Shown here one piece after another: positions 1-64,000 of a DNA stretch of 64,000 nucleotides. The stretch comes from Corynebacterium poyangense. GTDB taxonomy: Bacteria > Actinomycetota > Actinomycetes > Mycobacteriales > Mycobacteriaceae. The notes beneath the pieces are model-generated. The model was not told where the DNA came from. It ran no database searches and saw nothing but the letters and a program-made list of their open reading frames with translations. Position numbers and translations under genes: made by a program. Numbering within the stretch: the first letter of the stretch is position 1; every line of letters begins with the position of its first letter. Where the stretch lies: NCBI RefSeq assembly GCF_014522205.1, contig NZ_CP046884.1:1736001-1800000 (forward strand). Reading direction: 5' to 3'.

Positions 1-742
1 TCACCTTTAACCAACAGACGATGTAATAAACAACCTGAGCCAGGAGACGCGCCCAGTTAATGGAATTAACTGCTCCGATCCGGTAGGTAGCTTTAAATTC
101 GGCGTCAGAAGATACGGCTTTCACCACGTCTTGGCAGTCGTCAAAAACACCGTCAAGAGCGATATTAAAAATATTGGGATCATCAAGGCCGAACATTTGG
201 GCTTGCTGGAAGGGTGTCATCCGGCCAGCAGGGGTAAGCATAAAAACCCTAATTCCGGTGCGTCCCCTCATGGCATATTCGGCCGACGACCCCGTATCAC
301 CGCTCGTGGCACCTAAAATATTCATAGTTGTTTGGCGACGGTTTAATTCATATTCGAATAATTCGCCCAGTAATTGCATAGCCATATCTTTGAAAGCCGC
401 CGTGGGGCCTTCTGAAAGATGACCGATATAAATACCTTCGCCTAATTCCGTCACCGGAACAATTTCAGAATTGGCGAATTTGGGGCTGTGATATGCCCGG
501 GCAGTCATCGCTTTAAGGTCAGATGCCGGAATATCATCAATAAAAAGACTAAGAACCTCTGCGGCCAAAGCGGCATAACCCTCCTGGCGGAGTAGATTAC
601 GCCAAGAGCTTAAGGTGGCATCGTCTAATTGAGGGTAGGTTTCAGGGAGGAAAAGTCCGCCGTCGGGGGCTAAACCGCCTAGCAAAATATCGCTAAATGT
701 GTAAGGGGTCCGGGAGCTGTCACGAGTTGAAAAATAACGCAC
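1..742 (-). CDS. thrC: Threonine synthase (5' part; gene runs off the left edge)
   Basis: PLP-dependent enzyme converting O-phosphohomoserine to threonine, the last step of threonine synthesis. About 247 N-terminal residues are present; the C-terminal half lies outside the window. The minus-strand translation shows the family start (STRDSSRTPYTFSDILLGG), the PLP lysine context EGPTAAFKDMAMQLLGEL, ILGATSGDTGSSAEYAMRG, GRMTPFQQAQMFG and NIALDGVFDDCQDVVKA. These match the corynebacterial ThrC I remember almost word for word. The start is the GTG at 742-740, in frame with the conserved N-terminus; no good Shine-Dalgarno sequence is visible. It is divergent from the MFS gene. Confidence 0.95.
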   Translation of the reverse strand, partial: MRYFSTRDSSRTPYTFSDILLGGLAPDGGLFLPETYPQLDDATLSSWRNLLRQEGYAALAAEVLSLFIDDIPASDLKAMTARAYHSPKFANSEIVPVTELGEGIYIGHLSEGPTAAFKDMAMQLLGELFEYELNRRQTTMNILGATSGDTGSSAEYAMRGRTGIRVFMLTPAGRMTPFQQAQMFGLDDPNIFNIALDGVFDDCQDVVKAVSSDAEFKATYRIGAVNSINWARLLAQVVYYIVCWLKV

Positions 743-896
743 GCACCTAGCCTACAAGTGGGACGGGGTGTGGGGGTAAGTGCGTGCTTTTAGTGAGGAC
801 GTTGTGAAGCTCGATCCCCAGCGGCACGGCGGAAGAAAACCATCATCGTTATAATGACGAGGTAATAAAAATTTGAGAATAATTGAAGAAAGCTAT

Positions 897-902
897 TATA
901 GT
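897..902 (+). promoter_or_regulatory. Predicted -10 element for a leaderless MFS transcript
   Basis: TATAGT lies 8 nt before the GTG start at 911 and no Shine-Dalgarno sequence is present. A second TATAAT at 850-855 could instead give a leadered transcript. No convincing -35 is seen for either, which is common in corynebacteria. Inference only. Confidence 0.45.
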
Positions 903-910
903 TCGGCTTT

Positions 911-2311
911 GTGTCCGCGGCATCTTCCCATTCCTCTTCAGAAAACAGCAATCATCTATCCCAGCCCTCCCCGCAAACAGCAGTGACCGGAAAAGCACTC
1001 ATGGTGTGGGCTGCAGCCGTATTGCTCTACGTCATCGCCATTACTGGCCGAACCTCGTTCGGCGTGGCAGGAGTAGAAGCTATTCAGCGTTTTCATGTCG
1101 ATGCCTCGCGGACTGCTGTGTTTACTGCTGTGCAAGTAGGGGTCTACGCCCTAGCGCAAATCCCCACTGGAATACTCATTGACCGTTTCGGGCCCCGCCG
1201 ATTGCTCCTCTTTGGTGCTCTTTGCATGGGATTTGGCCAAATCGTGCTAGGTTTCAGCTCGTCCTATGGAGTAGCGCTTATCGCGCGAGTCCTCATCGGA
1301 GCCGGAGACGCCACCGCGTTTCTTTCAGTTATGCGCCTCTTACCGCTGTGGTTCCCCCTGAGAAAGACACCCATTTTTTCACAACTGTCGGCATCTATCG
1401 GCCAGCTAGGGCAATTTATTTCAGCCGTTCCTTTTCTTGCTCTTTTGCATACAGCTGGATGGACATGGTCTTTTCTTAGTCTCGGCGCAGTCGGAATTCT
1501 GGTAGCCATGGCAGCTGCGATTTTGGTTGATGATGCTCCGGATTCCGCCGACAACCGCGGAAAAAGACCGCTTCTCCAGCACACCTCTTCTCAAGCTCAC
1601 TCCACTACGTCGCACCCAACGAAAAAACTGAGGGTCAAGGTGGGCCTGAGAAGCCAAATGAAGAAGGTGACCTCCCAAGCTGTCTGTTGGCAAGCTTTTT
1701 TCACCCACTACACCGGTATTTTGCCGCAGCTTATTTTCACGATGCTCTGGGGTATGCCGCTGATGACCATGGGTATGGGATTAAGTTCCGCCCAAGCCGG
1801 ATTAATCCTCACCATTAACACTATCGGCTCCATTATTTTCGGACCTGTTATGGGTTTTGTCTCTGCACGCCTTGGTCAACACCGAGACATTGCCGGAATC
1901 ATTGCCGCCTCTGGAATGACTGTAGCGTGGTTGTTTTTCTTTTACCCCACAACTCCTCGAGGTTTCTTCGGCGTCTTTCTCATCAGCATCGTGACCGCCG
2001 CCTGCACCCCCGTATCTAATTTCGGCTTTGACTATGTTCGAGAAGAGTTATCACCGACGATCGTCGCCACCGGCACCGGCCTGGGGAATATGGGCGGCTT
2101 TCTTGCCGGCATGATCACCACTCAACTCTTCGGTTTCCTTCTTGATGCCGCCGCCACACACACCACCTACACCTGGCATGATTTTCGCTTCGCCTGGCTA
2201 TCTGTCACTGGGATGTGGTTCATCGGAATGATGGGATTAATAATTGCCCGACGTCGGCGTCGTGCCTCTGCTCCCTGTGCTGTCCGCTATATCGAGCGCT
2301 CTGAGGGCTGA
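911..2311 (+). CDS. Major facilitator superfamily transporter
   Basis: 466-residue polytopic membrane protein. After a polar N-terminus of about 30 residues come hydrophobic segments consistent with 12 membrane helices. The loop between helices 2 and 3 (about residues 87-102, GILIDRFGPRRLLLFG) is MFS motif A. A basic, Ser/Thr/His-rich stretch near residues 215-262 fits the central cytoplasmic loop. The substrate cannot be read from sequence. The start is taken as GTG 911, supported by TATAGT 8 nt upstream; an ATG at 1001 would still leave all helices. The gene stands alone, divergent from thrC and convergent with the AAA ATPase. Confidence 0.85.
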   Translation: MSAASSHSSSENSNHLSQPSPQTAVTGKALMVWAAAVLLYVIAITGRTSFGVAGVEAIQRFHVDASRTAVFTAVQVGVYALAQIPTGILIDRFGPRRLLLFGALCMGFGQIVLGFSSSYGVALIARVLIGAGDATAFLSVMRLLPLWFPLRKTPIFSQLSASIGQLGQFISAVPFLALLHTAGWTWSFLSLGAVGILVAMAAAILVDDAPDSADNRGKRPLLQHTSSQAHSTTSHPTKKLRVKVGLRSQMKKVTSQAVCWQAFFTHYTGILPQLIFTMLWGMPLMTMGMGLSSAQAGLILTINTIGSIIFGPVMGFVSARLGQHRDIAGIIAASGMTVAWLFFFYPTTPRGFFGVFLISIVTAACTPVSNFGFDYVREELSPTIVATGTGLGNMGGFLAGMITTQLFGFLLDAAATHTTYTWHDFRFAWLSVTGMWFIGMMGLIIARRRRRASAPCAVRYIERSEG

Positions 2312-2344
2312 CCTCTTCTCTTACCCCAGGTAACACCATCACTT

Positions 2345-3064
2345 CTACCTCAGTAACTCGCCGAGTGTTTCTTCTGGGGTAGCCATAAAATCCCTCATTG
2401 CTTGCACGTTTTCGCTCTCATTCCAGGTTATTTCTCGCCACCCTTGGTCATGGAATTCAATAATTTGAGCACCAGGGATAGCCATCATGATCGGAGAATG
2501 AGTAATTAGGAAAAATTGGTTTCCAGCAGCGATTGAGTGATAGACCTCTGCGAGGAACACCATTTGCCGAATGGTCGATAAACCTGATTCCGGCTCGTCG
2601 CACAGAATTAATCCACGCCCAGCGGTGAAATCTTGGATGAGAGACAGTACCGATTCTCCATGAGACAAAGCACGGACACTGTTAGACAGTGAGTGTAGCT
2701 GTGGCTCCGTCTTGTCAAGCATTACCTCATATGACTCAGCTCGGAGATAGAAGCCATTTTGTGGTTGTTGGTTCCTAAGGATAAGAAGATGCGGTGCTAA
2801 ATCATTACCCGCATAGACTTGTTGCGGATAGTCTGCATCCCGCGCCCCACCGTGGTGATCAAAGCGATAGCGCTCAGCTAAAGCTGACAAGAGGGTTGAC
2901 TTTCCAGTCCCGTTTTCCCCCGTGAGAATGACCACCGGCGATGTGATTTCAATAGGGTGAGCTCTCAGCGCCTTAATTGCGGGAATAGCAGTGACATAGG
3001 GTGCCGGTGGCGGGCGATGAGAATCTTCCAGGAACCCAATGCGGTGAATAAATGGAGGAATCAC
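2345..3064 (-). CDS. Predicted AAA/ABC-type ATPase, single domain
   Basis: 239-residue stand-alone ATPase. Walker A is GENGTGKST (residues 49-57), an ABC-like signature LSHGES is at 133-138, Walker B LILCDEPES is near 152-160, and an H-loop ITHS is near 187-190. No membrane or substrate domain is fused. The layout resembles predicted ATPases of the COG3910 type rather than importer subunits: the region between Walker A and the signature is short, with a LILRNQQPQNGFYLRAES segment. It is the last gene of the glnA2-glnE-small protein series on the minus strand. Its role is unknown. The GTG start at 3064 has a weak ribosome site. Confidence 0.75.
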   Translation of the reverse strand: MIPPFIHRIGFLEDSHRPPPAPYVTAIPAIKALRAHPIEITSPVVILTGENGTGKSTLLSALAERYRFDHHGGARDADYPQQVYAGNDLAPHLLILRNQQPQNGFYLRAESYEVMLDKTEPQLHSLSNSVRALSHGESVLSLIQDFTAGRGLILCDEPESGLSTIRQMVFLAEVYHSIAAGNQFFLITHSPIMMAIPGAQIIEFHDQGWREITWNESENVQAMRDFMATPEETLGELLR

Positions 3065-3089
3065 GGTGGGCCTTTAATGCCTCTGAGGA

Positions 3090-3416
3090 TCATTGACGAA
3101 ATGAACCATAGCCACCCTCTGGGGGTTTACGGTGTCCGGTCAAGAAATCAATGACACCATTAACTACCTGTTCTCCTACGTCTTTAGGAATGGGCCATTC
3201 GCCTTGTGGCGGACGAGGTGAGGGCGTCGGATCCTTGGCTATATCTGTCTCATCTTGGGTACCGAGGTTATCGCTTTCCAGGCTGAGGGTGTGATGGTCT
3301 GGGTCATAAGAGATGATGGTGTCCGGGTCCGCTCCGTTGCGGTAGGCAGCCTCTGAAAAAGCACTGAGCTCAGCTAGAGTGAGGTCGTTGAGGCTTAGGG
3401 TCATGGAGATTTTCAT
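3090..3416 (-). CDS. Conserved small protein, function unknown
   Basis: 108 residues. The N-terminal half (MKISMTLSLNDLTLAELSAF...) looks like an alpha/beta segment with regular hydrophobic spacing. It is followed by an acidic and proline-rich linker near residues 55-75 and a short conserved-looking tail (VNGVIDFLTGHRKPPEGG). I recognise no domain. It lies 25 nt upstream of the ATPase gene and 64 nt beyond the glnE stop. A TAGACT hexamer 7 nt before the ATG suggests its own leaderless transcript, so the ATPase may be driven from here as well as from glnA2. Confidence 0.6.
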   Translation of the reverse strand: MKISMTLSLNDLTLAELSAFSEAAYRNGADPDTIISYDPDHHTLSLESDNLGTQDETDIAKDPTPSPRPPQGEWPIPKDVGEQVVNGVIDFLTGHRKPPEGGYGSFRQ

Positions 3417-3423
3417 AGTTCCA

Positions 3424-3429
3424 AGTCTA
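3424..3429 (-). promoter_or_regulatory. Predicted -10 element, leaderless transcript of the 108-residue protein
   Basis: TAGACT on the minus strand, with exactly 7 nt to the ATG at 3416. No Shine-Dalgarno sequence is present. Confidence 0.4.
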
Positions 3430-3480
3430 AGAAGAAAAACCGGGTTTCACTAGCAAAGCTAAGAAAGATCAGGGAGAAAA

Positions 3481-6400
3481 TCAGGGTTCCATACTTGGTT
3501 CTCCCCAAAACACTTCGTCAACAACTCGGCGAGCTCGACGAGTCAACCGGAGATAGTTTTCTAAAAAGTCCTGGTAATCGAGCGGTTTCCAGCCTGCCGC
3601 GGCAGCAACTTGCATGAGGTACAGCCCTGCTCCGGGGAGTTGATCAGTTCTTCTCCCACGTACCAAGACGAGGGCATTGCGCGCTTGAGTTGCAGCTAAC
3701 CACGCGTCCTTTAAAGTCTTGACTTTTTCTGTTTCCAGGATCTCTAACTCAGCAAAGATATCAAGTAACTCCAGTGTCGAGGTATTCTTCAACTCCGGAT
3801 ATTTATGAACATTCTCAAGAGTCAGTAATTGCACGGTCCACTCGATGTCAGTCAAGGCTCCACGCCCCAACTTGGTGTGGGTGTTACGGTCGGCACCCCT
3901 CGGGAGCCGTTCATTATCCACCCGTGCTTTCATTCTCCGAACATCCCGGATAGTAGCTGGGCCAACTCCTTCTTCAGGGTATCGCCACGGATCAACCGCG
4001 TGCAGGAATTTTTCACCAACGTTATGATCTCCAGCAATAACAGTCGCCCTTAGTAGAGCTTGCTTTTCCCAGGTTTCACCCCACCGCTGATAATAGTTCT
4101 GATACGAGCCGACGGTTCGGACGCTAGCTCCACTTCTTCCCTCCGGGCGCAACCCCAGGTCAACTTCCAAAGGTGGATCTCCTGAGGGCTTATTGAGGCG
4201 TTGACGCATGTCATCGCAGATTTTTATGGCCCATTTCAGAGCATCATTTTCCGCTACCCCATCGCTAGGCTCGGCCACTAACATAACATCCGCATCTGAT
4301 CCATAGCCTAGCTCAGCTCCGCCTAATCGCCCCATCCCGATCACCGCGATGCGAGCCGGCGGTTGCTCAAAGCCATCATTGTTCAAGCTATAGCGAATCT
4401 CTGCTCTGAGTGCGGCCTCTAAAACAGCATCCCATACTGTTGACAGCGCCAAGCATACTTCCGGCACGCTGAGCATTCCCAATAAATCAGCCGAGGCGAT
4501 CCGGGCTAATTCCGTCCTCCTTAAGGAACGCGCCACAGCAATCGCCTTATTTGGGTCTTCATGGCGCCCCGCTGCCGCAACCAATGACGTACTCACCGTT
4601 TCCGGGCCCGTGGACAACAGCTTTGGTCCGGTTGCTCCATCCCCGAATTGCCGCACAATATCTGGAGCGGAAATGATGAGATCCGAGGTGTAGGGGGATG
4701 TCCCTAGGATATGCATGAGACGTTGACCGACTATGCCTTCATCCCGGAGCATCCTTAAAAACCAGGTTCTATCATGCGCGGCTTCGGATAGTTTCCGATA
4801 ATTCAATAATCCAGCATCGGGATCTGCGGTGGCCGATAACCAGTCCATTAAACTGGGCAGCAGCATCGCCTGGATTTTAGCTTTCCGCGATACTCCCGAA
4901 GCTAATGCACTTAAGTGCTCAAAAGCACGCTCCGGGAATTTATAGCCTAAGGCGCTCAATTGTAATTTCGCAGCCTCGGGAGTGAGCTTTAAGGTATCAA
5001 CACTCTTATTCACTACAGAGTGCAACAGCGGACGATAAAACAGCCTCCGATGCAAAGTAGAAACTTGTAATCTAATCCTTTTCAACTCTGCATTCAAAAG
5101 TTCCGTCGCTGACTTCTTCCCCACCCCAGTAAAACCAGCAGTCCTAGCAAGCCATTGATAATTGTGCTCCTCTTTTTCTGCCGGCAACGCATGAGTCCGA
5201 CGTAATCTTTGCAGTTGTAAGCGATGTTCCAAAAGCCTCAAGAAAGCATAGGCATCAATGAGTCCATGTCCATCTTCACGGCCTACATACCCGCCCTCCA
5301 CGAGGGCGTGAAGAGCGTCGACGGTGGCTAATTGCCTTAAACTCTCGTCTGAGCGCCCGTGAACAAGTTGTAAAAGTTGCACCGCAAATTCAACATCTCG
5401 AAGCCCACCTTCTCCGAGTTTTAATTCTCGCTCCCGTAATTCTTGAGGAACATTCTCTATAACTCGGCGTCGCATTGCTTGGACATCGTCAACGAAAGAA
5501 TCTCGCTGGCTCGCAGTCCACACCATAGGCCTTAAGCGCGCAATATAGTCCTCCCCCAAAGCAATATTCCCCGTCATCGGCCGTGCTTTTAATAACGCCT
5601 GAAACTCCCATGTTTCTGCCCACCGTTGGTAATAAGCCACATGGCTATCCAAGGTGCGCACTAGTGCGCCATTTTTCCCTTCGGGTCTTAAAGCTGCGTC
5701 GACTTCGAAGAAACAACGGGAACCGATCCGGTTTAATTCACCGGCTAGCCGAGTTGCTTTGGTATTTGCCGGTTCGGCGACAAAAATAACGTCAACGTCG
5801 GAGATATAGTTTAATTCTCGAGCTCCGCACTTCCCCATCGCCAATACGGCTAGCGTGGTATCAACCGGTTTATCCCCATACACTTCTTTAACCGCTACAG
5901 CTAGCGCAGCAGTTAGTGCCGCATCTGCTAAATCAGTCAGTAAACCGGTAACAACGCTAAATTCCACCCGTGGTTGCTCGGGTCTACGCTTGTTCCCCGG
6001 ATAGGTGCCGGCGAAATCATGCGCAGCGATACGCAAGACAAAAGTACGGTAGGTCTCCCGAAGATTTTTCGCTGCCTCCTGCCCCCCAATACCGGCACAA
6101 TAGGTGCCAGGGCTCGTTAAATCTGGTTTCGCACCATCGGGGTAGCTGTGCGTATTCCCATCCTCGGGATCAGCTATCTGTGCTGGTTGCGCAGCAACTG
6201 CATCCAGCAAAGTACTCATCACTTCTTCAGTGGTAGGAAGCGGTTTTTGCAGTTCCCGCCACAACTCCGGATGTGCCACCAGATGATCTCCAAGCGCGGT
6301 AGAACCGCCAAGGAGAGCAAAAAGCCGAACTCTGAGAGCTGGATCGGAGATTAGTTGTTCGGTCAGTTCAGCACGCCCGGAAGGGCCGAAGTGTTCGTCG

Positions 6401-6582
6401 AGAGCAGCAACCAGACGATGAACAGTGTTCAGCGCTAAATCTGGATCCCCAGCTCCAGATAAGGCCCACAAAATGTCGATAGTTTCCGGGGTATTCCACC
6501 CCAACCATTCCACGTCTTCGGCTGACCTAGCGCCTTTGAGGCCGAGCACCGCTGGAGAAGGAATTTTTGCCGGAGTGTTCAC
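3481..6582 (-). CDS. glnE: Bifunctional glutamine synthetase adenylyltransferase/deadenylyltransferase
   Basis: 1033 residues, full length for actinobacterial GlnE. It adds AMP to, and removes it from, the adenylylatable glutamine synthetase (GlnA1, not in this window) in response to nitrogen status. Two nucleotidyltransferase domains are visible. The N-terminal one has GKCGARELNYISDVDVIFV near residues 250-268, and the C-terminal one has GRLGGAELGYGSDADVMLV near residues 750-768. Each is followed by an EVD-type motif (FFEVDAALRPEG and LEVDLGLRPEG) and a helical GlnD/PII-uridylyltransferase-like segment (LGEGGLRDVEFAVQLLQL, LGRGALTDIEWTVQLLTL). It starts 15 nt after the glnA2 stop, so the two are probably cotranscribed. 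Confidence 0.97.
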   Translation of the reverse strand: MNTPAKIPSPAVLGLKGARSAEDVEWLGWNTPETIDILWALSGAGDPDLALNTVHRLVAALDEHFGPSGRAELTEQLISDPALRVRLFALLGGSTALGDHLVAHPELWRELQKPLPTTEEVMSTLLDAVAAQPAQIADPEDGNTHSYPDGAKPDLTSPGTYCAGIGGQEAAKNLRETYRTFVLRIAAHDFAGTYPGNKRRPEQPRVEFSVVTGLLTDLADAALTAALAVAVKEVYGDKPVDTTLAVLAMGKCGARELNYISDVDVIFVAEPANTKATRLAGELNRIGSRCFFEVDAALRPEGKNGALVRTLDSHVAYYQRWAETWEFQALLKARPMTGNIALGEDYIARLRPMVWTASQRDSFVDDVQAMRRRVIENVPQELRERELKLGEGGLRDVEFAVQLLQLVHGRSDESLRQLATVDALHALVEGGYVGREDGHGLIDAYAFLRLLEHRLQLQRLRRTHALPAEKEEHNYQWLARTAGFTGVGKKSATELLNAELKRIRLQVSTLHRRLFYRPLLHSVVNKSVDTLKLTPEAAKLQLSALGYKFPERAFEHLSALASGVSRKAKIQAMLLPSLMDWLSATADPDAGLLNYRKLSEAAHDRTWFLRMLRDEGIVGQRLMHILGTSPYTSDLIISAPDIVRQFGDGATGPKLLSTGPETVSTSLVAAAGRHEDPNKAIAVARSLRRTELARIASADLLGMLSVPEVCLALSTVWDAVLEAALRAEIRYSLNNDGFEQPPARIAVIGMGRLGGAELGYGSDADVMLVAEPSDGVAENDALKWAIKICDDMRQRLNKPSGDPPLEVDLGLRPEGRSGASVRTVGSYQNYYQRWGETWEKQALLRATVIAGDHNVGEKFLHAVDPWRYPEEGVGPATIRDVRRMKARVDNERLPRGADRNTHTKLGRGALTDIEWTVQLLTLENVHKYPELKNTSTLELLDIFAELEILETEKVKTLKDAWLAATQARNALVLVRGRRTDQLPGAGLYLMQVAAAAGWKPLDYQDFLENYLRLTRRARRVVDEVFWGEPSMEP

Positions 6583-6597
6583 GATGTTTTCTGCTCC

Positions 6598-7938
6598 TTA
6601 GTAATCCAAAATGGTGCGCAGTTCCCAGGGGGTAATTTGTTGCTGATATTTATGCCACTCTTCCCATTTACTTTGAAGGAAGAATTCAAAAACGTGCTCT
6701 CCTAGAATTTCGGCCATTAATTCAGAGCGTTCTAATTCCCTCACGGCCTGATCTAAGCTATGCGGAAGGTCAACATATCCCATAGCTCGTCGCTCTCGAC
6801 GAGATAGCAACGATACATCGTCTTCTGCTGGATCATCTAATTCATAGCCTTCTCGAATACCTTTAAGACCAGCACCCAAGAGTACTGAGAAAGCTAAATA
6901 TGGATTACAGGCGGAATCAATACTTCGAACCTCTACTCGACGAGATTCCTCTTTTCCTAATCGGTAAGTAGGTACCCGAATGAGAGCCGAACGATTGGAT
7001 ACTCCCCACGTCACCGCAGTTGGGGCCTCATTTCCAAACATTATTCTTTTGTATGAGTTCACCCATTGATTGGTCACAGCAGATAGCTCCGAAGCGTGGT
7101 GCAACACTCCGGCGATGAATTGGCGAGCGGTTTTAGACAGACTGAACTCATCATCTGAATCATGAAAAGCATTAGATTCCCCTTCAAATAAGGAGAAATG
7201 CGTGTGCATGGCAGAGCCAGCATAATTCTGAAATGGTTTTGGCATGAAAGAGGCGGTGATCCCATTGCGTTGAGCAACTTGTTTAATCACATAGCGGAAC
7301 GTCATGATGGAGTCTGCCATGGTTAAAACATCGGCATGTCGGAGATCAATTTCTTGTTGGCCCGGCGCAGTTTCATGATGAGAAAACTCAACCGGTATTC
7401 CCATGGCCTCCAGGGCTAACATTGCCTCCCGACGGAAAGATGCCGCCTCATTATGCGTTGCCTGGTCAAAATAACCACCATTATCGGTCGGAATTGGACG
7501 TCGCCCCTCAGTGAGAACAGATTGAAGTAAATAGAACTCAATCTCGGGAGACACCATGCATTCGAAACCATCGGCGGCGGCCGATTGCACCTGACGTCGC
7601 AAGACTTGGCGGGGATCCGACCACGATGGTTGCCCGTCGGGCATGGAAATATCGCAGAACATCCGAGCAGCTTGGAGCGGAGAATCCTCCCCATCAAAAG
7701 GAACGATCTGGAAAGTGGAGGGGTCAGGTAGCGCTATGGTGTCTGCCTCTGAGACTCGGGAAAAACCTTCAATAGCTGATCCGTCAAAACCTACCCCCTC
7801 TTCAAAGGCGGATTCCAGCTCGCTTGGCGCCATAACCACAGACTTGAGATAGCCGAGAATGTCGGTAAACCAGAGTCGGATAAACCGGATATCTCGTTCT
7901 TCTACAGTTCTGAGCACAAATTCCTGCTGACTATCCAT
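6598..7938 (-). CDS. glnA2: Glutamine synthetase, type I-alpha (GlnA2)
   Basis: 446 residues, the length of the I-alpha class. Motifs are GFDGSAIEGFSRV (near 50), the ATP-site segment MPKPFQNYAGSAMHTHFSL (near 235) and NRSALIRVP (near 317), followed by EVRSIDSACNPYLAFSVLL. The canonical adenylylation segment of the I-beta class (NLYDLP) is not present as such; the corresponding place reads MGYVDLP. The enzyme is therefore probably not a GlnE substrate although the genes are adjacent, as known for corynebacterial and mycobacterial GlnA2. It catalyses ATP-dependent amidation of glutamate. It is first in the operon, and TAGCAT 6 nt before the ATG suggests a leaderless start. Confidence 0.96.
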   Translation of the reverse strand: MDSQQEFVLRTVEERDIRFIRLWFTDILGYLKSVVMAPSELESAFEEGVGFDGSAIEGFSRVSEADTIALPDPSTFQIVPFDGEDSPLQAARMFCDISMPDGQPSWSDPRQVLRRQVQSAAADGFECMVSPEIEFYLLQSVLTEGRRPIPTDNGGYFDQATHNEAASFRREAMLALEAMGIPVEFSHHETAPGQQEIDLRHADVLTMADSIMTFRYVIKQVAQRNGITASFMPKPFQNYAGSAMHTHFSLFEGESNAFHDSDDEFSLSKTARQFIAGVLHHASELSAVTNQWVNSYKRIMFGNEAPTAVTWGVSNRSALIRVPTYRLGKEESRRVEVRSIDSACNPYLAFSVLLGAGLKGIREGYELDDPAEDDVSLLSRRERRAMGYVDLPHSLDQAVRELERSELMAEILGEHVFEFFLQSKWEEWHKYQQQITPWELRTILDY

Positions 7939-7944
7939 GCACCC

Positions 7945-7950
7945 ATGCTA
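7945..7950 (-). promoter_or_regulatory. Predicted -10 element for the glnA2 operon
   Basis: TAGCAT on the minus strand, 6 nt before the glnA2 ATG. No Shine-Dalgarno sequence is present. No clear AmtR-type palindrome was recognised in the 147-nt intergenic region. Confidence 0.35.
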
Positions 7951-8085
7951 GCGAACGGGGGTAAAAAGATCAGAGGAAAAACGCAGGTTGATCTGATGTT
8001 GACAATTGATGGGGGTGGCTATGTCCATAGGCGATGATGAACTAAGGGCAGACATTCGAAAACATATTCGCATTAGGGGGTTGAG

Positions 8086-9147
8086 ATGTCGAATAAGAAT
8101 AATCAAAACACCACGAATAACACTTCGGGTGAGGGACTCATTATAGAAGCTATCTACCGGACTGGATCTCTGGGATGGACCCCCACTGACCTGCTCCATA
8201 TTTTCGGCTATGAGATTGCGTATTACCTGAACAGAATCGATGGCAAGCGTGTCCCTTCACCGATGGCACAACACTGGAACCACCAATTACGCCAGCTCCT
8301 CTTGACACCGCATAGCTGGAATCCGAGCAAAAACGTAGCTCAATTATGCAGTCAGATTCTCCGCCTTCCTGAGATCCCCGGGGCTGAACTTCTTTATGAT
8401 CCCACCCTGTACCCCGAGACAGATCCACAGTCCTTGTCCGGAAATACCGAATCTCAACGGCAACGCAGCAAAGTATCAAAGCTGCTGGCCAAAGCGGAAT
8501 CAACCACTTTTCCTGCAGAAGCCGAGTCACTCATCCTAAAGGCTCAACACTTACAACAGCTTTACCGGATGTGCACCCTAGAGCTCCGTTGCTCTGTAAC
8601 CAACCCTCAGCCTGACATAGTTATTCAGCGGGTTTACCTGAAACCGCCCTGGGTCAAACACCAACATCTTCTCTTAAATTCCGTCGCTAGGCATAACTCT
8701 TGCCGATCATTACTCATTCATCCCAAAGGTATCGCGTGTCTCTTTGGTTCTAGTGAGGATATAGCCCAGGTGGTTGACCTATTCAGTTGCTTGAATAACC
8801 TCCGTGACTATTTCATGAGAAACTCTCACGAAGCCCGACGCAGACACACCCCCGGAGAAACTAACTCCTTTCGCAGAAGCTTTTCTATCGCTTTCGCTTA
8901 TCGAATCCATGAACTACTCACGCAGGCATCTCAACAGGCCATAGACGACGGTCCTTGGCGAAAAGATTCACTGATACTGCTACGCAAACAGGACCAACAA
9001 GTAGTCGATAAAGTCAGCGAAATCTTTCCTCACACCCGCCAGATCCAGTTATCAGGACATAATTTCAAGGGCTATCAGGCCGGAAGAGAGGCAGCCGACA
9101 TTTCCTATCGACGACGCTTTCTTAACCAGATTGATCATGCAGCTTGA
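8086..9147 (+). CDS. DUF2786 domain protein
   Basis: 353 residues, soluble. A DUF2786 helical segment lies near residues 126-163 (RSKVSKLLAKAESTTFPAEAESLILKAQ and following). The regions before and after it have no recognised domain; the C-terminal part is rich in Arg and His (NSHEARRRHTPGETNSFRRS). The molecular function of DUF2786 is not established. The start ATG follows a good ribosome site, AGGGGG, 5 nt upstream. A 41-codon reading frame beginning at 8021 with its own purine-rich site overlaps this start. The gene is followed by the CYTH-CHAD gene on the same strand after 90 nt. Confidence 0.75.
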   Translation: MSNKNNQNTTNNTSGEGLIIEAIYRTGSLGWTPTDLLHIFGYEIAYYLNRIDGKRVPSPMAQHWNHQLRQLLLTPHSWNPSKNVAQLCSQILRLPEIPGAELLYDPTLYPETDPQSLSGNTESQRQRSKVSKLLAKAESTTFPAEAESLILKAQHLQQLYRMCTLELRCSVTNPQPDIVIQRVYLKPPWVKHQHLLLNSVARHNSCRSLLIHPKGIACLFGSSEDIAQVVDLFSCLNNLRDYFMRNSHEARRRHTPGETNSFRRSFSIAFAYRIHELLTQASQQAIDDGPWRKDSLILLRKQDQQVVDKVSEIFPHTRQIQLSGHNFKGYQAGREAADISYRRRFLNQIDHAA

Positions 9148-9237
9148 CGCTCTCCTGCCCCACCGTCGGGAACTCGGTAGGGTTAAGACCAGGGAGCATC
9201 AGCAGCTAATCACAACATGCGCACAGAGGAGCACGCG

Positions 9238-10926
9238 GTGAGCACTCGTCCTTTTCTTGAAGTCGAATCAAAGTTTGCAGTCGAGGAAACTATCGACATA
9301 CCGGATCTAACCAGCATCCAACACGTCGATCATCTCAAAGAGACTGTTTCACACAGCTTATCCGCTATCTATTATGACACTGCAGATCTGCGCTTAACTC
9401 GAGCAAAGATTACTCTTCGCCGGCGTAGCGGGGGTAAAGACGACGGCTGGCATATCAAGTTTCCTTCAGCCGAAGGACGCCTAGAAATTCACGCTGAACT
9501 AGGTGAGCCAGTAGACGGGGTGTACCAGGTGCCTCAAGAAATTAAAGAACAAGTGCTTTCCCTTATTCGGCGCGAACCTCTCACACCAATCGCTCAAGTA
9601 GATAATGAAAGAACTGAATACCTCCTCGCTGATTCAGCAGACCACGCTATCGCTGAATTCTGTGACGATAAAGTGACTGCTTTTTCTTTTCTTCCTGGGG
9701 GAAAGCAACGCTCCTGGCGTGAATGGGAAATCGAACTCAGCGATGCCCAAGCTAGCGATATTGATAATCAAGCTCTCTTGCGCTCAGCTACCGCTCTATT
9801 TATTGGTGCTGGGGCAAAGGCTTCACATAGCCCCTCTAAATTGCTCTTCGCACTTGGCGAAAGCATCAATAATGTGCAACCAGCACACGCATCGCGTCAG
9901 CTTGATCAGTCCTCCCCAGCAGCCGGAGTTATTCAGGCCTTGAGCGCAAATCGTGACAAGCTCATTTCCTATGATCCCAAGGTCCGTAGAGACGAATGGG
10001 ATTCCATTCACCAGATGAGAGTTGCTACCAGAGAGCTGCGAAGTCACCTTCAAACATTTGAAGGAATTTTGGTGGGAGAACGCATCCACTATTTAGAAGA
10101 AGAACTCAAGCTTCTCGCTAGTTTATTGGGCGTAGCACGAGATGCCGAGGTAGTAGAGAAACGTTTCCATACCCTGTTAGAGCAGGAGGACTCTGATGCT
10201 ATCGACGACAATGTTAGACGCCATGTTCGCGAAGATATGTCCCGAGAGTATCGACGCGCCCATCGCCGAGTGGTCGCCGTTCTCAATTCTGATCGCTATC
10301 TAGACATGCTAGATGCCTTAGATGAGCTCGTGCACTGTCCTCCTTTAGCGGAGGACTCTCCGGCCTCATCAGCAGAAGAATCACCAGGTGATTCCTCTGA
10401 AAACTCGGAAGAAGTAGGCGATCACCAAGAGGACACTCTCACCGCGGAAGAGACTCTACTGCTTCACCTCGATAAGGCCTATCGCAAGCTCCGTCGCCGG
10501 CATGAGTTGGTGACCGCAACCCGAAACGACCATTCAATTCCGCTCAAGGAAAGAGAAGTTCATCTTCATGACATGCGGAAAGCGGCGAAACGGCTGCGTT
10601 ACTCTGCTGAGGCTGTCGGCGCGGCCACTGGCCTAAAAACCAAGAAATTAAGCCAAGCGTGCAAGCGTATGCAGTCTCTTCTCGGCGATTTCCAAGATGC
10701 AGTTACTGCGCGGGAAATTCTGCTGAAGAAAGCACATCGCGCTCGAAAGAAAGGGGAAGACACCTTTGGATATGGTCTGTTATATCAGCGGGAAAGATAT
10801 AACGGCCTTGAGGCGCTGAAAGACTATGACAAGGTGGCTGAGGATATTCGCCAGGCGCATCAAAAGTTGTCTAGGAACACGAAGAAGAAGAGGAAGAAGC
10901 AAACAAGAAAAGGCGGGAAAAAGTAG
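9238..10926 (+). CDS. CYTH and CHAD domain protein (polyphosphate-related)
   Basis: About 562 residues. The N-terminal CYTH (triphosphate tunnel) fold covers roughly residues 1-200, beginning EVESKFAV and with a Lys/Arg-rich strand ITLRRRSGGKDDGWHIKFP. The CHAD domain follows, with its two signature helices HQMRVATRELRSHLQTF and LHDMRKAAKRLRYSAEA. These are interrupted by an acidic Ser/Glu-rich insert of about 35 residues, and the protein ends in a Lys-rich tail. CHAD domains bind polyphosphate and often locate to granules; CYTH domains hydrolyse inorganic or organic triphosphates. The GTG at 9238 is chosen because AGAGGAG lies 6 nt before it. An in-frame ATG at 9217 would place that site inside the gene. 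Confidence 0.85.
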   Translation: MSTRPFLEVESKFAVEETIDIPDLTSIQHVDHLKETVSHSLSAIYYDTADLRLTRAKITLRRRSGGKDDGWHIKFPSAEGRLEIHAELGEPVDGVYQVPQEIKEQVLSLIRREPLTPIAQVDNERTEYLLADSADHAIAEFCDDKVTAFSFLPGGKQRSWREWEIELSDAQASDIDNQALLRSATALFIGAGAKASHSPSKLLFALGESINNVQPAHASRQLDQSSPAAGVIQALSANRDKLISYDPKVRRDEWDSIHQMRVATRELRSHLQTFEGILVGERIHYLEEELKLLASLLGVARDAEVVEKRFHTLLEQEDSDAIDDNVRRHVREDMSREYRRAHRRVVAVLNSDRYLDMLDALDELVHCPPLAEDSPASSAEESPGDSSENSEEVGDHQEDTLTAEETLLLHLDKAYRKLRRRHELVTATRNDHSIPLKEREVHLHDMRKAAKRLRYSAEAVGAATGLKTKKLSQACKRMQSLLGDFQDAVTAREILLKKAHRARKKGEDTFGYGLLYQRERYNGLEALKDYDKVAEDIRQAHQKLSRNTKKKRKKQTRKGGKK

Positions 10927-10985
10927 CGGAGAAAGCGCCTCACACGGGTTAAAGTGGGGCGCAAAAACTAAATGTAAGTACTGTT

Positions 10986-11192
10986 TTAGTTTTCCCAGGA
11001 TGGGGGTTGTCCCCAATTGTCATCTGAATCAGCGTCGGCGGCTTTGTTTCGCTCAGCCGCTATGCTGAGCGCCTGGCGAGCTTCTGCTTCAGATGAATAG
11101 GGGCCCATTCTATTGTCCCAACCCTTTTCTTTCCCCTGGGATACTTCTCCCGTGGAAGGGTCATAAAACCACTGAGTATCGTCATTGCACAT
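10986..11192 (-). CDS. Small conserved actinobacterial protein (SPOR-like annotation)
   Basis: 68 residues. The core WFYDPSTGEVSQGKEKGWDNRMGPYSSEAEARQAL... matches a small actinobacterial family often labelled SPOR-domain or, wrongly, methionine aminopeptidase. The WYY-TGEV-QGK-WDNRMGPY pattern and an acidic Trp-containing tail are characteristic. Its function is unknown. The ATG at 11192 is preferred over an upstream in-frame start at 11213 because AAGGA lies 9 nt before it. It is convergent with the CYTH-CHAD gene and divergent from the galactokinase-like gene. Confidence 0.7.
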   Translation of the reverse strand: MCNDDTQWFYDPSTGEVSQGKEKGWDNRMGPYSSEAEARQALSIAAERNKAADADSDDNWGQPPSWEN

Positions 11193-11290
11193 GTGATCAC
11201 GTCCTTGCAGCATTAATCATGAACTCGGGAAACGCACATTCCACCGCGTTTGCGTGGCTCTTTATAGTATGGCACCAGGCTACCGGGTTT

Positions 11291-11305
11291 GCTGTTAAGA
11301 ACAGC
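11291..11305. repeat. Perfect inverted repeat in the galactokinase-like gene leader
   Basis: GCTGTT-AAG-AACAGC, 6-bp arms with a 3-nt centre, about 63 nt before the ATG at 11368. It could be an operator. No regulator can be assigned. Confidence 0.35.
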
Positions 11306-11367
11306 TATTAAAGTAAAAACAGTTCAATACCAGCGTTTGCCCGCTGCCCCAATGATGAGGAGTCACC

Positions 11368-12675
11368 ATGCCCCAGTGGAATAACACTGAATTCCAGGGT
11401 GAAGACCTACCCTGCAAGCTCGCGGCTACCCACCATGAGATTTTTCATCAACGACCTCAGCTCGTAGCCCAAGCTCCAGGGTCGTGGCCCCTTATTGGAG
11501 AACACACCGACTATTTCGGAGGAATCGCACTCTATGGTTTAGTCAACCGGAATCTCTATCTGGCGTTGACACCCAACAAGAAGTCAACGATCGATCTCCG
11601 AATTCTTGACTCAGAGAGTTTCGAGGCATGCCTAGAACGCTCGGGTTGTGTGGAACTGAATGATTTTTTGTCGAAGACCTCGTCAGAAGAAAAATCTCCA
11701 CACACCTATGCACAGAATTCCAGCGATGTGGTGAGGCTACTGGCCGCCACCACATCTGCATTGATGCAACGTCAGCTCTTAAGTCGCCATCACCTTGGGT
11801 GGGACATCACCGTCGTCACTAATATCCCGAGGGATATTGGACTAGGTGAAGAAACCGCACTACAAGCAGCTTTTGCCCTGGCGTTGTTATCACATAATCA
11901 TCAGGTTGATGTACCAACCCGAGCCCGGTTGAGCGAACTGGGGGCCCAAGCCTCTGAACTCATCCACCCAGGTTTAGCCACCAAATCCCGACTCACCGCC
12001 GTGCTTCGCGGCGCCGATTCCGGATTCTGCGCTGTCGATCATGCTGACGGTGCAGTGACCCGAAGCCCTGGCATCGATTCCTCCCGATATCACACCCTCG
12101 GTATCTATCCTCACGCGCATCACACCCAAGCATCTGTCGTGGAGAACCAGGTCGATGCTCAGCAAATTGCCCATGACCTTGAGCAACGTAAAGCCTTGTG
12201 CGAAAATGCTGCTCACGGATTCGGCGTCGGTTTGTTGCGATTATTACCTCAAGCAACCACCCGCGTCCCGGAGTGGTTGCGCGCCTATCACCAAGTTCAC
12301 GATGATTCTTCTCAACCAGCAGTGAGCGACGCCGAGAAATGGCTGAACTTTTGGGAAGCAGAAATCCAGCGAGCCAAAGATATAACCAACGCCTTGCACT
12401 CACATCGCTACGCTGAAGTGTGGGCAGTGATAAACCAATCTCGGCACGATATAACCGCACACTATGGCCTCAATGGCCCCGAAGACGCCCTTTGTTCATT
12501 AGCACTTCAACAAGGAGCCCTATCTGCCCGCCCGCTTGTGGCCGGGATTCATTCTTCCGCAGTAGCGTTCGTGGAACGCAACCATAGCCAAGATTTTTGC
12601 ACCCACCTGCACAATGTAGGCATTCACACTACCGATTTGCCAGAGGGAAATCCGGCCAGAGTTATCCCTGTCTAG
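11368..12675 (+). CDS. Galactokinase-fold protein with lost catalytic motifs
   Basis: 435 residues, normal galactokinase length. The N-terminal signature is recognisable (PLIGEHTDYFGG near residues 41-52, the sugar-binding loop). The other GHMP-kinase motifs are not: the phosphate loop, normally PxGAGLSSSAA, reads IPRDIGLGEETAL (residues 153-165). The segment that normally carries the catalytic aspartate (GxxDQ) reads PGLATKSRLTAVL (near 201-213) with no Asp. The C-terminal Gly-rich motif reads AGIHSSAVAFV. By sequence it is unlikely to phosphorylate galactose. The frame is intact and the ribosome site is good (GAGGAG, 5 nt before ATG), so it appears to be kept as a protein rather than a decaying pseudogene. 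Confidence 0.8.
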   Translation: MPQWNNTEFQGEDLPCKLAATHHEIFHQRPQLVAQAPGSWPLIGEHTDYFGGIALYGLVNRNLYLALTPNKKSTIDLRILDSESFEACLERSGCVELNDFLSKTSSEEKSPHTYAQNSSDVVRLLAATTSALMQRQLLSRHHLGWDITVVTNIPRDIGLGEETALQAAFALALLSHNHQVDVPTRARLSELGAQASELIHPGLATKSRLTAVLRGADSGFCAVDHADGAVTRSPGIDSSRYHTLGIYPHAHHTQASVVENQVDAQQIAHDLEQRKALCENAAHGFGVGLLRLLPQATTRVPEWLRAYHQVHDDSSQPAVSDAEKWLNFWEAEIQRAKDITNALHSHRYAEVWAVINQSRHDITAHYGLNGPEDALCSLALQQGALSARPLVAGIHSSAVAFVERNHSQDFCTHLHNVGIHTTDLPEGNPARVIPV

Positions 12676-12679
12676 GGGC

Positions 12680-13089
<410 letters not shown>

Positions 13090-13098
13090 GCGGACATC

Positions 13099-13127
13099 AG
13101 TGTAGCACCAGGCTAGTTCCCCTAGAA
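13099..13127 (-). promoter_or_regulatory. rnpB: Probable rnpB promoter
   Basis: On the minus strand TTCTAG (13127-13122), a 17-nt spacer and TACACT (13104-13099). The start expected about 7-9 nt downstream falls close to the 5' end of the P1 helix. Confidence 0.5.
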
Positions 13128-13208
13128 GCAACAGTGGAGGCGCTGAACAGTCCAAGCAGGACTAGCTTTTCTTCTTGTCGACTCAACCAGCTAAGCCGTG
13201 CCCATTTT

Positions 13209-13544
13209 TTAAAGCTGTGATTGTTCTAAGGCTGCTTGAGCTCGGTCCCGGTTATTCCGCAACGCATGAACTTCATTATGGGCTTCTTGAAGTTCGCTAG
13301 CTAAATCTGCGATTCGGCATTTTAGGAGATACCGCTGATCACGAGCTTCTTGACGTTGTGTGTCGCTGATATTCGGGGAGTTAAGTTGTTCCCGCAACTG
13401 ACGCTCCTGGCGTCGATACTCTCTTTCCTCATCCTGAATCCGCACAATATCATCTTCAATATCGTGAAGCGCTTGTTCCGCCGCACGATAAGCCCGCTCC
13501 AGTCGTAAATATTCGGGGTTATCGCTATCATCCATCCTGGCCAT
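13209..13544 (-). CDS. Short coiled-coil protein coupled to Nif3
   Basis: 111 residues, almost entirely charged heptad-like helix (LRLERAYRAAEQALHDIEDD..., LRNNRDRAQAALEQSQL). The start ATG overlaps the last base of the Nif3 stop codon and uses AAGGAG upstream, so it is translationally coupled. In related actinobacteria the gene after Nif3 usually encodes a longer protein with an N-terminal coiled coil and a C-terminal four-cysteine zinc ribbon (COG1579). This product contains only the helical part and a single Cys. It may be a reduced version of that protein; its function is unknown. Confidence 0.65.
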   Translation of the reverse strand: MARMDDSDNPEYLRLERAYRAAEQALHDIEDDIVRIQDEEREYRRQERQLREQLNSPNISDTQRQEARDQRYLLKCRIADLASELQEAHNEVHALRNNRDRAQAALEQSQL

Positions 13545-14701
13545 TACGCTCCTTCCTGGTGTCCATTTTTTCGTGGATGCGCCGACAGCGTCCACGGGTC
13601 GGTCCGAAGAGAAATTATTTCGGTGGTTACATCTGCCTCGCGCGAAATTATCTCTTCGGCTTGGCTGGTCCACGGAAATTCGCTAGCCCAGTGTGCGGTA
13701 TCAATAACCGCCGGCCCGCCAGCACGCAAATACTCATCTACCGGGTGGTGCCGTAAATCACTGGTTAGGTACACATCCACTCCCAGTCCTCGCACAACAT
13801 CCAGGAAGCTATCCCCTGCGCCTGAAGAAACCGCTACCTTTTTGACAATTTGTTCTGGATCGCCGGCGCATCGGATCCCCCACGCGGTTTCCGGAAGCGC
13901 ATCAGCAACTTGCTGGCAAAACTCCTTCAACGTCATCGGTTCTGGGAGCTCCCCAATCCGCCCCAGTCCCGGAGCCTCTCGGGGGTCTAAATCATCGGCG
14001 AGCGGCACAATATCGAAAGCGGGTTCCTCATAGGGGTGGGCATAGCGCAGAGCCGACAAAATAGCTGCTCGTTTTGCCTTTGGTGCCACAAATTCCACGC
14101 GTATTTCCTGATCCCGGTACAGCTTCCCTACTTCTCCGAGCGTCGGGTGTGCTCCCTCTTGTGGACGGAACTGACCGGTTCCTTCCAAATCAAAACTGCA
14201 GCAATCGTAGTCCCCTATTTCCCCCGCCCCGGCTGAAAAGAGCGCTGTTTTTAGGTTCGACGCATACTCGGCAGGAACATGCACCCCCCATCGGTCTTTC
14301 GCAGCTCCCGGTTTGGGCGCGATGGGTGCACCGGGGTGTATGCCTACCAACTCAGCTAAACGATCATTTACTCCTGGGCGGGCGGAATCAGCATTGGTGT
14401 GCGCAGCAAAGAGGGCTACCCCATGTCGAATCAGCAAGTGCAGTACTTTTCCCTTCGGGGTATCCGCAGCAACACTATGTACTCCGCGCAAGAGGAGCGG
14501 ATGATGAACCACTAACATGTCCGCGCCAACTTCGATAGCTTGTTCTGCCACCTCAAGGGTGCAATCCAACGCAAAAGCTACTTTTTCTACCTTATCTTCC
14601 GGGTCGCCACACACTAACCCCACTTTGTCCCAGCTTTCAGCCAAACTCGGCGGGTAGGCCTTATCCAAAATCTCTCGGATTTCCCTAACAGTACTGCTCA
14701 T
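13544..14701 (-). CDS. Nif3-like dinuclear metal centre protein
   Basis: 385 residues, the long Nif3 form with a central PII/CutA-like insert. Metal-ligand motifs are DMLVVHHPLLLRG near residues 59-71 and HTNAD near residue 100 at the N-terminal half, with the C-terminal half supplying DLRHHPVDEY (about 314-323) and VIDTAHWASEF (near 335). The family forms hexameric rings; its cellular role is still unsettled, with GTP cyclohydrolase I type 2 being an old label. It is first of a two-gene unit with the coiled-coil protein. The 198-nt region upstream, shared with the divergent phosphatase gene, shows only the phosphatase -10 element. Confidence 0.9.
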   Translation of the reverse strand: MSSTVREIREILDKAYPPSLAESWDKVGLVCGDPEDKVEKVAFALDCTLEVAEQAIEVGADMLVVHHPLLLRGVHSVAADTPKGKVLHLLIRHGVALFAAHTNADSARPGVNDRLAELVGIHPGAPIAPKPGAAKDRWGVHVPAEYASNLKTALFSAGAGEIGDYDCCSFDLEGTGQFRPQEGAHPTLGEVGKLYRDQEIRVEFVAPKAKRAAILSALRYAHPYEEPAFDIVPLADDLDPREAPGLGRIGELPEPMTLKEFCQQVADALPETAWGIRCAGDPEQIVKKVAVSSGAGDSFLDVVRGLGVDVYLTSDLRHHPVDEYLRAGGPAVIDTAHWASEFPWTSQAEEIISREADVTTEIISLRTDPWTLSAHPRKNGHQEGA

Positions 14702-14886
14702 TTACCCTTTATTCCTTCCACCCAGTTCCTCCAGCTCTACGGCGAGGCGTCGCCAACGTACTCAGCAGTTTTTCCTGACCCTAGCGAGGTTCTCCACCGT
14801 CACCACTGAGCCATATTTTTTCTGGGCCCCAAGTCTAGCGAGTAACCACCAACCCTCTCCAACTTTCTGTCATCATCCTCGGCCAT

Positions 14887-14892
14887 TAATCT
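14887..14892 (+). promoter_or_regulatory. Predicted -10 element, leaderless phosphatase transcript
   Basis: TAATCT with exactly 7 nt to the ATG at 14900. No Shine-Dalgarno sequence is present. Confidence 0.45.
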
Positions 14893-14899
14893 GGGTCCT

Positions 14900-15421
14900 A
14901 TGCCTGATACTCATTCTTCGCATTCCGATCCTGCCGCTCAGCGCCCCTTACATATCGATGTAGTATGCACCGGCAATATTTGTCGGTCCCCCATGGGGGA
15001 AGTCATTATTCGACACTTCATTGAAGACGCTGGTCTCAGCAAGGCCGCTACGGTAACATCCTGCGGTCTCGGCGGATGGCATGTTGGTGATTCCGCTGAT
15101 GAACGCGCACTTCGGGAACTATCTTTGCACGGCTATGACGGGTCTCAGCATCGTGCTAGCCAGTTTGGTCAGTTTGATGCCGACGCGGATCTTCTTATTG
15201 CTATGGACACTGGGCACGTGTCACGGTTAATAGCCAGCGGAGTTCCTGAATCGAAAATCCGTTTACTGCGTAGTTTTGATCCAGACAGTCCGGAACAGGC
15301 AAGCGTCGAGGATCCTTACTATGGCGGAGCCGAAGGATTTAGTATCACACGGCAACAAATTGAAGCAGCCGTTCCCGGGATTCTGGACTGGATCCGCACC
15401 CATCCAGCCTTCGTGGAGTAA
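14900..15421 (+). CDS. Low-molecular-weight protein tyrosine phosphatase
   Basis: 173 residues. The P-loop VCTGNICRSP places the nucleophile at Cys23 and the phosphate-binding Arg at 29. The general-acid Asp is in SVEDPYYGG near residue 135. These are all the residues needed for the cysteine phosphatase mechanism. In relatives such enzymes act on phosphotyrosine proteins or arsenate. The N-terminus is about 15 residues longer than usual and Ser/His/Pro-rich. SURF1 follows after 86 nt. Confidence 0.92.
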   Translation: MPDTHSSHSDPAAQRPLHIDVVCTGNICRSPMGEVIIRHFIEDAGLSKAATVTSCGLGGWHVGDSADERALRELSLHGYDGSQHRASQFGQFDADADLLIAMDTGHVSRLIASGVPESKIRLLRSFDPDSPEQASVEDPYYGGAEGFSITRQQIEAAVPGILDWIRTHPAFVE

Positions 15422-15493
15422 ACGATAAGGCTAGGTGACCACGCTTCGTTGTCTCATCCCGAGACATCCCCTGGTTTTCTTAGCCCTAGGGTT

Positions 15494-15499
15494 TATGCT
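15494..15499 (+). promoter_or_regulatory. Predicted -10 element for SURF1
   Basis: TATGCT, 8 nt before the GTG at 15508. No Shine-Dalgarno sequence is present. Confidence 0.35.
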
Positions 15500-15507
15500 G
15501 AGAAACT

Positions 15508-16455
15508 GTGAGCAGCATGGAGCAGAATTCTCGACAATCACCCACCTGGCGATCTTTCCTCACCCCTGGATGGATTATGTCGTTGATCGCCATTGTTGCT
15601 TTTTCTTATTTTGCGTTTACCGTCCTCGCCCCCTGGCAGCTCCATAAAAACACCGCCATCGGTCAGCGCAATGAGCAAATTGATCAGGCTTTTAAGAAAG
15701 ACCCTGTTCCCTTTACCACGGTCTTTGCCCTACCTGAGGGAACAATCAACGCGGATCAAGAATGGACGCGAGTAAGCATGAGCGGCCAATTTTTGCCGGA
15801 TCATGAAGTTCTGTTGCGCTTACGCTCGGTCAATGACAACCCGGCCTACCAAGTCCTTACTCCTTTCCGTACAGATAATGGCGAGGTTTTTCTCATCAAT
15901 CGCGGCTATGTTCCCTCTGGAGAGGGAATCCCTCCTATTGATCCTGCCCCCACCAACCCCACCCACATCGAGGGCGTGGCTCGTCTGGATGAAGCTCTGC
16001 CTAACTCTCAGCCACTTGATGAAGGCGGGTATCACCAGGTCTATGGGATCAATACTGAACAGGTCTCCCAGATAACTCGCCTGCCCTTAGCCCATGACTA
16101 TGTTCAGCTAACGTCTGGGTCGGTAGGAGAACTGACTGCTATTCCGGTACCTAAACTTGATCGCGGCTCCCATCTTTCTTATGGGTTGCAGTGGATTGGT
16201 TTTGGGATCATGGCCCCCGCCGGCTTAATTTATTTCGTGTATGCCGAGCTCAAGGAACGCCGTCGTGAACGAAAAGAAAGTGAAGAACTCGAGGCCGCCG
16301 AGGGGAAGAGCGACGACTCTCTGCCGACAACATCTATCGTGCCGGCAGAAGAAACTGAACTGGTTTCTCGACAAAGTGTCCAAGATCGCTACGGCGGGCA
16401 GCATCGCAATTACTGGCAGAAACGTCAAGCGAAAAAATCCCGCGAACGGTTTTAA
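15508..16455 (+). CDS. SURF1 family cytochrome oxidase assembly protein
   Basis: 315 residues with two membrane helices flanking an extracytoplasmic domain, the SURF1 topology. Helix 1 is near residues 21-41 and is followed by APWQLHKN; helix 2 (LQWIGFGIMAPAGLIYFVYA) is near 226-245. Between them lie VFLINRGYVP and the VQLTSGS region typical of the family. It probably helps heme a insertion into the aa3 oxidase. A charged C-terminal tail of about 65 residues (KERRRERKESEELEAAE...) is cytoplasmic. The start is GTG 15508; an internal ATG at 15517 is possible. Confidence 0.9.
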   Translation: MSSMEQNSRQSPTWRSFLTPGWIMSLIAIVAFSYFAFTVLAPWQLHKNTAIGQRNEQIDQAFKKDPVPFTTVFALPEGTINADQEWTRVSMSGQFLPDHEVLLRLRSVNDNPAYQVLTPFRTDNGEVFLINRGYVPSGEGIPPIDPAPTNPTHIEGVARLDEALPNSQPLDEGGYHQVYGINTEQVSQITRLPLAHDYVQLTSGSVGELTAIPVPKLDRGSHLSYGLQWIGFGIMAPAGLIYFVYAELKERRRERKESEELEAAEGKSDDSLPTTSIVPAEETELVSRQSVQDRYGGQHRNYWQKRQAKKSRERF

Positions 16456-16491
16456 CTCAATGGTGAGCTTTGACCGTTAACGGGATTATAG

Positions 16492-16567
16492 TGGTGCGCT
16501 CCGACGGGCTCGAACCGCCGACCTGCTGGGTGTAAACCAGCTGCTCTTCCAGCTGAGCTAGGAGCGC
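16492..16567 (-). tRNA. tRNA-Val (anticodon TAC)
   Basis: Cloverleaf on the minus strand: acceptor GCGCTCC/GGAGCGC, D arm GCTC...GAGC, anticodon stem GCTGG/CCAGC with loop TTTACAC (anticodon TAC), T arm GGCGG-TTCGAGC-CCGTC, discriminator A and an encoded CCA end. It lies between SURF1 and the DUF3052 gene. Confidence 0.97.
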
Positions 16568-16614
16568 TTGGCACGATCACATACCCTAGCATGAGTTGTG
16601 CCAAAACAATAATC

Positions 16615-17043
16615 CTAGCGTCGATTTCCGCGTTGTACCAGGCAGGAGCCCTGCCACTGGCCTAGACGCTCAGCGCTTGTCTGGACCAATCCTGCCAATT
16701 GTGCGGCTTCGTTGATCTCCCCTGGAGCAATAGTTCCAGGTTTGCCCGCGCCAGGGGTAAGTAACCAAATGGAGCCGTTGTCGGCAAGATTTCGGAGCAC
16801 ATCTACCAAACCGTCAACGAGGTCCCCGTCCTCGGAACGCCACCACATCAGCACAATATCGCAGATTTCATCGGTGTCTTCATCAAGAAGTTCTTCCCCA
16901 ATGACATCTTCGATAGCCTCAGAAATGGAGCTGTCGCAATCCGTATCCCACCCTACTTCCTGGACAGTTTGTCCTGGTTTTAGGCCTAGAAGCTGCGCAT
17001 ATTCTTGCGCGTGCTCACTCACGGCCCCCAGAGCCTCGTCCAC
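16615..17043 (-). CDS. DUF3052 family protein
   Basis: 142 residues, soluble and acidic. The sequence LLGLKPGQTVQEVGWDTDCD, DIVLMWWRSEDGDLVDGLVDVL and GSIWLLTPGAGKPG is the characteristic DUF3052 pattern of actinobacteria. Its function is not established. It is divergent from aceE, as is usual in corynebacteria and mycobacteria. The GTG start is preceded by GAGGAGG at about 9 nt. Confidence 0.9.
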   Translation of the reverse strand: MDEALGAVSEHAQEYAQLLGLKPGQTVQEVGWDTDCDSSISEAIEDVIGEELLDEDTDEICDIVLMWWRSEDGDLVDGLVDVLRNLADNGSIWLLTPGAGKPGTIAPGEINEAAQLAGLVQTSAERLGQWQGSCLVQRGNRR

Positions 17044-17254
17044 TGTGATGTTCCTCCTCGGAAGTCGATGTACCCGTTATGGGTCACAAATTTTTTCACT
17101 GTATGTCCGTAGGATACAAGGTCACTCCCCGAAGGTCTCGTTACCTACCACTTTTCTTTTCCATTCGGGGGGAGGAAAGTTTTAGTTCTCCTGGTGCTCA
17201 CTTCATCCACTTTGGGACGTATTGTTGATGGAGTATGACCCACTGCAGTTTTTC

Positions 17255-17261
17255 AAGGAGG
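17255..17261 (+). promoter_or_regulatory. aceE: Strong ribosome binding site of aceE
   Basis: AAGGAGG with 7 nt to the ATG at 17269, the strongest Shine-Dalgarno in the window. This fits an abundant enzyme. Confidence 0.8.
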
Positions 17262-17268
17262 TTTTTTC

Positions 17269-20007
17269 ATGGCTGACTCCCCGTCTGCCGGCCGGTCCCC
17301 TGAGGACAGCAACTTCCCACTCATTCGCGACGGCGTCGCTTCCTATCTCAATGACACAGATCCGGAAGAGACTCGCGAGTGGATGGATTCGCTGGATGGG
17401 TTATTAGAGGAATCCTCCAATGATCGTGCTCGTTATTTAATGCTGCGACTACTAGAGCGCGCATCAGCAAAACGGGTTTCCCTTCCCCCTCTCCTTTCCA
17501 CTGACTATGTCAACACCATCCCCACCTCCATGGAGCCGGAGTTCCCAGGGGATGAAGAAATCGAGAAGCGCTACCGCCGGTGGATGCGCTGGAATGCAGC
17601 CATCATGGTGCACCGCGCCCAGCGCCCCGGCATCGGTGTGGGTGGCCATATCTCTACCTATGCGGGTGCCGCCCCTCTCTACGAAGTCGGTTTCAATCAC
17701 TTCTTCCGCGGTAAAGACCACCCAGGTGGAGGGGATCAAATTTTCTTCCAGGGACATGCCTCCCCGGGTATCTACGCCCGCGCTTTTCTGGAGGGTCGCC
17801 TGACCGAGGATGACCTCGACGGGTTCCGTCAAGAAGTGTCCCGAAAACAGGGTGGTCTACCGTCTTATCCCCACCCGCATGGGATGCGAGATTTTTGGGA
17901 GTTCCCCACCGTCTCCATGGGTCTTGGCCCGATGGATGCCATCTACCAGGCACGTTTTAACCGCTATCTCCACAACCGAGGAATTAAAGACACCTCCCAA
18001 CAACACGTGTGGGCCTTCCTTGGCGATGGCGAAATGGATGAGCCGGAATCTCGCGGTGTTATACACCAAGCAGCGCTCAACAACCTAGATAACTTAACTT
18101 TCGTCATCAACTGCAACCTTCAGCGTCTCGACGGCCCAGTCCGTGGTAACACCCAGATTATTCAGGAGTTAGAATCCTTCTTCCGGGGTGCCGGCTGGTC
18201 CGTTATCAAAGTGGTGTGGGGCCGCGAATGGGATGAGCTCCTGGAAAAGGATCAAGATGGCGCTCTGGTGCACATCATGAACACCACTCCGGACGGTGAC
18301 TACCAAACTTTTAAAGCTAATGATGGCGCTTATGTGCGGGAGCACTTCTTCGGACGCGACGAACGCACCCTCAAACTGGTTGAGGACATGACTGATGAAG
18401 AAATTTGGCACCTGCGCCGTGGCGGTCATGATTATCGGAAGATTTATGCGGCCTACCAACGAGCCATGCAAACCAAAGACCGCCCGACAGTCATCTTGGC
18501 TCACACCATCAAAGGCTATGGCTTAGGGCATAATTTTGAGGGACGCAATGCCACTCACCAGATGAAGAAACTCACTCTGGATGATTTGAAGCTGTTCCGC
18601 GATAAGCAGGGTATCCCTATTTCTGATGAAGAACTAGAAAAGGACCCCAGCCTGCCGCCTTATTATCACCCTGGCGAGGATTCTGAAGAAATCAAATATC
18701 TTCAAGAACGTCGCAAGGAACTTGGTGGCTATCTGCCCGAGCGTCGGGAACAATACACCCCCTTGGATGTGCCCCCGATTGAGAAGTTAAAGACAATTCT
18801 TAAAGGCTCAGGCAAGCAAGAGGTTGCTACCACTATGGCGCTGGTGCGGACCTTCAAGGAATTGATGCGGGATAAGGAGCTCGGGAAACGAATTGTTCCT
18901 ATCATTCCGGATGAGGCGAGAACCTTCGGTATGGATTCTTGGTTCCCGACCTTGAAGATTTACAACCCGCACGGACAAAACTACGTGCCGGTGGATCATG
19001 ATCTCATGTTGTCCTACCGGGAAGCTACTGATGGCCAGATCCTGCACGAAGGAATCAGCGAAGCAGGTTCCATGGGGTCCTTTATTGCCGCAGGAACTAG
19101 CTACGCTACTCACGGCGAAGCTATGATTCCGTTGTACATCTTCTATTCGATGTTTGGTTTCCAGCGCACCGGCGATTCGGTATGGGCAGCCGGTGACCAG
19201 ATGGCCCGAGGTTTCCTCATCGGTGCCACGGCAGGCAGAACTACCCTTACCGGTGAAGGTTTGCAGCATATGGACGGACATTCCCTTGCTTTGTCCGCCA
19301 CCAATCCCGCTGTGATTTCTTATGACCCCGCTTTCGCCTACGAAGTAGCTCACCTGGTCCGCGAAGGCATTGATCGGATGTACGGCAAGGATCGTGGGGA
19401 AGATGTCATCTACTATCTGACTGTGTATAACCAGCCAACACACCAGCCCAAAGCCCCAGATAATTTGGATGTTGAGGGTCTTCACAAGGGAATCTATCTC
19501 TACGATGAAGGTTCCGAGGGCAGCCATGAGGCGTCGATCCTAGCCTCCGGCATCGGGATGCAAGCCGCACTGGAAGCTCAACAAATCCTGGCTGACGACT
19601 ACGATGTCAAGGCACATATTTTCTCGGTCACTTCGTGGTCTGAGCTGGCTCGTGAAGGTGCAGCACGGAACTTAGCTCAGCTCCGGGATCCGGCGAAGAA
19701 ACAGCCGGAATCTTTCGCTACCCAGCAGCTCAAGAAGGCCTCCGGCCCCTATGTTGCGGTATCTGATTTTGCGACGGAAATACCGGAGTCTATCCGTGGT
19801 CTTGTCCCTGGTGACTACACCACCTTAGGCGCAGATGGTTTCGGATTCTCCGATACCCGTAAGGCCGCCCGCCGTTTCTTCAATATTGATGGCGTGTCTG
19901 TGGTGGTTGCCGTGCTATCTGCATTGGCCCGAGCCGGAGAGATCGATATTGAGATTGCTGCCGAGGCTGCCAAGAAGTATCAGATCACTGATCCCACCGA
20001 GGCCTAG
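17269..20007 (+). CDS. aceE: Pyruvate dehydrogenase E1 component, homodimeric type
   Basis: 912 residues, full length. It decarboxylates pyruvate with thiamine diphosphate and transfers the acetyl group to E2 lipoyl groups. The cofactor motif is [12 protein letters not shown], starting near residue 252 and ending with [19 protein letters not shown], as in gamma-proteobacterial Ace[12 protein letters not shown] and [19 protein letters not shown] also match the family. In corynebacteria it works in a mixed PDH/ODH complex with AceF, OdhA and Lpd, none of which is encoded here. It is a single-gene unit with a strong terminator. The 225-nt upstream region probably holds its promoter, but I could not choose among weak -10 candidates. 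Confidence 0.97.
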
Positions 20008-20024
20008 GCGCTTCTTACCCCCTA

Positions 20025-20062
20025 CCCCGTGGTTCGCTTCCCTTAGCGACCACGGGGTTTTT
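20025..20062 (+). terminator. Rho-independent terminator of aceE
   Basis: Stem CCCCGTGG/CCACGGGG extended by CGCT/AGCG, loop near 20039-20044, then TTTTT. The 3' arm overlaps the last codons and stop of the convergent hydrolase gene. Confidence 0.85.
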
Positions 20063-21086
20063 CATCTTTCTGCCAAGGAATAAGGTCCACCAACTGATCA
20101 ATAGCTTTGTTCAGCAGCTCCGGGGCTTCAAGATTCACCATGTGCCCTGCTCCCTTGGCTACCTGATACCACGCTTTAGGCCAGACCTCGCAAATTCGGT
20201 CAGCCTGTTCCTCGGGGGTCACGTCATCTTTATCCCCGACTAGAACAAATCCGGGTTTCGTTGCTAAGGCTTCGGCGGCAGCTAACTCGTCGTGATTTTG
20301 AAGGTCGCCAAAAAAGCCGACAAAAGATTCCAAGGGGGTTTCATTAATCATCGCGGCGTGGAATTCCACGAGCTCATAATCAGTAGGGCGTCTAAAAACT
20401 CCAACAGCTAGCGACGGAGCTAACAGTGACGCTGCCATTTCTCGTAATTTTCGAACTTCTTTGGGGGAAGCTTCCACTGCTTGATATACGTTATCGGCTG
20501 CTGGTAGTGCTAAAACCTGGGGTATTCCCTGATCAGATAAGGCCTCAATAGACGTAGAAACCAAAATGATTCCCTGGATTCGCTGATACAGTTGTGGCTC
20601 GTCTTCATAGCATCGACGCAACAAGTCCAACACACACAACCCACCCATAGAATGCCCTACCAGAATGAGAGGTCCAGTGGGGGCACAGTGGTGGATGACG
20701 GCCCGGACGTCGTCAGCTATTCCATCCATCACACAGCGATCCGGACTCACCTTGCCGGTTTTCCCATGTCCTCTCAAATCCAACAGCACGTTTCGGACTT
20801 CAGGATGAGTCGCTCGTAAATGCTTGACCTGAAGGAAGTAGGCCTCAGCTGCCAGGGTGAAACCATGAACATAGACAACGGTGGCGCGCGGTTCGACACC
20901 ATCGTGATCCGGACCCGCCACATAATAGTGAACGTCAATGCCGTCGCTATTGACGGTTCCGGTTTCATCAAGGTCTGTTAACCCTGGTTCCCGAGATTGT
21001 GAGTGTAATGCCCCATGTTCGAGGGCTAATCGTCGACGGCCAGACGGCGTTAACCGCAGAAAGAGGGCGCGGGCTGCGTGTTTCAT
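20043..21086 (-). CDS. Alpha/beta-hydrolase, monoacylglycerol lipase-like
   Basis: 347 residues. An alpha/beta-hydrolase fold runs from about residue 50: VVYVHGFTLAAEAYF (oxyanion region), nucleophile elbow VGHSMGGL near 143-150, an acid in VLVGDKDDVTPEEQ, and the His in KGAGHMVNLEAPE. The first 45 residues are basic, without a clear signal peptide. The substrate is unknown; Lys/Arg-free lid sequence LPAADNVYQAVEASPKEV suggests a lipase-like cap. Its last codons lie inside the aceE terminator. TAGCAT 8 nt before the ATG suggests a leaderless start. It is divergent from the acyl carrier protein gene, 67 nt apart. Confidence 0.85.
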   Translation of the reverse strand: MKHAARALFLRLTPSGRRRLALEHGALHSQSREPGLTDLDETGTVNSDGIDVHYYVAGPDHDGVEPRATVVYVHGFTLAAEAYFLQVKHLRATHPEVRNVLLDLRGHGKTGKVSPDRCVMDGIADDVRAVIHHCAPTGPLILVGHSMGGLCVLDLLRRCYEDEPQLYQRIQGIILVSTSIEALSDQGIPQVLALPAADNVYQAVEASPKEVRKLREMAASLLAPSLAVGVFRRPTDYELVEFHAAMINETPLESFVGFFGDLQNHDELAAAEALATKPGFVLVGDKDDVTPEEQADRICEVWPKAWYQVAKGAGHMVNLEAPELLNKAIDQLVDLIPWQKDEKPRGR

Positions 21087-21140
21087 GTTTGTCGATGCTA
21101 GTCGAGGGCCCCGGCGCGCGGATAGATCGACCTAGACGTT

Positions 21141-21146
21141 TATGCT
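21141..21146 (+). promoter_or_regulatory. Predicted -10 element, leaderless ACP transcript
   Basis: TATGCT with exactly 7 nt to the ATG at 21154. This argues for that start rather than the ATG at 21142, which lies inside the element. Confidence 0.45.
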
Positions 21147-21153
21147 TTTGCTT

Positions 21154-21459
21154 ATGACGAGCATTGATTCTCCCGACTCTGGTATTGAGCGTCGCACCGC
21201 TGATCTAAAGACTTTAGCGGGAATTCTGCAAGATACCACAGGTGTCGACGCTTCAGAGATCACTCCTGATACCAACCTCGTCGAGGACCTCCATATCTCA
21301 TCTCTTTCTTTGATCGAAACCACCGTCCGCGCGGAAGAAGCTCTCGGCGTTCAACTTGAAGACGAACATGTTTTAAGTTTCAACACGGTGGGTGACTTTT
21401 TGGATTATGTTGATGGTCTTCGGGTTCTCAGCGCTCGAGAAAAGACTGGAGCACAATAG
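21154..21459 (+). CDS. Acyl carrier protein
   Basis: 101 residues from the preferred start. It is a helical acidic carrier whose serine takes the phosphopantetheine arm. The attachment region reads LVEDLHISSLSLIETTVRAEE; the usual D-S-L triad is S-S-L, so the serine is kept but the preceding Asp is replaced. Upstream TPDTNLVEDL and downstream LGVQLEDEHVLSFNTVGDFLDYV fit the family. Corynebacteria make fatty acids with type I synthase, so this free carrier likely serves another acylation. The HAD phosphatase gene begins 5 nt after its stop, so the two are probably cotranscribed. Confidence 0.88.
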   Translation: MTSIDSPDSGIERRTADLKTLAGILQDTTGVDASEITPDTNLVEDLHISSLSLIETTVRAEEALGVQLEDEHVLSFNTVGDFLDYVDGLRVLSAREKTGAQ

Positions 21460-21464
21460 AAGCT

Positions 21465-22268
21465 ATGACTGCTTCGATTTCCTACCTCACCGATATGGAT
21501 GGGGTTTTAATCCGTGAGGGAGAGATGATCCCCGGGGCGGATCGTTTTCTCCATGCCTTAGCCGCCCATGACATTGAGTTCATGGTTTTGACGAATAATT
21601 CCATTCACACCCCGAGAGATTTATCTGCTCGACTGAAATCCCAGGGTTTGTTGATTCCGCCAGAAAGAATTTGGACCTCTGCTACCGCAACTGCACATTT
21701 TCTTTCCTCACAGCTCAAAGAGGGAACTGCCTATGTCGTTGGCGAGTCAGGATTAACTACCGGCTTGCATGAGGCTGGATGGGTGCTCAATGATAATGAT
21801 CCGGATTTTGTGGTGTTGGGGGAAACTCGTACCTATTCTTTTGAGGCCATCACCCGGGCCATTAATTTAATTAATGCTGGGGCTCGTTTTATTGCGACGA
21901 ATCCGGATGTCACCGGCCCGGCACCTCAGGGAATTTTGCCGGCTACCGGGGCAGTCGCCTCGCTTATCAGCGCCGCTACCGGTAAGAAACCCTATTACAT
22001 CGGGAAACCTAATCCGGTGATGATGCGTTCTGCCTTAAATACAATTGGGGCGCATTCGGAGCGCACCGTCATGATTGGGGACCGGATGGATACCGACGTG
22101 AAATCGGGCCTGGAAGCAGGTATGCGCACTATTTTGGTCTCGACCGGGATCAGTGATGATGCTGAGGTTGCTAAGTATCCTTATCGCCCAACCCGGAAAG
22201 TCGACTCCATTGCCGATGTTGCCGACCGTATTCTCGACCCCTTTGATGATGGCTACTACGCCAACTAA
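21465..22268 (+). CDS. HAD-IIA family sugar-phosphatase-like hydrolase (NagD type)
   Basis: 267 residues. HAD motif I is LTDMDGVL (Asp10, Asp12), motif II MVLTNNS, and motifs III/IV are GKPNPVMM and MIGDRMDTDVKSGLEAGM. Class IIA cap sequence VLGETRTYSFEAITRAINLI fits NagD-like enzymes that remove phosphate from small phosphorylated compounds; the substrate is not readable. It is immediately downstream of the acyl carrier protein, an arrangement conserved in corynebacteria as far as I remember. It is convergent with a small unknown gene 7 nt away. Confidence 0.9.
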   Translation: MTASISYLTDMDGVLIREGEMIPGADRFLHALAAHDIEFMVLTNNSIHTPRDLSARLKSQGLLIPPERIWTSATATAHFLSSQLKEGTAYVVGESGLTTGLHEAGWVLNDNDPDFVVLGETRTYSFEAITRAINLINAGARFIATNPDVTGPAPQGILPATGAVASLISAATGKKPYYIGKPNPVMMRSALNTIGAHSERTVMIGDRMDTDVKSGLEAGMRTILVSTGISDDAEVAKYPYRPTRKVDSIADVADRILDPFDDGYYAN

Positions 22269-22275
22269 AGCCTGA

Positions 22276-22623
22276 CTAGTCCTCATTATTGAGGTCTACC
22301 TGGACGGTGAAACCGTGTTCCCTAGCCATCGCTCCCAAAACCTCGGCTAAGTCCTCCAATTGTTCGCCAGTACCATTAATAACCTCGCAGCATGATAGCC
22401 GTCCTTCGTGGTGGTGCCACCGGGTAAACCACCGGCAATCCCATAAAGGAGTGCCAGGCAAAGGCACCAACTTTGACGGTTCCGGCAAACAAAGGCATAG
22501 CGTGGACTCCACTGCTAAACGCAGCCGACGGGGTAGGTCCTCAATCGTGAGTACCGCCATATCGGTTCCGACAGTCCCTGCTCGGTGAGCACGCGAGGAC
22601 GCTAAGGATCCCATGTGTGGCAT
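22276..22623 (-). CDS. Conserved small protein, function unknown
   Basis: 115 residues from the chosen ATG at 22623, which has GAAGGG 7 nt upstream. Longer in-frame starts exist but lack a ribosome site. The sequence has three closely spaced Cys (LCLCLPEPS, LSCCEV) and a Trp/His-rich centre (PLWDCRWFTRWHHHEG). It ends in a helix and strand typical of a small alpha/beta domain. I recognise no family. It is upstream of no other minus-strand gene, so it is probably a single unit. A 17-bp palindrome lies about 58 nt upstream. Confidence 0.6.
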   Translation of the reverse strand: MPHMGSLASSRAHRAGTVGTDMAVLTIEDLPRRLRLAVESTLCLCLPEPSKLVPLPGTPLWDCRWFTRWHHHEGRLSCCEVINGTGEQLEDLAEVLGAMAREHGFTVQVDLNNED

Positions 22624-22680
22624 ACCAAAACCCTTCACTCTGCAACTAACCATCCTTCAGCGTGCGAAGCTCAAGAATGC

Positions 22681-22697
22681 AAGACGAGGCTCGTCTT
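22681..22697. repeat. Perfect 17-bp palindrome
   Basis: AAGACGAG-G-CTCGTCTT, 8-bp arms with a single central base, in the 195-nt gap between two minus-strand genes. It has no T-tract on either strand, so an operator is more likely than a terminator. The rest of the gap shows nothing I can name. Confidence 0.5.
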
Positions 22698-22818
22698 CCC
22701 CTACGACCCACGTGCGAGTGAACCATGACATCACTTTGATCTCATCTGTCTCACATGATTGTCTTGTACCATCTCCCCCAGGAGCAACCCTCAACCCCTA
22801 CTTCAACCCCCCGTTTAT

Positions 22819-23640
22819 TCAGCCTGCAGTTGAACTTGAGAGTTCAGCCCAGATTGCGTCATTGATCTCAGACCACAGTGGCTTAGCCCAATCCCCAAAT
22901 GGTTCATCGCTGAGCATTACCATGCCGCGCTGAGTTTCTGGATGAACCCACACATAGGTTCCTGCCATTCCGAAATGTCCGACGCACTGAGCAGGCATGG
23001 ATTCTCCCATCCAGTGTGGATGCTTTTCTCCCTTGATCTCTGGCCCCAACCCCCACGGGCATGGCTTGTGCATACCGTAACCGGGGACCACCCCCACTAA
23101 CTCCGGAAACTGAGGCGTGAAGGCCTCAAGGACAGTATCTGGATGGAGAAGTGTGGGAGATAACAGTTCGCGAATGAAAAGTCCTAAGTCCGCCACGGTG
23201 GAGCGCGCTTCATGTCCAGCTGATCCATAAAGCTGGGTGTCATTCATCTCTAGGGGGTCAAAAATCCCCTCTCTCAGATAATCAGGGAATTCAATGCCGG
23301 TGAGTAGAGTCAGTTCTTCTGCCAAGATTTCATATCCGGCAGAAGAATAGATTCGACGAGTACCAACCGGCTTGCTTAGGCGTCGGGAATCAAAACCTAC
23401 ACCAGACGCGTGAGCAAGAAGGTGACGAACAGTTGACCCGGGCGGCCCCATTGGTTGATCTAGTTCTAAGGCGCCTTCTTCGACCGCTAGGAGAACACCA
23501 TAGGAGGTCAATAACTTTGTCACACTTGCAAGTTCGAAACTGCGGTTGATATCGCCGATCTGCCAATGCTGATCGGCATGGACGAGCGCAGCTGAAACAT
23601 GCGCAGCTGGAAAATCTTTAACCCTATCCAAAGCTTTCAT
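22819..23640 (-). CDS. Serine hydrolase, beta-lactamase class C / D-alanyl-D-alanine peptidase family
   Basis: 273 residues from the ATG at 23640, preferred over a GTG at 23688 because AGGA lies 10 nt before it. The active-site tetrad SVTK is at residues 39-42. The second motif is YSS near 98-100 (usually Y-x-N), and the third is HFG in a KTG-like position. There is no signal peptide from this start, so a cytoplasmic esterase-like role is as likely as cell-wall work. The family covers penicillin-binding proteins, esterases and beta-lactamases. It is divergent from tRNA-Asn. Confidence 0.85.
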   Translation of the reverse strand: MKALDRVKDFPAAHVSAALVHADQHWQIGDINRSFELASVTKLLTSYGVLLAVEEGALELDQPMGPPGSTVRHLLAHASGVGFDSRRLSKPVGTRRIYSSAGYEILAEELTLLTGIEFPDYLREGIFDPLEMNDTQLYGSAGHEARSTVADLGLFIRELLSPTLLHPDTVLEAFTPQFPELVGVVPGYGMHKPCPWGLGPEIKGEKHPHWMGESMPAQCVGHFGMAGTYVWVHPETQRGMVMLSDEPFGDWAKPLWSEINDAIWAELSSSTAG

Positions 23641-23744
23641 GCTGACCCATCCTACCGGGTATGACCTGCTGATTTGCGAAGTATTCACCTATCTCGATAT
23701 AGTAACGTCTCGTTGCACCACAATCATGTGAGTGGTGAAAGTAG

Positions 23745-23817
23745 TCCCCTATAGCTCAGTTGGCAGAGCATTCGACTGTTAATCGAAGGGTCGCTGGTTC
23801 GAGCCCAGCTGGGGGAG
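23745..23817 (+). tRNA. tRNA-Asn (anticodon GTT)
   Basis: Acceptor TCCCCTA/TGGGGGA, D arm GCTC...GAGC, anticodon stem TCGAC with loop TGTTAAT (anticodon GTT), T arm GCTGG-TTCGAGC-CCAGC. CCA is not encoded (GCAC follows). It is followed at once by a strong terminator. Confidence 0.96.
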
Positions 23818-23826
23818 CACCGATAG

Positions 23827-23852
23827 CCCGGAGGACAGTCCTCCGGGTTTTT
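23827..23852 (+). terminator. Terminator of tRNA-Asn
   Basis: CCCGGAGGA-CAG-TCCTCCGGG then TTTTT. This is a 9-bp perfect stem with a 3-nt loop. Confidence 0.9.
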
Positions 23853-23860
23853 GTTATACT
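23832..23860 (+). promoter_or_regulatory. Promoter-like element overlapping the tRNA-Asn terminator
   Basis: AGGACA (23832-23837), a 17-nt spacer and TATACT (23855-23860), 47 nt before the ABC gene start. The -35 half lies inside the terminator stem. Confidence 0.4.
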
Positions 23861-23907
23861 CCGGTGAAGATTATCTAAAAGATTTTCTTTAATGCATAAG
23901 GATATCA

Positions 23908-24522
23908 GTGAATATCGATAATAGTTCGACTAGCGCCCCTTTGATTGCCGAGTTAACATATGGACACAATCAACCTTTAGGGAAATTTAAGAAAGAATTT
24001 CACATCGGAAAACTTTATAGTTTTCGGGGACCAAATGGCTGTGGGAAAACCACCCTGTTGGAGACATTATCGGGAAAGCGAGACCCCATCCACGGCCAGG
24101 CTCTTTTTAACAATGAAGACGTAAGACACTTATCCCAGGTTTCACATATAACAGAGATTAGTGAACCCGTCTTTTATCCCGATATGTCGGTAGGGGAACA
24201 TTTCAAATTACTATCCCAGCATTCGGGCGTCGACTATGACAAAATCATCGCCGAATGGGAATGTGAGGATTTCCTCAATCTTCCACCATCATGGTTATCA
24301 AGTGGACAACGTCAGCGCCTCATATTAGCAGCTCATTTGGCATTCCCCTATCGCGTGTACCTGGCGGATGAACCAGAACGCCACCTAGATGAGTACTGGG
24401 TGAATTTCCTAATCCAGAAATTCCGGGAGGTTACCCAAGCAGACAGCATTGTCATTTGCGCCTCCCACTCTCCCAAAATTATCGCAGCCAGCGATGAGGT
24501 CATCGAATTATGCGATTGTTAA
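23908..24522 (+). CDS. ABC transporter ATP-binding protein
   Basis: 204 residues, small nucleotide-binding subunit. Walker A is GPNGCGKTTLL (41-51), signature LSSGQRQRL near 130, Walker B VYLADEPERHLD near 149-160, and H-loop CASHSP. The Q-loop region reads ITEISEPVF without an obvious Gln. The start is GTG 23908 with AAGGA 6 nt upstream. The 3' end overlaps the membrane-protein gene by 13 nt, so the two form one transporter. The first half of the gene is clearly more AT-rich than its neighbours, which points to acquisition next to the tRNA gene. Export of a small peptide or lipid is possible, but the substrate is unknown. Confidence 0.85.
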   Translation: MNIDNSSTSAPLIAELTYGHNQPLGKFKKEFHIGKLYSFRGPNGCGKTTLLETLSGKRDPIHGQALFNNEDVRHLSQVSHITEISEPVFYPDMSVGEHFKLLSQHSGVDYDKIIAEWECEDFLNLPPSWLSSGQRQRLILAAHLAFPYRVYLADEPERHLDEYWVNFLIQKFREVTQADSIVICASHSPKIIAASDEVIELCDC

Positions 24523-25511
24523 AATTCCTAGGTAGTTACGGTTTCTCACTTTACTTCATCATAGCTGCGGCAACAGCAATACCAATCTGGGGATATAATC
24601 GCTCACAAGAATCAATGCTGAGCCCACTCGACATTATTGCTGGACTAATCGCTGTTATTAGTACAGCAATAATAATGGAAAAAATTTTCCCGCTTCAATC
24701 TATAAACAGCGCTGATCTCATCTGGAAAATGCGACCACGCTTGACTATCCCTCGTTTTCGTAGCGACATTCTCATCCAGATTCTAATTTTTGGTGCTCTC
24801 GGCGCGGTTATTGGAGCTGGTCTCAGACATCCATTCTTCGGCTTCATAGGCGCCGCGCTCATACGTTGCTATCCGCTTTTGGTCCACCGCCGGACTCTAT
24901 CAACACTATTTAGTTCCGACCACGCCCGAATTACTAATTCTTCGATCCTCGGCGCGCTCGACACCGCAGCTGTGCACTACGCTTTGGTCGCGACCACGCT
25001 CAGATGGAGGTTCCCCACCCCTACCAGCTCTAAATTCATCATCATCCTTCGGCGCTTAACGCGCTACCCCATCATCGCCTTGGGGTATCTCAGCCTTAGT
25101 ACTCTGGCCATCGCCTGCCACACCCCCTACTCCATCGCCCTGTCGGTGCCCTTCTATCTGGCGTGGATACTTTTTGGCTCCACCGTAGCCAAAGCAGGAG
25201 ACTTCCAACTCTTACACTCTTCGCCTCGCCCCCGACAGATCTTAGCCGCCCTTCACGCACTCCTCGGTGCCGCTCTCACCACCGCTTTATGGTCTAGTCC
25301 CCTAATTCTCACCGCTCTTCTCTTCCTCATCGGAGGTCTAGCACTAGAAAAGGCTCGACGAACACCCGTCTCTATTACTGGTCTCACCGATGTTGATGTC
25401 GGTTATGGAATAACAGCCCCGACGGAATTACTCCACCTCTATGGCCGTGGACTCACCATCCCGTTCATCCTCGCCTTCGGGCTGTATTTCTTAATTCGGC
25501 ACGCCAGCTAG
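24510..25511 (+). CDS. Polytopic membrane protein, probable ABC permease partner
   Basis: 333 residues with about eight hydrophobic segments (for example near 5-28, 38-60, 85-105, 205-225 and 315-332). No permease family signature is recognised. It overlaps the upstream ATPase gene by 13 nt, which is the main reason to call it the membrane subunit. Base composition shifts from AT-rich at the 5' end to normal in the second half. The last 21 nt overlap the convergent ywiC-like gene, so its stop codon lies within the coding sequence of that gene. Confidence 0.7.
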   Translation: MRLLKFLGSYGFSLYFIIAAATAIPIWGYNRSQESMLSPLDIIAGLIAVISTAIIMEKIFPLQSINSADLIWKMRPRLTIPRFRSDILIQILIFGALGAVIGAGLRHPFFGFIGAALIRCYPLLVHRRTLSTLFSSDHARITNSSILGALDTAAVHYALVATTLRWRFPTPTSSKFIIILRRLTRYPIIALGYLSLSTLAIACHTPYSIALSVPFYLAWILFGSTVAKAGDFQLLHSSPRPRQILAALHALLGAALTTALWSSPLILTALLFLIGGLALEKARRTPVSITGLTDVDVGYGITAPTELLHLYGRGLTIPFILAFGLYFLIRHAS

Positions 25512-26321
25512 AAGAATAGCGATAGCCAACGCAACGGTGGGAGGGATTTCCGCTTTCCCCACCTGCTTAGGTGTCCAGGTCCGGCCTCGCAGCGCGGATC
25601 GGGGAATAGCCACAGCCCGGACCACACACACGGCCATGACTAGCACCATCACCGCACCGGGTATCGGGGGGATCCACCACCACACCACGATGATGCTTAA
25701 AATCAAGGCCAAAACTTGAAAAGCCACCGAGCCGATCCAGTAACGATGATTGCCTTTTTCTCGAATCATCGACTTCACATAAGGAACTGTTCCCGTGAAA
25801 TATAGGGCGATGATGACTGCTGAGGCGATAGCCACCGAACTAGCATCAAAGGGTGCTCCTCCGCCGCGTCCGAGAGCATCGGTCACCGCTAACATGGTGC
25901 CAGATGCGCAGGTGGTAACTACTCCTGACAACGTAGAACGTGGATTTTCACGAATCATCTCCATCATGGCTACTCCCACCAGCGGCACGAAAATCACCGC
26001 CCACCATGCCACAGCTGGTTGGAGCAAAAGAGCAATAACGGCACAGACTCCGGAGACGACGCCATAGCACAGGGTGGGGTACAGATATTTTTCGCGGCGC
26101 TTCCGACGTCGCGCCTTATAAAGAAGACCACTCGCAAAGAAACAGAAATACCCGCTAAACCAGGACACTAGTACCAACAGCAACGTGAAGAGGGATCCAG
26201 TTGTCCTGGCCCCTGGACCTAGATAACCCAAGAAGCTTCCGGCCAAAGCTGGGATCATAACCATTGGCCACGCTCCGTGTTGGTTAGGAACCCAGGGATT
26301 AATGCCATGACGGCGGGCCAT
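25491..26321 (-). CDS. YwiC-like membrane protein
   Basis: 276 residues. The N-terminal motif WVPNQHGAWPMVMIPALAG is the YwiC-family signature. It is followed by a basic loop YKARRRKRREKYLYPT and roughly eight membrane helices, with a second conserved stretch GTVPYVKSMIREKGN. The function is not established; in some bacteria ywiC lies near nitrate respiration genes, which is not the case here. AAGGAG precedes the tandem ATGs at 26324 and 26321; the second has better spacing. Upstream in-frame codons to 26405 are unlikely to be used. Confidence 0.87.
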   Translation of the reverse strand: MARRHGINPWVPNQHGAWPMVMIPALAGSFLGYLGPGARTTGSLFTLLLVLVSWFSGYFCFFASGLLYKARRRKRREKYLYPTLCYGVVSGVCAVIALLLQPAVAWWAVIFVPLVGVAMMEMIRENPRSTLSGVVTTCASGTMLAVTDALGRGGGAPFDASSVAIASAVIIALYFTGTVPYVKSMIREKGNHRYWIGSVAFQVLALILSIIVVWWWIPPIPGAVMVLVMAVCVVRAVAIPRSALRGRTWTPKQVGKAEIPPTVALAIAILLAGVPN

Positions 26322-26479
26322 CATCCATCTCCTTAGCAATAAAAGTGAGGTCTTACTAAGCAAGAGTATAAAACTTTCGATGGATTTGGCCGTGAGTTTG
26401 ACCACGTCGTTTTCATCGGCGGGGAACTCCGGTAGGGTTGACGTGAACCTACCAGCGTGGAAGGACGATTAATTAAGCT

Positions 26480-26722
26480 ATGATCCAGTTCGTTATCGGT
26501 GCCGCCGCAGGTTATGTCTTTGGAACTAAGGCTGGCCGGCGTCGCTATGAACAGATCAAAAAGGGGTATCAGACGGCGGTCAATTCCCCCGTGACGCAAA
26601 AAGCTGTGAAAGCAACTCGGAAAGCGATCGCTGAAAAATTAGATCCACAACCTCGGATGAAGGAAGTTCGTAATCTCCGCACTCAAGACGGAGACCGGAT
26701 CTACGAACCAGATCAGGACTAG
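26480..26722 (+). CDS. Small YtxH-like membrane-associated protein
   Basis: 80 residues. One short hydrophobic segment near the N-terminus (IQFVIGAAAGYVFGTKAGRRRYEQI) and the G-TKAGRRRYE pattern match small actinobacterial YtxH-like proteins. The rest is a basic amphipathic helix and an acidic tail. Its role is unknown; the family includes stress-induced proteins. Its stop is 3 nt from the convergent end of dnaG. Confidence 0.7.
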   Translation: MIQFVIGAAAGYVFGTKAGRRRYEQIKKGYQTAVNSPVTQKAVKATRKAIAEKLDPQPRMKEVRNLRTQDGDRIYEPDQD

Positions 26723-26725
26723 GCT

Positions 26726-28627
26726 TTAGCGGCCAAAAGCTCGGTCATGGAGATTTCTCCGAGCCTGTTCTAAGGCAATGATGTCGCTGAAAGCTGAATT
26801 ATAGGCGTCGGGGTCATCGCCCGGGCGCATTCTTTGCAATTGAAGCTTTAGCTCAGCTATCTGATTGCCCACCTGTACCTCCTGAAGTCGGCACAAGACA
26901 GAGTCAATATATCCCTCAAGAGAGGAATTACTGACATGGATGGGCTCAACCACCAGTTCACTAATTAATTCTTGAGCGGTAGGGTCTTGCACTTCTTTTG
27001 CCACTGCCACCGGAAAATTTACGCCCTGCTGTGCACCTTCACACCCTCCCACTGCTGCGATAGCCCGAGCAATAGCGCAATATGTGGGATGGCTAAAAGC
27101 ATTCTCCGAAATACCATCAAAATAGGTCCCCGCAGATTCCGGATATTGCAATGCAGCTTTTAGGCTTTCTCGTTGCGGCCACAAATGAGGTTCTTTAGGG
27201 TCTGGCACAGGAAGATGCGCGGACGGTGATTGCTTCATCGATTCCGGGGCGGGCTGTCGACGGACAGCTTTCTTTAATTCTTGTTTCCCTTGGGGGTTGC
27301 GCAACTCTCGCTGGACTTGCTGTATAACTTCTCGAGGATCGGACCACCCCACCCATCCGGAAAGCATCCGCGCGTATTCATTGCGCAAAGCGCGGTCACG
27401 AATTCCGGCGACAACGGGAACAGTGCGACGAAGAGCTTGGAGGCGGCCTTCTACGGTATCGAGGGAAAAATCCTTCAGCATAGAGCGGATAACGAATTCG
27501 AACATCGGGTGGCGGTCAGCCACCAGATCACGAACTGCGGCGTTTCCTCTAGCCAAGCGAAGATCACACGGATCCATACCTTCCGGCGCCACTGCCACAA
27601 AGGACTGCCCGGTAAATTTCTGCTCACCAGCAAAAGCTCGCATTGCCGCCTTTTGACCGGCTTCATCCCCATCAAAAGTGTAAATAAGTTCCCCGCGGAA
27701 GAAATTGTCATCGAGCATGAGGCGTCGCAGAATTTGTAAGTGATCATCACCAAAAGCCGTGCCACAGGCCGCAACTGCGGTAGTTACTCCCGCAGCGTGC
27801 ATTGCCATAACATCGGTATACCCCTCAACAACCACGGCTTGGTGCTGCTCAGCGATATTCTTCTTCGCAAGATCAATGCCAAAAAGAACGTGAGATTTCT
27901 TATATAGCAAGGTCTCTCGGGTATTAAGGTATTTCCCTAATTTGTCATCCTCATAGAGTTTTCGCGCCCCAAAACCTATAACGTCGCCGGCGAGATTTTT
28001 AATAGGCCACAAAAGACGCCGATGAAACTGGTCAATGGGACCACGTTTACCCATCCGCACTAATCCGGCTGCTTCGAGTTCTTTAGGCTCAAACCCTTTA
28101 CGTACCAGGTGCTTTAATAAGGTATCCCAACCTTGAGGGGCATAGCCGCACTGAAATTGGTGCGCGTGATCTGAGGAAAACCCTCGCTCCATAAGAAATT
28201 CTCGCGCCAGGTGGGCTTCGGGGGTTTCCAATTGTTCTTGATAAAACTCATGAGCGGCACGGTTAGCTGCAATAAGGCGTTGCCGAGTTCCGGGTTCTTC
28301 TCGTCGCCCTGGACTCCCACCTTCGTAATTGATCTGATACCCAATTTTTTGGGCGCACATTTCTACCGCTTCCGGGAAAGAAACATGCTCCATCTTCATC
28401 AAGAAGTCAAAGACATCTCCCCCCTGGTTCGTCGAAAAGCACCGGTAGTAACCATGATTAGGGCGCACATGGAAAGACGGGGTTCGTTCCTCCTTGAATG
28501 GGGAAAGCCCCTTCAGCGAGTCTGCACCACCCGGTTTGAGCTGCACATATTCACCCACAATCTCCTCGATAAGAGTTCTTTCGCGAATTTCTTGAATATC
28601 GCTCTCGGGTATTCTTCCCTTGGCCAT
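26726..28627 (-). CDS. dnaG: DNA primase
   Basis: 633 residues; makes RNA primers at the replication fork. The N-terminal domain aligns along its length with the CHC2 zinc-binding domain, but of the four ligands only Cys63 remains: the others read Ser42, Lys45 and Thr66 in GLSPFKEERTPSF and YYRCFSTNQGGDV. The RNA-polymerase core (GFGARKLYEDDKLGKYLNT) and TOPRIM acids (VVVEGYTDVMAM, TFDGDEAGQKAAMR) are intact, as is a C-terminal helicase-interaction helical region. ATG 28627 is chosen over an upstream GTG because TACAGT lies exactly 7 nt before it, indicating a leaderless transcript. Confidence 0.96.
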   Translation of the reverse strand: MAKGRIPESDIQEIRERTLIEEIVGEYVQLKPGGADSLKGLSPFKEERTPSFHVRPNHGYYRCFSTNQGGDVFDFLMKMEHVSFPEAVEMCAQKIGYQINYEGGSPGRREEPGTRQRLIAANRAAHEFYQEQLETPEAHLAREFLMERGFSSDHAHQFQCGYAPQGWDTLLKHLVRKGFEPKELEAAGLVRMGKRGPIDQFHRRLLWPIKNLAGDVIGFGARKLYEDDKLGKYLNTRETLLYKKSHVLFGIDLAKKNIAEQHQAVVVEGYTDVMAMHAAGVTTAVAACGTAFGDDHLQILRRLMLDDNFFRGELIYTFDGDEAGQKAAMRAFAGEQKFTGQSFVAVAPEGMDPCDLRLARGNAAVRDLVADRHPMFEFVIRSMLKDFSLDTVEGRLQALRRTVPVVAGIRDRALRNEYARMLSGWVGWSDPREVIQQVQRELRNPQGKQELKKAVRRQPAPESMKQSPSAHLPVPDPKEPHLWPQRESLKAALQYPESAGTYFDGISENAFSHPTYCAIARAIAAVGGCEGAQQGVNFPVAVAKEVQDPTAQELISELVVEPIHVSNSSLEGYIDSVLCRLQEVQVGNQIAELKLQLQRMRPGDDPDAYNSAFSDIIALEQARRNLHDRAFGR

Positions 28628-28634
28628 GGGCACT

Positions 28635-28640
28635 ACTGTA
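28635..28640 (-). promoter_or_regulatory. dnaG: Predicted -10 element, leaderless dnaG transcript
   Basis: TACAGT on the minus strand, exactly 7 nt before the ATG at 28627. Confidence 0.45.
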
Positions 28641-28674
28641 ACGCGCCAAGTACCTTCCGTGGGACAATCCCCCT

Positions 28675-29100
28675 ATGACTCGACCCTCTTCTTCACGCCT
28701 GGGGCTGGCTTCAGCAGCTGCAGCAATCCTTACTCTTGCCGGCGGTTGGATTGGTTTTGATGTCTTGCACCAAGACTCTCCTGACCCCACAACCAACTCC
28801 TCGACCTGCCCTTTAGCTTCTTTACCTCGGGAAGCTCAGGACACGGTCAACAAGGTTCACAGCGGGGGTCCGTTTCCGCACCCGGATAATGATGGGGTAC
28901 GCTTCGGCAATTACGAGGGTCATCTCCCGAAGCAAGCGAAGAACTATTACCGCGAGTACACGGTTTCTACCCCTGGGGTCAACCATCGTGGAGCTCGACG
29001 CATTGTTACGGGCGGTGACCCGGCCACTGCCCCTCAGCACTGGTATTACACTGATAATCACTATGAGTCTTTCTGCGAGATTCCCGATGCTAACCATTAA
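28675..29100 (+). CDS. Secreted guanyl-specific ribonuclease (RNase Sa/barnase family)
   Basis: 141 residues. A signal peptide or anchor lies at 1-30 (hydrophobic 9-30). The mature domain aligns with Streptomyces RNase Sa through CPLASLPREAQDT, GPFPHPDNDGVRFGN and YYREYTVSTPGVNHRGARRIVTG, then HWYYTDNHYESF. The catalytic residues of the family appear kept: Glu94, Arg109 and His129. Cys45 and Cys134 could form a disulfide, though the second is not at the RNase Sa position. It cleaves RNA after guanosine. The last 14 nt overlap the barstar-like gene. GACAAT 6 nt before the ATG may be the -10 element. Confidence 0.93.
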   Translation: MTRPSSSRLGLASAAAAILTLAGGWIGFDVLHQDSPDPTTNSSTCPLASLPREAQDTVNKVHSGGPFPHPDNDGVRFGNYEGHLPKQAKNYYREYTVSTPGVNHRGARRIVTGGDPATAPQHWYYTDNHYESFCEIPDANH

Positions 29101-29332
29101 TCCGATATTGATTACTTCTCCTGTTTGTACCCGTAGCGACTTTTATTCAGCGGTGGGCGACGCCCTCTGCCACGATCAGCGCCCGGCTCCCCGCAACCTC
29201 GACGGGCTTGCAGACCTGTTAAGAGAATTTCGGGTAGAGCAAATTATTTGTGCTCATTGGTGTTTAGAAGAATCCGAGGAAAAAGCTCTGCATAGAATTT
29301 TTGAGGACCTCAACATCACGCTTCATCGCTAA
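29087..29332 (+). CDS. Barstar-family ribonuclease inhibitor
   Basis: 81 residues, cytoplasmic, no signal peptide. The motif PAPRNLDGLADLLREF followed by a strand VEQIICAHW and a C-terminal helix (ESEEKALHRIFEDL) fits barstar, whose second helix plugs barnase-type active sites. Its ATG lies inside the 3' end of the ribonuclease gene (14-nt overlap), so synthesis is translationally coupled and the inhibitor protects the cell from enzyme not yet exported. The usual aromatic before the LD-LxD segment is not obvious, so binding strength is uncertain. It is convergent with dgt, 9 nt away. Confidence 0.82.
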   Translation: MLTINPILITSPVCTRSDFYSAVGDALCHDQRPAPRNLDGLADLLREFRVEQIICAHWCLEESEEKALHRIFEDLNITLHR

Positions 29333-29341
29333 CGTCTGAGG

Positions 29342-30619
29342 CTAAATAATATTGAGATATTTAGCGGCAATCCGATCAAGTCTTTCTAATCGGGACTCTG
29401 TCATGGAGGCAATGTTGTCAATGACTACTCGATGCGCAGCTGACTCCGATTCCGCTGCCCTCCACCATTGCGCGAACATGGGGTCTAAAGCGCCAGGGGC
29501 CCCGGCCATGAGGTAGTCAAAAACCCGGAAGATCCGGTCTCGTTGGCGATCTTGCTTTCCCAGATGAGAAGGTTCATCCATCACGTACAGCACCGCGATG
29601 GTTTTCAGGAGTTTAACCTCAGCTGCGGCTTGGTCGGGAATAATGAGATTCCCCCGGTGCCTTCCTAAATCCTCGGGATAGCGGTGCCGGGTAGCGGAGA
29701 GCGTCGCGCCGATAAATCGTCCCACCAATTCCGAAGTCATCTTTTTCAGAGCGACAAAACCACCTAAGCTGCCGTCGAACTGTGCCGCTGCACTGACCAC
29801 CGGCAGCGCCCATAGATTAGCCGCTGCATCCACTAACTCCTCGGGCCTACCGCCAAAAATCCGAGCCCCTTTTTCTGCTAGTGCGGCAAGTTCAACTAGA
29901 TCTTCAAGAACAGCAAGATGGACTCGCCCAGAAACAATCCCGTCCTCCACATCGTGCACCGAGTAGGCGATATCATCCGCCCAGTCCATCACCTGAGCTT
30001 CCATTGATCGACGCCCGCTGTCATTTCCTCCCAGTGGTTTTCGGATCCACTCTAGGATTGATCGATCCTCGTCATAACATCCGTATTTCTTGCGGAGCGA
30101 AAGATCAGGAGCAGTCCTAAGCACCGGATATTTACATGCTGCATCTAATGCGGCCCGTGAGAGGTTTAACCCCATAGATTCGCCATGCTGATCCACCACC
30201 TTTGGCTCCAGGCGAACAAGGATCCTCAACGTTTGGGCGTTGCCTTCAAAACCACCACAGTCTTCGGCTACCTCATTAAGCGCTGTTTCACCATTGTGAC
30301 CATAGGGTGGATGCCCAATGTCATGGCATAGACCTGCTAATTCGCAGAGGTCTGGATCCATGCCTAGACCTGCACCTAAACTCCGGGCAATCTGAGCTAC
30401 CTCAAGGGAATGGGTGAGGCGAGTCCGGGGATTATCTCCGTCGCGCGGCCCTACGACCTGGGTTTTATCAGCTAATCTCCGCAGTGCACCGGAATGCAGC
30501 ACCCGAGCACGATCCCGCGCAAAAGTCCCCCGACGTTCAACATCCGCACCGGGCCAAGCACTGCCTTTCGCCCCTTCGGCGAAACGGCGTTCAACATCGC
30601 CGGGCTGATATGAGTACAT
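29342..30619 (-). CDS. dgt: Deoxyguanosinetriphosphate triphosphohydrolase-like protein
   Basis: 425 residues. HD-domain metalloenzyme with RLTHSLEVAQIARSLG (His70), LCHDIGHPPYGHNGE (His99-Asp100) and MDWADDIAYSVHDVEDG, the dGTPase pattern. It hydrolyses dNTPs to nucleoside and triphosphate and helps balance pools. It lies downstream of the YdcF-like gene (12-nt gap) on the same strand, so the two may be cotranscribed. TAAAAT 9 nt before the ATG could also give a very short leader. The neighbouring dnaG may be a functional link, though it is a separate unit. Confidence 0.94.
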   Translation of the reverse strand: MYSYQPGDVERRFAEGAKGSAWPGADVERRGTFARDRARVLHSGALRRLADKTQVVGPRDGDNPRTRLTHSLEVAQIARSLGAGLGMDPDLCELAGLCHDIGHPPYGHNGETALNEVAEDCGGFEGNAQTLRILVRLEPKVVDQHGESMGLNLSRAALDAACKYPVLRTAPDLSLRKKYGCYDEDRSILEWIRKPLGGNDSGRRSMEAQVMDWADDIAYSVHDVEDGIVSGRVHLAVLEDLVELAALAEKGARIFGGRPEELVDAAANLWALPVVSAAAQFDGSLGGFVALKKMTSELVGRFIGATLSATRHRYPEDLGRHRGNLIIPDQAAAEVKLLKTIAVLYVMDEPSHLGKQDRQRDRIFRVFDYLMAGAPGALDPMFAQWWRAAESESAAHRVVIDNIASMTESRLERLDRIAAKYLNII

Positions 30620-30631
30620 AATCTTAGTATT

Positions 30632-31348
30632 TTAGCCTTGGCCTCGGCTATTCCCAGTAGCTTTTAATTGGGCGTGGCGGGTTTTGTGAGAGGGTCTCAG
30701 CCAACCATCGAGGCGTCGTAAAGCGTCCTCACATACCCGAGCAGTGGAGCGTCCAAACACTCTGGCGCAATCCACCACAACCATTCCCCCGATCTCATGA
30801 ATTAACGTACGAAACCACGATTTATTGGGAAATGTACTTGGGCAGTATGGAGTAGGGTCGGCAACAACCTTAAGACCGCATTCGCGGGCCAGGAGACAAG
30901 CTCGCAAACTGTGGTGGGGATCAGTAATAACCGCCAGTTTTTGTTCTTTTAAGTCAGGATGCTCAGCTACCAGATGTTGATAGGACCCTAAGGTATTAAA
31001 ACCATGCGGGCAGGGCCGCAGCCGCGTGAGCGGAACACCGCTGCGCCGAATATGCTCGACGCCTGCCTCAGCTTCACTAAACCGATCCCCCGGCAATTGT
31101 CCACCAATAACCCAAATTTCAAGTTGCGGGTTATCCAATCCCCGTTGGGCCGCGTGATCAAGTCTCGCCGCAAAATACCGCCCCGGAACTCCGTCATACT
31201 GAGCTGTGCCCGGAACAATGACCGCATCAACCTCTGGAGCATGGGAACGACAGCGCGAGTGCCATAGAACCCTGGCAGCATTCATCACGAAAACTGCCGG
31301 AATAAGACTCAGCACCCCGAGGCTAATAGGTAATCTTTTTGCGGCCAC
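30632..31348 (-). CDS. YdcF/SanA-like DUF218 protein
   Basis: 238 residues. N-terminal hydrophobic anchor near residues 8-30, then an extracytoplasmic-type DUF218 domain: DAVIVPGTAQYDGVPGRYFAARLDHA, VIGGQLPGDRFSEAEAGVEHI, KLAVITDPHHSLRACLLARE. The DUF218 fold is found in proteins affecting envelope permeability and vancomycin sensitivity (SanA, ElyC); the activity is not proven. The GTG start at 31348 has no good ribosome site. It is divergent from the TPM gene, 62 nt away. Confidence 0.85.
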   Translation of the reverse strand: MAAKRLPISLGVLSLIPAVFVMNAARVLWHSRCRSHAPEVDAVIVPGTAQYDGVPGRYFAARLDHAAQRGLDNPQLEIWVIGGQLPGDRFSEAEAGVEHIRRSGVPLTRLRPCPHGFNTLGSYQHLVAEHPDLKEQKLAVITDPHHSLRACLLARECGLKVVADPTPYCPSTFPNKSWFRTLIHEIGGMVVVDCARVFGRSTARVCEDALRRLDGWLRPSHKTRHAQLKATGNSRGQG

Positions 31349-31397
31349 CTTGTCGAGTCTGCCACACTTGTCGTTCTGCGGTGTCTACTGCAGGCAC

Positions 31398-31403
31398 TAT
31401 CCT
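31398..31403 (+). promoter_or_regulatory. Predicted -10 element, leaderless TPM-protein transcript
   Basis: TATCCT, exactly 7 nt before the ATG at 31411. This supports that start over the in-frame ATG at 31339. Confidence 0.4.
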
Positions 31404-31410
31404 GGTTCCC

Positions 31411-33444
31411 ATGACGGCTTTATTCTCCCGGTTTTCTTCAACTCTGCTGCCGCTGTGGGGTCTTAGTTTTAGTTTATGTGCGCTGAGTGCAGTGCTATTA
31501 GGCCCTACAACAGCGAGCGCCTTGGAAATCCAGGGCACTGGGCAACCTATCATCATGGCTGAAGCCCCCGCGCGCCTAACTTCACCGCTTACTGACAACG
31601 CGGGGGTACTCACTCCAGATCAAAAACAAGAACTTTCCCAGCGTCTCAGTGCCGTCGCTAAGGACACCCAGCGCCCCCTGTATGTGATTTTCCTGTCTTC
31701 TCTCGATGGGAAAAGCGCGCAGGAGTGGGTTGAGCAGGCCGGACAGATCAATCGCAGCTCAGACCTCGGAATTCTCGCCATCGCCCCGAAGGAACGCGAT
31801 GGTGCGGTGTGGGTAGGGAGCAATTGGCCGCACGGTTCGGAGCAAAAAATCTGGGATGCTGCGTACCCGTACCTCGTTGATGAAAACTGGGCGGAGGCAG
31901 CCCAGGCGGCAGCTGAAGAAGCAACCCACTCTGGAGAATTATCAGGTGCTTCTCTTGCGTGGTTGGGTGCTGGTGGTGGAGCTGCGGTCGCTGCGGGTGC
32001 CGGACTGTGGGGATGGTCGCGCCGTCGACGTCGGACAGATGAGGCTCATTTACTCTCCGATGCCCGCGGTATAGATCCGGCTGATACGCGCACTATTAGC
32101 CAGCTCCCCCTGTCGACTTTGGAGCAGCGTGCTCAGGAAGAATTAGTGAGTACCGATGAATCGGTGCGCCGGGCTAAAGAAGAATTGCGCTTAGCGCAGG
32201 ATGAGTTTGGCCCAGAACGCACCAGACCCTTTAATAGTGCGTTGAATCATTCCTCGTTAACCCTTCAAAAAGCGTTCCAGTTGAGGGAAAAAATCTATGA
32301 TTCCATCCCGGAGACTGAGGAAGAACGACGTGCGATGCTCGTGGAGATCATTTCTTCTTGTGGGCAAGCTGATCAGGCTTTAGATAAAGAAGCTGATGCC
32401 TTCGCTCAGATGCGGACCATGTTGATTGAGGCTCCAAGCAAGGTGGAGAAGCTACGGCAACAAAGCGTCGATATTCGAGCTCGAATTCCCGCGGCTGAGT
32501 CCGCCGTAGCGCACCTGAAGACACGGTATCCGGAGTCGGTTATTCACTCGCTTATCGATAATCCCGAAGCAGCCGAAGCGGCACTCACCCAGGCTGAGAA
32601 GAAAATTGATGAGGCTAGTCAGTATGTGGATAAACCTGCCGGCCACCAAGAAGGCTTAGTTGATACGATCCGCGACGCCGAACATGCTTTAGAAGTTGCC
32701 GAACAACAACTTGCTGCGGTTGAAAATGCAGACCGCGATATTCAGGCCGCGCATAGTGGTTTGTCCAGCCTCTTTGCCGAAATAGAAGCGGAGATCGCCG
32801 AAGCCCAGCAGCTTGAAGCCGCCGGTAAACAACAGGGTGTGCCAGCCGATTGGGACAGCTTGGAAAGCCTCATCAGCGAAGCGGAAAACACTGTAGCGCG
32901 GATTCGCCCTAACGCTGAGCAAGACCCCCTAAGTTCATACACCGCGCTGACTGATTTAGATGCTCGCCTTGATGAGGCGCTAGATACTGTGCGAGAGCAC
33001 AATGCTAGTCAGCAACGCCTCGTTGAGCTTTGTGACCGGACAATCGCTACCGCTCAATCGAATATCCGCGCCGCCGAGGACCTTATTTCGACCCGAGGGC
33101 GGATTGTTAGTTTAGAAGCGAGGACTGCACTCGCAGAAGCGCAGCGGCTTCTTGCTACCGCCCACACGATGCGGACGAAAGATACCCGTCAAAGCATTGA
33201 GTATGGGCGTCAAGCCGGAAATAAAGCGTCTCAAGCATATCGGGCAGCAAAAAATGATATTGATGATTACCGGCGCCACAATTCTGGTCAAGGTAGCTCG
33301 GGTGCTTTTGTGGCGGGGATGGTCCTCAATAGCTTGCTCAATGGCGGAGGCCGCGGCTTCGGCGGCGGATTTGGCGGTGGCTTCGGAGGCGGCGGTTTTG
33401 GCGGTAGCTTCGGGGGTGGAAGTTCAGCCGGTGGTCGCTTTTAA
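31411..33444 (+). CDS. TPM-domain envelope protein with long coiled coil and glycine-rich tail
   Basis: 677 residues from ATG 31411. Signal peptide (LPLWGLSFSLCALSAVLLGPTTASA), then a TPM domain near residues 50-165 (LTDNAGVLTPDQKQELSQRL, DLGILAIAPKERDGAVWVGS). A single membrane helix near 175-200 follows (GAGGGAAVAAGAGLWGW) with a basic stop. About 430 residues of charged helical coiled-coil come next, and a tail of GGGFGG repeats. The layout (outside TPM domain, membrane helix, inside coil) matches YgcG-like proteins of actinobacteria, which have been linked to photosystem repair and phosphatase activity elsewhere. Its role here is unknown. Its 3' end overlaps the next minus-strand gene by 4 nt. 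Confidence 0.85.
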   Translation: MTALFSRFSSTLLPLWGLSFSLCALSAVLLGPTTASALEIQGTGQPIIMAEAPARLTSPLTDNAGVLTPDQKQELSQRLSAVAKDTQRPLYVIFLSSLDGKSAQEWVEQAGQINRSSDLGILAIAPKERDGAVWVGSNWPHGSEQKIWDAAYPYLVDENWAEAAQAAAEEATHSGELSGASLAWLGAGGGAAVAAGAGLWGWSRRRRRTDEAHLLSDARGIDPADTRTISQLPLSTLEQRAQEELVSTDESVRRAKEELRLAQDEFGPERTRPFNSALNHSSLTLQKAFQLREKIYDSIPETEEERRAMLVEIISSCGQADQALDKEADAFAQMRTMLIEAPSKVEKLRQQSVDIRARIPAAESAVAHLKTRYPESVIHSLIDNPEAAEAALTQAEKKIDEASQYVDKPAGHQEGLVDTIRDAEHALEVAEQQLAAVENADRDIQAAHSGLSSLFAEIEAEIAEAQQLEAAGKQQGVPADWDSLESLISEAENTVARIRPNAEQDPLSSYTALTDLDARLDEALDTVREHNASQQRLVELCDRTIATAQSNIRAAEDLISTRGRIVSLEARTALAEAQRLLATAHTMRTKDTRQSIEYGRQAGNKASQAYRAAKNDIDDYRRHNSGQGSSGAFVAGMVLNSLLNGGGRGFGGGFGGGFGGGGFGGSFGGGSSAGGRF

Positions 33445-33893
33445 ATCCGCGGACGGCGCACCGGTGAATCCACCAAGACGCAACCCCAGGTCAAAAACAC
33501 CGCATCTTTTAAGGGCATAGTGTCGTATTCTGGAGCATCGCTGACTTCAACTTTTCCCGATACTCGGGGGCAGACGTGGGCGCAGAGTTGACCGGATTCG
33601 TTGATGATGCGCCGCTCTTTCCGCCAAGCACTGATTCGTTCTAGGCGATACTTTCGGCCAGCACAATCAGCGACCAACTGGGAAACCGTCAAACTCTTTT
33701 GAATCAGGGTAAAGACTTCACCATCCCCTGAGGTAGCCCGAGCCCGAAAATGCCACGGCCCGGGGCTCGATTCAATAAGTAGGCGCTCCTCGCCAAGGTA
33801 AATGACGTCGGAAATCACCGAAGCAACTACTCCGCCTTGCTGGTCTATTAGATCGTTTCCGACCCATATCCATTTACCTTCTCGTTCTTGCAT
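33441..33893 (-). CDS. Conserved protein, possibly LURP/tubby-like, function unknown
   Basis: 150 residues, soluble. Successive beta-strand-like stretches (KWIWVGNDLIDQQGGVVASV, VIYLGEERLLIESSPGPWHF, RIINESGQLCAHVCP) end in a hydrophobic helix (PLKDAVFLTWGCVLVD). This resembles the tubby-like beta-barrel plus C-terminal helix of LURP-one proteins, but no diagnostic motif is present, so this is inference. It is 31 nt downstream of another unknown gene with which it is likely cotranscribed. Confidence 0.55.
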   Translation of the reverse strand: MQEREGKWIWVGNDLIDQQGGVVASVISDVIYLGEERLLIESSPGPWHFRARATSGDGEVFTLIQKSLTVSQLVADCAGRKYRLERISAWRKERRIINESGQLCAHVCPRVSGKVEVSDAPEYDTMPLKDAVFLTWGCVLVDSPVRRPRI

Positions 33894-33924
33894 TCTCTAA
33901 GCCCAATCGCTTCTTAGCCCAGAC

Positions 33925-34455
33925 TCACAACAGCAATAGCATTGCTATGATGCCCACGATTGCGAAAATCAGGACTGTACCAATGATGGCTTTACTGGTC
34001 TTATCCAAACGATATTCCAAGATCAGGCGAACAAACCAACTCAGCGCGATACTGCGGTCAACATCGAGGTAGTCATCATAACCATGATCGAATTCCATAA
34101 TGGCACGCCGCACACCATTATTTCCTCCAGAGAATTGGGCAAATTTCTCCCCATCAACGGTTTCAATAATCCAATCATTGCGCTGCTCATTAAGCAGTCG
34201 TACCTGAACGCCATCAAGATCTGCGCGCAGTTCCTGAGCGGTCTTCACGTTTCCCTGAAGTTGATAGTGCTGCCCACCAGGACGAGTAATTGATGCGCCT
34301 TCTTCTTCCTGTTGATGAAGGCGCCAAACCTCCTGGCCTACCTGAGCTTCACCGTCTGGCTCAGCTACCCCAAAGTGCGCCAATATGTCCGGACCGTTGT
34401 CTCGAAGCAAATCAGCGCCAGTCTCTGTCCGTCGAGTCCACGAGGTGTAATGCAC
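33925..34455 (-). CDS. Conserved protein with C-terminal membrane anchor
   Basis: 176 residues. A soluble N-terminal part with strands such as HYQLQGNVKTAQEL and WIIETVDGEKFAQFSGG precedes one strong C-terminal membrane helix (KAIIGTVLIFAIVGIIAMLLLL, about residues 155-176), as in a tail-anchored protein. I recognise no family. It starts 4 nt after the glyS stop, so it is probably in the glyS transcript, and is followed by the other unknown. The pair could be functionally linked. Confidence 0.6.
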   Translation of the reverse strand: MHYTSWTRRTETGADLLRDNGPDILAHFGVAEPDGEAQVGQEVWRLHQQEEEGASITRPGGQHYQLQGNVKTAQELRADLDGVQVRLLNEQRNDWIIETVDGEKFAQFSGGNNGVRRAIMEFDHGYDDYLDVDRSIALSWFVRLILEYRLDKTSKAIIGTVLIFAIVGIIAMLLLL

Positions 34456-34458
34456 TTT

Positions 34459-35844
34459 CTAACACCCAATCAATCGCTGAGCCAGGTAAGTGTTGAGCTC
34501 GGAAAGCGGCACGCGTTCTTGAGCCATGGTGTCGCGTTCGCGTACCGTGACTGCTTTATCCTCCAAGGAGTCGAAATCAACGGTCACGCAAAACGGAGTC
34601 CCGATTTCATCTTGGCGGCGATAACGCCGACCAATAGCGCCAGAGATGTCGTAGTCCACATTCCACAATCCGCGCAGTTCATTCGCTAGATTTTGGGCTA
34701 CATCCATCAGTTCTGGCTTCTTAGATAGAGGTAGCACTGCCACCTTGACCGGGGATAGACGGTAGTCGAGCTTCAGAACCACCCGCTTATCTACTCCGCC
34801 TTTCGCATTCGGAGCTTCATCTTCATGGTAGGCGTCAACCAAAAACGCCATCATGGCACGGCCTAAGCCGGCAGCCGGTTCAATGACATAGGGAATCCAG
34901 CGCTCATTTTCAGTTTGGTCAAAATAACTGAGATCTTCGCCGGAGCCTTCGGCATGGACTCGAAGATCATAGTCCGTCCGGTTTGCCACGCCTTCCAGCT
35001 CTCCCCAGGTGGAGCCGGTGAAACCAAAAGCATATTCCACGTCTACGGTACGTTTTGAGTAGTGCGATAGTTTTTCCTTGGGGTGCTCATAGAGGCGAAG
35101 ATTTTCCGGCTTAATTCCCAAGTCGATGTACCACTGGAGGCGGTTATCAATCCAGTACTGGTGCCATTGCTCATCTTCCCCTGGCTTCACGAAGAATTCC
35201 ATCTCCATTTGTTCAAATTCGCGAGTGCGGAAAATGAAGTTTCCAGGGGTAATTTCGTTGCGGAAAGATTTACCGATATTTGCGATACCGAAAGGCGGTT
35301 TCATCCGAGAGGAAGTCAGGACATTCTTGAAGTTGACGAAGATACCCTGAGCAGTTTCCGGACGAAGATAGTGCAAACCTTCTTCATCATCCACCGGCCC
35401 TAGGAAGGTTTTGAGCAGGCCGGAAAAAGCCTTAGGCTCGGTCCACTTTCCGGGTTGTCCTGTTTCTGGATCAGGAATATCCGCTAAGCCGTTTGCCGGC
35501 GGATGACCGTGTTTTTCCTCATAGGCTTCAATGAGGTGATCGGCACGATAACGTTTGTGGGTATGGAGAGATTCCACTAAGGGGTCGGTGAAGACTTCTA
35601 CGTGGCCGGATGATACCCACACTTGGCGCGGCAAAATTACCGACGTATCTACCCCCACCACATCAGGACGAGAAGTCACCATATGGCGCCACCACTGGCG
35701 CTTGATATTTTCTTTAAGCTCCACCCCCAAGGGGCCGTAATCCCAGGAGGAGCGGGTACCGCCGTAGATCTCACCACCGGGATACACCAAACCCCGGCGC
35801 TTACACAGATTAACTACGGTTTCGATGACGGATTTATTCGCCAT
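34459..35844 (-). CDS. glyS: Glycyl-tRNA synthetase, dimeric class II
   Basis: 461 residues from ATG 35844. Motifs include [20 protein letters not shown] (acceptor/glycine pocket), motif 2 with [22 protein letters not shown] and motif 3 [13 protein letters not shown], and a C-terminal anticodon-binding domain ([20 protein letters not shown]). This is the eukaryote/actinobacterial-type alpha2 enzyme, not alpha2beta2. An in-frame ATG at 35865 is rejected because GAGGAG lies over it; that site sits 13 nt from the chosen start. No T-box leader is visible. Two small unknowns follow in the same transcript. Confidence 0.96.
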
Positions 35845-36031
35845 AGTCTTTTTCGAACTCCTCATGAACTACTGGAATCGGACATCAAGCTTTCTCACAC
35901 TCTTCGACGAATCAGCCGAAAAGCTCAACGATGCTTGGAAGCACACTTCATTCTAAACGACCGCCCGGGGGTCTTCGTGGTATAGCCTAGTTGAAGCCGC
36001 AGGTGTTAAAATTCGTTCCTTTTTAGTACCC

Positions 36032-36037
36032 TATAAT
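36032..36037 (+). promoter_or_regulatory. Candidate -10 for the ArsR-Zur operon
   Basis: TATAAT about 80 nt before the ArsR ATG, with a poor -35. The remaining 35866-36116 gap shows no other feature. Confidence 0.35.
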
Positions 36038-36116
36038 GCAAAGTCTTCTTAACCCCCTGCGGATTGGATTGACCTAAATCATCTAGAATTTTGAACGGAT
36101 TCTGCACAAGAGTGGA

Positions 36117-36671
36117 ATGGTGTCTAATTCAGTGAGCAATAACTTTCAACACGCGCTAAGCCCAGAGGACCTTAAGCGCGTCGCATATATTATTGGTGCG
36201 CTTAACTCTCCCTTGCGCACCCAAATTATCCTAATGCTTTCCCAAGAGCCCCTATATGTTCACCAGATTGTGAAAGCTCTTGATCAAAGTCAACCCCTTG
36301 TGAGCCAACATCTGCGGGTGCTGAAAGAAGCTGGAATTGTTGCCCCGACCCGCCATGGAAAACAAGTGGTGTACCACTTAATTCGAACAGATATTCCGGA
36401 TTTTCTTGCCTGGGTAGCACATAGTAGCGCACCGGTTAGTTCGACGACCGCAGAAGCGCCTCGCCATGGTGATGATGATCTTGCCTCGTTGAGGAAGAAA
36501 AAGATCGCGGCAGAAAAAGAGACGACACGCAGCGAAAAGGATACCGACGCTTCAGGTAGTGACCATGCGCTTGGAGCAGCGGCCATTGTTCGTCCAATGG
36601 CGGAAATCGACACTATCCCAGACCCTTCCCCGGCGCCGACTCCCGGCTTTTCGCCGATGGATCCCTGTTGA
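36117..36671 (+). CDS. ArsR/SmtB-family transcriptional regulator
   Basis: 184 residues. Winged helix near residues 15-105: LRTQIILMLSQEPLYVHQIVKALDQ then the recognition region QPLVSQHLRVLKEAGIVAP and wing RHGKQVVYHLI. The metal-binding cysteines of ArsR (CxC in the recognition helix) are absent. Possible ligands are the His in the region before residue 120 and a terminal Cys. The C-terminal 75 residues are low-complexity (Lys/Glu, then Pro). It lies 75 nt upstream of zur; the same order in corynebacteria suggests a zinc regulator, which is inference. Confidence 0.88.
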   Translation: MVSNSVSNNFQHALSPEDLKRVAYIIGALNSPLRTQIILMLSQEPLYVHQIVKALDQSQPLVSQHLRVLKEAGIVAPTRHGKQVVYHLIRTDIPDFLAWVAHSSAPVSSTTAEAPRHGDDDLASLRKKKIAAEKETTRSEKDTDASGSDHALGAAAIVRPMAEIDTIPDPSPAPTPGFSPMDPC

Positions 36672-36746
36672 TAATTTTCAATTAATTTCCAACAAGAGGT
36701 GTTCCAGCTAAACTGGCACTAAACCAACCATAGAGATTGTTGTGAG

Positions 36747-37196
36747 GTGTCAGTGACGGTGCCAGTTCTAGGACATAATGTTCCCAAACTAGGAACAAGG
36801 AATACGTGGCAACGAAGTGCCATTATTCACGTTCTGCAGGATTTAGAAAAGTTTAGTTCGGCAAAAGATATTTATTCAGAACTACTCAAGCGTGACAAGA
36901 AGGTCGGACTCACCACGGTTTATCGGACTTTGCAGTCCTTGGCTGAGGTTGATGCCGTTGATGTCCTTAATATTTCCGGCGGGGAGACGCTGTATCGACG
37001 CTGTGAGACGGACTCCCATCATCACCATTTGGTATGTACTAAGTGCGGAAAAGCTGAGGAGATAGCTGGTGGCCCGGTAGAAAAATGGGCTAAATCCATT
37101 GCTCGGGAATTTGGCTACACCCTTACCGGACATGATGCTGAAGTGTATGGGCTATGCCCTAGCTGTAGCTCACCCAGCGACTTGCCCAAAGACTAG
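36747..37196 (+). CDS. zur: Fur-family zinc uptake regulator
   Basis: 149 residues, normal Fur length. Winged helix with VGLTTVYRTLQSLAEVDAVDV (recognition helix), then the metal domain HHHHLVCTKCGKAEEI (His-rich, first CxxC) and GHDAEVYGLCPSCS (second CxxC), which make the structural zinc site. The start is GTG 36747. A neighbouring ArsR gene and the absence of iron-uptake genes favour Zur over Fur. The last 27 nt overlap the convergent VIT1 gene. Confidence 0.9.
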   Translation: MSVTVPVLGHNVPKLGTRNTWQRSAIIHVLQDLEKFSSAKDIYSELLKRDKKVGLTTVYRTLQSLAEVDAVDVLNISGGETLYRRCETDSHHHHLVCTKCGKAEEIAGGPVEKWAKSIAREFGYTLTGHDAEVYGLCPSCSSPSDLPKD

Positions 37197-38279
37197 TCCC
37201 AGACCCCAGGTGACCGCAGCTGCACCCAGACCAATGAAGAGTTGACGAAACGCCCTGCTGAGAGGAGGTTTTCCGGAGAGTATTCCGGTAATACCGCCGG
37301 TGCATAATAGTGCCAGGGCTACTAGAACCAACGCAATTATTCCGGCAGTTTCAAGTCTCAAACCGAAAAGGAAAGGCAGAACTGGGAGCAATGCGCCACT
37401 GGCGAAGCAGAAGAAGCTTGATATAGCTGCTTGCCAGGCGCCTCCCGTCCCAATGGCGTTGCCTTGACCGCGACCAAAAGTATCTGAATGCCGCTGATCT
37501 CCATCTTTAATCAGCGTTCGGAACACATTATGCGCTCGTTCCTCGGCTTCTTCCTGGCTCATTCCTCGGGCCCGGTACACCAACGCCAGCTCATTGGCGT
37601 CGACATCTAACTCTGGCAATACGGCGCTGGTGGCTTCATCCGGTTCTGAAGCTTCAAGGAGCTCTTCTTGGGACTTTACTGAGATATACTCCCCTGCAGC
37701 CATGGATAAGGCTCCGGATAGCAACCCAGAAATGCCAGTCAGCAAGACGATGTTGCTGCTCACGCCGGATCCCATGACACCCATTACGAGGGCCAGGTTA
37801 GAAACTAAACCATCATTGGCTCCAAAAACCGCAGCGCGGAAAGCCCCGGACATCTGTTCTCGGCCACGTGCAGCTAAGCCACGCACTACTTCAGCATGGA
37901 TTCTTTCGTCTGCTGCTATTTGGTGTGACGCATCGGCGTCGTCCACATAGGCTGATCGCGACTCTGCATTTTGCATCATGGCGAGCACAAAGACTGAACC
38001 GAATCGGCGGGCGAGGAATCCCATGAACCGGGTCGATAAATCAGGCTGTCGCGGCATTCCCACATGGTCGCCTAGCTTGGTGCGCCAATAGTGCTCGTGA
38101 CGAGATTCGGAGTGAGCCAGGGCTAACAAGATTTCTCGTTCTTCCCCAGTTTTGCGGTGAGCGAGTTCTCGGTACACCGCGGCTTCTGCCCGCTCATTGG
38201 CCAAATAACGTCTCCACCTGGCAATTTGCCGCCGCGACGGGATAGATGCATCATGCTGGTCGGTCATGTTGTCATTCAT
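37170..38279 (-). CDS. VIT1/CCC1 family metal transporter with rubrerythrin-like domain
   Basis: 369 residues. N-terminal ferritin-like helical domain ([32 protein letters not shown]; di-iron Glu/His) to about residue 140, then a VIT1 membrane domain with [19 protein letters not shown] and [15 protein letters not shown] and about five helices. Such proteins move Fe2+ or Mn2+. The ATG overlaps the uppS stop (ATGA), so the gene is translationally coupled. It ends inside the zur gene on the opposite strand. Metal transport beside zur is suggestive. Confidence 0.9.
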
Positions 38280-39010
38280 CGAGTGCCCCCAAAACGTCGA
38301 TCACGTCGCGCATACTCCTCAACAGCGCTAAAGATATCCTCGGCCCGGACATCGGGGAAAAGTTTATCTTGATAAATCATCTCAGCATAAGCGGATTGCC
38401 ACAGTAAGAAATTAGAAATCCGCTTTTCCCCGCTTGGCCGCAGAAAGAGATCAACATCAGGCATATCCGGTTCGTCGAGCCATTGAGAAAAGTTCTTCTC
38501 TGAGATCTGATCTGGCCTAAGCTCTCCCGCCGCAACTTGGCGAGCAATAGATTTTGCCGCGTCAACAATTTCCGCCCGACCGCCATAATTCACGCACATG
38601 GCTAAGGTCATTCGAGTATTATTCGCGGTTAGACGCTCCGCCTCCTCTAGCTCCCGAATCACGGATCGCCATAATCGGGGGCGACGTCCGGCCCACCGTA
38701 TCCGAACCCCTTTGTCGTGCAATATATCGCGTTCTCGTCGCAAAACATCACGAGAAAATCCCATCAGGAATCGAACCTCGTCTGCAGAGCGGCGCCAGTT
38801 TTCGGTAGAAAAAGCATAGGCGGATAAGTAGGATACGCCGAGCGCCAGGCAGGCGTCGACGGCTTCCATTAACACTGCCTCGCCGCGCTTATGGCCCTCA
38901 GTTCGTGGCAAACCACGCTCTTGGGCCCAGCGTCCGTTGCCGTCCATCACTAGAGCAATATGGTTCGGGATGAACTCACGCGGGATATTCGGGGGAACCA
39001 AATCAGTCAC
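38276..39010 (-). CDS. uppS: Isoprenyl (cis-prenyl) diphosphate synthase
   Basis: 244 residues. The motif [28 protein letters not shown] holds the catalytic Asp23; [35 protein letters not shown] and [22 protein letters not shown] are the other conserved regions. The enzyme makes the long-chain polyprenyl diphosphate carrier for peptidoglycan and arabinogalactan synthesis. The start GTG at 39010 lies 18 nt after the recO stop. It overlaps VIT1 by 4 nt. CACAAT 6 nt upstream is a possible weak -10. Confidence 0.95.
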
Positions 39011-39028
39011 GAAACTATTGTGCCATGT

Positions 39029-39769
39029 CTAAGCCTCATCGAAAATAGCCAGGCTAGGAAGACGTGTTTCAAGGTGCCAGCGCAGGTGGACAGCGCTGAG
39101 CTTATGGATGCTGAGCAGGTATTCTGGATGCTCTCGGACTGTCTCGAGGACCACATCGCGGTGGCCTTCTTGGAGCAACCACATCAGGTGCAAAACCTCC
39201 GGATCGATATTAAAGGATCCGGGAGGACGGCAGTACTGACACACTGCACCGCCGGAGAGCGGATGAAAGGATCGGTGCGGTCCCGGGGCATTGCACTGGG
39301 CACAATAAAACAAACTCGGTGACCAGCCTGAAATTTTCATCACGTGGAGGATAAAGATATCCAAATCCAACACCGGCTCTGGGCTGTGCTGAATGCTAGT
39401 CAAGGCACGGGTGACTGAGGAATAGAGTTCTGGATCAGGATCGGCATGGGCGAGACTTTCGGCGATTTCCAGCATCGCACAGGCCGCCGTATAACGTTGA
39501 TAGTCCTCAATAATCCCTGACCCAAAGTATCGAACGGTATCTGCACCGCTTAGTGTTGCTAAATTCTTTCCCGGATAAAGGAGAACATCAAGTTCCACGA
39601 AGGGCTGAACCCGAGAGCCAAATCGAGATTTTGCCCGACGTACCCCTCGAGCCACTGACCGAACCACTCCATGGTGCTGAGTGAGCAGCACGACCACCCG
39701 GTCTGCTTCAGCGAAATCATAGCTGCGGATAACCACGGCTTGATCTCGGTAACTACCGCGGCGGGCCAC
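39029..39769 (-). CDS. recO: DNA repair protein RecO
   Basis: 246 residues. N-terminal OB fold (YRDQAVVIRSYDFAEADRVVVLLT) and a helical C-terminal part with a zinc-knuckle arrangement YCAQCNAPGPHRSFHPL...AVCQYC. It helps load RecA on gapped DNA. It starts 1 nt after the era stop, so it is coupled to era. Confidence 0.94.
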   Translation of the reverse strand: MARRGSYRDQAVVIRSYDFAEADRVVVLLTQHHGVVRSVARGVRRAKSRFGSRVQPFVELDVLLYPGKNLATLSGADTVRYFGSGIIEDYQRYTAACAMLEIAESLAHADPDPELYSSVTRALTSIQHSPEPVLDLDIFILHVMKISGWSPSLFYCAQCNAPGPHRSFHPLSGGAVCQYCRPPGSFNIDPEVLHLMWLLQEGHRDVVLETVREHPEYLLSIHKLSAVHLRWHLETRLPSLAIFDEA

Positions 39770-39770
39770 C

Positions 39771-40709
39771 TTAAAAACCTAAGCGACCAAGGGATTTAGG
39801 GTCTGATTGCCAATTCTTGAGCACTTTGATCCGCAGATCTAGATAAACATTGCTCCCGAGAATGTCCATGATCTCTGGCCGGGCTTGGTACACGATTCGA
39901 CGCAGGCGTCGATTATCCGGCCCAGCCAAAATCTTGCGTTGACCAGGGCGTTCCACGTAGATCACGGCATGAACGTTCTGGACTCCTTCCCGCTCTGGGT
40001 GAGGAAGAATTTCATCAATTTCCACTGCCACAGAATGAGGAAGCTCTTCTCTGAGCCCGGTGAGTGCTGCTTCACGGATAATTTCCGCTAGCCGCGTCAT
40101 AGTATCTTCATCGGTGACGTGGTCTTCGGGGTAAAAGCGCGGGCCTTCAGGAAGCAAGGTAGTAATGACGTCCACGAGCACGTCAATTTGTTCCCCCGAG
40201 CTTGCCGACACCGGAACCACGTCAATGTCTCCCCCTAGAAACTCATGAACGTTCACGAGTTGTTCGGCTACGTGATCACGAGAAACCTTATCTATTTTGG
40301 TAACTATTCCCAACAACGGGGTGCGCGGGGCTACTCTTTTCACCGCATCAATAATCCAGCGATCCCCTGGCCCTATTTTTTCGTCTGCCGGAATACAGAT
40401 CCCAATGACGTCAACATCAGCATAGGTGTCTTTCACCATGTCGTTGAGCCGTTCACCCAACAAAGTTCTGGGACGATGCAGCCCAGGCGTGTCTACCACA
40501 ATGATCTGAGCATTCTCACGGTGAACCAGCCCCCGAATCGGGTGACGGGTGGTTTCCGGCTGGTTAGCGGTAATCGCAATTTTCTGCCCCACCAAGGCAT
40601 TGGTGAGAGTTGATTTACCGGTGTTAGGGCGTCCAACGAAACTGATAAATCCAGAACGGAATCCGTCCGGGGTGTCGCTAAAAGTGCTGATCTTTTTCCT
40701 ACTTCCCAC
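39771..40709 (-). CDS. era: GTPase Era (ribosome assembly) with degenerate KH loop
   Basis: 312 residues. G1 is GRPNTGKST (26-34), G3 DTPGLH, G4 TKID and G5 VSASSGEQID. The KH domain begins VAVEIDEILP. Its GxxG loop, normally IGKGG, reads LAGPDNRRLRRIV, so the RNA-binding loop has lost both expected glycines apart from one. Era binds 16S rRNA 3' end and the 30S subunit. It begins the recO-uppS-VIT1 series; the GTG start has no clear ribosome site. It is divergent from the LURP-like gene. Confidence 0.93.
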   Translation of the reverse strand: MGSRKKISTFSDTPDGFRSGFISFVGRPNTGKSTLTNALVGQKIAITANQPETTRHPIRGLVHRENAQIIVVDTPGLHRPRTLLGERLNDMVKDTYADVDVIGICIPADEKIGPGDRWIIDAVKRVAPRTPLLGIVTKIDKVSRDHVAEQLVNVHEFLGGDIDVVPVSASSGEQIDVLVDVITTLLPEGPRFYPEDHVTDEDTMTRLAEIIREAALTGLREELPHSVAVEIDEILPHPEREGVQNVHAVIYVERPGQRKILAGPDNRRLRRIVYQARPEIMDILGSNVYLDLRIKVLKNWQSDPKSLGRLGF

Positions 40710-40792
40710 AAAGGTGTTGCCAAAACAATAGAGGAATACTGTGAATCCCGCTCAATCGCGGGAAACACCTCCTCAACTGATCTTAGTCATGG

Positions 40793-40798
40793 CACAAT
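40793..40798 (+). promoter_or_regulatory. Possible -10 element of the LURP-like gene
   Basis: CACAAT with 7 nt to the ATG at 40806. It is a weaker match than the TANNNT cases; a 5-bp hairpin (40747-40762) lies upstream. Confidence 0.25.
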
Positions 40799-40805
40799 AG
40801 CCGTT

Positions 40806-41405
40806 ATGACTCACGCTCTTTCCCAGCATCGCACATTGGTTATTCATCGACCTAACGGTTTCAAGAAAAACGAAGTGTGCATTAGCTCTACTGATGGTGA
40901 AATTGTGGGACGTATCCGTTCTGGTGAAAGCAAAGCCAAGCAAATGATGATGGGGAATCGACACATCATTGTTTCCGAGGAAACCACACACACAGATGTT
41001 CTTCACGTTGTTGATCCCCCCGATTTTTTCCGCGACACCCTCGAGGTCAAAGATCCCTCCGGACGGCGTTTAGCGCTCCTCAAGAATGCACCGCGCCTGA
41101 GAAAGAAACAGCTGAATGTGCATACTGACTCCCAAGACTATGTGGTGCAGGGTAACCTCAGCGAGCGGGAATTTATTCTAAGCACTGACTTTTCCGATCC
41201 CCAGTGCACCATCATGACTATGTCGAAGCAGTGGACGGGTCTGAAGAAAGCCTTGTTCGGGAGTGCGGACTATATTTTGAGTTTCCGGGAAGGGTTGGAT
41301 GATTCCACGCACCTCTTAGCGTTAGGGATCGGGCTAGCTGTTGATATGCAACAGCTCAAGAAAGAAAGTGTCCTTCTCACCACCGTGTTAGCAGCAACAG
41401 GCTAG
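40806..41405 (+). CDS. LURP-one-related / tubby-like protein
   Basis: 199 residues. Mostly beta-strand pattern (TLVIHRPNGFKKNEVCISS, FFRDTLEVKDPSGRRLALLKNA, NVHTDSQDYVVQGNL, ADYILSFREGLDD) ending in a hydrophobic helix (HLLALGIGLAVDMQQLKK). This is the architecture of LURP-one/phospholipid-scramblase-like proteins, whose bacterial role is unknown. It stands alone between two minus-strand operons. Confidence 0.65.
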   Translation: MTHALSQHRTLVIHRPNGFKKNEVCISSTDGEIVGRIRSGESKAKQMMMGNRHIIVSEETTHTDVLHVVDPPDFFRDTLEVKDPSGRRLALLKNAPRLRKKQLNVHTDSQDYVVQGNLSEREFILSTDFSDPQCTIMTMSKQWTGLKKALFGSADYILSFREGLDDSTHLLALGIGLAVDMQQLKKESVLLTTVLAATG

Positions 41406-41421
41406 AGGTTACGCCGAGGTT

Positions 41422-42744
41422 CTAGGCTTCTTCTTCCCTCGCCGGGGTTACAAGCTCCACGACAACAGTATGAATTCTGAGGCGTCCACGTCGATCAGTT
41501 GCCCCTTCCGCGGTGAGTTTTAATCCCTCTGTTTCCACTGTGGAGCCGGGAAGCGGCACCCGCCCCATGGAGTAGGCCAGTAAACCCGCAACTGTATCGA
41601 CCTGGTCTAAGGTATCTTCGCTAAATTCAATCTCGTCACCGGCGTCTTCACTGATGGCTTCTTGAAGATCATCCAAGCTCAATCGGGCCACACAACGCCA
41701 CGACCGCTGGCCTATCTTCTCCACTGGAGCTAGTTCACGAGTGTCATACTCATCCGAGATTTCACCAACAATCTCTTCTAAGATGTCCTCCATTGTTACC
41801 AACCCAGATATCGCGCCATATTCATCAACCAAAACAGCAATATGATTTCGCGCTTTTTGCATCTCATGCAATAACGCATCGAGCGGTTTAGAATCCGGCA
41901 CAAACACCGGGCTACGCATCACCTCGGCAACAATAACTGACCGTCCCCCATCGCTAAGATGATAGGTGCGTTGCACCAAATCCTTGAGATACACCACGCC
42001 CACGACGTCATCGGTGTTATCACCTATCACCGGAATCCGAGAATGCCCCGAGCGAACACATAAAGAAGTGGCTTGGCCAGCGGTTTTATCTGCTTCAATC
42101 CAGATCATCTCCGGGCGCGGCACCATCACCATCCGGGCGGTGGTCGAGGCAAGGTCAAACACGTTTTGGATCATGCGTCGTTCCTCTACTTCGACGACGC
42201 CATGTTCTTGGGCGATGTCTACCATTTCCCGCAATTCCACTTCCGTGGCATAGGGCCCATCCCGAAAACCTGGCCCCGGGGCAAGAATATTGCCCACCCG
42301 AATCAGGAGTCTGGCAATAGGCCCAAAGATCCTCGCCATCACCTGCAACACCAGTGCCGAAGCTAAACAAATGGTGTAGGGATTTTTTCGGCCGAGCGTT
42401 CGAGCAAAAACGCCAATAACGGCGAAGGAGACCAAGCCGACGAGGACAATAGCGGCAACGATAGACCACCCGGAATTTCCCCATATTTTGGTAGCTACTG
42501 CGGCGGCGAAAATGGCGGCGGTGGCATCAAACAGGGTTCGGATGAGAACCAGGAGGTTAATATGAACAGCGCGATCATCAATCACTCTCAATAACGTTGC
42601 TGCACCGCGGCGCTCATCTTTAAAGAGTTGTTCTACTCGAGCTCGGGAGATAGACGACACCGCGGATTCCAAGGTTCCCACCAACCCGGCGAGGGCCAGG
42701 GCCGATAAGGTCACCAAAATGAGTACCGCTATGGGATAACTCAC
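41422..42744 (-). CDS. CorC/HlyC family CBS-domain membrane protein
   Basis: 440 residues. Three to four membrane helices of a DUF21 domain (1-150), then two CBS domains (VMVPRPEMIWIEAD, PVFVPDSKPLDALLHEMQ), the NHIAVLVDEYGAISGLVTMEDILEEIVGEI motif region and a CorC_HlyC tail. Family members affect Mg2+/Co2+ efflux; the old haemolysin label is misleading. It lies 5 nt downstream of ybeY. Confidence 0.92.
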   Translation of the reverse strand: MSYPIAVLILVTLSALALAGLVGTLESAVSSISRARVEQLFKDERRGAATLLRVIDDRAVHINLLVLIRTLFDATAAIFAAAVATKIWGNSGWSIVAAIVLVGLVSFAVIGVFARTLGRKNPYTICLASALVLQVMARIFGPIARLLIRVGNILAPGPGFRDGPYATEVELREMVDIAQEHGVVEVEERRMIQNVFDLASTTARMVMVPRPEMIWIEADKTAGQATSLCVRSGHSRIPVIGDNTDDVVGVVYLKDLVQRTYHLSDGGRSVIVAEVMRSPVFVPDSKPLDALLHEMQKARNHIAVLVDEYGAISGLVTMEDILEEIVGEISDEYDTRELAPVEKIGQRSWRCVARLSLDDLQEAISEDAGDEIEFSEDTLDQVDTVAGLLAYSMGRVPLPGSTVETEGLKLTAEGATDRRGRLRIHTVVVELVTPAREEEA

Positions 42745-42749
42745 TGTTG

Positions 42750-43316
42750 CTATTCACTCTCCATCGAAGAATCATCACGCTGGGCTGCACTAGGAAACGC
42801 CGCAGCACCGGAAGGTTTTGGCTGATACTCCACTCCACGTTCCGCTAAGTCTTCATACCAATCAGCCAAAATCTCATTCTGAAGAGCAAACATTTCTCGT
42901 TCTTCGGTTGGGGTGGCGTGGTCATAACCCAATAGGTGAAGGCATCCGTGAACTGTTAAGAGGGCAAGCTCATGCCCCAGGTCATGGCCAGCGGCTTTCG
43001 CCTGATTCAGCGCAAAAGCCGGGCAAAGCACAATATCACCCAGCATCGCAGGACCAAGATCCGGAGAATCAGGCCGACCACCCGAGCTAAACCCGGGGCT
43101 GAGCTCATCCATCGGGAAGCTCATCACATCGGTCGGCCCTTCGAGGTCTAACCACCGCAGGTGTAAATCAGCGATGGTTTCCAGGTCAACGATATGGATG
43201 CTAGCTTCAGCATCAGGATGGACGTCGAGCCGATGAAGAGCATAACTCAACACATCCACCAGCATTTCCTCGTTGACGCTGGCTTCACCGGATTCATTAA
43301 AAACCTCAATACTCAT
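42750..43316 (-). CDS. ybeY: Endoribonuclease YbeY (rRNA maturation)
   Basis: 188 residues. Zinc motif [11 protein letters not shown] at 123-133. [10 protein letters not shown] and [12 protein letters not shown] are the other conserved pieces. It works in 16S rRNA 3' end maturation and quality control. The C-terminal 30 residues are extra compared with short homologues. It follows phoH by 2 nt. Confidence 0.95.
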
Positions 43317-43318
43317 CT

Positions 43319-44350
43319 TCAGGCGTGCTCTCTTCCTGCAGCTAGCTCGCGCTCTGCTTCGTGACGGTCATGCTGGTCATAGGCATCAATAATGCGGCTT
43401 ACCAGGTTGTGACGGACTACGTCTTCACTGCCTAATTCAGCAAAGTAAATCCCTTCAACTGAGCCCAAGATGCGACGTGCCACTCGCAGTCCAGATAACT
43501 GACCACGCGGAAGATCTACCTGAGTGATGTCGCCGGTGACCACCATTGTGGAGCCAAAACCCAAACGCGTTAAAAACATCTTCATCTGCGCGGGAGTAGT
43601 ATTTTGGGCTTCATCAAGAATCACAAAAGCATCATTCAGGGTGCGCCCGCGCATATACGCTAAGGGTGCTACCTCGATAATCCCTGACTCCATGAGCCGA
43701 GGGATAACTTCTGGTTCCACCATGTCCCGCAAAGCGTCATGGAGCGGACGCAGATAGGGGTCAATCTTCTCATTAAGACTCCCCGGTAAAAACCCCAGTT
43801 TCTCACCGGCTTCTACAGCAGGGCGAGTCAGAATAATCCGAGACACTTCCTTCGCTTTTAAGGCCTGCACAGCCTTTGCCATAGCCAAATAGGTTTTCCC
43901 GGTGCCAGCGGGGCCCACCCCAAACACGATGGTGTAGTCATCAATCGCCGATACATAGTCTTTTTGGCCAGCGCTTTTAGGGCGAATGATTTTGCCTCTC
44001 CGGGCAATAATCTCTTCTCCCAAGGTTTCTTGCACTGATTTCGGTTTTTCGCTGGCCACCAAATTCAAGGTGCTCCGCACGGTATCTGGGCTCAAAACGT
44101 GCCGGCGCTGAGCAAGACCAGCCAATTCTTTCAGTGCCCGAACAGCATGAGCCACCTGGGCGCTTGGCCCACGCACAACTACTTGATTACCTCGGGCTCG
44201 ACAATCGACTCCGGTGAACTCAGCGATGATCTTCAGGTGAGCATCATGGACGCCAGCTACCTCGGGTGCGGTGTCCTCCCCGACATCCACCATCCGGGTC
44301 ACCACATCCATCCGCCGTCGCGGGGAACGCTGCTGTTTAGTGTCAGTCAC
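43319..44350 (-). CDS. phoH: PhoH-like ATPase
   Basis: 343 residues from the GTG at 44350; a TTG at 44374 could extend it by 8. An N-terminal KH-like/RNA-binding region is followed by the nucleotide-binding core with [39 protein letters not shown] and [14 protein letters not shown]. PhoH proteins are helicase-like ATPases, often next to ybeY as here, suggesting RNA processing. The start is ambiguous because no ribosome site is visible. Confidence 0.93.
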
Positions 44351-44400
44351 GAAGCTAACGCGCCTGCTTTCCAACTCGGTAGTACTTGTTGCGGGTCACT

Positions 44401-45156
44401 TTACCAGCGCTGACTGCGAGATCCGATGGCAGCAAGAGCAACCATTCCTGCGCTGGCAGTTCTTAAGACCTCCGGGCCTAGTCGGACCGTCTTTGCCCCG
44501 GCGTCCTGAAGTTGTTCCTGTTCTCGTGGGCTGATTCCACCTTCCGGCCCGATAATGATGATCACCTCATCGAGATCAAAATCTTCATCAATGAGTCGGG
44601 AGTCAGCCTCTCCATCCAGCAAAAAGGCTTGACCACCTTGATCTTGTATCTGCCGAATCAGCTGCACCAAATCCGATGTGTCACATGGCTCGGTTACGGT
44701 GGGGATGATCCGGCGTCGAGCCTGCTTTGCCGCCGCTTTTGCTGCTTGCTGCCATTTTTCAAGGGAACGCTCGATTTTTTTCGCTCCCACCCATTTCGCC
44801 ACACAGTGCTCGGCTTGCCACGGAATAATCACATCTGCACCGGCTTGGGTAGATAAATCTACTGCTAGTTCTGCTCGCTCCGATTTAGGGATGGCGTGCA
44901 CCACCCTAACCTGTGGCCGTGGTGGGCGTACCTCGCCTTGGCGCTGAACCTGGAGCAACGCTTGATCCTTAGCAAGGATACGTTCGACGCATACTTCTGC
45001 CCAGATTCCTTGTCCAGAAATAACCAGCAGTTCCTCACCAGGCTGAACGCGTTTGACAGTCACCGCGTGGCGCCCCTCTGCCCCGCGCAGAGTCAGGGAG
45101 TGAGGTTGGCTCAGCTGCTCAGCTAGATCCTCAATCACGTAGGTCGCACGGGTCAT
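44401..45156 (-). CDS. rsmE: 16S rRNA m3U1498 methyltransferase
   Basis: 251 residues. N-terminal PUA-like domain (LRGAEGRHAVTVKRVQPGE) and SPOUT knot IIIIGPEGGISPREQEQL and VRLGPEVLRTASAGMVAL. It methylates U1498 of 16S rRNA with SAM. Its ATG overlaps the dnaJ2 stop (4 nt), so it is translationally coupled to dnaJ2. Confidence 0.95.
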   Translation of the reverse strand: MTRATYVIEDLAEQLSQPHSLTLRGAEGRHAVTVKRVQPGEELLVISGQGIWAEVCVERILAKDQALLQVQRQGEVRPPRPQVRVVHAIPKSERAELAVDLSTQAGADVIIPWQAEHCVAKWVGAKKIERSLEKWQQAAKAAAKQARRRIIPTVTEPCDTSDLVQLIRQIQDQGGQAFLLDGEADSRLIDEDFDLDEVIIIIGPEGGISPREQEQLQDAGAKTVRLGPEVLRTASAGMVALAAIGSRSQRW

Positions 45157-46301
45157 CGCCGGAATTTATTCCTCAACCGCGAAAAGAGGGACTCTTCCCC
45201 ATCATCAAGGCTATTAACTCCGGTTGCTTCCCGTCGGTGCTCCCTCACCTGTGTCAACAGCTCCCGAGATTTTTGATCCAAATCTCTCGGAACAACAACA
45301 TCGATGGTGGCGATCATGTCCCCTCGCTCCCCGGTCCGAACATGCGGCATACCGGCTTCAGGCAAGCGAATATGCTCTGCGGGTTGGGTACCCGGATCAA
45401 TGGTTAAGGTAATACTTTCTCCCCCTAACCCATCGAGTTCAACATCGGTGCCTAATGCAGCATCCACCATCGGAACGCGAACCGTCATGTGCAGATCATC
45501 ACCATCGCGGCTAAACACCGGATGCTGTTGAATAGCAACCTCCACATAGAGATCTCCGGCAGGGCCTCCACCTTGGCCCACCTCGCCTTGTCCAGCCATT
45601 CGAATCCGCATTCCATCACGGATCCCGGCTGGAATATTGCAGACCAGATTTCGACGTCGCTTCACCCTGCCAGCACCTCCGCAATGGGTGCACGGGTCCG
45701 GGATAATTTCCCCGTAACCTTGGCATTTAGGACACGGGCGGGTGGTCATCACGTTGCCGAGGAAGGAGCGCTGCATTTCCCGAATTTCGCCGGTGCCGCC
45801 GCACTGGTCACAGGTAACTGGTTTCGAGCGGGACTCAGAACCGGTGCCGGCGCAATGCTCACATAACACTGCGGTGTCTACGATGATGTCTTTGCGCACG
45901 CCTCGAAAAGCGTCTTCCAGCGTGATGCTTTCGCGCAGCAAGGCGTCGTTTCCGGGCTGCACGCGCGAACGCGGACCACGAGAACCTCCGGTTTGCTCCC
46001 CGAAGAAGGCTTCGAATATATCGCCTAAACCGCCGCCGAAGCCTCCGAAGCCGCCGGCGCCACCTGGCGCTCCGCGACCGCCGTGGTCCAGGGGGTCTCC
46101 CCCCATATCGACGATTCTCCGTTTTTCCGGGTCAGTTAACACCTCATGTGCCTCGGTGGCTTCCCGGAACTTTGCTGCTGCCTCTTCGGAGGGGTTGACG
46201 TCTGGATGGTATTTACGCGCCAACCTCCGGTAGGCCTTCTTAATCTCTTGGTCGGTAGCAGATTTTTCTACCCCAAGAATCCCGTAATAGTCACGCGCCA
46301 C
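45153..46301 (-). CDS. dnaJ2: Chaperone DnaJ (DnaJ2)
   Basis: 382 residues. J domain with HPD near 32-34, Gly/Phe-rich linker (GGAGGFGGFGGGLGD), four CxxCxGxG zinc repeats (CEHCAGTG, CDQCGGTG, CPKCQGYG, CTHCGGAG), and a C-terminal substrate domain. It is the DnaK co-chaperone. The GTG at 46301 is chosen because translation from it begins MARDYYGILG, the usual family N-terminus. It lies downstream of hrcA by 95 nt. Confidence 0.95.
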   Translation of the reverse strand: MARDYYGILGVEKSATDQEIKKAYRRLARKYHPDVNPSEEAAAKFREATEAHEVLTDPEKRRIVDMGGDPLDHGGRGAPGGAGGFGGFGGGLGDIFEAFFGEQTGGSRGPRSRVQPGNDALLRESITLEDAFRGVRKDIIVDTAVLCEHCAGTGSESRSKPVTCDQCGGTGEIREMQRSFLGNVMTTRPCPKCQGYGEIIPDPCTHCGGAGRVKRRRNLVCNIPAGIRDGMRIRMAGQGEVGQGGGPAGDLYVEVAIQQHPVFSRDGDDLHMTVRVPMVDAALGTDVELDGLGGESITLTIDPGTQPAEHIRLPEAGMPHVRTGERGDMIATIDVVVPRDLDQKSRELLTQVREHRREATGVNSLDDGEESLFSRLRNKFRR

Positions 46302-46396
46302 GGTGTGCCTAAACTTCCTTCCTCGCATTCACAACAATGATGCGCCTTAAGACAATCGTCGAGACAGTTTACCGGCCAGCGTGGTGCCAGTGGTAA

Positions 46397-47425
46397 CTAC
46401 TCCCCAGCAAGTACTTGGCTTACATATCTGGCAACAGCAGACACCTTGGCAATTGTTCCCGTGTAGTCCATAAAAGTGGGGCCTACTACCCCCATTCCGC
46501 CTAATGCGGCATCGCCTGCACCATAGGCAGTGGTCACCACCGACGCCCCATGAAGACGCTCAGTTTTGTTTTCCTCCCCGATAAGGACGGTAACATCTCC
46601 TGGATCACGAACATTAGCGAGCAGTTTCAAGACCACGACTTGTTCCTCTAGAGCCTGAATCACCATGGGCAATCCGGAGGGCAAATTTCGTGCGCCGCGA
46701 GTGAGATTAGAAGCGCCCGCCAAAATGATCCGATCACTAGGCTGTTCCACCAGGGTCTCAATGAGCACTGTGCAGGCGGAAATAAGCGCAGTCCGTAATT
46801 CTTCCGGAGCGTTGTTTACCACATCCGCCAAGGAACTTGAAGCATCATTGAGAGATTTACCCACCAAGGCTGAATTCAACATATCGCGGACTCGATGCAC
46901 CTCTTCGGTGTCAAGCGGTGCATCAAGCTCGACGTTGCGCTGATCCACCCGACCAGTGTCGGTAATCAGCACTAGTAATAATCGCACCGGGGAGAGAGAA
47001 ACCACCTCACAGTGTTTCACCCGAGACACAGTGAGCGTAGGTAGCTGCACAATAGCTGCCTGACGAGTTAGTTGACTCAGCAATTGCACGCTTCGTCGTA
47101 GGACGTCTTCTAAATCCACCCCGTCGTTGAGGAATGTCATGATGGCATGACGTTCGGCTCTACTCAGCGGCTTAATATCGTGCAGGTCATCAACAAAGCG
47201 TCGATACCCTTTCTCGGTGGGAACCCGCCCCGAGGAAGCATGTTCCTGAACAATGTAGCCCTCAGATTCCAGGACCGTCATGTCATTGCGGATAGTAGCC
47301 GAGGACACCGGTAAGTGGTGCCTTTCTAGGAGGGCTTTAGAACCCACAGGTTCCTGAGAAGCAATATAGTCAGCAACGATTGCTCGCAAGACTTCCTGAC
47401 GCCGGCGGGCAGTTTCTCCAGCCAT
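46397..47425 (-). CDS. hrcA: Heat-inducible transcription repressor HrcA
   Basis: 342 residues. N-terminal winged helix ([25 protein letters not shown]) and the HrcA GAF-like dimerisation region ([22 protein letters not shown]). HrcA represses chaperone genes by binding CIRCE repeats. No CIRCE inverted repeat (TTAGCACTC-N9-GAGTGCTAA) was seen upstream of hrcA or dnaJ2 in this window. SD AGGAGG lies 11 nt before the ATG. Confidence 0.95.
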
Positions 47426-47490
47426 AGTCTCAGAGCACCTCCTGAACGCTTACTGCTTCTACCATTATCTAGTCTAAGCCACCTTATAGA

Positions 47491-48654
47491 TCAAACTTGT
47501 TCTTCCTCAGCTAAAAGTAAATCCCTTATTATTCCATCTGCTAAAAGTCTGCCGGCTTCGCTTACCCTTATTCGCCGCTCAGATACCTCAATGAGGCCTT
47601 GTTGAGACAACTCCTCCACAAGTGGCGATGCCGCTGGGGAGAGCGCGTCTCGAGGTATTCCGCGACGCAACCGCAACCCCAACATAATTTTTTCCATATG
47701 CTGTTCTTCCGCAGTTAACGTCTCATTCATGGCAATGGGTAAACAACCGGCGCTCAGTTCTCTGGCATAGCGCGCGGGGTGCTTGACATTGGCAAAACGA
47801 CGCTTTCCGAGATGAGAATGCGCACCAGGTCCTGCACCCCACCAGTGACCGTCAGTCCAGTAAATGAGATTATGGCGGCATTCTCCCCCGGGAAGCGCCC
47901 AGTTCGACACCTCATACCATTCCAAACCTGCCGAGCTCAGTAGTGTGTCAATTATCTGATAGCGCTCTGCTAAGACATCAGGATCCGGTTCCGGCAGTTC
48001 CCCGGAACGGATTTTCCGGGCCATAGCCGTACCATCTTCAATAATGAGTGAGTACGCAGAAATATGGTCCACTCCTGTGCCCAGGGCGTAAGAAAGAGTG
48101 CGTTCAAGATCCTGATCAGTTTCTCCTGGGGTGCCATAAATGACATCCAAATTAAGGTGAGAAAATCCGGCGGCTTTTGCTTCTCGGGCGGCGGCTAAGG
48201 CCCGGCCCGGGGTGTGCTGACGCTGGAGCACACGCAAGACGTGAGGTGCAGTCGATTGCATTCCGAGGGAGAGCCGGGTAAAGCCGGCGGCGAGGAGTTT
48301 CTCAAAAAATTCCGGTGACGTTGACTCCGGGTTGGATTCGGTGGTGATTTCCGCGCCGGGGGTAATGCCGAAGGTCCGCTCGATAACGCAAATAATTCTT
48401 GCTAAAGCCTCCGCACCAAGCAGAGAAGGTGTTCCTCCGCCGATGAAAATAGTGTCGGCGGGTTGTGTTTCAGGCATCGCCGCAGCCAACTCAAGTTCTT
48501 GTTCCAAGGCCTCCAAGTAGCTGTGTGGGCTGGCAGAGCTGCCGAGTTCACCGGGGGTGTAGGTGTTGAAGTCACAATAACCACAGCGGCTGGCGCAAAA
48601 AGGAACATGAATGTAGACGCCGAATCCGGGGTCAGTAGGTTGGGGCGTCACCAT
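47491..48654 (-). CDS. hemW: Heme chaperone HemW (radical SAM, CPO-III-like)
   Basis: 387 residues. Radical SAM cluster motif CxxxCxxC at Cys20, Cys24, Cys27 in VPFCASRCGYCDFN, followed by the family signatures TIFIGGGTPSLL and FTRLSLGMQS. HemW delivers heme and lacks the extra Cys of true coproporphyrinogen oxidase. It lies upstream of hrcA, 65 nt apart, and 3 nt after the next unknown gene. Confidence 0.93.
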   Translation of the reverse strand: MVTPQPTDPGFGVYIHVPFCASRCGYCDFNTYTPGELGSSASPHSYLEALEQELELAAAMPETQPADTIFIGGGTPSLLGAEALARIICVIERTFGITPGAEITTESNPESTSPEFFEKLLAAGFTRLSLGMQSTAPHVLRVLQRQHTPGRALAAAREAKAAGFSHLNLDVIYGTPGETDQDLERTLSYALGTGVDHISAYSLIIEDGTAMARKIRSGELPEPDPDVLAERYQIIDTLLSSAGLEWYEVSNWALPGGECRHNLIYWTDGHWWGAGPGAHSHLGKRRFANVKHPARYARELSAGCLPIAMNETLTAEEQHMEKIMLGLRLRRGIPRDALSPAASPLVEELSQQGLIEVSERRIRVSEAGRLLADGIIRDLLLAEEEQV

Positions 48655-48657
48655 ATT

Positions 48658-49350
48658 TTAAGAAGCATAGTTGCCGCCAGAAACTTTGGCGCCTTGTTGC
48701 CGTCGGGCATTAATCTTATCCACCACCGCGGCTATTCGAGCCCGCTCATGAAGAAACTCCGGGGGATGATGTCCCCTCATTGTCCGAGTGTATCCGGGGT
48801 GAGCTTCAGCCACCGTGGTTAACCAGGCACACGCTACCGCACGAACCTCTCGCTCTATGCGACGGTACAACCGGGGCAAATCAACCGCTCCCAGATCCTC
48901 AATTCCATAGGCGGTTTGATCCAAGCAAAACTCAACGTACTGCTGCACTGTGGACACAGCCGTGGAGGTGCGAGCCTCTAAAGTGGAAGCCAAATCATGG
49001 ACACTCAACGGGGAGCTGCGCAAAGGGAAACGATCTTCCAGCTCAGCCGCGTGGAAAAATTCGGGAGCAGAAACGTGAGGGCGATAATCACGAACTGACA
49101 GCACGCCGCGTTTTCGTCCGGAAGTAAGCGCTCGACGCAACCCCGCCAATTCAACAGAATATAACCGGGAATCTCGAATAGCGTCAGAGCTGATTTCTTC
49201 TAGCTCAGCTAAACAATCTGCCACTAACTCGGCGTCCCAATCATGGAGCGCCTCGCTGAGGTTTTCCAGGTAACCAGCTACTTCATCGCCAATATCGTAG
49301 AGTTCTTGGGTGAGTTCCCGGTGTCGGAGCTCAGCAGCGATGGTCGGCAT
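48658..49350 (-). CDS. Conserved helical protein, function unknown
   Basis: 230 residues. Long predicted helices (RHRELTQELYDIGDEVAGYL, LPRLYRRIEREVRAVACAWL, EFLHERARIAAVVDKINARR), acidic first half, no membrane segment. No domain is recognised. SD GGAG lies about 10 nt before the ATG. It begins the hemW-hrcA series and its stop is 3 nt before hemW, so it may be translationally coupled. Confidence 0.65.
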   Translation of the reverse strand: MPTIAAELRHRELTQELYDIGDEVAGYLENLSEALHDWDAELVADCLAELEEISSDAIRDSRLYSVELAGLRRALTSGRKRGVLSVRDYRPHVSAPEFFHAAELEDRFPLRSSPLSVHDLASTLEARTSTAVSTVQQYVEFCLDQTAYGIEDLGAVDLPRLYRRIEREVRAVACAWLTTVAEAHPGYTRTMRGHHPPEFLHERARIAAVVDKINARRQQGAKVSGGNYAS

Positions 49351-49445
49351 CTAAGGCTACTCCTTCCGATTCTCCCGGGAAACCCATACTAGGTAACCTC
49401 AACCAATGATTGAGACTTTTCGGTGACAACTGGTGACACTACGCG

Positions 49446-49477
49446 AAAACCGGCGCCATACCGCACTATGACGCCGG
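49446..49477 (-). terminator. Terminator of fadD15
   Basis: On the minus strand CCGGCG-TCATA-GTGCGG-TATGG-CGCCGG followed by TTTT. The stem has one mismatch, and it lies about 45 nt after the fadD15 stop. Confidence 0.7.
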
Positions 49478-49520
49478 AGTGTCGTTAAAAAGAAACTCAC
49501 CTATTTCTCAGCCTGGTCTT

Positions 49521-51353
49521 TTAGCGACCATAAATGTGGTCAATAGCGTCTTTATAGCGACGCACCACCACGTTTCGTTTGATCTTCATCGTGGGAGTAA
49601 TCTCATTTTCCTCTTCGGTGAGATCGCGATCCAAGATATAGAATTTCTTAATCGCCTCCGCGTGTGAAACTGTCTGGTTAGCGCTATTGATAGCGTCTTG
49701 AATCTCAGCCCGCAATGTTGGATCAGTAGCCAAGTCCTTGATTCCACGATTCGTCGGGATATGGCGGTCCAGTTTCCACCTCGTTAGGGCATCTTCTTCG
49801 AGGGTGACAAGCACCCCGATGAAGGGTTTACCGTCTCCGACAACCATGGCCTGGCTAATCAGCGGATGTGCACGCAGAATATCTTCCAACGGTCCAGGAG
49901 AAACATTCTTCCCCCCAGCAGTAACGATGAGGTCTTTTTTACGCCCCGTAATCACCAGGTGCCCGGAGTCCAACAATTCACCCAGATCACCGGTGTTATA
50001 CCATCCGTCGGCGTCAAAAGCAGCTTCACTTTCTTCCTGATTGCGCCAGTATCCGCGGAACATGGCATCACCGCGAAGAAGTATTTCCCCTTCATCGTTA
50101 ATCCGCACCGAATAACCGGGGGTGGGAGTGCCGACCGAACCGATAACTTGGTTTTCGAAATCCACACATGCCGCAGCGCAGGATTCCGTTAAGCCATAGC
50201 CTTCATAGATGGGGATACCCAGTCCGCGGAAGAAGTGCATAATCTCATGGCTCATTGAGGATCCACCGGTGATGCAATACCGCACCGCACCCCCAGTGAC
50301 TTCGCGGATCTTGCCATAGACAATCTTGTCATACAGGGCGTGGCGAGCCTTAAGAAGGCGAGACGGACCTTCGTCAGTATCTAATGCCATGGAATACTCG
50401 ATAGCCGTTTTTTCTGCTCGCTGGAACGCCACCGCGTTCACCGGCCCCCCTTCCATAGCCTTCGCTGCCGCCCCATTGCGAACCTTTTCAAAGACGCGCG
50501 GAACTCCTAAGATCAGGTGCGGTCGGAAACGCTGGAACTGTTCCACCAACATGGACGTATCTGACCAGTGGGATTGAGTGCACCCCCCGATTGTGGTGGC
50601 AAGAGAAACTGCGCGCGCTAAAACGTGAGCAAGCGGCAAGAAGGTCAGCACCCGCGTGCCGGGGACAGCTATGGCCCCAATAGGGTGAGTAAGCAGAGCC
50701 CGAATTTGACTCAGCCAATTTCGATGGGTTAGCTCACACCCTTTGGGTCGTCCCGTGGTGCCGGAGGTGTACACCAAACTGGCCAGATCATCGGTTTTCG
50801 TCGCTGTGATTCGAGCCTCTACTTCACTATCGGCAATAGGCCGGCCTTCAAATTTTAAGGTGTGAAGAGCGGAAGAATTGATTTCTACAATCCGGCGAAG
50901 CTGTGAATCAGAACCTTGTAAAGCCGGCTTGCCGTTCTCCTCTAATACCAGATGCCGCATTAGTGCCGTGTGTTCCTGGGTTTCAGTCACGGCAAAAACA
51001 GCCTGGGAGTTCTCGATAATCCACTCCATCTGACTCATCGAGGACGATGGGTATATAGGTACTACCACTCCACCTGCAGCCCAAATAGCAAAATCAAGGA
51101 CCGACCACTCGTAACGGGTAGCGGAGCACAGCGCGACCCGATCTCCTTGTTGAATCCCAGCGGCAATAAAGCCCTTCGCAACGTCATATACCTCTCGGAC
51201 AAATTCATCCGCGGTGACATTAACCCACTCATAATTTTTAGGACGAGTGAATAAAATGCCATAAGGCCTGGCCCTGGCCGAATCTAACATGGCAGTCAGC
51301 GGGGTTTCACCTTCGCGGATTTCAAAGGTGGCGGGAGTGCTATTTTCCTGCAC
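49521..51353 (-). CDS. fadD15: Long-chain fatty-acid-CoA ligase
   Basis: 610 residues. AMP-binding motif YTSGTTGRPKGCELTHRN near 190-208, YGLTESCAA, and DGWYNTGDLG with ITGRKKDLIVTAGGKNVSPGPLE. It activates fatty acids with ATP and CoA. The N-terminus is soluble; the FadD15 label follows mycobacterial naming. The start is GTG 51353 with AGGAG upstream, and TATAGT (51370-51375, minus) is the likely -10. It is divergent from malQ. Confidence 0.92.
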   Translation of the reverse strand: MQENSTPATFEIREGETPLTAMLDSARARPYGILFTRPKNYEWVNVTADEFVREVYDVAKGFIAAGIQQGDRVALCSATRYEWSVLDFAIWAAGGVVVPIYPSSSMSQMEWIIENSQAVFAVTETQEHTALMRHLVLEENGKPALQGSDSQLRRIVEINSSALHTLKFEGRPIADSEVEARITATKTDDLASLVYTSGTTGRPKGCELTHRNWLSQIRALLTHPIGAIAVPGTRVLTFLPLAHVLARAVSLATTIGGCTQSHWSDTSMLVEQFQRFRPHLILGVPRVFEKVRNGAAAKAMEGGPVNAVAFQRAEKTAIEYSMALDTDEGPSRLLKARHALYDKIVYGKIREVTGGAVRYCITGGSSMSHEIMHFFRGLGIPIYEGYGLTESCAAACVDFENQVIGSVGTPTPGYSVRINDEGEILLRGDAMFRGYWRNQEESEAAFDADGWYNTGDLGELLDSGHLVITGRKKDLIVTAGGKNVSPGPLEDILRAHPLISQAMVVGDGKPFIGVLVTLEEDALTRWKLDRHIPTNRGIKDLATDPTLRAEIQDAINSANQTVSHAEAIKKFYILDRDLTEEENEITPTMKIKRNVVVRRYKDAIDHIYGR

Positions 51354-51369
51354 GGTAGGGATCTCCTGG

Positions 51370-51375
51370 ACTATA
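51370..51375 (-). promoter_or_regulatory. fadD15: Probable -10 element of fadD15
   Basis: TATAGT on the minus strand, 16 nt before the GTG, leaving room for the AGGAG ribosome site. Confidence 0.4.
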
Positions 51376-51471
51376 ACGAAAAGGTTTCGCCTGCCTACGG
51401 TACACGTCTTAGTGTATATTTCACTACAAAATATTTTGACGTCCGTGGATTTTCTTCCTTAAAAGGTGGAG

Positions 51472-51495
51472 GCAGCTGCACATCATCTCAGCTGC
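51472..51495 (+). promoter_or_regulatory. malQ: Hairpin between the malQ ribosome site and start codon
   Basis: GCAGCTG (51472-51478) and CAGCTGC (51489-51495), a perfect 7-bp stem with a 10-nt loop. GGAGG (51468-51472) lies just before the stem and the ATG (51497) 2 nt after it. Unfolded, the spacing is 24 nt; folded, only one to two bases remain unpaired between them. Confidence 0.5.
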
Positions 51496-51496
51496 A

Positions 51497-53629
51497 ATGG
51501 CACAATTGGTGACCGTGACGCACCAGGAACTTCTTCAGGAACTGTCCTCTGCTTACGGTATTGCCACGGAATACTGGTCCAATACCGGTGACAAGGTTCA
51601 CGCTCCGGCAGAGACCCTAGGCCTATTACTTCAGGCCATGGGGGTCAATGTGGGTGACCTCTCCGAACCTGCCCTCCGCCAAGCCCTTCAAGATCAGCGC
51701 AATCACCAGGCCTCTCGCCCACTCCCCCCGTGTGTGGTGAGCATAGAAGGCCACACCCCTGAAATCATTGTCCATGTTCCCGACGGTGCCCCAGCCGAGG
51801 TGGAAATCCGTCTCGAAGACGGGTCTACTCGTCATGCTCATCAGGGTGAAAATTGGAACCCTCCAGTCCAAGTCGGTGACATCACCTGGGGAGAAGCTAG
51901 TTTTTATCTTCCCGATGACCTGCCGCTAGGCTGGCATGAATTAATCCTTCACTCGGAAGCACCGGCAGACGGAGCACGATGCAGTCTCATCATCACTCCA
52001 GAGTCACTAGAGGTGTCAAAGGAGCGACGCACCGGGGTCATGGCCCAACTTTACTCAACGCGTTCACGCACCTCCTGGGGAATAGGGGACTTCCATGATC
52101 TTGGCCTACTAGCGGAAACCGTGGCGGATTTTGCTGACTTTATCCTGATTAACCCGATGCATGCCGGAGAGCCTTTCCCTCCGATAGAGGATTCTCCCTA
52201 TCTGCCCACGACGCGCCGTTTCATCAACCCCATTTATCTTCATGTCGAAGATCTTCCGGAATACCAGGCTGCTGATGACGAGCTGAAAGCTGAAATTCAG
52301 CAGTTAGCTCAACCCTTAAAAGACACCAACACCTCAGCGGAGGTTATTCACCGCAACCCTATTTTTGAAATCAAACTCCAGGTGTTAAGGGAACTCTATG
52401 CCCAACCACGAAGCGATGATCGCCAACGCGCCTATGCGGAGTTCTGTCAACACGAAGGCCAAGGTTTAGTTGACTTCGCTCACTGGTGTGCACAAGAAGA
52501 ACTCACGCGCCTTGATTATTCAGGCCAACACGCAAGAACACCCGATAGCTCAGACGTCGCGGATTTTTATATGTGGCTGCAATTCCTCTGCGATGAACAA
52601 TGGGAGGCTGCCCAACAACGCGCACTAGCAGCAGGAATGAGCATTGGCATCATGGCAGATTTAGCCGTGGGAGTTCATCCCGGCGGAGCCGATGCCCATA
52701 ATTTAGCGGATGTTCTCGCCCCACAGGCTTCCGTGGGTGCTCCCCCAGACCCGTATAACACCCGTGGGCAGGATTGGTCCCAACCACCGTGGAATCCAAT
52801 TCGTTTGGCAGAAGATGGCTATCGACCCTGGCGAGATCTCCTACGCTCCGCTTTGCACCATGCTGGAGGCTTGAGAATTGACCATATTTTAGGGCTTTTC
52901 CGGTTGTTCTGGATGCCGCGGATGCAACCCCCGGCGCGAGGCACCTATGTTCACTATGACTATGAGGCTTTGGTGGGCATTTTAGCGCTGGAGGCGCACC
53001 GAGCCCAGGCGGTAGTGGTGGGTGAAGATCTGGGCACTTTTGAACCATGGGTTCAAGATGTTCTGTCTGCCCGGGGGATTTTAGGAACCTCCGTGTTGTG
53101 GTTTGAGTCTGAAGGAGACCAACCCAAACCGGCTGAGCATTATCGACAATTATGTCTAGCATCGGTGACCACCCATGATATGCCGCCTTGCGCTGGACAA
53201 TTGAATGGAAGCCATATTGCCCTTCGAGAGCGCCTAGGGTTATTGGATGACGATGCTGCCACTGAGGATGCCGCTGAATGCGCCTGGCAAAATAAGATCC
53301 TGGATACCGCGGCAGCCGCCGGTTGTTTCCACGACACCGCCTTAGAGGGAGTTACTTTTCAGGGGCAGGCCCGCGATGACCGTGGAAGCATTGAGGATCA
53401 GCTTATTGGGTTGCACCGTTTCATCTCTCAGAGCCCAGCACTGCTTACCTGCACCTCGTTGGTGGACTTAGTAGGCGATGTGCGCTCTCAAAATCAGCCT
53501 GGCACAACCCGCGAGGACTATCCCAACTGGTGTGTTCCCTTATGTGATGGCTCTGGCACTCCAGTTCTTATTGAGGAACTCCTTAAGCTCCCCATGGTTT
53601 CGCACGTTGCCGAAGCAGCACGCCGATAA
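51497..53629 (+). CDS. malQ: 4-alpha-glucanotransferase (amylomaltase)
   Basis: 710 residues, with the long N-terminal extension usual for corynebacterial MalQ. GH77 catalytic pattern: nucleophile region GGLRIDHILGLFRLF, acid/base VVVGEDLGT and VTTHDMPP. It transfers glucan chains between maltodextrins. The product closely follows the C. glutamicum MalQ that I remember (VAVEGH-like segment, NPMHAGEPFPPIEDSPYLPTTRR region). No upstream start fits better, although the ribosome site is far away. It is the first of a maltose-trehalose group together with treS and maltokinase. Confidence 0.95.
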   Translation: MAQLVTVTHQELLQELSSAYGIATEYWSNTGDKVHAPAETLGLLLQAMGVNVGDLSEPALRQALQDQRNHQASRPLPPCVVSIEGHTPEIIVHVPDGAPAEVEIRLEDGSTRHAHQGENWNPPVQVGDITWGEASFYLPDDLPLGWHELILHSEAPADGARCSLIITPESLEVSKERRTGVMAQLYSTRSRTSWGIGDFHDLGLLAETVADFADFILINPMHAGEPFPPIEDSPYLPTTRRFINPIYLHVEDLPEYQAADDELKAEIQQLAQPLKDTNTSAEVIHRNPIFEIKLQVLRELYAQPRSDDRQRAYAEFCQHEGQGLVDFAHWCAQEELTRLDYSGQHARTPDSSDVADFYMWLQFLCDEQWEAAQQRALAAGMSIGIMADLAVGVHPGGADAHNLADVLAPQASVGAPPDPYNTRGQDWSQPPWNPIRLAEDGYRPWRDLLRSALHHAGGLRIDHILGLFRLFWMPRMQPPARGTYVHYDYEALVGILALEAHRAQAVVVGEDLGTFEPWVQDVLSARGILGTSVLWFESEGDQPKPAEHYRQLCLASVTTHDMPPCAGQLNGSHIALRERLGLLDDDAATEDAAECAWQNKILDTAAAAGCFHDTALEGVTFQGQARDDRGSIEDQLIGLHRFISQSPALLTCTSLVDLVGDVRSQNQPGTTREDYPNWCVPLCDGSGTPVLIEELLKLPMVSHVAEAARR

Positions 53630-53644
53630 AAGAAGGTGGCAGTC

Positions 53645-53785
53645 TTAGATAAGAGAAATCAACCAGGCCACGACCACCACAATTAATAGGATCATCAGCA
53701 CCTGGGTTACCCGTGATTGCGGGTAGCGCCGTTTGCCTTTGGGAAGCTGGCGGTCTTGTTTACGAAGCTGCTCCGGATTAGCCAT
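53645..53785 (-). CDS. Small single-helix membrane protein
   Basis: 46 residues. The product begins MANPEQLRKQDRQLPKGKRR, followed by a membrane helix VTQVLMILLIVVVVAWLISLI. A basic cytoplasmic start and a C-terminal anchor suggest a tail-anchored protein. The gene stops 15 nt after the malQ stop on the other strand. Function unknown; support is coding logic only, so confidence is moderate. Confidence 0.5.
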   Translation of the reverse strand: MANPEQLRKQDRQLPKGKRRYPQSRVTQVLMILLIVVVVAWLISLI

Positions 53786-53820
53786 GGGGACTATGCTACC
53801 CCTCCCCTCGCGGAGGAAAT

Positions 53821-53967
53821 TTAGTGTTTCCGGCGGACGAAGAAGAAATCAATTATGCGCAGCAGCCCGACGCCGACTCCTGCACATACCGCCAAAGCGC
53901 TGAGCACGACTAGGGGGGCTTGAAGCCACAGCGGTAAATCAACCAAGAATTGCCCAATGCTATCCAT
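53821..53967 (-). CDS. Small single-helix membrane protein
   Basis: 48 residues. MDSIGQFLVDLPLW then helix LQAPLVVLSALAVCAGVGVGLL and a basic tail DFFFVRRKH. It begins 6 nt downstream of the M3 peptidase stop on the same strand and lies upstream of the other small protein. Probably part of the same transcript. Function unknown. Confidence 0.55.
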   Translation of the reverse strand: MDSIGQFLVDLPLWLQAPLVVLSALAVCAGVGVGLLRIIDFFFVRRKH

Positions 53968-53973
53968 CGTGTT

Positions 53974-56034
53974 TTAGCTTTCTGACCTGGTCGAAGTTCC
54001 CACGAGCCCTCGGCGTCGGAGCAAGGGGTTTAAGTCGCGTTCCCTGCCCCGCAGCTGGATAAAGGATTCGCTAAAGTCCCGGGTGGCTCCTCTCGACAAC
54101 ACAAGATCCCGGAATTTTTCTCCAGCTTTCCGGGCAGCATCATCCTGAGCATCCGCCCCCGCAGCGGAGACCTCCTTAAACCAGTCAAAGCCATCGGCGT
54201 CGAGCACTTCTGCCCACAGATAAGAGTAATAGCCAGCTGAATAACCACCAGCAAAAATATGGGTGAAATAGGGGGAACGATAGCGCGGTAATACCTCGCT
54301 TAACCCGGCTTGAGCTAGCACGTTTGCTTCAAACTCGGCCACGCCTTCAGCGGTGGGGTCTATAGCGGCTGCTTGCTCTGGAGACAAAGAATGCCAGGCG
54401 AAGTCTAGAAGCGCTGCACCTAGATATTCTGATGTCGCGAAACCTTGGCCCCACTCCTGGGCGTTCTTTACCGCCTGAACTAGGTGTTCGGGAATCACGT
54501 CCCCCGTGCGATAGTGCTTGGCATAATGCGGCAGGATCGACGGATCAAAAGCCCAATTCTCATTAATCTGGGAAGGGAATTCCACGTAGTCGCGAGGCAC
54601 ACTGGTTCCGGAGAAGCTGGGGTAGCGAACTTTGGATAACAGACCGTGGAGGGCATGACCAAATTCGTGGAATAGTGTTGTGACTTCGTCCACGCTGAGG
54701 AGGGGATTATTGTCTTCGGTTTGGTTGAGCCCCATCACGTTGACGATCACGGGTTTAGTTCCCAGTAACTCAGACTGTTCTACGAAACTGCTCATCCACG
54801 CCCCGCCTCGTTTGGAAGGGCGGGCGAAGTAGTCACCCAAGAAAAGACCAATCCCGGTGCCGTCGGCGTCGAGAACTTCCCACACCTCTACCCCTTCGGC
54901 GTAGCCGGGAAGATCTGGGCGAGGTTTGAGTTCTATTCCATATAGCCGATGAGCGGCGCGGAAAACCCCATCATAAAGCACTTGCTGAAGAGGAAAGTAT
55001 TCACGTAATTCTGCGGTATCGAGTTGATAGTCACGCTGCTTGACTACGTTCGAAAAATACGGACGATCCGCGGCTGAGATTTTCTCTACTCCGGCTGCTT
55101 CGGCAATCAGCTTATCTTCTGCCGCTGCATTAGCCGCGGCGGTGGGAGCGAGGTCATAGAGTAAATCCCGCACCTTGTCTACCGTTGCGGTTTCTTCCTC
55201 AATAACATATTCAGCATGGCTGCTATAGCCTAAAAGTCGAGCTCGCTCAGCTCGTAGCTGAACCATCTCCACCGCTAAAGCAGGATTTTGTTCCGCTCCC
55301 CGCCGTGCCGCAGCCTGGTGCACGATCTGCCGCATATCAGCATCATCTAGCTGCGCTAGAGAAGACTGCACAGTAGGCAGTTCCAGCGGAATAACCCATC
55401 CGTCTTTCCCGCTTTTCTGGGCATAGTCACGGGCAGCTTCCTTATCTGCCGCACTAAATCCAGCTAACTTCTCTTCCTCCGTTACCTGCACAGCAAATTT
55501 TTGTGTGTCAGCCAGCACATTACGACCAAAGTTTTCGCTCAGGGTAGAGAGTCGTTGGTTAATTCTGCGCAAGCGCTCTTGAGCGTTCTCGTCCAGATCT
55601 GCCCCAGCCCGTCGGAATTGGCGAAGATAGAAATCATAGAGCCGCTGGGATTCTTCATCTTTGGGGGCCTGGCATTGCTTTACCCGCTGATATAACTGGC
55701 TATTTTGATAAATCTCGTCCACATGTGCCGCGAGCTTAGGGCTTATGTCTTCAGCAATAGCGTCGGTATTCTCATCCGAATCTGTTCCTTGGAGGTTGAA
55801 AAACACCGCACTTACTCGGTGCAGATCACGGCCGCTACGCTCTAGCGCCTCCACGGTATTTTCCCAGGTTGGTTCGGGTTGGGCCAGGATGTCAGCAATT
55901 TCTTCACGATGGCGACGGAAAGCTTCCGCAAATGCACTGCGAAAATGATCCGTACAGATGCAACGGAAATCAGGAAACTGATAGTCCATGCCGGAAGGCT
56001 TTAATAAGGGGTTGTTCTCCACGTTTGCTGTCAT
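53974..56034 (-). CDS. M3 family metallopeptidase (peptidyl-dipeptidase Dcp / oligopeptidase A type)
   Basis: 686 residues from ATG 56034. Zinc motif HEFGHALHG in VTTLFHEFGHALHG and the downstream Glu in the SQINENWAF region, with FAGGYSAGYYSYLWAEVLDADGF near the C-terminus, are diagnostic for M3. It cleaves short peptides in the cytoplasm. The start matches the usual N-terminus (NNPLLKPSGMDYQFPDF) and TACGAT lies 8 nt upstream. Codons up to 56103 overlap the divergent esterase gene and are unlikely. Confidence 0.93.
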   Translation of the reverse strand: MTANVENNPLLKPSGMDYQFPDFRCICTDHFRSAFAEAFRRHREEIADILAQPEPTWENTVEALERSGRDLHRVSAVFFNLQGTDSDENTDAIAEDISPKLAAHVDEIYQNSQLYQRVKQCQAPKDEESQRLYDFYLRQFRRAGADLDENAQERLRRINQRLSTLSENFGRNVLADTQKFAVQVTEEEKLAGFSAADKEAARDYAQKSGKDGWVIPLELPTVQSSLAQLDDADMRQIVHQAAARRGAEQNPALAVEMVQLRAERARLLGYSSHAEYVIEEETATVDKVRDLLYDLAPTAAANAAAEDKLIAEAAGVEKISAADRPYFSNVVKQRDYQLDTAELREYFPLQQVLYDGVFRAAHRLYGIELKPRPDLPGYAEGVEVWEVLDADGTGIGLFLGDYFARPSKRGGAWMSSFVEQSELLGTKPVIVNVMGLNQTEDNNPLLSVDEVTTLFHEFGHALHGLLSKVRYPSFSGTSVPRDYVEFPSQINENWAFDPSILPHYAKHYRTGDVIPEHLVQAVKNAQEWGQGFATSEYLGAALLDFAWHSLSPEQAAAIDPTAEGVAEFEANVLAQAGLSEVLPRYRSPYFTHIFAGGYSAGYYSYLWAEVLDADGFDWFKEVSAAGADAQDDAARKAGEKFRDLVLSRGATRDFSESFIQLRGRERDLNPLLRRRGLVGTSTRSES

Positions 56035-56042
56035 GATTGTTG

Positions 56043-56058
56043 ATCGTAGCGTTAGGCT
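56043..56058. promoter_or_regulatory. Overlapping divergent -10 elements of the M3 peptidase and the esterase
   Basis: TACGAT on the minus strand (56048-56043), 8 nt before the peptidase ATG. TAGGCT on the plus strand (56053-56058), 7 nt before the esterase ATG. The two starts are only 31 nt apart, so both transcripts are predicted to be leaderless. Confidence 0.4.
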
Positions 56059-56065
56059 GGTTGCC

Positions 56066-57376
56066 ATGAAGCAGGTCACGGTCTCTTGCCCCCAAGGCCA
56101 CATTCAAGGAATCGAATATGACGAGGGTATCCGGGTTTTCCACTCTATTCCCTACCTCGATATCCCGGGCCCCTTTTATGACTCCCAGTTACGCCTTCAC
56201 ACCCAACGGCTTTCTCAACCCGTTTTTGATTGCACCTCAGCTCACCCCGAACAGCCTGCACTAAGTATTGTCACCCCAGCCCATCTTCGCCCAGGAAGCG
56301 ACGCCCCCGTCATCGCCTATATCCACGGTGGTGCTTATATCCACGGCTCTCATGCTGATCCTGAATCCGATGCTGTTCGCTTAGCTCAACAAGGCTATGT
56401 CTGCGTCAACCTCGGGTATCGTCTCGGCGCCGCAGGCTTTAGCCAATTCCATGATGACTTTTTCTCCCACTACCGCGGAATCAACGATTGTCTCCTCGGC
56501 CTGGAGTGGATTCAACGCTGCATCGAATCTTTCGGTGGCGATCCCACCTCCGTCACCCTCATGGGGCAGTCTGCGGGAGGAGGAATTGTCCTATGGCTCA
56601 TGCGCCGTGATCAATTTCGGGGCGGATTTCGACAGGCTATCGCATTATCTCCCTCCTTCCCACGAGTTCCCGGCTGGAAACGTCGAACTTCCTTAAGAAG
56701 TGCGCTTTTCTGTCCCTTGACTCGCTCCCATCTCAATGATTTAGCTACGCGCAAACCTCGGGCCTTCACCCGTGGCCAGCAACGTTATGCTCGTCTTCAC
56801 CCCACTGATGTACCTTTTGGACCTTTTCCTTGTGATTCCCAGGAGTGGGATCCTTCCATCCCAGTACTCCTCAGCTGTACCGATGCCGAGTTCTGGGATT
56901 ATCCCTTTGCCCAGCGAGTAGACCCGTCACCGTGGTCTAGCCCCATAGCAACAATGATGCTTCGCCATTTTGGGGTCCCCGCATCCCAACGTCAACCCTA
57001 TTTTTCCCAGCTACCCGCCGAACACCGGGTAGGAACAGTCATTAGCGACGCCATCATTCGCCGCTGGGTCGCCGAATGCGCGGCCTCATCCCCCTCCCCC
57101 ACCTGGGTAATGCAGCACCGCAGCCAACCAGACATCGGCAAAGTTGCGACCCACTGCGCAGATTTAGATTGGATTTTTCACGCTACGTCCCCGAACTGGA
57201 TCAGACGCACCCTGGACTATTTTATCCACCATCATGAGTTGAACTGGCCGCGTTATGAGCACCAGGGTTCTCGCACGGTAGTAGAGATCTTTGGGTCTGG
57301 AACTGACTCGGCTGAAAAGATGCTCACTCATGATCCCTTAGCCCACATCCGGGAGGCCTTCCCACCCACCCGGTAA
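56066..57376 (+). CDS. Type B carboxylesterase
   Basis: 436 residues. Oxyanion motif [18 protein letters not shown] (86-103), nucleophile GQSAGGG with Ser169 in [15 protein letters not shown], and a His near the C-terminus. No signal peptide from ATG 56066, so it is probably cytoplasmic. The start is supported by TAGGCT 7 nt upstream; upstream in-frame codons run through the peptidase gene. It lies just before treS, 10 nt apart. Confidence 0.9.
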
Positions 57377-57379
57377 AGT
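57374..57379 (+). promoter_or_regulatory. treS: Predicted -10 element, leaderless treS transcript
   Basis: TAAAGT, exactly 7 nt before the treS ATG. It includes the stop codon TAA of the esterase gene. Confidence 0.45.
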
Positions 57380-57386
57380 CGGTCCC

Positions 57387-59186
57387 ATGACCCAAAGCGC
57401 TTATCTTGGAGACAACAACCAACCTAAGCCTGCCAAGGCTGCCCCGAGGCCCGATGTTGATGAGGAAGGCTACCTCGTCGAACATGAATCGGAAGATTAT
57501 GCCACCCCGGCCCCAGCACCAGGAGATAATCCCTGGGAGCGTAAAGATCCCGAGTGGTATAAGGATGCAGTTTTTTATGAGGTCTTGGTGCGAGCCTTTT
57601 ATGACCCGGAGAATTCCGGTTCCGGCTCTATAAAAGGTCTCACCGAAAAACTTGACTACCTGCAATGGCTAGGAGTGGACTGCATTTGGCTTCCACCCTT
57701 TTATGATTCCCCGCTGCGCGATGGTGGCTATGATATTCGCAATTTCCGCGAGATTTTGCCGGAATTTGGTACCGTCGATGATTTTGTTGAGTTAGTTGAC
57801 CATGCTCACCGCCGAGGGCTGCGGGTTATTACTGACCTGGTGATGAACCACACCAGTGACCAGCACCCCTGGTTCCAAGAATCCCGGCGGGATCCGGATT
57901 CTCCTTATGGTGATTTCTATGTTTGGTCTGATGACCCGGAGCTGTATTCCGAAGCCAGGATCATCTTTATCGACACGGAAGAGTCTAACTGGACGTGGGA
58001 TCCGGTTCGGAAACAATACTTCTGGCATCGTTTCTTCTCTCACCAGCCAGACTTAAACTATGACAATCCGGCAGTCCAAGAGGCCATGCTCGACGTCATG
58101 CGCTTTTGGCTGGACTTAGGGCTCGACGGATTCCGCCTGGACGCTGTTCCTTATCTTTATGAACGCGAAGGTACCAATGGCGAAAATCTTCCTGAAACCC
58201 ACGCTTTCTTAAAGCGAGTGCGCAGTGTTATTGAAGAGGAGTATCCAGGCCGGGTGCTCCTGGCTGAAGCTAATCAGTGGCCGCAAGATGTGGTGGAGTA
58301 CTTCGGCGAACCGGAAGTTGGAGATGAATGCCACATGGCTTTCCATTTTCCTTTGATGCCCCGGATTTTCATGGCAGCCCGTCAGCATTCTCGCCTACCT
58401 ATCTCCGATATTTTGGCTAATACTCCGGATATTCCTTCTTCCGCCCAGTGGGGGATTTTCCTGCGCAATCACGATGAGTTGACGTTGGAGATGGTCACTG
58501 AGGATGAGCGCTCCTACATGTATGGTCAATATGCCAAAGACCCGAGGATGCGCGCCAATGTAGGGATTCGACGCCGCTTGGCCCCTCTTCTTGGCGGGGA
58601 TAGAAACCAACTTGAACTGTTCACCGGTTTATTGTTGTCCCTGCCTGGCTCCCCTGTGCTGTACTACGGCGATGAGATTGGGATGGGAGACAATATCTGG
58701 CTTCCTGACCGTGACGGAGTACGCACTCCTATGCAATGGTCCTCTGACCGAAACGGTGGCTTCTCTAAGGCTGATCCCGAACGCCTTTATCTGCCAGCTA
58801 TTCAAAATGACCAGTACGGGTATGGGCGGGTAAACGTCGAAAACCAAATGCAGCTCGGGAACTCTCTTTTACAGTGGACCCGCTCCTTTATCCATGTTCG
58901 CAAGCAATACCGAGCCTTCGGGTTAGGAACGTACCGCGAGGTCGAATCCGCTAACGAGGCGGTGTTGAGTTTCTTGAGAGAATACCGGGGAGAAACTCTC
59001 CTGTGCGTCAATAATCTTTCTGACCGCCCTCAATCAGTTTCTCTCGACCTCAGCGCCTTCGCCGGTTCCACCCCCAGGGAATTATCTGGCGGTGAGCCTT
59101 TCCCCGTCGTCGAATATGACCGAGAGTGGACTGTCACCCTCGCACCCTACGGCTTCTTCTGGTTCATCCTGTCTGAGGAGGAATAA
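57387..59186 (+). CDS. treS: Trehalose synthase (maltose alpha-D-glucosyltransferase)
   Basis: 599 residues, GH13 enzyme. Catalytic residues: nucleophile Asp in [17 protein letters not shown] (near 249), acid/base Glu in [12 protein letters not shown] (near 293), and Asp in [10 protein letters not shown] (near 361). It interconverts maltose and trehalose. An acidic N-terminal extension of about 50 residues precedes the barrel. The maltokinase gene follows after 6 nt, so the pair is an operon for feeding maltose into maltose-1-phosphate. Confidence 0.97.
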
Positions 59187-59192
59187 GTTTTC

Positions 59193-60368
59193 ATGTCTAC
59201 TGAGCAGAATCTTGCCCATACTCTGGCCCAGGCTCGTTTCTATGGGGCAAAGTCAGAACCCATTGATGAGGTTCAAATCCACCAAGAGGAGGTGGCTACT
59301 GCTCAGGGGGATCGGCTCTGTATTCTCGCCGTACGTCATGGTCAGCAGGTCGATACCTATCAGGTGCTCTTAGACGCTGATGACCAAGACGTCCTTGGTG
59401 ATCGAGCTACAGAATTAGGCGAAGCACTTAGCCTGGGGCGCCCAGCCGGATCCGGCACCTGGCATGAACTCCGCCCTTTCCCTACCGGACTAACTGGCCG
59501 GCAGCTTTCAGGTGAACAATCCAACACCACATTGATCTTTTCCGATGGCGCTCACGATACCGCCGTCGTGAAGTATTTTCGGAAATTGCAGCCGGGCATC
59601 AATCCTGAGGTAGAACTCCTCTCCGGGATAGCCGATACTCCCCATGTTGCTCGTCTTTATGGCTGGGTGAGTAACACCATCGATGAGCAGGACTACATCA
59701 CTGCTGTTGCCCAGGAGTTTATTGCCGACTCCCAGGATGGCTGGAAACGTGCGCTTGATTTTGGCTCCCGGGGTCAATCCTTCGCCGAGGATGCCCATCT
59801 CCTTGGCCAAGCCACCGCATCAGTACATCAGGCCCTTGCATCTGGTTTTGGCTCTTCAACTATCGACGCAGCAGAAGTAGCGCAACGACTAACCGCTAGG
59901 TTTGAAGATCTTCGTCGCCGTGTCCCGGCGTTGGAACAGTACCGACTCGGGGTTCTTCAACACTATGAAGATTTGACGGGCAACACCCCCTGCCACCGAG
60001 TTCATGGGGATTTGCATCTGGGGCAGGTTTTAAGAACCCCGGATCGTTATGTCCTCATCGATTTTGAAGGTGAACCAGCCCGCCCGATTGCTGAACGACG
60101 TCGCCCCGATGCCGCATTAAGAGACGTGGCTGGTTTGGTTCGCTCTATCGACTACGCCACCCATTCCATCTCAGCCCCAGAAGGCTGGGCCGAGGAGGCA
60201 ACCACGGCCTTATTAGCGGGCTATGGCGTCTCGGCCGATGATCCCTTCCTGGCTGCCTATGTGTTGGATAAGGCACTGTACGAAGTAGCCTATGAGGTTG
60301 ATAACCGTCCGGATTGGGTGTCTATTCCCCAAGCCGCCGTCCTGCGACTTCTTCATCAGCAGCCTTAG
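59193..60368 (+). CDS. mak: Maltokinase
   Basis: 391 residues. Kinase core motif HRVHGDLHLGQVL near 269-281 (catalytic Asp) and IDFEGEPARP near 289-298, aminoglycoside-phosphotransferase-like. The cap region precedes this. It phosphorylates maltose to maltose-1-phosphate. Downstream of treS by 6 nt with SD GAGGAGG upstream; a terminator follows at the stop. In actinobacteria it is also called pep2. Confidence 0.93.
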   Translation: MSTEQNLAHTLAQARFYGAKSEPIDEVQIHQEEVATAQGDRLCILAVRHGQQVDTYQVLLDADDQDVLGDRATELGEALSLGRPAGSGTWHELRPFPTGLTGRQLSGEQSNTTLIFSDGAHDTAVVKYFRKLQPGINPEVELLSGIADTPHVARLYGWVSNTIDEQDYITAVAQEFIADSQDGWKRALDFGSRGQSFAEDAHLLGQATASVHQALASGFGSSTIDAAEVAQRLTARFEDLRRRVPALEQYRLGVLQHYEDLTGNTPCHRVHGDLHLGQVLRTPDRYVLIDFEGEPARPIAERRRPDAALRDVAGLVRSIDYATHSISAPEGWAEEATTALLAGYGVSADDPFLAAYVLDKALYEVAYEVDNRPDWVSIPQAAVLRLLHQQP

Positions 60369-60392
60369 GCTGCCTTAGGCAGCTGAGTTTTT
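60369..60392 (+). terminator. Terminator of treS-mak
   Basis: GCTGCC-TTA-GGCAGC then a short spacer and TTTTT. The loop TTA is also the stop codon of the convergent small membrane gene. Confidence 0.7.
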
Positions 60393-60869
60393 CCTTACAC
60401 CCACGCTTTTCTTGCTTTGCCGCTGGATGATCGCTATTACAGCTCCAAGGACACCGAGGAGAAGGAGAACCACTCCTGACCATAGGGAAATACTTCCCAA
60501 GGCCCAGAAAGCATAAGCGGTGAGGAGAGTGGCGCGAACGGTTTGACCTTCAAAAACTTTTGCTTTTAGTTCGGGTTCGTCCTCACCGATTTCACTGTAG
60601 GTTCTGCCTCCAGCCATCTGTTGGAGGTGGACAGCCACATAGTGATCGGCGAATGCTTTGGCTTGGGGGCCGGTGGTGAGTTGTTGGCCTGCCCATGACC
60701 CTAAAGCCTCGCGTTGCTCTTGGGTGGGCAGTTGGGATTCTTCTGGCATTGTGATGCGTTGCTCTTGAAGCTGAGAAGACACCTGGTTATGGGCGTATAG
60801 TCCACCGCCGCTCAGTCCCAGTCCAAGAATTAAAACTATCGCACTCATCCACCGAATAATGCCAAACAT
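60375..60869 (-). CDS. Unknown membrane protein
   Basis: 164 residues. N-terminal helix near 8-27 (SAIVLILGLGLSGGGLYAH), an extracytoplasmic loop of about 75 residues with QQLTTGPQAKAFADHYV, and a hydrophobic hairpin near 108-150 (two helices). SD AAGGAGG lies about 10 nt before the ATG. A 10-bp palindrome (60891-60900) lies just upstream. No family recognised. Confidence 0.65.
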   Translation of the reverse strand: MFGIIRWMSAIVLILGLGLSGGGLYAHNQVSSQLQEQRITMPEESQLPTQEQREALGSWAGQQLTTGPQAKAFADHYVAVHLQQMAGGRTYSEIGEDEPELKAKVFEGQTVRATLLTAYAFWALGSISLWSGVVLLLLGVLGAVIAIIQRQSKKSVGVRKNSAA

Positions 60870-60890
60870 AAAACAAGAACCTCCTTTTTA

Positions 60891-60900
60891 TGACATGTCA
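60891..60900. repeat. 10-bp palindrome TGACATGTCA in the intergenic region
   Basis: Perfect palindrome 22 nt before the minus-strand membrane-protein gene. It could be a regulator site. The rest of 60870-61132 shows no other clear feature besides the SD of the ABC gene. Confidence 0.3.
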
Positions 60901-61132
60901 ACATACTGACTAGTTCGATATTTTAAGAAGGATCTGTCCATAACTCAAGACAACGTGCGCTACGCCTCACTTTTCCTCCCCGACGCCTCTGCTACGGCAC
61001 CGCTAGCAGACCTATGTCTTAGCTTCCCCCGACCATGTTCTACGATGACATTCCCGCCCCTAAATAAACAGTATTGGCTCGCTGCCGCAGTCGACGGGAT
61101 GCTGCACCACCAAATTTGAGGAGAGTTCACCC

Positions 61133-63010
61133 ATGCACTCAATTGCGCGTATCCTTCGCAGTGTTTCTGCTCTCTGGCCACTCTATGTCGGAGTTATCCT
61201 CAGCTCGTTAATCACCGCAGCGCTCACCCTAGTCTCCCCCTTCTTAGTACGAGAAGCCACCGACCTCATCGTCGCTAGCCTCAACGGCCATACTCCCGCA
61301 AATACCGCAGTTCGAAGCATTTTTCTTCTCTCCCTCGGGCTACTTGCCGCAGACTTCGCTCGCACCTCCATGAACAACGTCGGCGGATGGATCGGCGACG
61401 TCATGGCCGCACGCATGCGCCAAATACTTTCCACCCGCTATTACGCCACCCTTTTGGCGTTACCACAAAAATACTACGACAACCAGGTAACAGGAACCAT
61501 AATTGCTCGCCTCAACCGTTCTATCAGCGAAGTAACGCAATTTCTGCGTTCCTTTTCCAATAATTTCTTCCCCATGATCATTAACCTCGTTGCGGTTTTG
61601 GTCATTACCGGCTTTTATTACTGGCCACTAACGCTTCTTCTTACTCTTCTGTTCCCGATTTATTTTTGGGTCACAACCCTTACTTCAAAGCGCTGGATTT
61701 CCTGGGAACAAGATAAAAACCATCAGGTAGACGTCGCTGGCGGTCGTTTCGCAGAAGTAGTCGGCCAGGTGAAAGTAGTGAAATCTTTCCTCGCTGAAAT
61801 TCGAGAGCTTTCTCAATTTAGTGAGCGCTTCCAATCCACCGTTGCCACCACTAAGGTCCAATCCCGGTGGTGGCATTCAATGGATATGATTCGTGGCGGC
61901 GCCATGAATTTAATTTTCTTCGGAATTTACTTCGTTCTTTTTTATCGCACCATTTATGGTTATTTCTCATTAGGCGATATGATTATGCTTATTCAATTAG
62001 TGGGAATGGTTAAACAACCCATTAATATGTTGAGCTGGATCGTAGATGCCGCACAGCGCGCCGTCGCCGGATCTCGGGACTATTTCACCGTCATGGCTGA
62101 ACCGTTGGAGCCTAGCGCTGACCCTCAACTTGTCGCGGCCACCTCCGCCTCTGAGGCCCCACTTCTAGAAGAGCGAGCCCCGTCTCCTTTGCCTCCTCAT
62201 GCTCCCGTGGTGAAGTTCACGAATGTCACTTTTAGCTATAGCCGCGATGAGCAACCCGTCATTCAGCACGTAAGTTTTGAGGTTCATCGAGGAGAAAAGA
62301 TTGCCTTGGTAGGTGAATCCGGCGGAGGTAAGACCACGTTAGTCAATTTGCTTTTGGGGCTTTACCAACCGCAGGAGGGCCAACTGGAGGTATGCGCTCA
62401 AGATGTTCGCACAGTGCCTGCTGCTCAGCTCCGTGCCTCGGTGGGCGTGGTGTTCCAGGATGCCAGTTTATTTTCTGGGACTGTCCGAGAAAACATCGCT
62501 TATGGTCGTCCTAACGCCACCCAAGAAGAAATTGAGGCAGTCGCAAAGCGAGCTAACGCCCATGAATTCATCACCACCTTCCCAGAGGGCTATGACACCT
62601 TAATCGGGGAACGAGGTTTACGTTTGTCAGGTGGTCAGCAACAGCGCATCGCTATTGCCCGCGCCATGCTTAAAGACGCCCCTATTTTGGTACTCGACGA
62701 AGCCACCTCAGCGCTGGATAATCGTTCAGAAAGAACAGTTCAAGCAGGCTTAGAGGAGCTGATGGCTAACCGCACCACGGTCATTATTGCCCATCGGCTC
62801 TCGACTATTGCCTCGGTTGACCGGATTGTGACTTTGGATCATGGACGGATCGATGAGATCGGGTCCCCGGCGGATTTGGCGCAGTCGGGTGGGATTTATT
62901 CGCAACTTTTGAAGTTAACCGCTAGTAATTCTGCCGCCGACCAGCAACGCCTTAAGGCATTCGGATTTTCAACCCACCACACCGACGACGTCCCTTCGGC
63001 TAATCGCTAA
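61133..63010 (+). CDS. ABC exporter, membrane and ATPase domains fused
   Basis: 625 residues. Six-helix type-1 exporter domain (1-310), then an NBD with Walker A GESGGGKTT near 395, signature LSGGQQQR near 498, and Walker B ILVLDEATSALD with H-loop IIAHRLS. Homodimeric or half-transporter exporter. Substrate unknown. SD GAGGAG 9 nt before ATG. A C-terminal extension of about 25 residues follows the NBD. Confidence 0.93.
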   Translation: MHSIARILRSVSALWPLYVGVILSSLITAALTLVSPFLVREATDLIVASLNGHTPANTAVRSIFLLSLGLLAADFARTSMNNVGGWIGDVMAARMRQILSTRYYATLLALPQKYYDNQVTGTIIARLNRSISEVTQFLRSFSNNFFPMIINLVAVLVITGFYYWPLTLLLTLLFPIYFWVTTLTSKRWISWEQDKNHQVDVAGGRFAEVVGQVKVVKSFLAEIRELSQFSERFQSTVATTKVQSRWWHSMDMIRGGAMNLIFFGIYFVLFYRTIYGYFSLGDMIMLIQLVGMVKQPINMLSWIVDAAQRAVAGSRDYFTVMAEPLEPSADPQLVAATSASEAPLLEERAPSPLPPHAPVVKFTNVTFSYSRDEQPVIQHVSFEVHRGEKIALVGESGGGKTTLVNLLLGLYQPQEGQLEVCAQDVRTVPAAQLRASVGVVFQDASLFSGTVRENIAYGRPNATQEEIEAVAKRANAHEFITTFPEGYDTLIGERGLRLSGGQQQRIAIARAMLKDAPILVLDEATSALDNRSERTVQAGLEELMANRTTVIIAHRLSTIASVDRIVTLDHGRIDEIGSPADLAQSGGIYSQLLKLTASNSAADQQRLKAFGFSTHHTDDVPSANR

Positions 63011-63013
63011 AAT
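63008..63013 (+). promoter_or_regulatory. aecD: Predicted -10 element, leaderless C-S lyase transcript
   Basis: TAAAAT, exactly 7 nt before the ATG at 63021. It includes the stop codon TAA of the upstream ABC gene. Confidence 0.45.
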
Positions 63014-63020
63014 CCGGGGC

Positions 63021-64000
63021 ATGGATTTCCCTTCTCTAGAACAATTACGGCAGCGGCAAACACGCAAGTGGACGGTCTATCCAGAAGATGTGCTGCCGCT
63101 GTGGATCGCGGAATCAGATTTCCCCACCTCGCCGAAGGTTCTAGAGTGCATCAAACAACGCGTAGCCGCTGAATCTTTTGGCTATTCGCCTGCTTCCCAC
63201 GACCTGGAGCATGCCCTTTCTGGTTTCTGTCAGCGCCATTTTGATTGGACACCAGATCCGGAAAATATTGTCCTTACTCCTGACGTGGTCCGGGCGTTAA
63301 TGTTAGCGATTAACCATTTCACTACCCCTGGTTCGGCAGTGATTGTTCCCACCCCTGCGTATCCTCCTTTCTTAGCCTTGGCTCCGGCCACTGGTCGCAG
63401 AATGATCGAAATCTCAGCGGAAGGAGGCATCGATTTAGCTGAGGTCGAACAGGCTTTTATCCAAGGGGCCGGATCAATTCTGCTATGTAATCCACATAAC
63501 CCGCTGGGATATCAATTCTCGCGGGAATTCCTCCGGGACCTCGCTGATCTGGCTGAGCGCTATGGGGCACGAATTATTTCGGATGAAATCCATGCTCCTT
63601 TGGTTTATGAGGAAAAACATATCCCTGCAGCGTCGGTTTCAGAGGTAGCAGCTCGGGTCGTTATTACTGCGCTGGCCACATCGAAGGCTTGGAATATTGC
63701 CGGCCTTAAATGCGCCCAAATGATTTTCTCCAACCCAGAGGACAAGAAGATCTGGGATCAATTGCCTCCTCCTCTTACTGATGGGGTATCGACTCTCGGG
63801 ATCTTCGCTGCTGCGGCGTGCTACCGAGACACTTCTTCACATCTTGACGAGCAACGAGCGTGCTTACGTCATAATCGTGATTGGCTGGTTCGGGAGCTGC
63901 CCCAGCGCATCCCCGGCCTGAAAGTATCCAACCCCCAAGCCACCTATTTGATGTGGCTGGATTTCCGGGAAACTTCCTTACCCGAACACGCCAGGGATCA
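63021..64000 (+). CDS. aecD: PLP-dependent C-S lyase (AecD/MalY-type), 3' end outside window
   Basis: About 326 N-terminal residues. Fold-type I aminotransferase-like enzyme: VLPLWIAESDFPTSPKV (start region), NPHNPLGYQFSREFL, RIISDEIHAPLVY, and the PLP lysine region ALATSKAWNIAGLKCAQM. It matches corynebacterial AecD (cystathionine beta-lyase) in the segments I remember. It cleaves C-S bonds of cystathionine or cysteine conjugates. The frame is open to the window edge. It lies 10 nt after the ABC gene but has its own -10 element. Confidence 0.88.
   Translation, partial: MDFPSLEQLRQRQTRKWTVYPEDVLPLWIAESDFPTSPKVLECIKQRVAAESFGYSPASHDLEHALSGFCQRHFDWTPDPENIVLTPDVVRALMLAINHFTTPGSAVIVPTPAYPPFLALAPATGRRMIEISAEGGIDLAEVEQAFIQGAGSILLCNPHNPLGYQFSREFLRDLADLAERYGARIISDEIHAPLVYEEKHIPAASVSEVAARVVITALATSKAWNIAGLKCAQMIFSNPEDKKIWDQLPPPLTDGVSTLGIFAAAACYRDTSSHLDEQRACLRHNRDWLVRELPQRIPGLKVSNPQATYLMWLDFRETSLPEHARD

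Follow-up and report, generated by a model that had tools for sequence, protein, structure and literature searches.

A corynebacterial family of galactokinase-derived proteins that have lost the motifs for phosphate transfer

Galactokinase (GalK or GALK1; PF10509 and TIGR00131) is a member of the GHMP superfamily. Not every relative depends on the full catalytic apparatus: homoserine kinase is a GHMP kinase that works without the catalytic Asp, and yeast Gal3 functions in a galactose- and ATP-bound form, with Gal80 as its partner. In corynebacteria, the pseudokinase domain of MviN (PMC10166564) and ChrS (PMC9491836) are reported as pseudokinases with regulatory roles. Our literature search found no paper on a pseudoenzyme derived from a bacterial sugar kinase of the GHMP superfamily and, with locus tags that were guesses, no paper on the gene described here. 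We call this gene GKL. It represents a real GalK-derived pseudokinase family that is present through most of the genus and is under selection among close orthologues, and whose role we infer below.

GKL lies in the window, the whole 64,000-nucleotide stretch of Corynebacterium poyangense DNA that was analyzed (Table 1). The open reading frame of 435 codons, its start, and its coordinates had been read exactly from the sequence alone, and GAGGAG precedes the ATG at 11368. A promoter scan, which covered sigma-70-type sites only, found no consensus promoter.

Table 1. Window coordinates of GKL, its motifs, and adjacent features
Feature	Position	Strand	Basis
GKL (galactokinase-like pseudokinase, name used here), 435 aa	11368..12675	+	ORF read, profile searches, alignment
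Ribosome-binding-site-like GAGGAG	11357..11362	+	sequence read directly
GEHTDY, residues 44-49, retained sugar-site motif	11497..11514	+	Pfam, profile alignment, orthologue rows
GLGEETAL (158-165) replacing GLSSSAA phosphate loop	11839..11862	+	profile alignment, orthologue rows
Arg208 at catalytic Asp position	11989..11991	+	profile alignment, orthologue rows
Arg214, 72/72 orthologue rows	12007..12009	+	orthologue alignment
Asp227 of D(Y/H)ADGxVT motif, 72/72 rows	12046..12048	+	orthologue alignment
RLLPxAxxRVxxW (291-303), strongly conserved, new to GKL family	12238..12276	+	column identities, orthologue alignment
VAGIHS (391-396) replacing GGGFGG	12538..12555	+	profile alignment, orthologue rows
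CYTH-CHAD protein, candidate partner, gene conserved upstream of GKL	9217..10926	+	loci read, domain matches
rnpB, RNase P RNA, convergent with GKL (context only)	12679..13086	-	loci read

The protein is related to GalK and belongs to the GHMP/GalK superfamily by homology and by a compatible predicted fold. Pfam GalKase_gal_bdg (PF10509) matched residues 21-69, with the galactose-binding signature GEHTDY present (1.1e-11; 44.5 bits against a cut-off of 23.1), and the best PDB sequence match was the galactokinase 6tep (3.2e-11). Pfam GHMP_kinases_N reached only 0.0014, below the model cut-off, and five NCBIfam galactokinase models scored 36.9 to 52.4 bits against cut-offs of 226.65 to 509; for TIGR00131, the curated equivalog model, the score was 42 bits against 226.65. 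An AlphaFold2 model built with 24 intact GalKs as the alignment (pLDDT, 76.5; pTM, 0.81) had galactokinases as its best solved-structure matches, and the matches included 3v2u, whose entry title is that of a Gal80p-Gal3p complex with galactose. Because the alignment was itself GalK, this model speaks for compatibility with the fold and is not an independent finding; the single-sequence model was uninformative (pLDDT, 35.5; pTM, 0.25).

To place the active site, we aligned two profiles, one built from the window protein and 12 of its orthologues and the other from 13 intact GalKs (E value, 2.5e-33). The sequence-only reading had held that GEHTDY is kept and that three other motifs are lost, and all four statements held for the window protein. 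GLSSSAA of GalK aligned with GLGEETA (158-164), the Asp of GGLDQ aligned with Arg208 within ATKSRL, and GGGFGG aligned with VAGIHS. By the same alignment there are two further losses, absent from that reading: the Arg of APGR is replaced by Ser39 and the Tyr of QYxxRR (QYASRR) by Leu271, two positions that contact galactose in GalK.

We then asked whether orthologues share these substitutions, using 72 rows from 69 (three of them represented twice) of the 205 genomes that carry GKL. The 69 genomes were not a random sample, 30 being the best-scoring single-protein matches and the rest those with listed positions, and because this choice leaned to good scorers, weak-scoring and more eroded copies are underrepresented in the rows. 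The substitutions were common to the orthologues. No row had the catalytic Asp at position 208 (68 Arg, 2 Pro, 1 Trp, and 1 Lys), the loop Ser at 160 (Ser occurred at 161 in 3/72), Arg at 39, or Tyr at 271. In the Gly-rich loop, Phe was outside the eight commonest letters at 394 (those shown cover 68 of the 72 rows), and Gly was found at 395 in 3/72 rows and at 396 in 6/72. The GEHTDY region was largely preserved, with E45 in 71/72 rows, D48 in 68/72, and H46 in 51/72 (15 had Asn). A conserved Asp together with a Ser loop elsewhere in the orthologues would have refuted the sequence-only reading; none was found, and Asp227, which of the newly invariant Asp residues is closest, is matched by a Thr in GalK. 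Phosphotransfer by GKL through the GHMP mechanism is very unlikely.

What the family has lost at the old motifs is accompanied by new conservation elsewhere. Besides Arg214 and Asp227, Thr231 was present in 71/72 rows, and Pro294, Arg299, and Trp303 were each present in 72/72. We compared mean column identities between 13 GKL rows from one genus and 13 GalK rows from several phyla; because the two alignments differ in breadth, only the direction of the difference in each segment is usable. Overall identity was 0.62 for GKL versus 0.52 for GalK. GKL was the less conserved in the phosphate loop (0.67 versus 0.87), the Gly loop (0.72 versus 0.84), and the GEHTDY region (0.84 versus 0.90) and the more conserved in the catalytic-Asp segment (0.85 versus 0.64), the hairpin that follows it (0.82 versus 0.56), the RLLPxAxxRVxxW segment (0.84 versus 0.43 for its GalK counterpart), and the RQLLSR segment (0.79 versus 0.45).

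We think it fairly likely, though well short of certain, that GKL is a corynebacterial family that arose once from GalK, does not transfer phosphate, and acts as a ligand-binding regulator or scaffold. The most serious competitor, which we nevertheless regard as improbable, is that a new active site has arisen from the old pocket and that GKL is an enzyme, other than a GHMP phosphotransferase, that uses Arg214, Asp227, and Thr231 together with Arg208. The greater conservation around the lost Asp in GKL than in GalK and the near-invariance of the first three residues fit such an enzyme. However, the alignments behind that comparison differ in breadth, we recognized no known catalytic set among these residues, Arg214 and Asp227 may be structural, and eroded members of the family keep both of them but not Arg208 or GEHxD. 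Much less probable is a kinase with an unorthodox site, on the pattern of homoserine kinase: not every GHMP kinase becomes inactive when only the Asp is missing, and E45 and D48 are kept in nearly all rows of GKL, but the phosphate-loop Ser and the Gly-rich loop, which such kinases generally keep, are lost as well.

The genome that carries the window also encodes an intact galactokinase with all motifs (G000:C1:1502261-1503388; L055), which grouped with two Corynebacterium GalKs at 100/100 in our tree. With galactokinase presence defined as a TIGR00131 match at an E value of 1e-40, it was found in 91/205 GKL genomes versus 23/37 others (Fisher p 0.051, phylogeny ignored). Therefore, GKL does not follow galK; a Gal3-type regulator acting in a galactose pathway would have been expected to occur with galactokinase, and 114 of the 205 GKL genomes had no detectable GalK. 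The galactokinases of two genomes, G191 and G192, scored ~90 to 100 bits higher against TIGR00131 than those of other genus members, and they possibly have a different origin or lie on misplaced contigs.

These counts bear on the proposal of the sequence-only reading that GKL resembles yeast Gal3. A role in sensing galactose, or in regulating galactokinase as one of its subunits, would suit a GalK-derived protein with lost catalytic motifs and a kept GEHTDY in a genome with its own intact galK. But neither the nucleotide loop nor the Gly-rich loop is left, both galactose contacts are gone, the sugar-site Arg and Tyr from every one of the 72 rows, and in more than half of the GKL genomes there is no detectable galactokinase to serve; we give this role very little credence. 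Two published observations touch on galactose in the genus: a C. pseudotuberculosis “galactokinase” was detected by mass spectrometry (PMC4604328), which could be GKL or GalK and is not counted here as evidence, and C. glutamicum reportedly needs added genes of the pathway to use galactose (PMC3962153). If automatic annotation has given the GKL locus a “galactokinase” label, that label is no basis for predicting galactose use.

A single-protein search with GKL gave a match at an E value of 1e-3 in 216/242 genomes of the genus, and a search with a 20-sequence profile gave a strong match in 205, a weak match in 23, and none in 14, strong matches being set off by a gap in score (best E value of ≤6.4e-57 versus ≥1.2e-36). 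True GalK is carried by 22 of the 23 genomes with a weak match, and the weak matches in those 22 are probably their GalK, judged by its presence and not by position. Outside the genus, where 201 genomes of the family and 101 of the order were sampled, with some nearer kin in each sample, no match exceeded 93 bits, and at nine out-of-genus loci that we read (L046 to L054), GLSSS, the Asp-Gln pair, and GGGFGG were all present. Loci from a scan of named genomes (80 kept) were also considered as sources of GKL orthologues and were set aside, as all 24 of the 24 frames read had GalK motifs and none was GKL. In a tree, all 13 GKL rows fell together in a single clade, which a stem of 1.95 changes per column separated from 22 galactokinases. 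We favor, on this tree, a single origin of GKL from a galactokinase; because the stem is so long, the source lineage cannot be read from it.

Close GKL orthologues are under purifying selection. Among 300 pairs of 25 orthologues, the 41 with >70% identity, which represent a few clusters of closely related species, had dN/dS values (Nei-Gojobori) of 0.046 to 0.283; none of these pairs included the window protein, which lacks close relatives and sits on one of the longest terminal branches of the GKL/GalK tree. Divergence over longer distances is fast: between the window and genome G231, identity was 40% for GKL, 65% for CYTH-CHAD, and 92% for GlnA. We read four GKL copies without GEHxD (L042 to L045), and in three genomes with such copies (G226, G237, and G088) the gene is at the same locus. 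Copies that adjoin the clade lacking GKL (see below) have lost even GEHxD, a pattern suggestive of relaxed constraint in that lineage. That GKL as a whole is a decaying gene heading for loss is the least credible reading: it would account for the fast divergence, the eroded copies beside the loss clade, and the long branch of the window protein, but not for the uninterrupted full-length reading frames among the rows read, dN/dS values well below 1 among close orthologues, or the new invariant residues.

The gene order in the window is glnA, a DUF2786 protein gene, CYTH-CHAD, GKL, rnpB, Nif3, an LMW phosphatase gene, and SURF1. CYTH-CHAD and GKL are separated by 441 bp and do not form a tight operon. 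A CYTH(-CHAD) gene was also found at 44 of the 46 GKL loci read, upstream and on the same strand in 44/44, with a gap of up to 1.03 kb in 43 loci and of 5.6 kb in one (L209). Genome-wide, a match to the CYTH-CHAD protein of the window was present in 202/205 GKL genomes versus 2/37 others. Those two are G168, in which the contig ends at the locus, and G124, whose GKL match there is weak (101 bits); the other 27 of the 29 non-GKL genomes read at the glnA locus had neither gene, and these 27 sampled genomes formed one clade (100/99) in a 74-locus GlnA tree. The co-occurrence thus goes back to a single event in which both adjacent genes were lost, and it is weak evidence. Three of the 205 GKL genomes had no CHAD match, and in the two read at the locus (L202 and L206), which form their own clade on the GlnA tree, the CYTH-CHAD gene has been lost and GKL stays next to glnA. 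We had at first assumed that CHAD, a polyphosphate-binding domain, was the partner, and we dropped this when 5/44 neighbors (L145, L146, L195, L197, and L203; 219 to 278 aa) proved to have a CYTH match without CHAD. Because these five loci sit on four separate branches of the GlnA tree (by eye), CHAD itself is not a constant part of the neighbor, and for all these reasons the neighbor, and CHAD in particular, is only weakly linked to GKL.

On the other side of GKL, a gap of 3 nt separates its stop codon from the end of the convergent rnpB gene (window positions 12676 to 12679), and any rnpB terminator here would lie inside the GKL gene. The gap is the same at L137; at eight other scanned loci it ranges from 27 nt to several kilobases.

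Because the catalytic parts have been lost and yet most genomes of the genus keep the gene, usually with the same neighbor, GKL probably has a job different from that of galactokinase. In the account that we favor, that of a regulator or scaffold, GKL would fold as a galactokinase and work without phosphate transfer. Most likely, the altered pocket, where Arg208 and Arg214 lie in place of the Asp, would bind a ligand that is small or anionic, and the conserved RLLPxAxxRVxxW region would be offered to another protein as partner. The first candidate for that partner would be the neighboring CYTH(-CHAD) protein. CYTH proteins include triphosphatases and polyphosphatases (PMC8233210), and CHAD domains bind polyphosphate (PMC6537752). 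A more specific version, which we offer as speculation and think unlikely, is that the dead site has been rebuilt as a ligand site from Arg208 and the invariant Arg214 and Asp227 and couples a phosphorylated metabolite, a triphosphate, or polyphosphate to the CYTH protein; if true, a sugar kinase would have given rise to a sensor of metabolism in bacteria. The idea from the sequence-only reading that the protein was repurposed as a regulator or sugar sensor therefore survives in part: the lost phosphotransfer motifs and the low dN/dS of close orthologues agree with repurposing, and a regulator is possible, but a galactose sensor in the manner of Gal3 is not supported. Through most of the genus, the family offers a natural gradient from a kept to an eroded sugar motif and on to complete loss, and with it the gain of a new role by a dead kinase can be tested residue by residue.

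Compared with galactokinase, GKL is without the phosphate loop, the catalytic Asp, and the Gly-rich loop, has lost the sugar-site Arg and Tyr, forms a separate clade, and scores far under the NCBIfam cut-off. It differs from yeast Gal3p in having lost the nucleotide site and in occurring independently of galK; the analogy is a weak one. In corynebacteria, GKL is like the MviN pseudokinase domain and ChrS, kinase relatives that have likewise been read as pseudokinases with regulatory roles, although those two have protein-kinase-like and histidine-kinase folds, unrelated to GHMP.
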